64,000 bases of DNA from Dermatophagoides farinae (Eukaryota; Arthropoda; Arachnida; Sarcoptiformes; Pyroglyphidae): the NCBI RefSeq assembly GCF_024713945.1, contig NC_134680.1, positions 5,515,501 to 5,579,500 of the forward strand, read 5' to 3'. Under the pieces are notes generated by a model, which saw only the letters and a list, made by a program, of their open reading frames with translations, had not been told where the DNA came from and made no database searches. This document shows positions 1 to 64,000 of this stretch, piece by piece (position 1 is the first letter of the stretch; each line of letters opens with the position of its first letter). The position numbers and the translations under genes were made by a program.

Positions 1-1439
1 GCTTGTTGATCAATCAATCGATAGGTCCAATAATGATGGATATGATGATATGAATATTGTGGGTGTAATGGTGGTGGTCGTAGTCGTTGTCATCATCATC
101 ATCATCATCAATAAATCATTGACATAGACACATCTCGATAGAACTGGATATTATTGTATATCGAGTACATCAATATCAGCAAAAAAAAAGATCAATACAA
201 AAATATTGACTACTATATACGGATATATTTGGATGACACCATCATTGATTTTTTTTCTATATATATTCATACACACACACACAGACAAAACACAAACTTC
301 AATGTAAATAGTTTAATTATTAGATTTACGACGACAACGACAACAACAACAATATGTGATGATCGAAATGATGAGAAATAATACCATAAAAAACATCATC
401 AGAATTAGATATCTTGAATAGACGAAACCTGGATGTTCCGGGAATTCCATTTTCATTTTCCATTGATAACAAAAAAAAATTTCGTAAAATGGATAAATTG
501 TAGAGCATTAGTGGTAATAAATTTATTATTATTACATCAACGAAAAACAAAACACACAACAATTATATAGCCACCAAGATAAAGAATGAAAGAAAAAAAA
601 AAATGCAACAAGTTGCCACAAACGTATAGAAATTCATATAATATATAATGATCATCAAAATGGAGAAACCGAAAAAAAACTATGAGAATATGACGCATGC
701 ACACAACATTGGAAAAAAGTCTTTGAATGATGATGATGATAATCAGAGAAGAAGACGAACAAAAAAAAAAATCAAAAGCAGCAGCATTTAAAGACATAAA
801 AATGCAGCAATATAAAATTGTGTGTGTGTGTTTTGAAATGCAATTTACAAAATGATTATGATAATCTCACACATCCACACACAGTAATTAAAATTTATTT
901 TGAATTTTTCTGATGACGTAGAATGAAATTATTTTTTTTTCTTTTCTTTTTTCCTTTCCCATTTTTTTTCCACATAACAATGTAACATCATCATTATCAT
1001 TATCATTAAACGAATTTGAACCAGAAAAATACATTTCATCATTATTGCAATAATAAGAAGAAAAAGGCTTATGATCATCATCGATATCTTGTGGGGATCA
1101 TAGAAAAACAAAACACACACACACACACATACATATCATCATCTTCGAAGAACAGTGGTGTTCAGAGCAACCACTACAACAACAACTGATCATCAACAAA
1201 AAAAAGGAGAAAAGAAAAAAATGAAATTCAGTTGCACTCTAACAAACACTTTGATAGTGATTGAAATTTTATTTTTTTTCCACTCTTTGGATAAAGAAAA
1301 AAAACAGTTGAATACATCATTACACTTAAACAACAACCAAAATTAAAAAGAAAAAAAAAGAAAATTTATTGAATTTTAAATTAGGGGCTAAAAAGCACCT
1401 GAATATTATTTTCTAGTGCACAGGTGTGAATAATTCCGT

Positions 1440-1442
<3 letters not shown>

Positions 1443-1536
<94 letters not shown>
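1443..1536. repeat. (CT)47 dinucleotide microsatellite
   Basis: This is an uninterrupted CT run of about 94 bp. On the minus strand it reads as an Arg-Glu open frame, which is an artefact of the repeat. Length in the assembly may be unreliable because such runs are prone to slippage. Confidence 0.97.
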
Positions 1537-1537
<1 letters not shown>

Positions 1538-2939
1538 ATAAATTGATCATTATCGAAAAAAGAAATCTTTCCAACGGCAACAGAGATCATTGATTTATAT
1601 TTTACACTTGATAATTACACTTAAAAATATTCAGTGCATAGTAATAAAAAAAAACAAACAAAACATTGTTGTTGTTTTCAAACGGAAATCAATAATTTTT
1701 TTTGTGGTTGCTAAGACGATATTCTTTTCTTGATTCTTGATACATGGAAAATACATTATCAATAATTAAACGAAACAGTGAAAAAAAAATTCATTTAAAA
1801 AGCAATCAATAGAATCAATTTAATATAATTATCTATTAATCAATAAAATAAATCATAATCGATGATAGATGAATCGATTGGTTATTAATGTACGAAAACG
1901 GATGTACCAAATTGTACTTGTGAATAAAAATCGATTTATTCAATCAATAAACAACAACCAACGAATTGACAATTGTATGACATATAAAAGTTGACAGTTT
2001 CAATATAACGATTACACCATCATCGTCATCATCATCAGGACACATAAATTGTGGCAAATCCCTCGAAACGAAAACGAAAAACGTCATTTAGCAACAACAG
2101 CAAAAAGAACTTAATTTGAAAAAAAATTCAATACAATCGTATAGAATAATGGGGAAGCGAAAAAAAACGATTCCTTTTATCATGAATCAATCATTATATC
2201 TCATCAAGATCCAAAAACAACATCGTTACCACCTGTAGTTATTATCATCAAAAAAAAGGAAAAATAAAAAAATCGGCATTATGGAATGAATAAATGATTG
2301 AAAGCAAAAGCAAAAAAAAAATTAATAAGAATTTTTTTTTGACGCAAAAAAATATGAATTTTTAATCATAAATTAACAGGTAATCAAAAAAAAAAAAAAA
2401 ATTCTTTTGTCCATATCATCTGAGCATTTATAAATTAATTTTTTTTCTGATTATCATTTTCATGATGATGAAGTGAAGAGGAAAAAAAATCACAAACATT
2501 CATTATCATCACTTTTTAATCATCATATTTCTGTGTGATGATGATTAAAAAAACATGTTTTTGAAGTTTCTGTTGTACAAAAAAAAAAAAAAAAAAAAAA
2601 CGAAAACGAAAACGAAAATATATCGAACGATTAAATCATAATTTGGAAAACAGAACAACGAAAAAAAAATCGTTTCCTAACTATATTAGATAGAATGATA
2701 ATGATCGTATTATTCTTGAAAAAAAATGAGAAATATAACGAAATTTTGAATAAATTACAGATGTATGTATATATTTTTTTATCATTATTATTACAAATAC
2801 ACCTGAAATGACGTCAATTTCAATATTTCATCATCAACATCCAAAATGAAAAGAAAAACATTTATCTGTAAATAAAAAAAAAAGATTTCTTTGGTTAGAT
2901 AAAATGATGAACAAGAATGAAATACAAGAATTCACATTT

Positions 2940-2980
2940 ATGGTTGTTGACGATCAGGAACCAACAACCATGGTTGTTGA
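2940..2980. repeat. Inverted/direct repeat with an 18-bp perfect palindrome
   Basis: ATGGTTGTTGA occurs at 2940-2950 and again at 2970-2980. Between them the second copy forms a perfect palindrome, CAACAACCATGGTTGTTG, at 2962-2979. The function is unknown. Confidence 0.85.
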
Positions 2981-3193
2981 TAAGCAATAGCAGCAGCAGC
3001 AGCAGCAGTCATGTTTTTTTATTATTATTTATCAATTTGAATGAATCGATTACCCGAACAATTTTTTCCTTCTTGTTTTGAAATCAATAATGAAAAAAAA
3101 TTGATCATCATTCATCATTATGTTCAACCTTTGATGACAAGAAGAAGAAGAACTGAGATGAAATGAAAATGAAAATTATCAAGAAAAAAAAAC

Positions 3194-3265
3194 CATGACC
3201 ATTCCATGATGGTTGGATGATTGTACAAAAGTAAAATGCATGACACATTCCATGATGGTTGGATG
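3194..3265 (+). repeat. Short local duplication, 46-bp period
   Basis: The 20-base string CATTCCATGATGGTTGGATG is present at 3200-3219 and again at 3246-3265, each preceded by a related CATGAC. The intervening sequence is not repeated. This looks like a small local duplication in otherwise unique DNA. Confidence 0.9.
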
Positions 3266-6200
3266 GTAGAAATTGAAAAATTTTATTATCATTCCCTAAA
3301 GGTAAATTTTTTCATTATAAAATAAATATATATAAACGAATGAATCCGTTAACTAATTTCTAATTATTCTAATGATGAACTCTTTCGATTACCATGATTA
3401 CCAAGAAAAAAAAACCACCGCACAAACATTCGAATTAACGATGAATGATAACCAGTTATTGTTATTGAATAACCTGTTGTTGTCATCATCATCATCATCT
3501 GTACGTAAGCAACAAAACGAGAGAAAAAAATTAATGATTTTTCCAATGAAAAAGAATGATTTGATTATTATTGATCATTTTACCTCTACCATTAACCCCT
3601 ATCTTGTATATAACGCATCTGCAATTTTTTTTGCAGAAAAAACACTTTTTTGTTTGTATAAGACGCGCATTATAAACAAGACTTTGGGGTATATTTACAA
3701 ATCAATAAACAAGTGATTGCAGCATCCATCCTCAAAAGTGTGTGATTATTAGTTGAAAAATAAATAAACAAGAATCCTTTGAAAGCTAAAAACGAATTAA
3801 TTAATTAAGTTATGGAAAAAAATTGCAACTAATCCTTGAAATGTCATCATCATCATCATCATGAACTGATCGATCGATTGATCAAATGATTCGATAATAT
3901 TTTAATCGATATTCAAAATATATGATTGGCAATAGCGATGACGATTCATGATCATCTTGATATAATCATTTTAAAGCGAGATTAACATAATGATTATGGC
4001 GATGATGTAATTGATTATGTCAATGTTAAACAAATAATTCGTTGGTGATTCCATTTTTTAGTGACTAGAATTTGAAAATTAAAAAAAAAAATCAACAGGT
4101 GCAACACACACAAAAAAAACAGAAAAAAGTAATGATAAACAAGAAAAAACTAGTTATCAAAAACTTATGTATGTGTGTGTGTGTGAGTGTGTAAATATCA
4201 TGTCAAAAAATAAGGAATTTCTCAATTAATTAATCAATTTGAAGAAAAAAAAATCTACATAAACCTTGAACATCACCATGAATGGTGGTCAGATTATATC
4301 AATTTTTTTTATTTATCAAATGTCATCCATAAACAGAAAAATAAACAAACTAGATATAGCCAGTTGTATATTATTATTTTTTTTTTTGGTTTGGCAAATT
4401 TTTTCACCCTTGCTGTTCAAGTTGTTCAAAGTTTTGTTCTGTAAATTCGGATGAAAACAAAACAAAAAAAAATTCAATTTCAAAAATTTCACTGTTTTTT
4501 TCTCTTGACATTCACTTATCCAGAAAAAAAAATCTCATCAGATAAAGATTATAATCATGATAATTGACTGAATGTATCGGTTTTTTTCCTATTGATACTA
4601 AACGAATATCCAATACAATCATTCTATTCGAATCAATGTGAATAACAAATTTTGATTGCAAATTGGTAGTGATTATTTTTGATATGATATGATTCCAAGC
4701 ATAACAAAGTTGATGAACAGGTTCTATACACTAGCTTGCTCTTTACATTCATATTAACAATCTTGATCATCATCATCATCATCATAAGTTCATACGAAAT
4801 AGAAAAATAAATAAATATAAATCCAGGGTCATTCAAGACGGTGAATTGAATTCAGCATATTTTTTTCAATAAAAATTATAATTTTGGATCATTTTCATTA
4901 GTATTTTTTTTCAAAATTAGAACCATTTCCACGTCGAGTGTTGCCATCTGTTGATGTAGAATGAAAGCATTATTTTGAAGAAAAAAAAATTCCACCAAAT
5001 ATTTTATATTTGTCATGAAAAATGTATTCGAAATGTGAAAAGAACAAAAAATACAATTGTAAAGCCAACACACACATGCAAAATAAGGTCGGAGAAAAAC
5101 TAACTGTCCAGATCTAGTTTGATCTGGAAACAAAACAAATAATAATAATATAATAGGAAGATACCGTATCCGTCCATCATTGGTATCCTCATCAATGTAG
5201 CCTCTAAATAATGAAGTTTAAATTTCGAAAAATCTCATGACTAAAAACAAAAATATAGCGGCAAACTCTAACAACAACAACAACAATCCTCGTTGGATTT
5301 TGTTGTTGTTGTTATTGCCGTCGTTGGTTGATGTGATAATAATAACTGATTTGCATTTCATTTACTGATAATTTGAAACCATACACCAAACACAAACACA
5401 CATATATACACACAAATGCACAGGTTTGGTCTGAAATACCGCTACAACCTAAATCAGGAAAGAAAATAAAAAGGAAATAAAAACCCAAAAACGCAAAAAA
5501 AAACATATAATAACGTGTGTTTGTATTGAAGAAAAATCTAGAAACCTTAAAAAATTATTGTTGATGAGGATACAAAATAATAATAATTGTCAATCAGTTC
5601 AAGGTAACATCGTGAAAGAGAGAGAGAGAGAGAGACAGAAAAAGAAAAAATGATGATTATGAAAAATCCAAGGATATTGAGAATGTGTGAAGAAAAACGA
5701 AAAACCAGAAAAAACCGACAATAAATTTGACAAATAAATCCAAACAATTTGAATGAAATAAAACCACTCATCATCACCTAAAGAAATTTTGATAAAAGAA
5801 ATGAAAAATTTCGGAAATTTTCCAAAAAAAAAAAACACGACAAACTCTTATAAACACACAAACACACACACACACCGAATCATCACATGGCAACAAAACC
5901 AGAAAAAAAATTGATGATGATAAAATTGAAAAAGATCTATAAAAACCTTAAAAAATGAAAACAAAAAAAATGAACCAGATAAAAAAAAAATAGAAGCCAA
6001 TAGAAAAAAAAGTTGGCTACATTCGTTTTGTACAAATAAGGAAAAACAACGTTCATCGTCATTTTGATTATTTTTAGATGATGATGACGATGATGATGTT
6101 TAGTGAAAGCATTAAGATTTAAAACTACATATATTATAAATCTAAGAGTATTTTTTTGGTGGGTAAAAAAAAAGTTGAAAGTTCAAGTTTGAATTGACGA

Positions 6201-6830
6201 GTAACTAACCTACTACTAATACTTGATCTTAGGTTATCTTGTCAATTATTAAAGATTTTCTTTTTTTCCCTTGATTATAGATCGATGGCCTGTGTGTATT
6301 TTTTTTGTGTTTGACATCAAATTCACAACAAACAGTGAGAGAAAATTATTATTATTAATTATAAATCCTAAATTAAAGGCAATGACTTTTTTGTGTTCAT
6401 ATTTTGGCACCTATACAACAACGTTTGTTCATCATTTTTTTTTGTTTCTGTCTTTTGGCTTCTGTTTTCTGAAAAATGAGAGTTTTCCACATAGGGAAAA
6501 AAATTGATCCATTAAAAATAAATCGATCTGAAATCGAAATTAGATTCTTTCTTCTTTTTTTTGAAAGGTCATATTCCACATAATAATTTGATAGTGGATC
6601 AATTTTTTCATTAAATGAAGAAAAAAAATCTATATGCTACAATGTTTGAATATGAAATTCCAAGATATTCTTCTTCATCATATAGCTAGTTTGTATGCGA
6701 AAAAAAAATTTCGAAAGAGAAAAAAATCACAAGAATAAATTCTAAAGTAAAAAAAATGATTAAAAACATTCGTTTTATTCCTATTTTATAAAGATATATA
6801 AAAATCGATTAATGTCAAATAATCGATTTC

Positions 6831-6857
6831 AAAAAAAAAAAAAAAAAAAAAAAAAAA
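6831..6857 (+). repeat. Poly(A) run (27 bases) followed by A-rich T-interrupted tract
   Basis: An uninterrupted A homopolymer is followed by three short A6-T blocks. It lies about 190 bp upstream of the receptor-like reading frame. I see no retrotransposon body before it, so I call it a simple repeat. Confidence 0.9.
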
Positions 6858-8209
6858 TAAAAAAAATAAAAAAAATAATGATCTATTGTCATGTAAATTT
6901 AAACTGATTTATAAATTATTGACTTGGTACTTGCAGCACACAAGACATTCTTTATGTTCAGATGTATTTTTAAATTCTAACCATTCAAAAAACCATTCAT
7001 TTTGATACAAGATTCAGTTGCAAAAACACACAACGCTACATTATTAGCAATGGATCGTCTATGTGAAATACTTTATAATTTTCTTGCAATCAAAATCATT
7101 AAAATGGCCAGATTTTTACGTATTGAAAAAAAGAATACCATTTCAGATATATTTCAATCAGATTATTATTATGTCCATTTTTTTCTAACTAGAATATCTT
7201 ATCGATTAGATGAATATGAAGACCATCGTATTCCAATGACATATCGAAGATTTAAAAGTGCAATATTCATCACTTTGAATGGCTTATGCATAATTATAAC
7301 ATTGACATTATATGTATGTATGAAAGAAAGTAAAATTTTGATCAACTATAAATATTTGGAAGAAATAATCAATATTCAAAGACTTGATATAATAATCATT
7401 TGTACATTATGTATGGTATGTATTGGTGAATTGATATCACTTCGTTTATTGTTTAAAGTTGTTACATATAAATCACCAATGCATGATATTGTGATGAAAA
7501 ATCTTCAATTTAATGATCAACGTTTAACATCAAATCATCTACGATATTTACATCAATATTATTTATTTTTAAAAACTATAGGAACTATATTAAGTGTCAT
7601 CATATTTCTATGTATTATTCTAGGATATGTTAGCGAAATATCATTACTAGTTTGGTCATATTTTGAAAACAAAATCTACTATACTATGACGCTAAGGATG
7701 TGTGTAAACTGCGGCGAAGCTGAGCCGGCCATTCCTGCTTATTTTCAGTACAAACCTAACTATTTGGTATGAATAACTCAGTGTGTTTTATGTGTGTGTT
7801 TCTGAGCATACGTTCAAAACAATTGAATCCGCTGAACAATTCGTCCAGCTCACAAGTAGAAGTCGCTTTAAAGAAACGCATTCTGTGGTATGTAGCTTTG
7901 ACAAATGGAATCATTGTTCTAGCTCAGCACACGTTGTTGCAGCTTTTGCATCCAATAGATGGTGCAGTCATTCAATAGAACATAGAAAGAGTTCGAATTC
8001 GAATTTTTCGAATTGATTATTGTGATAATACATGTGACACACGTGATTTTCATTTTGTGTGCCTGTGTGAGTGAGTATTTGATGATGAAATCATCATTTT
8101 TTATGATTTGGATTTGTTTACGAAAGTATTCTGGATCTGTGATTCGACATGATTCAGCTCGAAGTGTAATGCCCAATTTAAGAAGCCATTATTGTATTCA
8201 GCAAAATTG

Positions 8210-8405
8210 GCTGATCTCATATTGACAGGAACGCACAAAAACACGGAGGCTCTGATTCCTCGGATCATTTTCAAACAAATTTATCAAGATCCTGAAATGA
8301 CACAAAATGGTGCGTAGACAATTTCCTGTGGTGTTGGCTTTTGCTCTGACAATTAATAAGTCTCAAGGGCAATCTTTCGAAAAAGTAGGTGTATACATTG
8401 ATAAC
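8210..8405 (+). pseudogene. RepHel helicase C-terminal fragment, frameshifted
   Basis: One frame from 8210 reads ADLILTGTHKNTEALIPRII and runs to a TAG at 8315. The +1 frame from 8313 then reads [20 protein letters not shown] followed by SFEKVGVYI. These match the late Pif1/RecD-like helicase motifs of Helitron transposases, where [15 protein letters not shown] is highly conserved. A frameshift at about 8312 separates the two pieces. SRITSG, a little downstream at about 8465-8482, may be the remnant of the final SRV motif. The fragment cannot encode an active enzyme. Confidence 0.88.
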
Positions 8406-8750
8406 AAGTTTTACAAATGGAATGATGCATGGCTCTTTCCCAATGCAAAAATCCAAATAATCTCCAGAATCACTTCAGGATATTGAGGAAAAGCAAGGTG
8501 CTATTTTGCTGAAAAAAACAACGATCGCAGCATCTACACCAATCAATATCGTATTCCGCCAACTAATCAATATCGATGAACAATAATAAGTATGCTGTTT
8601 GATCGATAAGTTGATGTTGGATTTACGTAACATTTTCAAAAGTGTCAGGTACAATACAAAATCTAATCTGACCCTGCGGTACCAAACCGAAAGCCGGAAG
8701 CAAAACGCCGTGCATAGAAATCCACCGTCAGGCACGAAGCGTTAAAATTG

Positions 8751-8891
8751 ACACCTTTGGCTGGATGCCAAGCAGGGGGGGCGGCGCAGCCGCCACATCA
8801 ATTATATATGTAAAGCAGAACAAAACACACAGATTATAAAAATAGAGAAAAAACAAAAGTTTCTATATCCAGCTATATTGACCGTCAAGGA
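8751..8891 (+). repeat. First copy of Helitron hairpin unit, interrupted
   Basis: The left half (8751-8796) and right half (8867-8891) match the complete unit at 8895-8975 with three and one mismatches respectively. The ten bases CCCTGCGGGT that should join the halves are missing and replaced by 70 bp of AT-rich DNA (8797-8866). Confidence 0.9.
8797..8866 (+). other. 70-bp patch copied from flanking DNA
   Basis: The first 44 bases are identical to 10066-10109, outside the element and 1.27 kb downstream in the same orientation. The remainder matches 10110-10150 with two internal gaps, and the last ten bases are again nearly identical. The patch lies just after the tip of a GGCGGC-GCA-GCCGCC hairpin. 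It looks like templated filler DNA, although a dispersed repeat present at both sites is an alternative. Confidence 0.85.
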
Positions 8892-8894
8892 TTG

Positions 8895-8975
8895 ATACCT
8901 TTGACTGGATACCAAGCAGGGGGGGCGGCGCAGCCGCCACCCCTGCGGGTATCCAGTTATATTGACCGTCAAGGA
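8895..8975 (+). repeat. Second, intact Helitron hairpin unit
   Basis: The unit is a nested imperfect palindrome. ACTGGATACC at 8904-8913 pairs with GGTATCCAGT at 8948-8957, GCAGGGG pairs with CCCCTGC, and GGCGGC pairs with GCCGCC around a GCA loop. Outer CCTTTGAC and GTCAAGG arms pair imperfectly. It is a tandem copy of the interrupted unit just upstream and sits close to the Helitron 3' end. Confidence 0.9.
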
Positions 8976-9000
8976 GTCAGCCCCGCAGGGCCAGACCAGG

Positions 9001-9030
9001 ACAGGCGCGAAGCGCCTGTTCTCGGGCTGG
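9001..9030 (+). other. Helitron 3' terminal hairpin and CTRR end
   Basis: The stem ACAGGCGC (9001-9008) and GCGCCTGT (9012-9019) closes over a GAA loop. Seven bases later CTGG (9027-9030) ends the element. This hairpin is the predicted terminator of rolling-circle transposition in the Helitron family. Confidence 0.9.
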
Positions 9031-9719
9031 TTACATTTATTCAGCTACTGACATTTATGACATTATTTTTCTCAGTATGTTTTCATTTTGATTTCATGAT
9101 TACTGCCCTATTACTTGGTACAATAACTGCTGGTTTTATATCGGAATTTCTTAAATTACGTTCAAAACAATTATCACAATTTTTACAACTTAATCATTTA
9201 TCGAAACAAATTCCAATGATGAAATTTAAATGGAATCATATTCATCAAGAATATGTTGATCTTTATGAAAAAACAGCAGCGATCGATAAGACAATTAGCT
9301 TCGTATTATTATATTTGGAATCAGCTTCGAAAATTGCATCAATATCAGCCTGTATATTCTATAGTCGTCAAATCAGAATGGGAATTTCTAATTCAATAGT
9401 TCTTTGTGGAATGTTATTGGTATTTGTTTATACAAGTGTTTTATATACACGATTAACATATTCACCGACATATAATCATCAATACTGTCAATCATTATTG
9501 AAATGGATGGCAAAACGTTCAATTATTAGGAATAAAACCAAGAAACAATTCATGAATGCAATGGTCAAGTCAAATTTATTTCTACAGACAATGACACAAA
9601 ATGAATTCGGTTTTCATTGTGGTCAAGTGTTTTTCATTACGAAATTCCAAGTTCTGAAATTGTTCATGATGCATCTGCCATTGATAACAATGTTTTACAA
9701 AAAAATTTGCATGGTATAA

Positions 9720-10211
9720 ACAATGACAAATCTCTATGATTCCACAATCACTTCAGAATATTCAAAAAAAAAAAAAAAAAAATCGACATTTCCAATCAAA
9801 TGATTCTTGCAACTAAACACAGAACACAAACATAAACAGTGTGACGATTGTTTCTCATTAATTCAATGATCAATCATCAATGAAAAAAATAAAATAAAAT
9901 ATTCATAATCTAATCTGATTTCATATTCATTTCAACTTGTTAGACAAGTTTTTCTTGCCTCTCCTCTCCATTGATTCAAAATCTTGCACCATCAACAATC
10001 TAATCTCAATGTTTAACGAATAAAAAAAAATTTCAATCATCTGAAAAATCAAATTATCATTATTAATCAATTATATATGTAAAGCAGAACAAAACACACA
10101 GATTATAAATTTTTTTATATAGAGAAAAAACAAGATTTGTTAGTTTCTATCACACACACATTCACACATAAACACATCAAAAATTTGAAAAAATTAAATA
10201 AATAAATAAAC
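9720..10211. other. Spacer downstream of receptor-like gene
   Basis: No coding sequence is recognised. There is an A run at 9763-9781 and an AATAAAATAAAAT stretch near 9888-9900 that could be the receptor gene's poly(A) signal. The segment 10066-10150 is the apparent source of the patch inside the Helitron. Confidence 0.5.
10066..10150 (+). repeat. Likely donor of the Helitron 70-bp patch
   Basis: This 85-bp segment shares 44 identical leading bases with 8797-8840 and most of the rest. It contains an extra TTTTTTTAT block and a GATTTGTT-like stretch that the patch lacks. It sits in unique-looking AT-rich DNA, so I take it as the original and the element's version as the shortened copy. Confidence 0.75.
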
Positions 10212-10385
10212 TTACTTTCGTTTGGTCATTTTATTTTTCGGTTTACCCGTATTCATTTTTGATGTTTGATGATTAACCTTTATTGATGATAATGGCGGTG
10301 GTGGTTGTGGTTTGACCATATCCAATAATGGAACGGCAACCACAACCGTTGTTGTTGTTGTTGTTTTCGGCATTATCGATTCCAT
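10212..10385 (-). CDS. Possible short coding exon, unknown protein
   Basis: An ATG at 10385 opens a 57-residue minus-strand frame: MESIMPK, a Thr run, then VVVAVPLLDMVKPQPPPP, a central SSIKVNH and a basic tail with KPKNKMTKRK. An in-frame stop lies three codons upstream of the ATG. The stop TAA at 10214-10212 overlaps a good splice donor (GTAAGT from 10215), so the exon may be spliced onward rather than end here. The first acceptor-like site to the left (TTTTTCAG just before about 10043) would give the same Lys and then an immediate TGA. Local GC is raised compared with the surroundings. I do not recognise the protein; it may be a small basic protein, a first exon or chance. Confidence 0.35.
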   Translation of the reverse strand: MESIMPKTTTTTTVVVAVPLLDMVKPQPPPPLSSIKVNHQTSKMNTGKPKNKMTKRK

Positions 10386-12736
10386 TATTTTTCACATTTA
10401 AATGGATTCTTAGATTCGTTAGTTTTGTCAAGTTACAATAAACAAAATACATACACACACACACACAAACAAATCTTTACAACACTCTGTATTCTGAACA
10501 ATAATCTTCAGTAAAATTACTGGTGAAAAAAAATCTTTCAAATGCACACGCACACACACAAACACAAATTGATTGTATAGTACAACAAAAATACGTACAC
10601 AAAAAATGATATCGTATATATATATCGAGTTTTAAAGCCAAAACAAACTAGGTCATTTCATCATCATCATCATCACTAAAAGTCACTCGTAAGTATACAA
10701 CAAAAAAAACATAACCACATTATATTGAATGCTGTGAAGAAGAAAAAAAGACAAAATGATCGAATAATATTTGAATAAAAAAAGGAAAAAAATTCCAAAT
10801 TGTAATGATTTGTCCGTGTGCACACAGTATTTGGTGAATTATAAATCGAATAAAAATGATGAAAAGTCAGAATTTGTTCGAAAATTATCATTGTTGATTA
10901 AAATGATCCTTGAATAGTTGTAGTTCTCGTACTAAATTTTCATATTATTTGATTTCGATTAAAATCCAGATAGATCAATAATGTTGTTATTGATGATGAT
11001 CTAAACGGATGATTGATTGAAAAATGTTTACAAGTGTCTGTCGATTTGTTTTTCTTATTGATTGAAAAATAATTCACAAATAATCAATAATCGAACGGGA
11101 AAAAAAATTGCCAAATTTGATTGGTTTTTTTTCTCTTGTTGTTGTTGCTGTTGTTTGCTTGGAAGAAAAAAAATCTTTTTAATCAATATAGCAATATTTT
11201 TATATTCAATCGATTCAAGATTTATTCATTATTAACGACAGCAGAAACAAAAAACATAAACACAAAATTAAATCACCATTGTAATCAATTTGTCAATGAT
11301 AAATAATGATGATGATGATGATGATGATGAAGCTGATGATGTTCCAGACAATTTTATTTTATTTTTTTTTAACAGAAAAAAATCCAAAAAAAAAAATTTT
11401 GATAAAAACAAATCACAAATTCATAGAAAATACATGCACTCGAATAGCTCGAATACACACAAACACACACACACACGATACATTAGATGTGGATGGATAG
11501 AGGGAGAGTTGTTTTTTTTCTGATAGAAAGAGAGAGAAAGAAAAAGAGGATGATCATCGAATACAAAAAAAAAAAAAAAAACATACACACATAATGGTAG
11601 TGGCATAAGAATCCTAAAAGATCCAAATATTTTCAATTTATACTAGCAGCATTATTTATGATGGGATCCATGTGTGCGTGTGTGTGTTTTTATCATTTTT
11701 TTCTTTTCATCATCATCATCATCTTTAAATCAATTTTTTTTCCTTCTCATATTCTTTTCTTGAATAATTTTCACGAAAATAAATGATCCACCAAATGAAT
11801 GATGTTTTTTTTTGTTCCTTTTGATTTTATCATCATAACTATATGTTCTTCTTCTTCTTCTTCTTCTTCTCTCTCTCTTTTGATATATTAATATAAGGAT
11901 TTTTATCATTTTCGAGTGCATATTGGGGGGGGGGGAATGAATGAATGGAAAACAATATATGAAAAGGAGGAGAAGCGACAACGACAAGAAGGCGGTAATG
12001 TTGAAAGAAAATAAAACATTATAATGTTATTGGCCGTTTTATGCATGCGCTTTAAGGTCGAATATATATTATATATATTGAATTCAAAACAAAACTCGTG
12101 TATACACTTTTCAAATGTATGATTCCTCCCGCCCCATCAGGATTCTAAACAAAATCAAAACAACAACAACAACAACAAAAAATGAAACGACTTTGAAGCA
12201 ATGACATTTTTGTTATATGAAATATGTGCAACCATCTGGTGATCAGAGTTTTCATTTTATATTTTTTTTCACAAAATTTGTCGATCAATTTTTGTTTGTA
12301 TCTTTACAAAAAAAAAATTCATTGATTGATTGATTGAAAAATGAAAAATTCCTGATGACAGCCAAACAATAATTTCATCAATTCAAGACATCAAGGACAT
12401 TATTCTGACTTCGAATGAATAAATACAATCGAATTTCGAATGTTTTTGCTGCTGCTGCTGCTGTTGTTGTTCATTATAGACTTTTAACCATCGATAGTCA
12501 ATTGACAGAATAATCGATTATTGCAATACTTATCACTTTTTATATTTCGTTTTCTTTTCTGCCCACCATTTCACCTGTGTGTGACATGTGATTCTTTTTT
12601 TTGTTTTTTTTAATTTCTTATTAAATCCATGATTGCAATTCGACAATCATTCATCTCATCAATCAAATTCAATTCTCCTTAAACGAATCTTATTATTGGG
12701 TGAAATTTTTTTTTATTTTTTTTTTTGTAGAAAAAA
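10386..12736. other. Intergenic stretch upstream of TRAPPC4
   Basis: No gene is supported. It holds ATG/GAT, CA and CTT microsatellites, including GAT repeats at 11307-11330 and CTT repeats at 11848-11870, and a TATA-like ATATATATTATATATATT block near 12061-12080. A small C-rich CCTCCCGCCCC patch lies at about 12126-12136. T runs ending in TTTTTTGTAG at 12721-12730 form a strong splice acceptor immediately before the TRAPPC4 start, implying an untranslated first exon somewhere in this stretch. Confidence 0.5.
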
Positions 12737-13548
12737 ATGATGAACAAAGTTAATGGAATCTATAGTGTTTATATTATATCGAAATCTGGTGGTTTAATCT
12801 ATAATTATGATGTTGAATCAAATTTTCCATTGACTGAAGTGGAAAAAACATTCAGTTTTCCATTGGATATTAAATTAGACTTTACTAATCAAAGATTGAC
12901 CGTTATGTTCGGTCAGCGAGATAATATTAAAGGTATGTGATGATTTATTGATCATTGATTTTTCATGATGAAACTAAAAGTTAAATATTTCTTTTCAAAG
13001 TTGGTTATTCATTATTAGCAATTAATGGTGATCCAATCGTTGGCCGTAAATATAAAGATCAAGATATTATTAATGATTTTCTTGCAAATGAAGATAATTT
13101 TCCTGTTAATCTTAAATTTGGATGGCCACGTCTCAGTACGAATGAAAAGATTGTTATGGCATCAATGTTTCATTCAATGTATGCTATAGCTGCATTACAA
13201 ATTATTCCTAAAAAATCCATTGGCAATGATAATGTTCGTAGACATTCCTGCACCGGTATTGAATATATGGAAACGAATAATTTTCGTCTCAGTTGTTTTC
13301 AAACATTGACCGGCGTAAAATTCTTGATCATAAGTGATTTACGTGAAACAACGAATAAGGATTGGTTATTGCGAAAAATCTATGAATTATATTCGGATTA
13401 TGCATTGAAAAATCCATTCTACAAACTGGATATGCCAATCCGTTGTGAATTGTTCGATTTGAATATAGCACAATTGTTGGAACAAAATGATCGTAATATG
13501 GCTGGTAGTAGTGGTGATTCATCTTCCACATCAGTAAATCATTTCTAA
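12737..13548 (+). CDS. TRAPPC4: TRAPPC4 (synbindin / Trs23) TRAPP subunit
   Basis: Exons are 12737-12932 and 13001-13548; a 68-nt intron with donor GTATGT and acceptor TTTTCAAAG splits a Val codon. The product is 247 residues (human about 219). It is a core subunit of TRAPP complexes, which activate Rab1-type GTPases on ER-Golgi and Golgi membranes. Family signatures run the length of the protein: IYSVYIISKSGGLIYNYD near the N terminus, EKTFSFPLD, FGQRDNIKVGYSLLAINGD across the splice, RLSTNEKIVMASMFHSMYAI, the FQTLTGVKF strand and LLRKIYELYSDYALKNPFY followed by DMPIRCELFD. The C-terminal 20 residues are Ser/Asn-rich and not conserved. Relative to human there are a few extra residues before GIEYME. 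ATG 12737 is first in frame and directly follows a TTTTGTAG acceptor, so a 5' UTR intron is likely; ATG 12740 is an alternative. AATAAA lies at 13600. Confidence 0.96.
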
Positions 13549-13599
13549 TTTATCTATACCGTTTTTTGTAAATATAATTTGAAATTTTTTTGTTATCAA

Positions 13600-13605
13600 A
13601 ATAAA
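13600..13605 (+). terminator. Poly(A) signal of TRAPPC4
   Basis: AATAAA lies 52 bases after the TRAPPC4 stop codon in a T/A-rich 3' UTR, before the promoter region of the next gene. Confidence 0.6.
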
Positions 13606-13667
13606 ATTTATCAAAATTTTCTGAAAAATCGATTGTTTAGTTTCTATTGGTACCATCAGCCCTGCTA

Positions 13668-13678
13668 CCATCTAGCGG
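13668..13678 (-). promoter_or_regulatory. TAGATGG-type promoter motif
   Basis: CCATCTAGCGG (reverse CCGCTAGATGG) lies about 110 bp upstream of the BRC-protein ATG in a locally GC-richer patch. Similar ATAGATGGC strings occur at 24271 and 24334. The core resembles YY1/Pho-type GCCAT sites, but its identity as a promoter element is inference. Confidence 0.35.
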
Positions 13679-13780
13679 TGCGCATTATTGGCAATATTTT
13701 TGACATTCGAATTCGAATATTATGTCGAAACATTATTCTCTGTACAAGTCATCGATCCAGATTATTCACTCATCATAATC

Positions 13781-14236
13781 ATGGATTTCAAACCACCTTC
13801 ATCAGTAATTTTTCATACTGCAAATGGAAGAAAAATCGAAGTTACCGATGGACAAATGGCCAAAGTTCGTTCAATTTTATGGAGAAAAAATGATTCAGAT
13901 TCGAATATGAAACACATAACAGTGAATACGGACAATCGTACTCGAATGAAGACGAGTAAATATTTTTCTAATACCAATACCAATGTCTATGATAATGAAG
14001 ATAAAGAAAACATTATTGAATCATCTTCAATGATCAACAACAACAACAACAACGATGATGGTGATAATTTAATGGAAGATATCGATGATGATTTTTATGA
14101 TGACATTTTCATATCATCATCATCAATCGCTATGGACATATCGACAAAAAACGAATCGACAAAAAAACGATATTGCGAATCATCATCATCATCATCATTG
14201 CAACAAACATCATCTAAACGTAAACGTTTATCGTAA
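13781..14236 (+). CDS. Small single-BRC-repeat protein (RAD51-binding, BRCA2-like)
   Basis: A single-exon frame of 151 residues. Residues 11-33 read FHTANGRKIEVTDGQMAKVR and then SIL. This fits the BRC repeat of BRCA2 (FxTAxGKxVxVs...L.Kv..lf), including Phe11 and Ala14 that insert into RAD51 pockets and the Lys-Val pair of the helix. The rest is acidic and low-complexity, with a KEN box at 75-77 (DKENIIES), an acidic DDDFYDDIF patch at 102-110 and basic clusters at 128-130 and 146-149 (KRKR) that look like a bipartite nuclear signal. No OB-fold or helical DNA-binding domain of full BRCA2 is present. Expected role: a nuclear RAD51 regulator in homologous recombination, with cell-cycle destruction by APC/C. 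ATG 13781 is the first in frame. The gene follows TRAPPC4 by 232 bp and converges on the carboxypeptidase-like gene. The BRC match is seen directly; the function is inferred. Confidence 0.72.
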   Translation: MDFKPPSSVIFHTANGRKIEVTDGQMAKVRSILWRKNDSDSNMKHITVNTDNRTRMKTSKYFSNTNTNVYDNEDKENIIESSSMINNNNNNDDGDNLMEDIDDDFYDDIFISSSSIAMDISTKNESTKKRYCESSSSSSLQQTSSKRKRLS

Positions 14237-14324
14237 TTTGACTTTGAATAATTCCAATCCAAATTTATTTTTCATAATATAATATAATTCATGTTTATTA
14301 TTCATATAAATTTCATTTCAAAGA

Positions 14325-14330
14325 AATAAA
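14325..14330 (+). terminator. Poly(A) signal of the BRC-protein gene
   Basis: AATAAA is located 89 bases after the stop codon at 14236 and is followed by a T run. Confidence 0.6.
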
Positions 14331-14453
14331 ATTTTTTTTTTTTGATTATCACAAATAATACAATTGTAACATTCTAAATATGATTGATTCGATTGTGGAT
14401 GACAGCAGCAAACAAAATTTGTCCAAAAAAAATTATTCAGGTCGTCCATTTTG

Positions 14454-14459
14454 TTTATT
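14454..14459 (-). terminator. Poly(A) signal of the NAALADase-like gene
   Basis: On the minus strand AATAAA lies about 75 bases past the stop codon at 14535. A second TTTATT on the plus strand lies just above it, near 14470. Confidence 0.5.
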
Positions 14460-14534
14460 TTTTTTAAAATTTATTTTCGTATCAAAGTTTTTTTTTCATA
14501 ATAAGGATGATGAATTCAAATGTCGAATAAAACG

Positions 14535-17500
14535 TTATGATGAAAATGGTTCGATTGATAATGAATTGGCTGCCGATTGTATTGTATGTATCAATATGGG
14601 TAAATGTTTCTGTAGCCTTATTAATGAATGTTTTAAATCATCATCATCATCATCATCATCACCATCATCAATATTATTGAACATTGTGCCCATTAATTGA
14701 TCTAATTCATCAATAATTGCTGGAAAAAAGCCACCATCATTACCATCATAATGATGTTTAGGCATTATGGTATTAATCATTTCAGATGGTGATAGTATTA
14801 AATGTCTTTTAAGATTATTCGATGGCAGGCCACGATGATCAAGAAATTGTCGTTCAATCAATAATAATTTATCATTCAACTGTCGTACCATTAATGGACT
14901 TGATCGATTGATTGATTGAATGATTGATTAATTCCGGAAATTAGAAAAAAAATGAATAAATTGATAAGATAAAATAAATCGGAAAAAACAAACAAATGAA
15001 AACCTACTTATTCAAATCGATTTTATCCTGTCTACCATGGAATTTGATCGCTTCTTGGCTAAAATTTTTGATTGCTGATTCAAGTGATTCTAGAATGGAA
15101 AAAAACCAAAAAATGAACAACAACAAAAAAAATCGAATCAGTTCAAACAACATATACTAATACTACTCACTTAGATCTAGATCCATCATGTCAATAAATT
15201 CATTTGAATCAATCATCATTAACGATGACGACGAATTTAAATTGATTATTTCACCATTTTCAATTATTGATTCAACGATATTTCCACTATTTTTAGACAT
15301 AGACATTGATTGTTGTTGTTGTTGTTGTTGCTGACGACGTCCCATCATGATTACATTATACATATGTAAAGTTTTTACATAAAAATCTTTCAATATTTGA
15401 GCATAATCAAATAGATTGAACGGTATGAATGATGAATTGGAAAGGTTTTCGACTAGATGTACCAATATTTGTGCTATGGTTACATGATAACGATAATCAG
15501 GATCAATAAAATTTTCCAATGCTTCAATACGATCATATTGGCTATGTAATAATGGATAAGGAATATGATTCATTGTAATACGTTCGACATCTTCATTATT
15601 ATCATCATTTACATTCATTTCATCATCAATATTGATGAAACTAATATCGGCAACAGGTATACCGGCCATTGTATAGAATGGTGCATATGATCCATACATA
15701 TCTAATGGTCGTACATGTGGTCTTACTTCTTGAAATGCTGATTCTAAATATGTTTTTAGAATTGATCCCGGATCGGCTGTTTCTTGACGATGAAATTGTC
15801 GATAATTTTTATTGCCCAGTATTTCTTTTTCACTAATATCTGTCGGATTTTCAATATCAAACATTTTCATATGATTAAAAATGTTTGATTGAAATATTAA
15901 TGTTGATTTATTACGCATTTTAGGCATCGATACAATCCATTTATCATAGATTGAATTGAAATCATCTTGTTGTTTAGATGATGATGATGAAGAGGAAGAA
16001 GGTGATCGTCGTGGTAGGAATACATCTTTTGTAGCATTGAAAATTGAATGATAAAGTAATGGTGATGCAGCTACACTAAGCGTATCATTGCCATTAACCT
16101 GAATTTGGAAAATTTTTGTTTTTTTTAATAATAATTCAATTTTCAATAAGATAAATCTATACTTACGACTAGATTAACATTAATATAGGCCACAGCACGC
16201 ATATATAATATTTTATATAAATCTTCAACAAATTCTGTTGAACCAATCAGATTGAATTCTTCACCACCCCAGCTACAAAACATTAATGTTCGCCGTGGTC
16301 GCCAACCACCACCATTTGCAACCATATCACCGAATACACGTGCCATTTCCATGAATGTACCTGTACCGCTTGCCGAATCAATAGCACCCATTGTCATTGA
16401 ATCACGTTGATTACCAATAATAACATAACGATCCGGTTCATCAAATCCACGTATTGTACCGATTACATTATAAATAGTTTTTCTGACTAGTCGATTATTG
16501 ACCGATATACGAACTTTAAGATTATCCTTTAATTTAGGTCCAATACGATAGGTAAGATTAAGGCCACCTTTCCAATCATTTGGTGCAATCATTCCATCCA
16601 TATGATTGAAAATTTTTTCAGCCATCTCATAACTGATTGGTTGTGCAGGTATTGTTAGCTGTCGTTCTGGATGGAATCTATTACGATAGGCATATGAATT
16701 TGATGGCAAACCAAATGTTTCTGGATCACCGGCACCATTCCAGAATATACCATCATTTCTTATGCCATCCGATGGTAACCATAATGAATCGGGAAATGGT
16801 TTTGATTGCCGAGGATTATAATGTTGTGGATCTGGATATAATAACAATGCCGATGCATTCAATGCAGCTGCATAACGATATTGTTCACTTGCAGACAGAT
16901 GAAATTGTTTGACAAGAAAAATTTTTCCATTAAATATTTCATTACTGGTTGTATTAAATAGATTTTGTAATTGAATAAAATCAACTGGACGGCCATAATT
17001 AACGAATAATATCTCTCCAGTTATATCACCTTTTGGTGAATAAGGACTAAATGGTAAAGGCTGTTGTTGTTGTTGATTAGACGTTGAAAGTGATGAATAA
17101 ATTTCACGGCCAGATATTGAATCGACTAATGCAACAAAATTTGGTCTATTCGAATCAGGCAACGATAATAATGTGGAATAATTTTTCAATGTAACATAAT
17201 CAAAATGATTATGAATAAAATGATCACGAATTTTGTTTGCTAAATCTAAATCTTCATTTGAACTAGCCAAATGTGGTTGCCGAGAAAATTCTCGTACATT
17301 TATTCGTATATTTTCTGAACTAATACTTGCCAATAATTGTGCTCGTCTCAATGCTGAATCACCTGCAATATGCGATGATGATGATGATGAAAGATTGGCT
17401 TCATCAAACGATGATGAGATCACCTTGGTCTGTAAACAATCATTTGTATGAGATAAATGATTTGAATGGCTAAAATAACCGATTAGAAATCCAAAAATTC

Positions 17501-17841
17501 CAATACAAGCCGATATCGATAAAATCAATATGATTGAACGTTTATTACGATAAACATGATACGGAATGGTTTCGGTTGTTTTTTCATAAATCTGTATGGC
17601 TGGTTCATGTTCAGGCCAGCCATTATGATCAACATCGGTACATTCTTCGTCTTTTTTTTTGTTGTCAATATTGTAAATATGGTCGAATATGGTTGCACAA
17701 TGTCAATGTCAATCGATAAGATAATGATATGTGGTGGATAAGAAAAATGTATAATAAAATAAAATCAATCAATCAAAAGAATATTCTTTATTACAAATTT
17801 AATTTACCTCGATATGGACGATATTGAGCTGTCAATGTCAT
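14535..17841 (-). CDS. Glutamate carboxypeptidase II/NAALADase-like, probable pseudo-peptidase
   Basis: Five exons on the minus strand: 17841-17808, 17650-16167, 16098-15171, 15089-15008 and 14898-14535, all GT...AG with compatible phases, giving 963 residues (human GCPII 750). Order: a 49-residue cytoplasmic tail, a TM anchor (about 50-71), a protease-associated region, an M28B peptidase domain and a TfR-like dimerisation domain. YVIIGNQRDSM (Q426), AIDSASG (D436), CSWGGEEFNL (E475, E476), AYINVN (N504) and YPLLHSQYD (H691) align with human H377, D387, E424/E425, D453 and H553. Both private Zn1 ligands, H377 and D453, are replaced (Gln, Asn), while the bridging Asp, both Zn2 ligands and the general base remain. 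Catalysis is therefore doubtful; transferrin receptors are family members that lost catalysis. Low-complexity insertions include poly-Ser at about 540, an acidic loop at about 663-676 and poly-Gln at about 762. The N-terminal exon assignment is inferred from splice sites. Confidence 0.9.
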
Positions 17842-20452
17842 TTGTATATATATAGTTGTATATTGGTTTTGGGCACCAATCACCAGACAGATATCGATTT
17901 AAATCAATTGACCGAAAATATCAGAAAATTAAAAACGATCAATATGTGGATTGACGAATGAAAATGACAGATGGAAAAAAAATGAAATGAAATACTGATC
18001 AAGGACAACAAAAAAAAAAAAAATGCAAATATAAATATAGAACAAAAATATGTCAATAATATGGACAAATAATTTTTTTTGTTTTGTTGTTATTTTCGAT
18101 AAAATCAAATTGTTTTTGTCATTCTGTCAAACAAAAAACGTAGAAAAAAACAACCACACACACACATTACACACACACAATAAATATCGATCAATCAATC
18201 AACGAAGAATATTCAGAACAATTTTTCAATTGTCATCATCGTCATTACATATATGATGAATCAAATCCAAAAACAAATGCTAAATCACTGATATGGCCCA
18301 CAATTTATATATGAATTTAACTCGATAATAAAAATAAATATTCTGGAGACCAAAGAGAAGAAAAATTTTCAGCTATATTGCATTATGATGAACCAAAAAA
18401 AAAAACATTTTTCCATTATTTGTTTGGATGCGCAAGTCTTTTTTTTATTGTTGTTGTTGTCGTTGTTGTTGTTTGGATGGATTCTGGAATAGCTATAGAC
18501 ACGCAAACAACATATAGACCGAGTTTCCATAGAATTACACATACAACCAAGTATACAAAGTCAATAGATCCGACTAGTTTCAACTGTATGAAAAAAAAAA
18601 CACTACATTGATGATGATGATGATGATGATAAATACTTTGAATCCAACGACAAATAAGAGGATCAAGTGAAAACAGCAAAAAAAAAAGAATCCACTTCTT
18701 CTATAGGAAAATGACAACAACAACCAGTTATTTGACACAAACAAGACGATTTGATTTTTTTTTTTTTTTTGAAAAAATTCTGTTATGTTTATCGTTGTTT
18801 TTTGTTGTTGTTGTTGTTGTTGAATTGATATGATCGGATGATTGAGTGTATATAACTGGCTGTAACCTTTGTGCTTGGCTAGTTATTTAGCTGTAGAAAC
18901 AACTCGATCTTTTTTCAATAATAATACAAACAGCTATAGCTAGATCAAACACAGATTTTCAATGTCTGAATGTATGTACTCACATGTGAGTATGTTCTTC
19001 ATATGGTGTGAGTGACCGACGACCTTTTTTTTAACAAAAAATAAAATAATTCACAACAGTTTATGGTGGTGGAACCAGATTTTTTTTCATATGAAGAAAA
19101 TAATTTCAGCTACCAGGTGTGTGTGTGTGTGTGTGTAGGTGAGCACGGGTGTGTTATTCATATTCGAACGAATAACCAACTAATGTGATGGTGTCACATA
19201 ATTATGATGATGATGATGACATTACAAAACTTTTTTTTAATGATTATGCGATTTTTATTTATGTTTGAAAAAAAACAGTCATATTGCTTCGGGTGTTGGC
19301 TTTGTGATCATCATCATCATTATTTTTTCAATCGATCCATTGATCATTTTCATTTATTTTAAAGAATTGATGATTGTAATGTACCTGCTGAAAAGAAAAA
19401 AAAAACTCCAGATTCAAAAAAAAAATGAATGAATGAATGTTTGCGGAAATAATAACAGAAAAAAACATTGCACAATGGATTAACATTCAGGGTCGTTGAC
19501 AATCACATTCTGGTCACAATGACAACAAAAAACGAAAGGTTGTTGACATTTGTTGACCAGATCTGTAATAAAAAAAAAATGAATTTCATTTTTTCATGCG
19601 AAAAAATGAAATTCAAATAAACAATAATGATTCTTTGGATTGCATGATGGATAGCCATAAACAAAATGGAATATCGAATAAAACGTAGAGGAAAAAAAAT
19701 CATATTGATTACACACTTTCAAAATGATGATGACGATTCGTTGGAACTTATCGTTTTTTTTCTGTGTTTCCAGAAAAAGAAAATAAAATTACAGCTACAT
19801 ATGAGTTGAATTTGATAATTTCATTTTCTCCACCATTCTTGCCATAGTGATCTATCACCAGTATCAACAACATTTTACTTTTTCAAAATTCTCAAGAATT
19901 CGCCAGGTGAAAAATAAAATTTTTCCTCTTTTTCCTCCTTGTCTTTTTTTTGTGTTCATTGATCGATCGATCAATCGATCCAATTGGTTAATGATGATGG
20001 ATGAATGAATGATGAAACTTTTTTCTCTCTTCTTTTTTTTTGCTTTCCGTATTTTTGTTCAGGTTTCATTTTTAGTTTCATAATTTTTTTTTCTGGTTTC
20101 ATAAATATTCAACAGTGGTATTCGAGGGATAGGAATAAGAAAAACAGTAATAGGTTCCCCTTGACAATAAATGGCACACAGCAAAAAAAAAAAAAAAAAA
20201 AAAAAAACACCCACTCCTTTTTAATTCCATATCGGGTAACCATAGTGACCACCTGTGCGTCTCGAATAAAATTCAATTCTATTCATGAAAATAGAAAAAA
20301 ACAAAAGATTTTATCTTCGTGTGCGTGGTTTTCCGTTCCATCACCACCATTCGTTCGTTCATTCATTATATCATCTGTGTTCTTCGATTCGAATGAAATT
20401 AATTTTCATTTTTTTTACAGATGGCCAATTTCAATTATTGTTGAATGTCAAA
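17842..20452. other. Divergent interval between NAALADase-like and PCNX4 genes
   Basis: No coding sequence is recognised. TATATATATA at about 17845-17855 on the minus-strand upstream side may be the TATA-like region of the NAALADase-like gene. A TTTTTTTTACAG acceptor at 20410-20420 lies 33 bases before the PCNX4 start and implies a 5' UTR intron, with GCCAG|GTGAAA near 19900-19910 one possible donor. Simple repeats include ATG at 18610-18630, TTG at 18802-18822, TG at 19117-19134 and a 25-base A run at 20183-20207. CAGCTATAGCTAGAT at 18938-18952 recurs at 50330. Confidence 0.5.
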
Positions 20453-23400
20453 ATGAATATTTCACTGATTAGTGAATATAAAATTTCATTCATTTTACAT
20501 AGAATTTTTCAAACATTTTTCGGCGGTCTTGAATTGAATAATCGTATCATTACATTGGGACGAAAAGATTCGAAAACAATGACCACCGATACGAATGATT
20601 CGAATTTTACGATGAATAATCTGATTCCAGGTGCATCATCATCAACTTCGACATCAGCATGGTTTATTCAATTATTCATCTATATATTTCCATCATTCAT
20701 TGGTACAATTGTATCGACATTAATCGATTCAGCATTGATTGATTCATACATTGGTATATTAAGTGTATCGGTAATTGGATTTATTTTTACAATGATCATG
20801 AATATTCAGCCACAAAAATTGGCCAATAAAACACGGCCATTAATTCATATTGATGATGGTTGGCCTATGGATGCATCCACCGCCGTTATGTTCAAACAAA
20901 ATCAGCCAAAACAAAATCTTAAATATCCGAATGTTAAAACCATTCGACAATATCAATCACAGATAATTATCATTATTATTGCTCGAAGCTTGATATCATG
21001 TTCACTTCTCGGTATGATGGTCAATTCATTTCGATTGAAATCCATCAAATTTCATGTTCAACCAGATAATGTGATGGCCATTTTTATCATGCTACTAGTA
21101 TGGTTCACATTTACAACGGTACATTATTCATTGATTGTTGGATCACCACCTGAAACGACAGCTTATTCAATAAAATTTCGATCAATAGATAGTTTTAATC
21201 GTTCAATCTATATGCTCACCTTATTATTGGCTATGACATTCGCATCAGAATCAATATATTCAACAATAACATTGATTATCTGTTGTTTACCATTATTATG
21301 GTTATTGGGCATATTACCACCAATTCCAGCATTAGTATTCTATCTTCTTGAACAAATAAATATCGTATTGTTAGCCGGTACAGCCAGCTGTTATATATGG
21401 TCATTATTTATGACAATCATATTCTCCATAACTGCCATTACATTAAGTCATTTTTATCTTAACGGTCGACGATTTCTTCTCACCAATTTGTTTACCGGAT
21501 TTTTAGTAAGTAATAAATGGTTATTTAATATGAATCGATTACAATATTGGCCATATCTGATAAAAATGATTACATCAATCAATGCTATGATTGCCATCTA
21601 TTGGATACAAAATCGATTCTTGTCGATTATTCGGATACAACTTTTTGAAATTCTTTTAACATTATTGATCATTGTTTATTTGGCTAAATATTTCAAAATG
21701 ATCTACGTGATTAATGTGATTAAAAATCCGCTCAATATGATTATGTCGACACGATTCATTAGTCGAATACATTCAAATCGTACATTCATAATGATTATAC
21801 GAATTCTTCTACATTTATTCATACCGATCATTTGTTTGTTATTGATTGTACAGAAATTAGATAATAATAATGATCGTATAATGAATAGAACGATTACGAT
21901 AAAAAATTTTCTTTTTGATATTCTTGTATTTCGAATGTTTCGCCATTGTTGGCAATATCCATATCGTTTTGGCTTCCAAACTTTATTCATCGAAATTTTG
22001 GATTCAATTCATTATCCAATCAATAGTCATGATAATATAATTGCCAACATTAATGAATGGCCATTAGAAGCTAGATATTTTTGTTTGGATCTAATCAGAA
22101 TGATTGCAATTGATTTTTGCCATAAATTCTATATGGTAATGACCATTCTTATTACATCTGTGATGTTTCGTAAACAAAAAATTCGTTATAGTTGGACCAT
22201 TTTCGGTAAGTTACTACAGAAAAAAAATCAAATCATATGTTAATTAGTGAAATTTATTCATTTGTTTCTAGTTTTAAATGTGATATTATTACCTTTAAAT
22301 GTTATCATCATAATTATAACCAGTATGCTCAATATACCCATAATTCCATTGTTTACATTACCGATTTTTCTGCCATCATTTCCACGGCCAATGAAATTCT
22401 GGTCAACAACACCAATGATGTTACCGATGACAATGGATGATACAATGAATGATGCAGCATATTATCGACAATTGATGCCACGTTTAATTGATTCATTACA
22501 TCAACAAAGTCTTTTCTGGGATTTTCGTCATGCAGGTGAAATTATGATAGCCAGATTTGATGATCGTTTAATGTGGTTTCAAGTACTAGAATCAGGACAT
22601 AATTATTGCCAAATACAAATGAAAGGTCTTGAATTACAGGAAACATCTTGCCATACATTAGAAGCATCGACAATCGATCAGATCAATGAATATTCATTCC
22701 ATAATATTGGTGTGTGTTGTAATTCATTGTTCAATAAATATTTCTTTTATGCCATCAATCCATTGACAAAAGCAACAGTACAAACTTATTCCGATGCAAC
22801 CAGTGTTCTAACAGGTATCATTGATTCACCGGATACTTATGTTCGCATTAAACGTCTATTCTGTCCAGTATTCATATGGCTTCTACTACAGCATAAGATT
22901 CGTTTGATTCTTGTAGAACGTGAACAAAAACTTCAAAATGAGAATAAAAATTCAAATGTAAATATTCAAATGGTTAAAGAATCACAGATCAATATAATTG
23001 TACAATCCGATTCGGTAATGGATCAACGTTCATCGTCTAATAATGATGATGATAATAATGATAATGGTGATGAACAACGAAATCGTTCTATTTCGTCAAC
23101 ATCTACGAATAATACAGATAACGATGGTGAATCGTCGCTGCAATTTAGCTATGATGATCTTCAACCAAATATACAATGGACCAATTTCAGTTATCAAATT
23201 TCACGAAGACGTAAATCAATTCAACATCGTATTAATCGTTTTCTTTATTCAATTGAATGGTTTTCGAATGTTTTGAAAATTTTAACTCACAACAAAGCCA
23301 TTCTAACGGAAAATGAACTTGAATCATTAATATTGTCATACAATCATATAGCAAACATTTGTTTTACCTTGGTATTTCCAACGAACAAAATTGCCGAATC

Positions 23401-24096
23401 ATCAATGTCACAATGGATATATGAAATGTTTAATAGTCAAACGATGGCCAAAGATTCAATGATTGATGAAAATCTTCTCGATGTTGATCTCAATCAGATT
23501 TGTTTGCAAACTATTCGTTATGCAACAAAATTAGCATTCGATCAGATGATTTTCGCTGAAGAAACATTAACTGATGATGAAATAATCAATCAATTAAAAG
23601 AATTTGATCAAAATTGGTATTTTGGTTCGATTAATTCTTCAGAATGGAGAGATGCAGTATTGGCCGAGAAATTACAATTGTTTTCCATTTCCAAAGATGT
23701 TGTCAAGGTTTGTTGATCGAACCAATCTTTTAATTATAATTGAATTCTGAATATTTCTTTATCATTATTCCTTGAATAGGAAAATTATCAAAGTCATATA
23801 TTAACATTGAAAGATATGGACATTTTTATATGTTCAATTAATCGTTCGATTGTTGATGCAATTTGGTCATCATTATCATTCGAATTGTTTTATCTGACCA
23901 ATGATGATGAAGAACGTTATTCGATACAGGCACATCAAATAATTTTCCGTAAGAAAATTGAACTGATTGATAACATTATTCGATTGATTGATTCTATTTT
24001 TCAAATCAAGGAAATTTAACCGTACAAGCAGCTGATCCACCACTTGGATATCCAGTTTTTGCTTCGGAACCAATTCTGATCTCACATATTATCTGA
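20453..24096 (+). CDS. PCNX4: Pecanex-like protein 4
   Basis: Four exons, 20453-22205, 22272-23707, 23780-23948 and 24011-24096, with introns of 66, 72 and 62 nt, give 1147 residues (human PCNX4 about 1170). The N terminus ISEYKISFILHRIFQTFFGG matches the start of PCNX4, which fixes ATG 20453; the upstream frame to 20285 crosses a splice acceptor and is rejected. Many hydrophobic segments follow (about residues 60-600). The Pecanex C-terminal domain is clear: RHCWQYPYRFGFQTLFIEIL, WPLEARYFCLDLIRM, the proline-containing IPLFTLPIFLPSFPRPMKFW, and GLELQETSCHTLEA. A charged Asn/Asp/Ser-rich loop lies at about 820-880. The last exon encodes NLTVQAADPPLGYPVF, the typical pecanex C terminus. Pecanex proteins are multipass membrane proteins of the endomembrane system, and fly pecanex affects Notch signalling; the role of PCNX4 is not established. 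AATAAA is at 24165. Confidence 0.93.
23949..24010 (+). other. Short PCNX4 intron hiding the true C terminus
   Basis: Reading straight through gives a stop at 24017-24019 and loses the conserved tail. Splicing GTAAGAAAAT at 23949 to CAAATCAAG at 24010 joins CGA in phase and gives FRNLTVQAADPPLGYP, the conserved pecanex ending. Confidence 0.85.
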
Positions 24097-24164
24097 ATGT
24101 ATTTGAGTGTCAACTATTCTTGTTATTTATTGACATTAAATTTTGTACATTTAAAACAAATATA

Positions 24165-24170
24165 AATAAA
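24165..24170 (+). terminator. Poly(A) signal of PCNX4
   Basis: AATAAA lies 69 bases after the TGA at 24094-24096, followed by an A/C-rich AAAAC repeat. Confidence 0.6.
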
Positions 24171-24270
24171 ATGACATGACAAAACAAAACAAAACAAAAC
24201 AAAAAAATTCAAAACCAAAATCTCAATTTTCAATTTCGACAAAAATTCTATTTTTCTTTCCTGAATGCTA

Positions 24271-24345
24271 ATAGATGGCATCTTCAGATCAATGATTCGA
24301 AAAAAAAAACAATTTCAAGTTCCGATATTGTTCATAGATGGCGAC
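24271..24345 (+). promoter_or_regulatory. Pair of ATAGATGGC motifs
   Basis: ATAGATGGCA at 24271-24280 and ATAGATGGCGAC at 24334-24345 lie just beyond the PCNX4 3' end. Together with the reverse copy at 13668 this suggests a recurrent promoter-associated motif. It could drive the basic open frame starting at 24397. Confidence 0.3.
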
Positions 24346-24396
24346 AAAACATTGTTTAAATGAGCTCTGTGTTTTAAAATTCAACAGGTCGTGTTT

Positions 24397-24681
24397 ATGC
24401 AAAAAAAAAAAATGTTAAATGTACGCGGAATCTATGTGAACAACATCAAGAAGAAGAAAAAGAAGAAGAAGAAAACGAAGCTAAAAAGATCGGAACATTC
24501 ATTCTACATGAACCGAATGAACGAACGACCGATGTATAATAAATGGAGAAAAAAAAGTATCTTATCTAACCGGTTATTGGCATTTATTTTTGGCTCCTCG
24601 CGAAAATGCAAAAAAGAAAATAAAACATTGATGATATCGATGGATTCGACAGACTCAACACTGCACTATGCTAAAAGGTAA
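24397..24681 (+). CDS. Hypothetical basic ORF, possible first exon
   Basis: The ATG at 24397 (or 24412) opens a frame of about 94 residues with a Lys run encoded by AAG repeats. A more normal stretch follows, with HSFYMNRMNERPMYNKW, SNRLLAFIFGSSRK and ISMDSTDSTLHYAKR. The frame ends at a TAA inside AAAAG|GTAAAC, a possible splice donor at 24679. Two ATAGATGGC motifs lie upstream. I do not recognise the protein. It may be a first exon whose gene extends into the following gene-poor 15 kb, or chance. Confidence 0.22.
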   Translation: MQKKKMLNVRGIYVNNIKKKKKKKKKTKLKRSEHSFYMNRMNERPMYNKWRKKSILSNRLLAFIFGSSRKCKKENKTLMISMDSTDSTLHYAKR

Positions 24682-26259
24682 ACCGTTTACCCGAATTCAC
24701 AAGATAGGAAAAAAAAACATTTATATATTGCCTGTTGTAATAGAATAAACAGCTAAAATATATGGCCTTATTTCTCATCGAATGTATATAGAAATGAATA
24801 TAGAAAGTTATGCTCGAAATGAAATACTAGTTTTTATTTTTTTGTTTGTTGGTTCATCACTATCACCATCGCCAGCAGCAGCAGCACCACCACCACCACC
24901 ACCAATAACAACCATCATCATTACCAATAGCAAGCAAGCAAGCAAGCAAAAAAAAAACGAAGACATCGACTACGACCATCAGGTAAGCAAAAGTTGATAC
25001 TACTGTTATATAACTGGCTTTAATATAATTTTCATCAAGGCTGGTTGACCGACATATGGTCACTCTCTTGTTTTTTTTTCTGCTTATATGTGTTGGTTTG
25101 TCCGATGAACGAGATGGTAAAAAAAAAAATATATAATGAGGAGAATGAAAATGTGGATGTGAAGGAAAATTTTTTTTCGGAAGGAATGAAAAAAAAAATA
25201 TCGTATATACGGGGATACAACGAAACAGAAACGGTCCATCATCATCATCATCATCATTTTAACAATTCTAAAATATTCAACAGGCCAGGGATACCTGCAT
25301 GTATAAATATGTATACTTGCTTGCTAACTAACTAACTGACTGACTGACTGACTGAGTTATATCAATTTATATATGTAATGTGACCAGCAAAAAAAAATTG
25401 TACCATATCATATCATTGCCAATGGTGGTAAATTGGTTAAATTATATCTGGCATAAGAAAAATGTCCCGTTACTATATATCTAGTTCATTCTAGTTCCGT
25501 TTATGGATTCGTTTTATTTTTACTTGATTTTATCCCTCATCATCATCATCATCATCATCGTCGTCGTCGTTTGCTACTTGATGGATAATTTTTTTCATAT
25601 TAGATATATCGTGATATCGTGAAAAGAATTCTTTCCCCCTTCCATCAATACCACTCAACAACTCACATTCCCCATTTGATCCATAAATGGATTAATTAAA
25701 ATCAGATGAAAAAAATGATAAGAAAAAAAAATATTAATCCAATCTTAACGATAACGATGAAAGAAAAAAAAATTATAACTAGCTACTAGTATTATAATTA
25801 ATTAAAGGAATATGAACAACAGTAGCAAATTGGGTAATATTGATTGGCCTAGAACGTGACAATTAAAAAAAAAGGAAAGAAAAGAAAAGAAAATCACCGA
25901 AAACATACACGCATACACACACACACACACACAGGTATCCTTGGCCACATCCTATGTTTCAAATAAGATTAATTGTCATTGAATTTCTATTGTTTTTTTT
26001 TCTTCTTGTTGAAAAAAAAAGTTTCCTGGCCCCTTTTTTTTCTCTTTAATTCCAGTATATAATTTGGTCACGAATTATATCATCGTATTGGTTTGAATTT
26101 CATTCATTCATTCATTTTTTTTTTTGAGTAAACAACAAACAAGCAACAAGTAGACAACAAGTAGTAATACCAGTGTAGTTGGCAGCTGAAATAAATGTCC
26201 GTCAACACAACATACATCATCATCATTATCATTAGTGATGAAGAAAATGAATGAAAAAA

Positions 26260-26356
26260 AATTGCTATTTTAGCAATTGATCCATCTGGCATCATCTATT
26301 CTATATTCGAATTCATATGTAGCCATAATAATATAATGATTCTAATTTTAGAATCA
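26260..26356. repeat. Two short hairpins 58 bp apart
   Basis: AATTGCTA/TAGCAATT with a TTT loop spans 26260-26278, and TGATTCTAA/TTAGAATCA with a TT loop spans 26337-26356. Arms are 8 and 9 bp and perfect. Chance is possible in AT-rich DNA. Confidence 0.6.
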
Positions 26357-27781
26357 AAAAAAAAAATTCAAAGAGAATAAATGAACAAACAAACGATACA
26401 TCATGGATAGACGAATGATCGGTCGAATTGGTGAATAAGAAGAAGAAGATGAAGAAGAAAGAAAGAAAGAAAAAACTTGTTTAACCAACCAATAGAACAA
26501 GAAAAAAAAAGATTAGACGGTCGTTGTTCTAAATTCAAAAAAATTGACGGGCGTATTTTTTTTCATTCGGTTATCTATATTCCGTCAATGATGATGATGA
26601 TGTTAACCGATTGCTCTAATCATCATAATTCTCGATATATGTTTGTGTGTATGAGTGGATTTCGATGAAATGATAATTTTGTTTCATATAGTGGCAGCAA
26701 TAGTTTAAATTTTTTTTTTTTATTACTTTTTTGGTTGGAATTTTCTTTCATTCACTCATCTTTATTAAACCAATCATTTTCAATGAGAATATTTAACCGG
26801 CCTACCGATAAATATATCGTTGTTGTTGTTATCGTCGTCTGCTTTACATTTTTTTTTATGATGATCATGACCTAATTAAATAATTTACTATATTCATAGA
26901 CATTTTTAATATATAAATAAATTTTATCGGTTAAATACCAATGAAATTTTTAGACATCGAAACATGAACAAAAAAAAACAGTGATTAAACTAGCGGTTAA
27001 AATTTTAATCACACACACAAACACAAACATCGCAGACAAATTTCTCAGTCTCAGCCACATTCTTCAAATTGTACAAATGAATTTGTTGAATTTCTCGAAA
27101 AGATTTAATTTGAAGAACAAAAAAAAAAATTCTCATGATTGTTTGTTTGAATAATAATAGTCAGTGTGATGATAATATGAAATGAGAAGGGAAAAAAAAG
27201 AGAAATTTGAGAAAGGCAAACAGACAAACAGAACGAAAACAGAACAGAACGATTGGCGCCTGGAAGCAATTGATTATTTGATCTAAAAGATTGGGAGGGA
27301 GAGAGAGAGAGAGAGAGAGAATTCCAATTCAATATTCTAAAAATAGCTAGTTTGTGTGTATGAACGGTGCCCGAAGGTGGAATGAATTTTTTTTTTCTTT
27401 TTTTTTTCACCGACAACAACAACCGATAAATAAATACTATAACTAACCTGTTATATGAATATTTTTTTTTCTTATATATATATTCAGGTTATGTTCATTT
27501 GTATTTGTTTATATTCAAATAATAATAAACGGTAAACAAAAAAAAAATGAATGTAATCATTGGTAAAATCAGAAATGAACTGAATTGTTTCTTTCAATTT
27601 CTTTATTGAAATAATAATTGCACCCTATATATCCATATATGATAATAATGAAAAGATAAAGCGCCCGAAAGAAAAACTATAGAAGAAATTAGCCAGAAGT
27701 GAATAAATTGGTCGAATAAGCTTGGATATTGTCGTTAATCGTCTGTCTCTGTCTGTGTATGTGAAATGAAACAACAACAAA

Positions 27782-27792
27782 TTGGCGCCATT
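27782..27792. promoter_or_regulatory. TTGGCGCCATT palindromic motif
   Basis: A GC-rich palindrome core, GGCGCC, stands alone in AT-rich DNA. Related strings are at 27253, 44189, 62116 and 63112. It could be an E2F-like or paired YY1/Pho-like site; assignment is inference. Confidence 0.3.
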
Positions 27793-28788
27793 CAAATTTT
27801 TTTTTTATATAATCGATTTAAGAACCAAATAAATATCTATATAGAGATACATTCAGTATAATCAGACAAATAAAGGAATGTCAAAAAAAAAAAATTGAGC
27901 CATTCAACAAACCACTTGTTGAATCCAGATTGAAATGGGTCGAATATTCAAACAGTAGAAGAAATTTTGATAAACATTTACTTTTTTTTCTGACTGACTT
28001 GTTGTACAGCAAACAAAAAAAAAATCAAGAACTGAAATAAAATGTAATGAAAATAGATAAATCTTTAAATTCCCGGAGGTTAATCATCATCATCATCTTT
28101 ATCATCATCAAAGTATTCAAATATGTACCGATTTCACCAAATAAAGGTCGTTAATTATTTTTTATTTATTTATTTATTGAGAATTTTGTTCATGAAACCA
28201 CAAACCAACCAACCAACCAACCAAACAAGCGAGATAGATAGATAGTTTTTTTTCTTTCACTTGGGAAACTACTCTATATATCCGGTAATGTTTAAATGGA
28301 ATGTTAATACCGTTATATATTTTTATTTTGGAAAAAAATTTTTTTTTTATACATCAGGTATGTGTGCGTGTGAGTATGTAAACCAACCAGTATACTTGCT
28401 ATATATGTGTGTGCACTGTTATCCATGATTATAATCAAGATGATGATGATGATGATGTTGTTCATCATTTGGGGCTTGTTACATTGATTCTAATTTCTTG
28501 ATTAAGGGTGGTTTTTTTTCCTACATTGCGGTTCGATTAAAAAAAACATCCAATGAATGAATTGAATTGAATTGAAATGAATTGAATAAAATGAAATTGA
28601 TTCATCAGTAAAGCCTGAAGCTAAATTTATGTCTGGTTACCACCATCATCATCATCATCATCAAAAAAAATGTGAATCTCGGCATAGATGATGATATAGA
28701 TTTATATAACAAGAGTGCTAGAGATAGAGATAGAGAAAAAAAATGAAACGATTTATGAATTACCATTATATTTGGTTTATGGCAACGA

Positions 28789-28825
<37 letters not shown>

Positions 28826-29778
28826 GTTTGGTTATCTAATCCTTGTATTTTATTTTATTTTTTTTCATTCATTTGTATATGAATTCATTGAAAATGAATG
28901 AGAACAAACATAACGAACTTCAATCATTAGAGCAGTAATAGAAAAAAAAACAAGTACAGTTCATTCATTCATTCATTTATGATCATAATCATAATTATCA
29001 ATCAAACAAAAAAAAAACTGGTTGAAAAAAAATGAATGAATGATAAATGGTCTAAAATGAAGAAAAATAAGTTTACCAAAAAAAAAAAAAAAAATTTATG
29101 GTGATTCACATTCATAAATAACGGAACGGAAAACGAAATCTTATCTATTTATTCATTTCCGATGAACGGAAAAAAACTTTTGCGCTATTTCTTAATGTGT
29201 GTGTGTGTGTGTGTGTGTAATTATACATTCTCTTTATTTTTATTGAAACCATAGCTATAGAATGATTGCTTGACAAATGAAACGGTTGATGGAAACAAAA
29301 AAAAAAAAAAACAAACTGAACTGGAAACAATCATATAACAGGAACAATTATGATTACGATGATTGGCTAATAATAATATATGAATATATCATGTAAATGG
29401 AGAGAGAGAGAGGAAATTGAACCAGAAAAAAATTGGCCATAAAAAAATGTGCATTTTTGGTTGAAAATGTTTTTACTTGTCCCCATCATCATCATCATCA
29501 TCATCATTCTTTTATCTTACATAGTTGATTTATGTAAAACAGAAAAAAAAATTCTCGCTTATTTGTCACACACAGTATGTATTACTGTATGTTTTTTTTT
29601 TAAATATTGTTCAACCAAATGTGACAAATGTCACCTGTTGATTTACATATACTGTTAATAAATGATAATAATAATAATAACCAGCAATGTGAAAAAAATA
29701 AATAATTTTTTCCTACCGTTGTCGATAAGTTAATGCTGTAGTATATAAAATAAATAAAGAAAAGAGAAAAAGAACTAG

Positions 29779-29809
<31 letters not shown>

Positions 29810-29905
29810 AGGTAAATTACAAAATTACAATTTATCTACAAAACTTACTTTGTGTTTATTTTATTTTTTTTTGTGTAAAATTGCTGAAATTTTATTCAAA
29901 TTTCA

Positions 29906-29939
<34 letters not shown>

Positions 29940-30319
29940 CAGAGGGAGAATTTGATAGAAAGATTGGTAAGAAATTCCATTGGAAATGTCTGATAAAATT
30001 CTAATGAACAAGAAATAAAAAAAGGAGAGATAGAGAGAAAGAAATCCTAATCAGGCAGTAAAATACTGTTGGTCATTAGTCACAAGTTACGAATTCAGGT
30101 AAATCTCTCAGTGTGTGTGTGTGTATACGGAAAAAAATCATTCGTCATCATTCATTTAGTCAATAATAATGTATATATCGGTTAAAACTGGCCATTGGTG
30201 GTGGTTGTTTTGTGTGATCAACAAGCCCACCAAAAAATAAAATACCAGAATGTTAAAATAATAAATGAGCCAAGATGAATGGCATAGATAACAACAAATA
30301 AACAAGTGGCTTAAATTCT

Positions 30320-30361
30320 GACATACACTGAGATCAAATTACGATGATCTCAGTGTATGTC
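30320..30361. repeat. Perfect 17-bp stem hairpin, 8-base loop
   Basis: GACATACACTGAGATCA at 30320-30336 and its exact reverse complement at 30345-30361 flank AATTACGA. The stem extends three more pairs (TCT/AGA) across one bulged T. The arms are not made of simple repeats, which makes chance unlikely. It might be a structured RNA element, a protein-binding dyad or a transposon remnant. Confidence 0.95.
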
Positions 30362-31255
30362 TAGATGATGGAAAAAAAATTCTTTTCCCAAAAGAACTAA
30401 AGAAGATATATGCACATTTTTTGTTTTGCTGTTAATACGCCTGATCAGGATATTTTTTTTTGTCACTAAACTGGTGAATGTAAAAATAATTGAAGAAAAA
30501 AAAACTAAATAAGACTAACGACCACTACCACTAATTTTTTTTCAGGAAATAATAATGAAAAAAAAAATCATGACAAACTACAACATTTTGAATAATAATT
30601 ATCATTACGAATCAATCAAACTAGCGACAGTTTACGTTGTTTCAGTAATTTTTTTTCCGCATTAATTTCATCATACAGAATTGTTGTTGATGTGTCGTTC
30701 ATTAGGGATTTTTTTTTAAATCATCGATTCGTAAATTATTCATTCATTTATAAAAAAAAATTTCAATTCAAGAAAAAAGAATTCTGGCATCACAACAAGT
30801 GATTACTACCCATTAATGATGAGGATGGAATAATATTTTGTCAATGTTGGAATCTACTATATAAGAATCAATCATTATTGCCATATTATTTGTTAATAAT
30901 AGATAGATATCGATAAAAATTTTTTTTTATATTAACAAAATGGATAATGATAATGACAGTGGCACGATGATTTTCAATTCATTCATTCTATCCATCTACC
31001 TTATTTTTTATTATATCTTCAAACAAACGTTATTCATACTTATTCTACACTATAGATAGACACACACCATAAAGAATAGATATGTTTTCCCTGAATACCT
31101 GGTTGGTTGGCTAGTTGGTTAGATGAATGAATAGGTTGGATAACCAATTATCTTCTTCCATCATCATCATCATCATCTGTTGTCGTCGTCGTCGTCGTTT
31201 TCGTCATCGTTGTTGTTGAATAAAAATATGTGCATATTTGCAGCCCAATACAACC

Positions 31256-31286
<31 letters not shown>

Positions 31287-34200
31287 AGAAACAGGATTCA
31301 TTTCGTTTCTTATTTTCATACGAACGATTCTTTCATTCCTTCATTCATTCATTGGATCGCTTTTTATTATTATTATTATTATTATATCATATCTTTCCCC
31401 TTCACTTCAAAATGGTTCTCTTTTCGTTTATTTTTTTTTTCTTTATCCACTGTACCTGGAATAAGTTATGATCATTAGTTTTTTTTTCTTTTCATCCATA
31501 TATACAAAAGTTCAGTTCTTTCAATCATCATCATCATCATGACGATCATAATAATAATTGAAGAACTGAAATAAAGTAAAGCCTGACCTCGTCAATGGTG
31601 GTGGTGGTGGTGGTGGTGGCTATATATAGCTTAGAATTATCATTATGATTACGTCGAATATCATTATTATTATTATTGAATGAGCATTCATGCTTGCATT
31701 GTAAATTATTATTTTTTTTCTCTTTTTCTTTCCTTCTTTCTTTCTTTCTTTCTTTTATGTTCTTCTTGTTGTGCTGTCTTTTTTTTTCTTGCCAACTAAG
31801 AATCATGAATGGCAAAACAAAACAAAATAATAATATTTAAAACAAAACAAAAAAAAACGTTGATTATTCATCTTGTGGTGAGACACACAGTTGTTGTTGT
31901 TGTTGTTGGTGGTGGTGGAGGTAAAAAAAAGGGAATTGATTCAGAATTTTTGAATCGTTATGAACATTTATGGAACATTCATTTTTTTTTTGTTTACATT
32001 ATGATTTCACATCCTCTATTCGGGTCGAAACATTGTATTGTAGTATAAATCAAACCATTAATAGTCATGATGAAAAACAACACAGAAGTACAACACACAC
32101 ACACACACACAAACACAATGGATCATCATCATCATCATTTGGATATAAAAAGTGATACAAAAGGAGGAGGGGCATTAAATGTATGATGAAAAAAAATGCA
32201 GGTAGGAGTCAGATGGATAACGGTAATGATGATGATGATGTTGAAAAAAATTCGATATGAAGAAGAATCGAAATTGATTCATTTGATGGGATTTTTGAGA
32301 AAAAAAATTGAAAAGAATTTAAATCTGATTAACCAGAAAATCTGTTTGATCATCTACCATCTAAAAACAGCTTTATGTTTTTTTTTCTTTCTTTAATTTT
32401 TTCAACAAAGTAACAACTCAACGACGGGAAAAAACAAAAAAAAAAATTAATAAAATCCGAAACCAAACAAAATGGCTGGCTAAATCGTTTGTTTGGTTGG
32501 TTGGTTGGTGCCTGCCTTTCTCCTCTTCGACCCTTTTTTTGTTTTTGTTTTGCACAATTTTAATAGTGAAAAAAAGAACTGGAAGAAACAAGAACAAAAA
32601 AAATAAGTGAGGCCATAATCATCAGCATCATTTGACATCTTTATGACTTTTTTTTGTTGTGTGTATGAACAGAAAAAAAATCCTTTTGGATATGAGAAAG
32701 TCAATCATCAATGTTCAAGTTTTGGTTAAAATTTGGAATTTTAAAAGCTAACAACAACAAAAAAAATTCTTGAATCCATAATGACCATATGTTCATAATG
32801 ATGTTTTTTTCTTTTTTTGAATTTTTCATTCAATTCATCTATTAACTATTCGATTCTGGAATATTCATTTCCGGTGATTTATTGGTGAAAGGAGAACCTG
32901 TTTTATTCTATTTGAAATGAATACCGATCATGAACCATCACCACCACCATGGCCAACGACAACAAACCATCCAACCAATGCATATGCAACCATATATACT
33001 AAACATAGAGAATATCCTCTCACAAGGCGAATGACCTTTCAACCATTTTTATTTTTTTTTCTTTTTTATCACTTTTGAGTGCACATGTACACACACACAC
33101 CATATACACAAAATTTAGGGGCAATTCATTTTCAGTTCATTTACTGCCACCATTCAATGAATACAAATTCGAGGTTCTTTTTTTCCAAAGAACCATTTGT
33201 TTTCATATGTGTATGAATAAGAATAGACGATGTGGTTATATATTCTTTACACACACACACAAGAACATCATCATCAACAACAAAGTAAAGGTGAACTTTA
33301 GATAGAAAAAGTTCAAGTCCATCTCTCATTCGATTCGCTCACCTAGGTGATTCAACAAGAACGAGAACTTGATCTATCTAAAAAAGCTTAAACTTGTTGC
33401 TATTTGATGTGATAAGACACATTCGTACACACCAACACAAACATAAAAGTCAAATATAAACGATCAAGTTATTCGAACAAGAATATTGTATCGTCGGTGG
33501 ATAAATCTTGAAATTCTTGTGTGTGTGTGTGCGTATGTGTGTATGTGTGTGGCGTACCTGGTATTATAAAATAAAAAAAAATGAAGAAGAAGAAAATCTT
33601 CTGCCTTTCTTCATTAGAAATCGATGTACCATTAAGAAACATTTATATGACAATGATCATGGTAAGTAGTTGTGGCTAACTATTTGTGGATGATGATTTG
33701 AATATTTGACCCGATGATGGTGATGATGATGATGATGATGGAGAGAATGCTGTTGACCTTCAGGTTCATGTTCATTCTCGTGAATAAAAAAAATAAGAAA
33801 AAGACAAATTCAAGCAAAACTTATATATATAGAATGTATGTATTCATTTCATATATGAATTTGAATAAATGACTGGAGAAAAAAAAAGACAGAAACGGAA
33901 AAACACATCATTTATGAATTATCCCAATGGATTATTTGAATTCGAATATTTATTTTTCACATTCAAACAACAAACATCAAAACGAATCCAATGACTTGGC
34001 AATAATATATAGATTTCCTACATTTTTTTTTCTAACAATAATGAAAAAAAAAATTTTTAGGTCAAAGAAAAAAAAAATTTAAAGATTTCAACCTCGTATC
34101 AAGAGAAAAAAAAATATCTGTGTGTGTGTGTGTGTGTAAGCAAAAGAAGATTTGTACAAATTGTCTTTACCTAGATGGATTTTTTTTCTTCTTCTTTTCT

Positions 34201-34941
34201 TTTCGTTTAGTTTCGTTTTTTTTTCTTCATTTGTCTTTCATTACTCCTATATATATTTATAATTCACAATTCATCATCATTGATGATTGTTGTTGTCGTT
34301 TTCATTTTTACATTCAATGTGTGTGTTAAAATCAACCAATCCATTGAATAATGATGTGGATAAAATATTGGACCAAAAAAAAAAAAAAAAAAAACGAACG
34401 AACGAACGAATGAAGAAAAATCGTTTTATAAAGATGACATTATTTTTTTTTCATTCATTTCATTTCATTCGAATATTATATGAACCGTTATCTATCTATC
34501 AATGATGATTAAGATGATGAAATGGCGAAATGAATACGAATATCATCATCATCATCATCATCATTGTCATCTTAATCAAAAAAATATATATATTCAGCTT
34601 CATCAAATGGTGATGATCAATATATCCATGTTTTTTTTTGTTGTCTATTGTTGTATATAGGTAGCTAATGTAGATTTTTTTTCTGTTTGTTTGTTTGTTA
34701 AATCTTCAATATACACAGAGATAAAGGACAAACAAACGCACACTTTCATCATATACAAATTGTCATTCGTTTTTTTTTTGCACAAATAAGGTGACAATTC
34801 ATATGGGCCAATCCATCATCAACATCATTCAATAGCTTCTTCTTCTTCTTCTTCTTCTTCTGCGTCTTTATCGATTTTAATATTTTTTTTTTGCATCCAT
34901 CTAACCAATAAATGATTGACAGTTTTTTCCCTGTTTGGTTT

Positions 34942-34975
<34 letters not shown>

Positions 34976-36983
34976 ATTCATTAGAAAATATTATCTTCTG
35001 AGTGGCCGATATTTTGTTGTTGTTGTTGTTGATGGGGCGAAATTTTTGTTGAATCATCAGATATTTAAAAGAAAAGAATTTTCGTCATCTTATTTGATTG
35101 AAACACGATGACTTTGTAATACTTTGTTGTTGTTGTTGTTCAATTTTGCCTCAATCTTAGATCTAAATTTTTTTTTCTTTTAGTTAATTTGATGACACTT
35201 TTTTGTTCATTTTGTTGGAGCGGCTAATAATTTTTCAATCAAATGAAAAACCAATACATTGATTATTTTTATTTTATTGAACTTTGACCTGATTGTTCTG
35301 GTTTATGACCCGTATATATGACCATATGTCTTTATTTGTTGTTGTTGTTGTTGTAGTTATTTCCACATTCAATGATCGGATCATTCATCGATTGATTGAT
35401 TGATTGATTTGTCTGCGGTTTTATATTCATTCATTCATTTGCTTTTGTTTTTCATTGTTGTTGTTGTTGTTGTTGTTTTATTTTTTTTTCATCAGGAATT
35501 ATCATGTTCAATCATCATGGAATCATCGAATGACATGTTTCTTTCCATGTATAAATTTTGTTATTATGATGACGATGATGACATTACATGTCACACACAC
35601 ACAAATACACACATTAAAAACATTCGAATTGAATGATGAAGAATTTTCGAATGTTAATGATGAATTAATAAAATGAAAAAAAAGAAGAAAAGAAAATAAA
35701 CCTGTATACAATGATGGACACCTGTCATGGACATTATTATTATCGATATGCGTAAAAGTAATAAACACACGAAATATCGAATGTGTGTGTGTGTGAATGT
35801 GTGTATTTTTGTTTGAAAAAACGTAATTTGGATTGTATTCGAATGTGGACAATATGTATTTTTTTCAAAAAAAGGAAATATACAACGAATACCATTCATA
35901 TAAGCTGTTACATAACTATTCAATTAAGTGAAAAAAATTTAATTGAATTAAATTCAATTTGATAAAAAAAGAAACAAATAATGAAGAAAGAAAGAAAAAA
36001 AAATTCCAGTACATTCACCTCTCACTCATTCATCATTAATACCAAGAATCCAATCTGAAAACCAATGACATTTATCGTTGAACATCAACATTCATTCATG
36101 GTTCCAAAATAATCGTCATTTTTAATCATCACCATCATCATCAAAGATCCACATCTGGCATGATGATGATAAAGTTGATGACAAGATATCTTTTGATTGG
36201 TCTAAATAATGATAATAAAAAAAAACTTTCTTAAATGATGATGATCATCATCATGACTATTACACACACACACACACCGAATTGATTTCAATGATTTTCG
36301 ATGATGATGGCGACCTATTCGCTAACGGAGAGATTCATTCTCACAACACAATCAATTAATGACCATGTTCAGCTGGATTCATTTTCAATGAAAAAAAAAC
36401 GAAGATGACGATGACGATGATGACCAATCTCATCTATATATCCAATGATTATTATCATCATTTTTACCAATTTTTCTGGATGTGTGTGTGTGTGTTCGTG
36501 TGTTCAAGTTTGTATCTATTTTGATGATGATGATGATGATGTTCTATGTAACAATTTAATGTTCAGGTCATTCAGGTCATGTATGCATCAGTCATCAATA
36601 TATATGGTGGTGATATGTTTTAATGTATAAATCCACCATGTGTGTGTGTGTGAATGTAAAAGGCGCGTAAATAAGAGAAGAAAAAAACCCCTTCAAGCTA
36701 TAAGACAATTTTATCATCAAAAAAATACTTTTTATATATATATATACATTATATAAGATTTGAAATGAATTTCCTTCTATTTTCAGCCACTGTATTTGAA
36801 TCTGTTTGTGTGTGTGTGTGTGTGTGTTTATTATTCCACTCGTTCAAAATGTTTGGAATTATTTATCCAGTTCAATTCAAAGTTATAAAAATTGTGATTA
36901 AAGAAAAAAAAACAATCGCTTATTATCTCTCTCTCTCTTTTTCTCATTTTCTTTGTCAATAAAATACGTCCGAATTACATTAT
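30362..36983. other. Gene-poor stretch, second part
   Basis: No coding sequence is supported. Contents include a 29-base A run (31256-31284), GGT repeats (31595-31618), CTTT repeats (31727-31753), CA repeats (32091-32110), TG repeats (33519-33552 interrupted, 34121-34136), CTT repeats (34829-34860), TTG repeats (34942-34974, 35018-35031, 35457-35476) and a CCAA/TTGG-type run at 32489-32506. The mirror ATGATGATGATCATCATCAT occurs at 36235-36254. Confidence 0.5.
34942..34974. repeat. (TTG)11 trinucleotide microsatellite
   Basis: This is an uninterrupted TTG run. The minus-strand reading gives a poly-Asn frame, which is an artefact. Further TTG blocks follow within 500 bp. Confidence 0.93.
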
Positions 36984-37112
36984 ACAAATGATCAGGTGAT
37001 CATTTGTTGTTATTATTAAAGTATCGATCACATGTGATCACTATTACTACTACTACTAATAATAATAATAATAATACCTAAAGGCTTAATGGTTAAAACC
37101 ATGTTTTAACCA
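36984..37112. repeat. Cluster of three perfect palindromes
   Basis: ACAAATGATCA-GG-TGATCATTTGT spans 36984-37007, GATCACATGTGATC spans 37026-37039 and TGGTTAAAAC-CAT-GTTTTAACCA spans 37090-37112. An ACT/AAT trinucleotide run separates the last two. The first two share the TGATCA core. Clustered dyads in 130 bp suggest a regulatory element bound by dimeric factors, but this is inference. Confidence 0.85.
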
Positions 37113-39763
37113 AAAAAAGAAAACGATAAGTATTGTCCCGATCCAATCATTATCATGATGATGATGATAGTGTATTGAATTCGATTAGTGAAGAAAAGCG
37201 ATAGAAATGAACAAGTAAAAAAAAAACATTCGTACCGATTAATCATTAATCCGACAAAATGGAACAAATTATTATTGTAAAAGTCAGGAAAAGAAAAATA
37301 CTTGTAGAGTATAGTGATGATGATCCACATAATAATGGTAATCCTATCCATAGCTTCTCATTCTTCTTTTTTTTACCGTTTCATCATCATCATCATCATC
37401 GTTCTCTTCAATTTTTTTTTCTTCGTTGTTGTTCATCGATATCATCAAATGATTATACAAGTGAACAACATACACACACACACAAATCGTGTCATAAATG
37501 TCATTAATTTAAAGATTAAATAGCCGGATAATAAAAGAGTGTGGTAGAGAGCAAATAAATGAAGAAGAAAAAAATTTTTTTTTTTTTTTTGTTAGTAGAA
37601 AAATATGAAGCCATAGAATTATATTTAAACGTTGCCCTCAATTCTTTAATCGATCATTAATCAATTCGAAGTGAGAGAGAGAGAGAGAGAGAGAGATGAA
37701 GAAAGGTGAAACTTTTTGATTTTTTTTTTGTCCACTGAACAACGGGAATAAAAATAATGATGATGATGATGACATTTTCATAAATATCATTTGATGGCAA
37801 TGATATTACTACCAACACATACACATTTTTTTTAAGTTTTCGTATTGTATGAAAAAAAAATTTTTTTTTTTTCACCAACTTTATATTTGTCTAAATACTT
37901 AGGGGTAAACCTGAATGAAGAATGTTTCACTGACATAATGATGAATGTATTATTATTCAATAAAATAAAATAGAAAAAAAATACATTGCTGATCAATAAT
38001 GATCATCATCATTTAACGGATTTGTCACATCATCATCATCATATTGTTTTGTCCCTATAATTATGATGACCTACATATATTGCACCTGTTGCGTATCTCC
38101 ATCAAGGGTAGTGAATCTGAAAAAAAATTTTCTTTTTTTTTCCTTCTTATTTACAAATCGGATTGAACCAATGAACAACACAATAGGAAAATAAATTTAT
38201 AGAAAAAAAAGAAATAAGAATTTATTATAAATTTTTTTTTCTTTGCGACAAAATTACAAAATTCAATGATAAAAAAAAAATAATAATAATAATGATGATT
38301 GAGTGAAGAAGTTACACATACACACACACAAGACACTTTGACTTTGTTATTATCATTTTTTTTTGTTTTGTTTAGGAATCATTTGTATGTATGTATGTAA
38401 AAACCATGCATTGATTGATTGATTCTGTACAGAATATTTTTCTCCAACGATTGAAAAATAATAATAATAATAATTGAAAGTGGAAAAAAAATTCCAGATT
38501 GTCCAATGGAACCATTCATTCATTCATTCATTCATTTTTTTTGTCTCCTGGACACATCATGTTTCCACGGAATATATCAATATTTGGGTATGTATGGATT
38601 GGTGTGGATGGACGGATGGATGGATGGTAATTATAAATATCTGTATAAAAAATTTAACATATGATAAGAAAAACATTTCATCATTTATATATATGGATGA
38701 ATGAATGAAAAAAAATGATATATTGGTAATTAGCAAAAAAATAATAAATTCTGGACAATTCTGGAAATGAAAAATTGTTGTTATGATCATGCATGTATGA
38801 TGAATGAAATGAAAACATATCTATGGTAAGGAATTCATGTTGTTGTTGTTGATGATGATGATGATGATGATATGATAATAGTAACTATTTTCAATCATTG
38901 AAAAAAAATAATGGTTTGTGATGAACGTGGTTTTAATATTACAATTTATTTTTTAAATGTGTAAATGAGGTTTGTGTGTGCTGATTTGATTAATGGATAG
39001 AGAAACAACACTATTTTGACTATTGTGATTGACACACTGTTCCAATATTTCTGTGTGTGTGTGTGTGTGTTTTGTATAAATATTACATTATTATGAACGG
39101 TGGGAATCCAATAAATCAATTTTTTTTTGTTACTAATAATAATGTTATACAAAGAAAAAAAAATGAGCGAGAAAATCAATGATAATGATAATGATGATGA
39201 TAATGACAAGAACATATCAATAGAGAGCTATAGAGAGAGAGAGAGGTATTTGAGAATTGGAAGATGAATATTCTTGGAAATTTTGGTCCCCAAAAAATGG
39301 TCAATATCGTTGTTGTTGGTATTCAGATTTATTTTTTTTTTATTTTTCCTCAAAAAAACTTTTCAATGATCCATGATGATGATGATGATGATGTTTGGAT
39401 GTTGAAAGACATTTGTTTGCTATCTTTGTGGATTGATTCTTTCGATTTCATGTTTTTTTGTTGTTGTTGTTGTTGTTGTTGTGGATGGAAAAAAAATTTG
39501 TTCAAAATAAATAAAGAAAAAAAAATATTCAAATGATGATGGAATGAATGAAAATTACAATGTTTTTGTTGTTGTTGTTGTATTACGAATGTCAATGAGA
39601 GAAATGAATGAATAAATGGAACAATAATAATAATAATAATAATAAAATGAAATGAAAATGAATAGAAAAAAAATAAACAAAAGAAAGAATCGAGCCACAT
39701 CAACAGTAAACAGAAAAACAAAACAAAAAAAAAATATAAAAAAAAATGTAAATTATAACCAGC

Positions 39764-39808
<45 letters not shown>

Positions 39809-40399
39809 TCATTGAATGTTATTAATGATGGATTCCATTATTCCATCCATTTGTTGATTATTATGGCCAAATATGGTTCACACACACACACACATTGAAT
39901 ACACATCTCAAAATTTGAATTATAAAGAAAAAAATGGTTCCAAAAAAAAACAACAACTTGATGAAATCATCATCATCATAATCTATATATGGATTCTATT
40001 CTATAAAACACATCATCATCATCATCATATTATCAAGCTATATAATATAACAAAGAATAAAAAAAAATTCTGTCATTTTGATCCGAATAATAATAATAAT
40101 TAAAAAAAATAAAAATGGACAACAAGTGAGAATAATGTTTTTTTTTTACACATTATATAAGCGGAAATATTATATTATTATTATGATGTGTAGTGATTTG
40201 AAGTAGTAGTAGTAGTAGAAATTCCGTAGAATAATAAAAAAAAGATTTGTGTGTGTGTGTGTGGGTGTATGTGGAATTTTATAAACCAATCATTAATCAA
40301 AAAAAAAAATTTACAGGAAAAAATATAAATTTGAGGAATTTTTTTTTCTTGAAACAAAAGAGATTCATTTGGTCAAATTGTTTTTGTTTTGACAATATG
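37113..40399. other. Gene-poor stretch downstream of the BTB gene
   Basis: No coding sequence is supported. The interval is dense in simple repeats, including GA (37675-37696), TTG (39459-39480, 39567-39579), CA (39766-39802) and TG (39052-39069, 40249-40261). The part nearest 40399 should include the 3' UTR of the minus-strand BTB gene, but I could not choose a poly(A) signal. Confidence 0.5.
39766..39802. repeat. (CA)18 dinucleotide microsatellite
   Basis: An uninterrupted AC run of 37 bases followed by an imperfect CA tail. Confidence 0.95.
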
Positions 40400-43300
40400 T
40401 CAAGCACTATGCGATGATGATGAGGCAGGACTACTATGATTTTCTAGATTTGTTGGAACATTAGATGAATCAATTGTTGTTGAATCTTTTTCATCGATCA
40501 TCATTGATGATGGTGGTGATGATGGCGATGATGTATCACCATTCGATTTATTATTCATTTGTTCATTATTGTTTTTATGATTGAGATGTTGATGATGGTT
40601 ATGATGATTATCACCATCATCAACATCATTGGCTGTTGTTGATGATTCTAATTTCATCATTGGTTCATCATTATTCGCTGACATTGTATCACCATCTGGT
40701 AGATCAGCATCGGTTGTAACTGATCCATCCATCTCTAAATCATCATTACCATAATCATCCATATCATCACCACCGATAGCATCATTTGTATTATCATTAT
40801 CCATTTCGGATTCACTTTTATTTGATTTTTCACTTGCATCACTCGAACCTTTTGATGAATGTCCCGATTTACGATTAGCAAAATTTGCTATCGATACATA
40901 TGATTGTAATGCTGCAGCTTCCGCTGAACCTGGTGATGTGCCTGATCCCATTGGCATATTAGCAACAGCAGTTCGTACCTTTGCACTAGCTAATGCAGCT
41001 AATTGTCTATTGATTTCGGCCAATGCTGGTGTATTACGCATCTGATGTATGTCACGATAATGTTTCATTAATGATTTTCGCCACGTATATTCTTTATTGC
41101 ATATATTACAGATATAAATCTGTTCTTCACGATTTGAATGGAAATAATCCATATGTTCTTTCAATGTTTGTTTATTACCATAGTATTTATTACAAATGTC
41201 ACATTTCCATTTACTTCCAACCCAACTGCCGCCCGAAGCGGCTGCTGCACTACTTCCACCTCCACCACCGCCCGAAGCGGATGCAGATGATGTAGATGAT
41301 GATGGTGATGATGCGGAAGGATGATTTGGTCCAGGAGGCGTTGTTTTTATTGATGGTGAAAATGAAGAGAATAATTGTGATTTTTCACTAGACGGTACAC
41401 TTGATGAACGAACACTATTATTATGTTTTTTCGGTGGTACAATATCAACTGTTGTACCAGCTGGTGATGATGATGATGGTGGATTGGAATTATGATGATG
41501 CATTAATGGTGATGATGGCTTAATAGATACATCAATACTATTGTTAAGAGCAACGGAAACTGCATTTGAATTCGGTAATTTCATTCGTTTATTATTTTCA
41601 TTATTCATTCGATTATTATCATTTCCACTTGTGGAACCTGTTGAATATGGTGGTTTAAATGTACGTCGTCTTTTCTGTTGTGATGAAGATGATTGTGATG
41701 ATGATGATTGTGGCTGTGTTTGTTGTAAGGGTGATGGTGATTGATCATTATAATCAGAAAATGATGGTATAATTGTTGGATCAGCTTCAACTTCAATCAT
41801 ACATGGTACTTGTGGAGCAAACGGTGATGGAACAATCGATCCGAATGGTAATGATTGTTGTTTGGAATCTATACTTGTCGTTGACATATTATCACCTATC
41901 GTACTATTGCAATCATTTGAACTATCATCTTTAATAATTAAACGTTTATCATCATCATTTTCATCAAGATCGTCATCATCGTCTTCTTCAGAATTTAGAT
42001 TTAAAAATGTATTATATAATGCAGCTGCTGATGTACCTTGTGGTAGCATTTGATCTAAACTTGATGCAAGTGCTAATGCAGCTTGTGCTGAATGTATGTT
42101 GGTTGGAAATTTTTGTTTACGTCTACTACCACCACCGGATGATGAAATTGAAGAATTTGATGAATCAAAACGATTATTTACTGAAGGTGGTGGTGGTGGT
42201 GGCGGTGGAACAATATTATTATTGAATAAAGCAAATGCAGCCGCCGCCGCTGCTGCTTGACCATTATTATAGATACTTTTCGGTGTACTACTTTGATGTG
42301 CTGGCGTTAGATTAGCTGTTGTTGAGCCTAATATCGATGATTCATTACGTAATGATGGTGACTGATCCCGTTGTTGTTTATTACCGCTTGTTGGTACGAC
42401 TAAATTATTTCGATATTGACTTAATAATAATTGATTGCTCATTCCATTTAGAAATTTATTTATATGATGATTATGATGTTGTTGTTGATGATGATGATGA
42501 TTACCATTCGGTAATGATGATGAACTTTGATTATGATTGTGATGATGATTATTATGATGGTTACTATTATTTCTATGTTCATAATGATGAGAATGATGAT
42601 GATGATTATGGTGATTCGGTGTAACGGTCGGTGTGGTCATCGCTTTCAATGATGCTAATGATGAATTCATCATTGTTGGTGGTGATGGTGGTGGTGAATT
42701 AACACCAACTGTATGTCCATTCAACAGGTTAGCGGCAGCAGCAGCAGCGGCAGCTGCGGCCGATGTTTTTATTGAAAAGCCATTATTTTTGGCATTATTA
42801 GTACCGGTGGTGGTTGTGTTTGCTGATGGTGGTGCACCGGAAATCACTTCAATACCACTATCACTGATAGAATCTTCATTATTTGTTGTCGAGGTTGTTG
42901 TTGTTGTTGTACCATTATTATTGAATACAATGTTCACATTGGAGAGACCTTTTATATTGAGCAAACGTGCAGAACGAAGAAATGATTCAATAGAATCGAC
43001 TTTCACTTCAACATGACCATCATATATAAATCTTAATATAGCTTCCATGTCGGTCATTTTAATTTCCGTTGGTAATATCATGACTGTATTACAATTATTA
43101 CAACCACCACTACCGGTACCACCATTACCGGAACCGCCTAAAGAAATAATATCGTTGTTATTATTGTAAAATGAACTTAATGCATCACGAATATAAAGAG
43201 AGGCGGCTGCCATCACAACACGATGACATTTGAACATTCTTCCCGGACAACAGATGACCAAATCGGTGAATAGACCATTGGCCAATAATGAACTTAATGA

Positions 43301-43618
43301 TTCAAATGATTCTAGATCATTTCCTTTACGAAAACTAACAGTTTTTTCGCCATTATTTTGATCAGTGTTTGATTTATTTGTTGATCCCATCATTGATGAT
43401 GATGATGATGATGATTGTAATGATGGCAGATGTCTTGATTTGGATGTTGTTGTCATGGATGAAGATGATAATGATCCAATACCACCACCAATACCATTAC
43501 ATAATGAATTTTTATTGGATGATCCTGTTGAGCATGAAATTTGCTGCTCAAATGCAGCAGAAAATTTGGACTCCAATGAAGTTTCCATTTGTGGCGCTGT
43601 TAATGACGATGTATGCAT
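40400..43618 (-). CDS. BTB/POZ-C2H2 zinc-finger regulator
   Basis: One uninterrupted frame of 1072 residues. A BTB domain spans about residues 100-225: LLANGLFTDLVICCPGRMFK, CHRVVMAAASLYIRD, then ILRFIYDGHVEV and FLRSARLLNIKGL. A Gly/Asn/Ser-rich insertion of about 30 residues (about 150-182) separates the dimer helix from the next strand. Two tandem C2H2 fingers lie at about 803-855, starting WKCDICNKYYG and YICNICNKEYTW, with C-x2-C-x12-H-x4-H spacing and a short linker as in tramtrack-type proteins. Long Ser, Asn, His, Gln, Ala (about 285), Pro (about 470) and acidic tracts fill the rest. The expected role is a nuclear sequence-specific repressor or developmental regulator. An in-frame TAG lies six codons before ATG 43618, supporting this start, although ATATTAG there could also be an acceptor from a non-coding exon. 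The exact orthologue is not recognised. Many plus-strand frames here are shadows. Confidence 0.9.
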   Translation of the reverse strand: MHTSSLTAPQMETSLESKFSAAFEQQISCSTGSSNKNSLCNGIGGGIGSLSSSSMTTTSKSRHLPSLQSSSSSSSMMGSTNKSNTDQNNGEKTVSFRKGNDLESFESLSSLLANGLFTDLVICCPGRMFKCHRVVMAAASLYIRDALSSFYNNNNDIISLGGSGNGGTGSGGCNNCNTVMILPTEIKMTDMEAILRFIYDGHVEVKVDSIESFLRSARLLNIKGLSNVNIVFNNNGTTTTTTSTTNNEDSISDSGIEVISGAPPSANTTTTGTNNAKNNGFSIKTSAAAAAAAAAANLLNGHTVGVNSPPPSPPTMMNSSLASLKAMTTPTVTPNHHNHHHHSHHYEHRNNSNHHNNHHHNHNQSSSSLPNGNHHHHQQQHHNHHINKFLNGMSNQLLLSQYRNNLVVPTSGNKQQRDQSPSLRNESSILGSTTANLTPAHQSSTPKSIYNNGQAAAAAAAFALFNNNIVPPPPPPPPSVNNRFDSSNSSISSSGGGSRRKQKFPTNIHSAQAALALASSLDQMLPQGTSAAALYNTFLNLNSEEDDDDDLDENDDDKRLIIKDDSSNDCNSTIGDNMSTTSIDSKQQSLPFGSIVPSPFAPQVPCMIEVEADPTIIPSFSDYNDQSPSPLQQTQPQSSSSQSSSSQQKRRRTFKPPYSTGSTSGNDNNRMNNENNKRMKLPNSNAVSVALNNSIDVSIKPSSPLMHHHNSNPPSSSSPAGTTVDIVPPKKHNNSVRSSSVPSSEKSQLFSSFSPSIKTTPPGPNHPSASSPSSSTSSASASGGGGGGSSAAAASGGSWVGSKWKCDICNKYYGNKQTLKEHMDYFHSNREEQIYICNICNKEYTWRKSLMKHYRDIHQMRNTPALAEINRQLAALASAKVRTAVANMPMGSGTSPGSAEAAALQSYVSIANFANRKSGHSSKGSSDASEKSNKSESEMDNDNTNDAIGGDDMDDYGNDDLEMDGSVTTDADLPDGDTMSANNDEPMMKLESSTTANDVDDGDNHHNHHQHLNHKNNNEQMNNKSNGDTSSPSSPPSSMMIDEKDSTTIDSSNVPTNLENHSSPASSSSHSA

Positions 43619-46600
43619 TTGGAATCGTTTTGTTTTCTAATATATTAAATATAGAAAGTGTGTGTATGTATGTATGTATGTATGTATTTGTTGATTTGGA
43701 AGATTATTCGTGATTAATAATAATAATAATAATAATCACTAAATTGATTGGAATTGATGAGGAAGATGGTGATGATAAAAATTGGACCCACAATTGAATA
43801 ATGGTGATTTCGAATTACATTTACACACAAACATACAAAGAATCAATTATTCGGTTATAACCTACAATGAAAATTGAAGAAAAGAATAAAAGAAAAAAAA
43901 ATTAATTGAAATAAATTTATAAAATGCGGAAATTGAATTAAATTTCATTAAAAGTAGAATACAAATGTGTAATACAGAATAAAATTCTACATCCATTCAA
44001 TCCATTTCATTAAAATCAATTATTAGCCATCAATCAACAAATGACAATGTTTAATTTTCTTCCCCTTCCCTCCCCATCCACATCCAATATTCCAAATGCA
44101 GAATATTAATTTGAATGAACATTTTATGGCCTTCATTTGATTCATCTTTGTCATCAACATTTATACGAAATTTTCCCATTTAAAATACAATGGCGCCATT
44201 ATGCATACATACATATATGAAATACGGTCATCACAATCATCATCAATAGAAGTGCAAGAATGGGAATATACAAATATTAGAAAAAAAACGGGCCAAATGT
44301 TTTTTTTTTTTTTAAATGAGCGCCTCCTATTTGGCCATGAGTACAATGCACCACACACACACACATTTATAAGGACAAACAAATATCAAACATTAACGAT
44401 CATCATCATCATCATCATCATTTTTATATTTATATGAATCTTTCTTTTGGTCGAAAAAAAATAAAATAAAAATGAAAAAAAAGAGAAAAAAAAGAAGAAA
44501 AATACGAACATGTAGAAAAAAAAGAATCGATTATTAGTCAAAGGAGGAAAAATGAATGATGATTTCGAATGGTGGTGGTGGTGGTGGTGATGGTGATGGT
44601 GGTTTGATGACAAAAGACAAATATGTATAAAAAGAACTATATGTGAATGTGATGATGATGAGCTTTATTTATTGGTTTATTTAAAAAAAAAAAATGAAAA
44701 TGGCAAAATCTTTCCATTACTGCCTGTTGCTGTTGCTGCTGAATTTCAATACATCCTTATCATTTCATTCATTATTGTTGTTTTTTTTATCCAAGAATTT
44801 TTTTTTAGCAATTCTTTTTCAATTCACATTTATTTCCAATGAATTTAAACAATTTCATGGAAAAAAAACATATGATTGCGAATTATTACAACTATATAGA
44901 TAAAATCAAAACCGTTAAAACACGAGAGAGAGAAAGAGAGAAAAAACGGGCCAATATAAAATATTTATCGTGTTGCCTAGAAATTTGTCATTATATGATT
45001 CGGGGAAGCAAAAAAAAAAAAACAATTCATATAACAAGAATAACATACCTGTTGATTGATTGATTAATGTTCAACACAACAACAAAATACCAGTAAAAAA
45101 AAGAGAGAAAAATTCATTGGATTTTCATGTGATAAAAAGAATGAAATGAATCTCTAATGAGTTGAGAGTTGGCCCATCAACACCAAAAAAAAACAATTTT
45201 TACACACATGAATCGCACTTGTAAATGGTTATACAAATATATACTGTATTCACCTGAATATGATGATAGAGAAGGGGGAGGAAAACAAAATACAAAAAAA
45301 AGTGCTAAGTAAACGAATATTATTTTTTTCATACTTTTTTTTCTTCCTCATTTCATCATTCCTGTGTGTGTGTGTTAACAAAATTGGTCAAACGAATAAG
45401 AATCTAACAATTATGATGATGATGATGATGCCGGTGATGATGACGATGAAGAAACAACAACAAAAAAGGCAAACAAAAGAGCTACACAAATAATAAATGG
45501 GAAAAGAGAAAAAATTCAAATTCATCGAATTTCTCTCTATATCGTTTGTTAGATGAATGTGTGAGAACGCATTCAATTTTTTTTTGTGTGTGTTTTGTTG
45601 ATCATCAAATATAGAATGTTCGATTTGTCATCACCATCATCAACGATAACATTTGACGAATTGAATTTGTAATCAATCATCATAATCAAAGTTCAGAACC
45701 GCAAAAAAAATGATATGAAATTTGAGTCATCAGAAAAAAAAGGCAAATGAGAAAGAAAACAGATAGATAAAGAAATAAAAAAAAAAATATCGAGAACATT
45801 CAAAAGCAAAGTAAGAATTTTCCATTTTTTTTTAATTTCTGATCAACACACACACACATTACATAGCACAAACACAAGTTGATGAAAATTCGATTATCAA
45901 TGAACCACATGATGATGATAAGAGAGACTAAAAATACTACTACCACCACCACCACACCACAACCACACATGCACACACACACACAAAAAAATTCAAAAAG
46001 AAAAGCTTACACAATTGCAAATATTAGAAACGAAGACCTTTGAATTCTTTCATTCTTTTTTTTCCACCCAACCCCCACTACCTCCCAAAATCCTACTCAA
46101 CTCCTCATTTTCATTTTTTTTCCAAAATCTAAAAATTGATTTTTTTTTTCATTCGAATTGAAAATCATTTTTTTTCAAAGTAAATAAAAAAAGAAATGTT
46201 TCTCTCTCTCTCTGTGTGTGTGTGATATGGATTTTTTTTCATTTTCAATTGATAATAATAATCGAATGTGGATGATGGATATCGATAATTTTTGGTTTTT
46301 AGATTTGGATGGTATGGCTCATGGTTTATTATCAATGATGATGGATGATGATGGTATGATTATCTTTTCTCTATATCAATATTCAAGAACTTTGACTAAA
46401 TTTGATGATAATTCCATCATAAAAAAGTTTTTTCTTTTTTTTTGGATAACCAGAAAATTATTATTATCATCATCATTTGATTAATATATCATTCTTTTCA
46501 ATTTTCTTTTTTTTTTGTTGTCGTTGTCATCGTATCAAACAATTTGGATGATGATAAACAATCATCGACCATTTATTATCAGAAATAGAGAGAGAAAAAA

Positions 46601-48560
46601 ATTTCTAGAATCCTTCTTTTTTAAGCTTTTAGGGAATAATAAATTTATATACTAGATTATTATCGAGCGTCATAATCATTTTTTTTGTACAGTTAAGTTA
46701 CATTTTTTACTTTTTTTTTTCACTCGTGATACATACACACACACACACATAGAAATTGAACATTTATTCAATCAAATCATGGATTTTTTTTTGCTGTCGT
46801 TCAATAGATAGAGATAGGAATTTGAATTACGAAAATAAAATTTAAAAAAAAAATCTAGGCCAATGGAATTTTCAAATGATGAAAATCGATTGAATTGAAA
46901 TCGGTTTGAATTGTTGCTGTTGTTGTTGTTGTTGTAATTTAGAAAATTTTTTTTGGATTCAACAAAACAAAACAAAACGACAAACAATAACAAACACACA
47001 GAGAGGCAGTAATATGATTATTTTTTTTTCTTTTGAAAGTTCAATCAAATGAAAAAAAACAAAGCAAAAACCGACACACATTATGGAATGGAATGAGATG
47101 GAGGACACACAACGACAACAGCAATAATAATAACGATTGTGAAATTCCAGATCAATCGTGTGCAATATTGAATTTCAATTTTTCTTGAATATTACGACCT
47201 ACACACACACTGACATGCCATAAATATAAGGACAACTTGGAATTTTGAAAAGATCAAAAAAGTAAAAAAAAACGCACCATTAAATATAATGTACATGCAC
47301 ACACACACACACACAAAGTGTGGTGATTATTTTTTTTCGGTCATAGAATATTCACAATAATAATCAATTTAAAGTTTCAACAAGTTATTATTCTTCTTTT
47401 TTTCGTATTTGTTCAAATTTCAATCACATGAAAAAGATATTGGAAGAAAAATGAATGGACGGAATGAATGGAATGTGAGTTGCATTTCAAACATACACAC
47501 ACACACACACACACACATTGAGGCACACAATACATATACACGTTGTGATGATGAAATTATTCAGGATAGAATCATAATATAGAAAAATATTTGATATGAT
47601 GATGATGATGATGAACACATCAAGAAAAATTAAAATTTGATTACAAACAAGGCACTTTTATTTGCAAAAAAAAAGTTTTAAATACACACACACATACACA
47701 TCACATTCTTGATTTTGTTCGATTCGAACATCAATTAGTCATGTTGATGATGATGATGATGATGATGCTGGAATAACATTCGAATTTTTTTTTGATTTCG
47801 TTTGTTCTTGCATGGAATATGGAATGTACACAAACATACACAATGAAATGGAAGAAAACAAAGTTCATATGTTGAAGGTTGTTGTTGTCATCAATTGTAA
47901 TGATGATGATGATGACGATTGTTTAAAAATTCATTGATGGCAGAATTTCGAATTTTTTTTTTGTTTGCAGAGAAAAAAAAATTCGAAAAAAACGTGCGTG
48001 GAATAAGTGAGTGGAATTTCGTTTCAATTGGTTTCGACTGATTTTTGGATATAAATTTGGAATTTTAGAATTCATAATCTTTGGAATGATTAATATGTGA
48101 AAGGTGTTGTTGTCGTTGTTGTTGTTGTTATTGGAAATGAATTTTTTGGCGTACAAGATGATGACAAAAAAAAATTCGAAAATTCCAAAAAAACAAAACA
48201 AAACAAAAAAATTGGGAAAAAGAATTTCAATTTTTTTTTGTTTCTTATTACAAATTCATATAGCCGGTCACATTATATTCATGTATGGACAAATACACAA
48301 ACAAAAAAAAATCTACAGATATATTTGCGGCATGAATGCCTGTCGTCGAATGATTATGATTATGATGATGATGATGATGTGATGAGGATTGGGAAGAAAA
48401 AAAAAGAAATCCATTTAAAACACACACTTGTACAGAACTTTGAAACACTAAACTAATGATGATGAAAAAAAAATTATCAAAAAAAAAAAAAAAAATTTCA
48501 AAAAGAACTCAATCACTGGTATGTATATATTGGACTATGTATGTCTGTTTGTTGTTTTTG
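43619..48560. other. Gene-poor stretch upstream of the BTB gene
   Basis: The first several hundred bases are likely promoter and 5' UTR of the BTB gene, with a TATG run at 43667-43687. No other coding sequence is supported. Simple repeats include CAT (44401-44421), GGT (44571-44590), ATG (45414-45431), CA (45966-45984), TG (46213-46223), TTG (46918-46935) and CA (47299-47315, 47493-47517). Confidence 0.5.
44189..44200. promoter_or_regulatory. AATGGCGCCATT palindrome upstream of BTB gene
   Basis: A 12-bp perfect palindrome lies 571 bp upstream of the BTB start codon. The same 12-mer occurs at 62116-62127. It contains two inverted GCCAT cores, the core bound by YY1/Pho, and an E2F-like GGCGCC centre. 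Promoter function is inference. Confidence 0.4.
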
Positions 48561-48932
48561 TTGTTTGTGTGTTGTGTTGTGCGCGCGAATGAACCATCAT
48601 CCGCAACAGTAACGGAATGAGAGATTGTTGCACGATGTGAATGTTGATTATATTTGGTGTGGTAGTTGCTGCTTGAATAGAAACTGAGCTTTTTTTTTCT
48701 TCTTCTTCTTCTTCTTCTTCTTGTGATATTGTGAGGGAGGGAGGGAGTGAATGATAGTGTGTGAGTTTAGAAACGAATTTTATTTATAAGAGAAACAAAA
48801 AGAGATTCGTGAAGAACTATCGCAAAAAAAACAAAAAAAAAAATGGTAGTAGTACATATTTATATTGCACTGAATGCACATGCGTAAAATATGTTTATCT
48901 ATTCCAAGCAACATGTAGCATTCAAAAAGAGT

Positions 48933-48965
<33 letters not shown>

Positions 48966-50427
48966 CGATTAATGGGAAAACAAGAAAGATAGACAGATGA
49001 GGAGGATGAATGAAGGAATTATTTTACAGAGATGGATCAAAAGATATATAATTCATTCATTCGTTTTTTTTTTTGGGTATCCGTACACGACGACGACGAT
49101 ATATATTTTATAACTAACTAACTGATGTGGTGTGGTATTTTTTTTTCGTTATAATATTTGGCTACATATAGACAACGGTGCATTGGCTGCATTTTATGTT
49201 GATTTGACGGTGTGTGTGTGTGTGTATTGGCGACAAGAATAGTAAGCCTGTTGGTATCATTTATGAGTACATAAAATGAAAAATAAAAAAGAGTGATGGA
49301 GGGAAGAGAAGAAGAAGAAAAAAAAAATCCATAACACCAGCCAGTACCAGCACCAGTAAAACTATCATCATCATCATCATCATCAACAACGACGACCAAA
49401 ATCAACCAACCACTTTATTTTATAAATGTGGAGAAAAAAAAGAGAGAACAAGAAGAAGAAGAAGAAGGAATGCAATGGAATGGGAATGGGAATAGAATAG
49501 AATGGAATAGGAAAAAAAAGCTCAAAAGTCAACAAGTTGTTGGCAACATTCTCTCTCTCTCTCTCTCTCTGTTTTTGTTGTTTCTGTTGTCAAAAAAAAA
49601 GATCCTGCAGCTCTTTTCTTTTTCCACATTTTATTCCATTTACTCCCCAGTCATTTTTTTCTCTCTATTCTTTCATTTCATTTGACATAATAATCATTAT
49701 TTATATTATATTTTTTTTTGGGGGGGGACCTGAATATTCATCATTTGGAATATTTGTACAAAAGCAACAGGTCAGATTTATTTAGCACATGCACACACAC
49801 ACACACAATCGACAAACATGGGCAGGTCATCGATTCTACACAACAACAATAACAAAAAAAAAAAAAAAAAGAAACAAATGGCCACTACTGTATGATATTA
49901 CAGAATTTTTTTTTTTGTTTAGAAAAAAAAACAGCAAACGAATCGAAAAATTCGTAAATCATGTTTTTTTGTTTTCATATCAAAACTTGTTTTTTTCTGC
50001 TTCTTCTTCTTCTTCTTCTTCTTGATGGTATCCTATCCTTTTGTTCAATTTTTTTTTCAAAAAAAGCAATATTACACACACATACACACACTGTGAAAAT
50101 ATTCCGAAATTCAATACGTAGATTCCCAGAATAATAATAATATTCGCTCAATCATTCAATTCAAGGCGGTGGTTCTGTATATATGTTCTATGTTTGTGTG
50201 TGTGTGTGTGAATATAGACGACGTATATTTTTTTTTTTTTTTTTACAGAGTGAAAGAAAATCAAGCAAACAAATGAACAAACGAACGACCGACAACAAAT
50301 TGTTGGTTCACACTATTACCAGCTATAGCTAGCTATAGCTAGATTATTATTCGAAAATTTGTATTTCATTCACGAATAAAATAAATTCAGTAATTTTTTT
50401 TTTGCCAGGAAGGTGGAATGGCTGTTT

Positions 50428-50458
<31 letters not shown>

Positions 50459-53400
50459 GGTGGTGGTAATGCGGGGGGTCTGTATTTTTCAAATGAATTT
50501 ATTCCTCCTTCTTTTGATCATCATCAAAAACATTTTCCTGTCTCTTTTTTCATCCTCCGTTTCTTTTGAAAAAAACATACAGAACTTAAAAGTAGTGGTA
50601 GATAACAATGAGAATAAACTGGACAAATTAACTGAAAAAAAAATTATAGAAACAAGTCAGCAACCATCATTCATTTATCTAATGACAAAATCATTCAAGA
50701 ATTTCAAATTCAAATAAAACATGCGCATTTGTTTCGGAATTTTAAATGTTTGAATTCGAATGTTTTTTTTTTCATCATAATGATCAATGATGACGGCCAT
50801 GATGATGACGATGATCATATGAGTGTATTTTAACCTGAATTTTTTTTTCATTTAAAAAATTCACTTTAGAATCAAAAAAAAAAAAAATTAAAATTCCAAT
50901 TACATTGCAGCCACATGTTGACATAATTAAAGAATGTTGAATATTTTCCCATAAATTCAACAACAACAACAACAACAACAACCACTAGCACTCTGTGCAA
51001 TCCTTTTATCTTGAATCATCGAATCGTCGAAGAAGAAAATTAAAAATAGCTTTGAAACCGTTTTTTTATTTGTTTCATTTCTTAAAAAAAAACAACTCAA
51101 ACATTCATTTGGACGATGAAGAGAACCATTATCATCACTTTTTTTTCTGAAATGATAAAGAGAGAATAAATTGAATTGAAATGAATGAATTGAATTGAAT
51201 GAATTTGCTTGACAAGCAACAAGTGGGAATTTAATTCGTCATCAAAAAAAAAAAAAAATAAAAAAATAAAAAAAATACCGATTCAATTCAACAGTGACTA
51301 CTATATACAATAACAACAAAAACCAATCACTTTTCATTTGGCTGAATACTGCCAATATTACCTGCGCCTTGTATGTTGTTACATTCTTCAATAATAATCA
51401 TTAAATTCATCATTCTCCATGGTATTTTTTTTTTTATTTTATTTTCATTCGTTCATTCGTTCATTTTATCAATCAACAAGAAGAAGAACAAGAATCGCAA
51501 TAAACAGCAAACAATTTTTTTTTCGATATAAACAGAAATGCAATAGAGAGAGAAAAAAAAATGAAGAGAATGGAGAGAAACACACACACAGCAATGAATG
51601 TGACTTTTGATTACTGTGTGTGTGTGTGTGTATGTTTACTGTGAGAATGGCGTTTATTTTTAGGGCGTCATACCATTTTTGGCTTTTGATATATTGATGT
51701 GTGGTATATATACATTGAACAATATCAAATATCATCATCATCATCATCAACAACAGCAACATTCAACAATAGAATTCTGTATGTTGCAATAGTAAATGTG
51801 TATGTGTGTGTGTGTTTATGGATTCAATATTTGATTATTATTGTGAGACATTTATAATAATAATAAACATTATTATTATTATTCGTTGTCGACGACATTT
51901 TATTATTTATTATTATTAAATGTTAAGTATAGGAATACAACAACAAGTTGTATAAGCAACAAGTGGTTGAACGTGAGTTCTGGTTGTCATTTATTATCAC
52001 ATGATGTGTATAGAATGTTATTGTATACATAGAATGGAGGGCGCTAGAATCGGAATCAATGAGAAAAAAAGAAAAAAAATTTTTTTCTTTTTTGTAGCCA
52101 ATGTTCTGTATTTATATGCAGAAAATAAGAACCATGAAAAAAAAGAGAAAAAAAAATTCGAGAGGGAGGGAGAACAAGTAATGTTGACCTCAATCATCAC
52201 ATTCTATACAGAAGAAGAACAAGAAGAAGAAGAAGAAGAAAAAAAAAGAAAAAAAAATGAGAACACAAGTAAATGGCAGATGGTTATTATTACAATCATC
52301 ATTCGCCATGTTGGCGACTTGTTGATTTTAACTTTGTGTATGTGTGTGTGTGTGTGTGTATTTGGACCACATTGGTCATTTTAAGGCTATTCTGAATATA
52401 GAAATGAAATGAAAAAATAAAACGGTCACTGTACAGAATTTAAACATGACCCATCATCATCATCATCACATTGGCCCGTATGAAGAGCGAGAGAGAGAGA
52501 GACAGCCATGATAATGATGATGATGATGATTACCATTGATAATAAGTGGCTGTAAAAAAAAAGAAGTGGCAGCTGAATTTTTTTTTTTTTTTTTTTTGCT
52601 AATAAAGAATAGTGGTGGGTAAATGGAAAAATTCATGCAGATAATGAAAAAAAAGTAAACGAGAATGACAATGACAATGGAGGAATTTGGTTGTGATTTC
52701 AACAACAGCAACAGCAACAGCAGCAGCAGCAGCAGCAGTAGAAGCAAAAAAAAAAAAAATTTAAAAAACGGCTTCAACCCTCCCACATACACACGAACGA
52801 ACAAACATTCATTATGGAATATATCAACAAGAGATTGTGATATTTTTTTTTCCTTTTTTTTCAATGGAAAAAAACGTTTAACGCGAAAATGAAAACGATT
52901 TTCATTTTGGAAATTCTTTATCACATTTCACAGATTGTCGTAGTCGTCGTCGTCGTCGTCGTCTTCGTCGTTTTTGTTTGAATTGATTATTTGTATTCAT
53001 ATTTTTTTTCTTGTGTTCTGTTGTATTGAATTGAAAGAATGAATGAATGAATGATGACGACAATCATCAATTTTACCATAGGGTGAGAGAGAGAGAGAGA
53101 GTCATTGAATGAATATGCGAAAGGACAAAAAAAAATCTCAGTTCTGTGTGTGCTTGTGAACGAAAAAAAAAATAACGACAATCGGCGGTCTGTTTTGTTG
53201 TTGTTGTTGTTTAAATTCGTTAGAGTTGACGTCGTCATCGTCATCATCATCGTCAAACAATTTATTCGTTTGGTTGGTCGGTTGTTTGATCGGTAGTGGA
53301 TGATGAATCAACATCAACCAGCCCAAAAATGAATTCAAATGAAATGAACAAAACGAATGTCAATGATGATGATGATGATGATGATGATAATGATTTTTGC

Positions 53401-54950
53401 GTACAATTCCTATATAATCGATAATTTATTATTATTATTATAGTGAAAAAACCAACGCCCAAATATTCTACACACACACACACACACACAAACAAAATTG
53501 TCGAATGTTTTGAAAAAGAGAGAAAATGTTATGGCCATTTTAACATATCGAATGTTGAATTCATTCGATTCTATATCTACATAATATTTGTGATTCTGAT
53601 TAAAATGGAAAAAACTTAAACTTTTCTTTTCTTTTCATTTTATTTTATTTTTTTTCATCACACAACTACGGTTAATTATTAATTGTGTCTGGACATTTGA
53701 ACGAAAAAAAAATGTAACGTAATCAAATTGCCAACGGACAAATGTTGAACAAATTTCAATCCTACAAACAAATTTGTCTGCGTGTGTCGAATTCGGGTAA
53801 AAAAAAATTTTGGGACATAGTGGAAGGGAATAAAAAGTAGGCGGTATATATTATATACACAATAGTTGTATATGTTGAATTTGAAACGACAATATTAATC
53901 AAGGACAATATAGACACATAACAACAACAATAACAACAACAAAATGATCAAGGACAAAAGATTCGCCAGATAGATATCATTATTAATAATAAAATGAATT
54001 AAATTGAATTTGAATAAAAATAAGAATGGCTGAATGAACATTAATTGAATGGAATTGAATTTAGAATAACATTGAATGGATGAATGAATGAATGAATGAA
54101 TGAATCTGATCTATATATAAAAATATGTAGATACCGGATATTGGCAATTTTCACCAACACACACACACACACCAGAAAAAAAATCCAAATATGATTGACA
54201 TTCGAACCCAAAAAAAAATGAAACACAAATTTTCTACATAAAAAGTGGAAATAGAATCGAATTCATCATGAATATAGTAATTGGAAATAGTCTATTACTT
54301 ACACACACACACACAGACAATGAGTGAATAAGTAACATTGACCATTTCCGTCAATTAATCTATTTTCAATGAATATTTTTTTTCTCTCGTTTCGTTTCGT
54401 TTCGTTATTGCTGTTGTTATTATTGTCATGTTTCATATGTCATTTTGTCGGTTGATTAGAAAGATTGGCTTATTGTGAGGGTGATGTTGGTGATGATGGT
54501 GGTTCAACGGAACGGAATAGATTTTTTAGATTGATTCTGATGAACAATTGTACTAAGTGTGTGCGTGTGTGTGTGTATTTGCCAAACAGTATATACCCAA
54601 CAGCGTTTGATTTATATATATTTCTCGTGGTCAATTGATGATAATAGTAGTTGGTGGTGGTGGTTGGGTGCGAGAAAAAGAGAGAGAGTGAGAGTATAAC
54701 TGTGACCAAATGTCCACTTTTTTTCCACTTCTTCTTCTTCTTCTCCATATATTACTGTTATGTTAAACTAGATTATAGAAGAAGAAGAAAAAGAAATTGA
54801 ACAGAATGTTCAAATAACCATGGCCACTGACCGACGGTCAATTGTATGAATAACAGCTGCTCCATTATTATAAGTTTCACCGAATTTTTTCCCCCCAAAA
54901 AAAACTGAATATATCAACCGAACCAAACTGATCGAATCAACTAGCAAACA

Positions 54951-54953
<3 letters not shown>
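48561..54953. other. Gene-poor stretch, central part
   Basis: A locally GC-richer patch at about 48570-48680, with GTGCGCGCGAATGAACC, is the only composition change and could be a promoter, but no gene follows that I recognise. Repeats include CTT (48701-48721), GA (48942-48965), CT (49552-49570), GGT (50441-50466), GAT/CAT runs, AAG/GAA (52211-52240), CTG-type CAG (52710-52738), GTC (52939-52962) and ATG (53361-53387). A non-repetitive open segment is at 50580-50716. Confidence 0.45.
50321..50340. repeat. 20-bp perfect palindrome
   Basis: AGCTATAGCTAGCTATAGCT is a perfect palindrome made of two copies of the palindromic AGCTATAGCT. The same AGCTATAGCTAGAT string appears at 18939-18952. Confidence 0.9.

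Positions 54954-54984
<31 letters not shown>
54954..54984. repeat. (TG)15 dinucleotide microsatellite
   Basis: An uninterrupted TG run. A CA run follows about 70 bp downstream (55052-55065), so the two could pair as an imperfect inverted repeat. Confidence 0.93.
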
Positions 54985-60719
<5,735 letters not shown>

Positions 60720-61511
60720 CATTTCATTGATGATAAGTAGCATCGTTTATGAATAATAATTTTTTTATTTTTTTTTCGTTCCTCCATCGACCTGCATCAT
60801 TATGGTGATGGTGTGTATAGCGCCGCATCAATATTGATGAATAAGTAAGAAAAAAAAGAAGCAATTCACATTCAATGGCCTCTGGTATCAAGTACAGATG
60901 ATATTATTATTTTTGTAGTAACAACAACAACAACAATAACAACAGCAGCAGAAAAAACTTGTTCCATCATCATCATCGATTCCAGCTATCCAATCGACTC
61001 TTTTTTTTTCTTCTTCTTCTTTCTCTTTTTTTTTACTTACTTTTTGACTTTCTTTCACTGTGGCCTGTCATTTTCTTCATTCATTCATTCGTGAATTTAT
61101 GTCAGTATAACCTTTTTTTCGTTGTTGTTGTTGTTGTTGTTGTTGTTTTGTTTCTCGAATGATCAGGTCACGTTGGTTCGAATGAACGTACAATTTTCTA
61201 TTTTTTTTCTACTTTTCCAAATGAACGATAACGAATGACTCGGGCAAATCGAATACGAAGAACATGATGATGATGATGAAGAAGAAGTGGAAGCCAGGCA
61301 ATATCTCTTAACTCTCTCTCTCTCCCTTGTGTTCTTTCTTGAATTATTCACCTACTGTGAATATTATTTTTTTTTCGTAAAAAGTTTCCTATAACGGTAA
61401 AAAAATAGCTGGCTTCTGATGATGAGGATGATGATGATGATCATTTATATCGATTGAAGTATTTTATTCATTCTTCAAATTTTTTTATGAGGAAAATTTA
61501 AATTTTAAAAA

Positions 61512-61607
61512 ATTCTTAATAATTTGTTTTAAAATTGAAAAACTTGATTTTACCAAAAAAAATAAAGATTCTTTTTGGGATAAAATTGTGTTCGAATTAT
61601 TAAGAAT
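61512..61607. repeat. 13-bp inverted repeat with 70-bp spacer
   Basis: ATTCTTAATAATT at 61512-61524 and its exact reverse complement AATTATTAAGAAT at 61595-61607 flank a very AT-rich interval. It could be a small MITE-like remnant or chance. Confidence 0.6.
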
Positions 61608-62115
61608 ATCGATTGTATCGATAGATGTCAAAATGTTTTTTTTTTAAAGAACATTTTCACAGTTATTTTTTTCTGATTTATTTTGTTTCTCATTCTCATT
61701 CTCATTCACCATTATCAAAGAATTAATTATACAATCCTGTTTTACTTTTATGTTTCGCTATTCGCCAGCTTGTCTATCGATGTGTGTGTGTTTGTGTTTG
61801 CATTCAACAAGTTGCCTTGGCATTTTTTTTTCTTCAAAAAAAAAAAAAAAAAAAAAAAAAAATATGTTGCCAACGAATGTAGACATGGGCAACCATTCCC
61901 AAGTAGTATTCGTGGCCTGCACTTAAATACACACACACACACACACACACTCATATGATGAAAAAAAATCCCTAGCATCCCTTTTTGAACATCGTAAACA
62001 TTAGAACAACAGAACAGAAGAACATACATTCCAAAGTTGGAGGCTTGAATTTTTATTCCAAAATGGCAAACAACAACAACAACGACGACAACAAGAACAT
62101 GAAATGCAAAAAAAA

Positions 62116-62127
62116 AATGGCGCCATT
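62116..62127. promoter_or_regulatory. AATGGCGCCATT palindrome, second copy
   Basis: This is the same 12-bp palindrome as upstream of the BTB gene. Within 70 bp downstream is another AAAATGGC string (62177-62184). No gene is recognised downstream. Confidence 0.3.
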
Positions 62128-63111
62128 CATTACAATTTGGATAGTTTGTTTATGTGTAGAAAGAAGAAAACTGGCTAAAATGGCTCCCCAATATGTTGAG
62201 TTTTCTGTTTTTTTTCTAGTTTTTATTTTCCCGCTTCAACTTGCTATATTCGACTGTATATGTTTGTTGTGGAACGAATGTACAAATCCAACACACCATT
62301 ACCACCACCACCACCACCACCGCCGCCGCCATCCAGCACTTTTATTCAAGTCACAAGTGGATTCCCAAAATGAGGTCAACACTCATTTATTCATTCATTC
62401 TATATTCGAATTTCAATTCAACAATTAAGCTTTCATTTGATGTTGTTGCTTTTTCTTCTTCTTTTACAAACAAAAAAAAAAATAAAAAAAAAATAATGAC
62501 AGCAGCAGATGAATTTCTTGAGACAACAACATGCAAAACAAGATGGATTCATCCATTTTTGGAATTTTTTTTTAAGTTTGGAATTTTAATCATTTTTAAG
62601 ATTATTGACATTTTTTTTCTGATTCATTTTTCTCTTGACCGGAATTTTATCGAATGACCGATTTTTGTTTTTCATTCATATCATGATTATTATCATCAAT
62701 CTTGGAATCAATCCGATCATCATGATGACTAGTCGATTATCTTGAACATTTAATCTGATTAATTTCAATCATTCATCATCATCATCATCATCATCATCTG
62801 TTTATAAAAATGGTCAAACGGTATTACCCCAAACTGCCCAGTGTGCAAAAACAAAAACAAAACAAAAAAAAAAATGTCCAATTAGAATCAAAATGAAATT
62901 TTTTTTTCTCTCGAAAATTCACATTATTTAAATGAATGTTTTTTTTTACTCTTGATGATGATGGTGAATATAATTTGGACACTGAGTGAGTGAGTGAGAG
63001 AGGAATTTTATTCAGCTTCAAGGCATATGAACTTTGATTTTATTTATTCAATTCATCAAAAAACAACAACAACAACAACACATGATGTTCTAACGTGAAA
63101 CCTGAACAAGG

Positions 63112-63127
63112 GGCGCCAGTTATATAA
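63112..63127 (+). promoter_or_regulatory. GGCGCC next to TATATAA
   Basis: GGGCGCCAGTTATATAAC places a GC-rich palindrome one base-turn upstream of a TATA-like box. The arrangement resembles a core promoter, but no transcript start or coding exon could be assigned. Confidence 0.25.
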
Positions 63128-64000
63128 CGGTAAATGAAAAAAAAATACTGCTCTTAACCGTCTGATTTGTCGATTAATTTTTATTTTTTATTTTTTTTTT
63201 GCCTTTCTATTTAAGAGAGTTTACCAGGTTTTCCGCTTTCGATCATCATGATCATCATCATCATCTCGTAGTCTTTGTTGAATCGAATCAACAAGTATCT
63301 GTATGGTGGTGGTTATACGCTTCTTATTATGCATACATAAAAAAAATATAGAGAAGTGGAGTATAATTTTTCCATGTTTCTAGTTTTGTTTTTTCTTCTC
63401 CTCATCCATTTGGTTATTGCACACACACACACACACATATCATCAAGTAAAGAAACATGTAACCTAATTTCGTTCATTCGGGGTAGACAATCTATTTTTA
63501 TTATTCAACCATACTGTTTTTTTTCTATTTCCTCCCCCGAAGTTCTTTTTCAAAAAGAAATTTTATTCCAAAACAACAGATTAAGATAAAAAGCGAATAA
63601 AAATCCATGAAATTCAATGATTCTCAAAAGTCTGGACCTGAAAGAAAAAGAAAAAGAAAAAAATATTGAATCATGTTTTGTATAGAACGGTTGGCCGACC
63701 AGACAGTGGAACAAAAAATCATTTTTCATTTTGGTTACCGATATATGGATGGAATCCATTTTTTTGACAACCGATACATCAATCAACCATGGGACAGCAA
63801 CCAACAACTTGGCAACAACAAAAATCGAATGAATGAATTTTTCCATTTCCATTCGATTCAAGTTTCTCACAAGATTCATTTATCCGAGAGCTATTCACAT
63901 ACACACACACACACAATACAAAGATTCGTTTATTCGTGTTGTATCCACAATAAGAGGATCCAAACACACACACACACACACATACAATATTTCAAATTTT

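Follow-up and report, generated by a model that had tools for sequence, protein, structure and literature searches.

The question raised by this locus of Dermatophagoides farinae is whether a short open frame encodes a minimal partner of the recombinase RAD51. The window analysed is a stretch of 64,000 nucleotides (C4:5515501-5579500), and the genome searched is its 62.4-Mb assembly of 22 contigs. In line with the species, a group-21 allergen exon of this contig agrees with Der f 21 of PDB at all 111 residues from 8 to 118 of the 118 searched. The original prediction had described a 151-residue protein with a BRC repeat near the N-terminus, no other BRCA2 domain, a KEN box and a basic C-terminal nuclear signal. 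As judged from its sequence, the product of 13781-14236 seems, on balance, to be a BRC-type RAD51-binding protein with the anatomy set out below.

The frame and its translation were found as claimed. The gene and its surroundings on the plus strand are as follows.

12737..13548, plus strand: upstream TRAPPC4-like gene with one short intron (~68 bases, read from the sequence); Sybindin match in the second exon
13781..14236, plus strand: open reading frame of the BRC gene, 151 amino acids and a stop, apparently a single exon (sequence)
14325..14330, plus strand: poly(A) signal AATAAA, ~90 bases past the stop of the BRC gene (sequence)

Around the start codon of the frame, position -3 is A and position +4 is G. 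The second exon of the TRAPPC4-like gene matches Sybindin with E 1.6e-40 (Pfam), and this gene possesses its own AATAAA at ~13600, ~180 bases upstream of the BRC frame; the BRC gene is therefore not a continuation of TRAPPC4. On the downstream side, the minus-strand frame 16143-17528 contains a peptidase M28 domain (Pfam, E 2.5e-14), and a PA domain there stayed below its cut-off. This downstream gene reads as convergent, its exons nearest the BRC frame being read from translations. The coding score of the BRC frame was 0.245 against an intergenic mean of -0.154 (sd 0.105), and none of 3000 intergenic samples reached it, with a training set of eight long window frames of which four have no Pfam family. 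On synonymous codons alone, 2.1% of the intergenic samples reached the value of the frame. One antisense frame scores 0.232 on codons, and the open stretches of the minus strand inside the frame are at most 58 codons long. Thirty order-2 simulated windows gave four open frames of 186 codons or more, and the real window has ten; since the simulations give some long frames, length alone is suggestive and not decisive. We regard 13781-14236 as very probably a real, self-contained gene. Elsewhere in the window, the minus strand holds a single open frame of 1072 amino acids at 40400-43618, two stretches of which make up a BTB/POZ domain.

The BRC-like match near the N-terminus was also confirmed. 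The whole protein was searched by phmmer against 177,635 distinct PDB sequences, and the sole match at E<=10 was human BRC4 (1n0w_B, E 0.21). The parts of the repeat are listed here.

13790..13888, plus strand: BRC-type repeat, residues 4-36, without gaps against human BRC4 1517-1549 (alignment, PDB search)
13811..13822, plus strand: FxxA motif FHTA, residues 11-14, same as the FHTA of BRC4 (alignment)
13874..13885, plus strand: LFDE-equivalent tetrad ILWR, residues 32-35, with the hydrophobic pair retained and the acidic end gone (alignment)

Residues 4-36 are identical to human BRC4 at 11 of 33 positions and BLOSUM62-positive at 22 of 33, with no gaps. The FxxA motif is followed by a TASGK-type turn, the stretch FHTANGRK aligning gap-free with BRC4. 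Phe11, Thr13, Ala14 and Gly16 are retained; in the turn region Thr, Gly and the second Lys are kept, with Ser replaced by Asn and Lys by Arg. The residues named as BRC4 interface residues, Ile1534, Leu1539, Val1542, Leu1545 and Phe1546 (PMC9162458), correspond to Val21, Met26, Val29, Ile32 and Leu33, all of them hydrophobic. At the acidic end of LFDE, Arg35 stands at the position of BRC4 Glu1548.

The protein was modelled by AlphaFold from the single sequence. The mean pLDDT was 49.9 overall; the highest blocks (69, 76, 68 and 61) lie within residues 1-40, and values are below 50 at residues 51-94, 98-102 and 108-146. The most confident part contains strands at 8-12 and 18-22 and a helix at 23-28. 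BRC4 forms a hairpin and a helix from Lys1536, which corresponds to residue 23, and the predicted topology appears otherwise alike. The mite model also has strands at 31-34 and 44-47, whereas BRC4 is helical to 1548, equivalent to residue 35. The predicted BRC-like fold may be network memory of BRC4.

The strength of the match depends on the measure used. Scored without gaps over 33 columns against seven human BRC repeats, with the letters that we take these repeats to have, the mite repeat reached 30.1 and the runner-up among the 25,937 33-mers of the window 8.0; this measure was picked post hoc, when the match was already known. The human repeats, each left out in turn, score 38-56. By exact convolution the chance per position of the mite score is 1.2e-9 to 6.1e-9, according to composition, and the expected chance matches are 0.006-0.033 per proteome of an assumed 5.4 million residues and 0.10-0.51 per six-frame genome. 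With a local HMM the match scored 12.1 bits, exceeded by one of 20,000 shuffles, and with the same profile four non-BRC sequences among the 177,635 of PDB reached 12.4-13.2 bits. The local-profile score is at database noise, and its significance is modest. The Pfam scan of the 151-residue protein reported no family, PF00634 included, and in this respect the claim that no other BRCA2 domain is present was borne out. The location of the BRC gene was absent from the matches of the PF00634 profile over the whole genome and was missed by human BRC4 as a genome-wide query, indicating that such searches are insensitive for so short a motif. Residues 1-42 as genome query returned only their own locus. 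The whole protein gave 86 pattern stretches against GTDB genomes and 22 against viral contigs, with no relative in either.

The mite RAD51 was located at C2:553399-554070 and adjoining exons, and is 73% identical to the human protein over 225 residues. Its binding sites were compared at positions which, except for 205 and 251, we assume to be those of the Phe pocket, the Ala pocket and the LFDE site. The Phe pocket is identical to human at six of seven positions (Met158 to Leu) and the Ala pocket at three of five (Leu171 to Phe, Val189 to Ile), and all three non-identical residues are hydrophobic. The LFDE site is identical at seven of nine positions, with Tyr205 replaced by Ile and Ser208 by Ala; as Met251 and arginines 250 and 254 are retained, the site is not simply gone. 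In Leishmania, RAD51 with Tyr205 to Leu and Met251 to Ser is described as having a shallow pocket; the LFDE-equivalent tetrad is dispensable there, and LiBRC1 binds this RAD51 without an LFDE module (PMC9162458). Because Leishmania has Leu at 205 along with LFDE-independent binding, the Ile of the mite fits the degenerate ILWR. A second recombinase, on contig C2 near 5832820-5833706, reads as DMC1-like. RAD51-like frames were also seen on two small contigs, C11 and C20, which are gene-dense and intron-poor and, from their frames only, look like contaminant or symbiont DNA, possibly microsporidian. The frames of these contigs include a 351-residue intronless RAD51-family protein (C11:526000-529725), two more RAD51-like proteins, an AAA ATPase of the proteasome type and an FH2 region of a formin.

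The tail of the protein carries three elements.

14003..14011, plus strand: KEN tripeptide, residues 75-77, in the context DKEN (sequence)
14054..14110, plus strand: acidic and hydrophobic segment DDGDNLMEDIDDDFYDDIF, residues 92-110, which we infer from the sequence to be a candidate RPA70N-type or DSS1-like contact
14162..14227, plus strand: candidate nuclear signal formed by the basic clusters KKR (128-130) and KRKR (146-149) (sequence)

The predicted KEN tripeptide is present, but 6.8% of 50,000 composition shuffles contain KEN and 1.1% contain [DE]KEN; it is weak evidence, too weak to build on. Sororin and securin are KEN-box proteins and were considered as identities, the Pfam scan of the protein having reported no family. 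For the basic C-terminal cluster, a candidate nuclear signal, K[KR]x[KR] occurs in the last 15 residues of 1.8% of 50,000 shuffles. Overall the protein carries a net charge of -3 and is not strongly basic. A 33-residue piece holding the acidic segment matched nothing in PDB at E<=10. RPA70N-binding motifs are described as ~20 residues long, acidic plus hydrophobic, with little shared sequence (PMC10479964, PMC5457501), and residues 92-110 appear to resemble them in composition only.

Other genes of the pathway were searched for genome-wide. A search for another BRCA2 with OB folds had been proposed with the original prediction, and was run with the OB1, helical and OB3 models. The OB1 and helical models (PF09103 and PF09169) found nothing at E<=10, and OB3 (PF09104) gave a single match of E 2.3 on another contig; none of 14 control genomes was positive for any of these models. 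As the controls were all silent, the absence of a canonical BRCA2 DNA-binding domain from D. farinae is suggested only. PALB2_WD40 gave a single match of E 0.5, also with none of the 14 control genomes positive. RAD52 was not found, and two of the 14 control genomes were positive for it, both bacterial.

BRC repeats hold RAD51 monomers by mimicking the RAD51 self-assembly motif. From its letters and those of its partner, the mite repeat is likely to bind RAD51. The one-exon gene would give a nuclear, largely disordered protein of 151 residues in which the N-terminal ~35 residues form the BRC repeat. Phe11 and Ala14 would fill the FxxA pockets of RAD51, and the TANGR turn with the following strand and helix would place Val21, Met26, Val29, Ile32 and Leu33 on the RAD51 ATPase domain, RAD51 being kept monomeric by the repeat. 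The protein could then ferry RAD51 into the nucleus and pass it to RPA-coated ssDNA, with the disordered acidic and basic tail touching RPA or ssDNA, and KEN might serve timed removal. Given RAD51 binding, a mediator is slightly favoured over an antagonist that sequesters RAD51, because no convincing BRCA2 DNA-binding domain or other BRC protein was found. In a more specific form, which we consider doubtful, the protein would be a micro-BRCA2 that packs mediator function into 151 residues with one BRC repeat, a short acidic and hydrophobic segment acting as RPA contact or DSS1-like DNA mimic, and a nuclear signal, its RAD51 (Tyr205 to Ile) being adapted to a BRC repeat without the full LFDE module.

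The loading step accounts for a little over half of the confidence placed in binding, so the first rival overlaps with this explanation. It says that the protein is a BRC-type RAD51 antagonist or monomer chaperone which keeps RAD51 off DNA or dismantles filaments and does no loading, with removal by APC/C through KEN as a possible addition. In the worm germline, the isolated BRC repeat of BRC-2 is reported to strip RAD-51 from ssDNA, filaments being stabilised by the separate TR2 region (PMC8683258), and on this precedent the mite protein would be an antagonist. The BRC-RPA fusions, the mouse BRCA2 with one repeat and the moss BRCA2 described below are precedents for the mediator. The lack of a folded DNA-binding part and the negative charge, unlike that of an obvious DNA binder, point in the same direction. 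However, if the mite has no other BRCA2, for which the controls are weak, RAD51 and the DMC1-like protein would be left without the usual mediator, and the KEN evidence is weak. An antagonist is rated unlikely.

A chance resemblance, rated equally unlikely, would make the product another kind of small, disordered protein, nuclear or of the cell cycle, with an N-terminus that is BRC-like by accident. BRC look-alikes are indeed present in the assembly. The core pattern F-x-[T/S and others]-A-x-G-[K/R/Q]-x-[I/V/M] occurs at 17 places, the BRC gene and 16 others; as its reversed control matches 25 places, the core by itself is no rarity. Five matches were found genome-wide with PF00634. The best (C1:1300639-1300689) lies in a Lys/Arg/Ser-rich frame of 571 residues (901-2613 of the piece of C1 examined) and shows the second half of a BRC repeat cleanly, SVSLSKTSIQRARQLF, with Arg and Glu in place of the Phe and Ala of FxxA. 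This half-repeat was over the Pfam cut-off in the genome search, together with its neighbours, but fell short of it in the protein scan (16.0 bits; cut-off 20.3); with FxxA absent and the protein score below cut-off, it was judged a probable chance match. Human BRC4 had one match in the genome, of 20.7 bits, in a minus-strand frame at C20:238216-238299. Here FFTQAGKKVQVLKEKIDSAEKLF belongs to a stretch that aligns with 28 residues of the BRC4 query at 46% identity; the frame was rejected as a BRC protein since it reads as a formin FH2 region on a contaminant-like contig. The resemblance of the formin FFTQAGKKVQVLKEKIDSAEKLF to BRC4 cautions that chance can produce BRC look-alikes, and a local profile score within database noise adds to it. 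Against this, the BRC gene alone continues as BRC among the 17 core matches, with 11.5 bits by HMM and 5.5 for the next among the 16 rows listed. Its ungapped score of 30.1 compares with 17.7 for the C1 half-repeat and at most 9.0 for the other core matches long enough to score, the formin lying outside that scoring. The PDB search of the protein, moreover, returned BRC4 alone. No second repeat with this core was seen genome-wide, which speaks against a multi-repeat BRCA2 with this core, the pattern being one that misses repeats lacking the T/S-type residue, G or I/V/M, and those in which the arginine is encoded by CGY.

It is very improbable that the frame is a fragment or exon of a larger BRCA2 with its remaining exons elsewhere. 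The frame is open upstream from 13676 to the ATG, where a spliced 5' exon might join, but it is bounded by the TRAPPC4-like gene with its AATAAA upstream, by a stop and AATAAA downstream and by a next gene that reads as convergent, and the domain models found nothing genome-wide for OB1 and helical and only E 2.3 on another contig for OB3.

BRC proteins are a kind already known, and fly and moss have BRCA2 proteins that lack the canonical domain. By its size, its single repeat and its apparently missing partners the mite protein would be the most reduced example that we know of. Among the matches listed in a literature search, no title was on a BRC protein this small, and Dermatophagoides with BRCA2 returned only allergy and lung disease (title, abstract). 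If the protein binds RAD51 and is the sole BRC protein of the mite, it would push down the known minimum size of natural mediators of the BRCA2 type; an animal could then do without OB folds, without several repeats and without PALB2, and the minimum for RAD51 loading would become directly testable. As an antagonist, the protein would instead be a natural RAD51 inhibitor made of a free-standing BRC.

No helical, OB1-OB3 or tower family of canonical BRCA2 was reported for the 151-residue protein, and what it offers for comparison with the non-canonical BRCA2 of moss and fly is one BRC-like repeat and a basic C-terminus. Lacking the canonical domains, and at most a candidate for the non-canonical kind, it is not filed here as a BRCA2 orthologue; its mode of action is probably that of a RAD51 partner of the BRC type. 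Its gap-free match of 33 residues shares with human BRC4 the identical FHTA and the hydrophobic register, while BRC4 ends LFDE with acidic residues where the mite has WR, and the rest of the mite protein contains no Pfam domain. Human BRCA2 carries eight repeats in 3418 residues (PMC3240595 for the length), against one in 151. Human BRCA2 peptides can function without the DNA-binding domain through PALB2 binding (PMC3240595); in the mite no PALB2 partner for such a route is visible, a point against the loading model. Mouse BRCA2 with one BRC repeat is reported to support viability (PMC12803100, preprint).

C. elegans had been offered as an example of a single-BRC protein. Its BRC-2 is indeed a reduced protein with a single BRC, but it retains TR2 and one OB fold (PMC8683258), and no OB family was reported in the Pfam scan of the mite protein. 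The two-repeat protozoan BRCA2 of Leishmania resembles the mite in LiBRC1, where FxxA is dominant and the LFDE-equivalent degenerate, and in a RAD51 whose residue 205 is not Tyr, and differs in an extended N-terminal hairpin and a RAD51 without Met251 (PMC9162458). The BRCA2 proteins of moss and Drosophila are closer parallels than BRC-2. The Drosophila protein is much larger, ~970 residues. It is, like that of the mite, an arthropod protein described as lacking the canonical DNA-binding domain (PMC12412785), although it has three known BRC repeats (PMC3924952). BRCA2 of Physcomitrium patens shares with the mite protein a single exon, small size, BRC sequence with a disordered region and a nuclear signal (a candidate in the mite), and no DNA-binding domain (PMC12412785). 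It is, however, more than twice the size at 391 residues, with four C-terminal BRCs and demonstrated binding of ssDNA and RAD51; ssDNA is reportedly bound through the disordered region, and the protein is essential for repair (PMC12412785). Recombination is supported by engineered BRC-RPA fusions that retain as little as 2% of BRCA2; a single BRC and an ssDNA tether can suffice (PMC3240595). The tether is a covalent RPA fusion in those constructs and hypothetical in the mite, whose protein, if the micro-BRCA2 reading is true, would be their natural counterpart.
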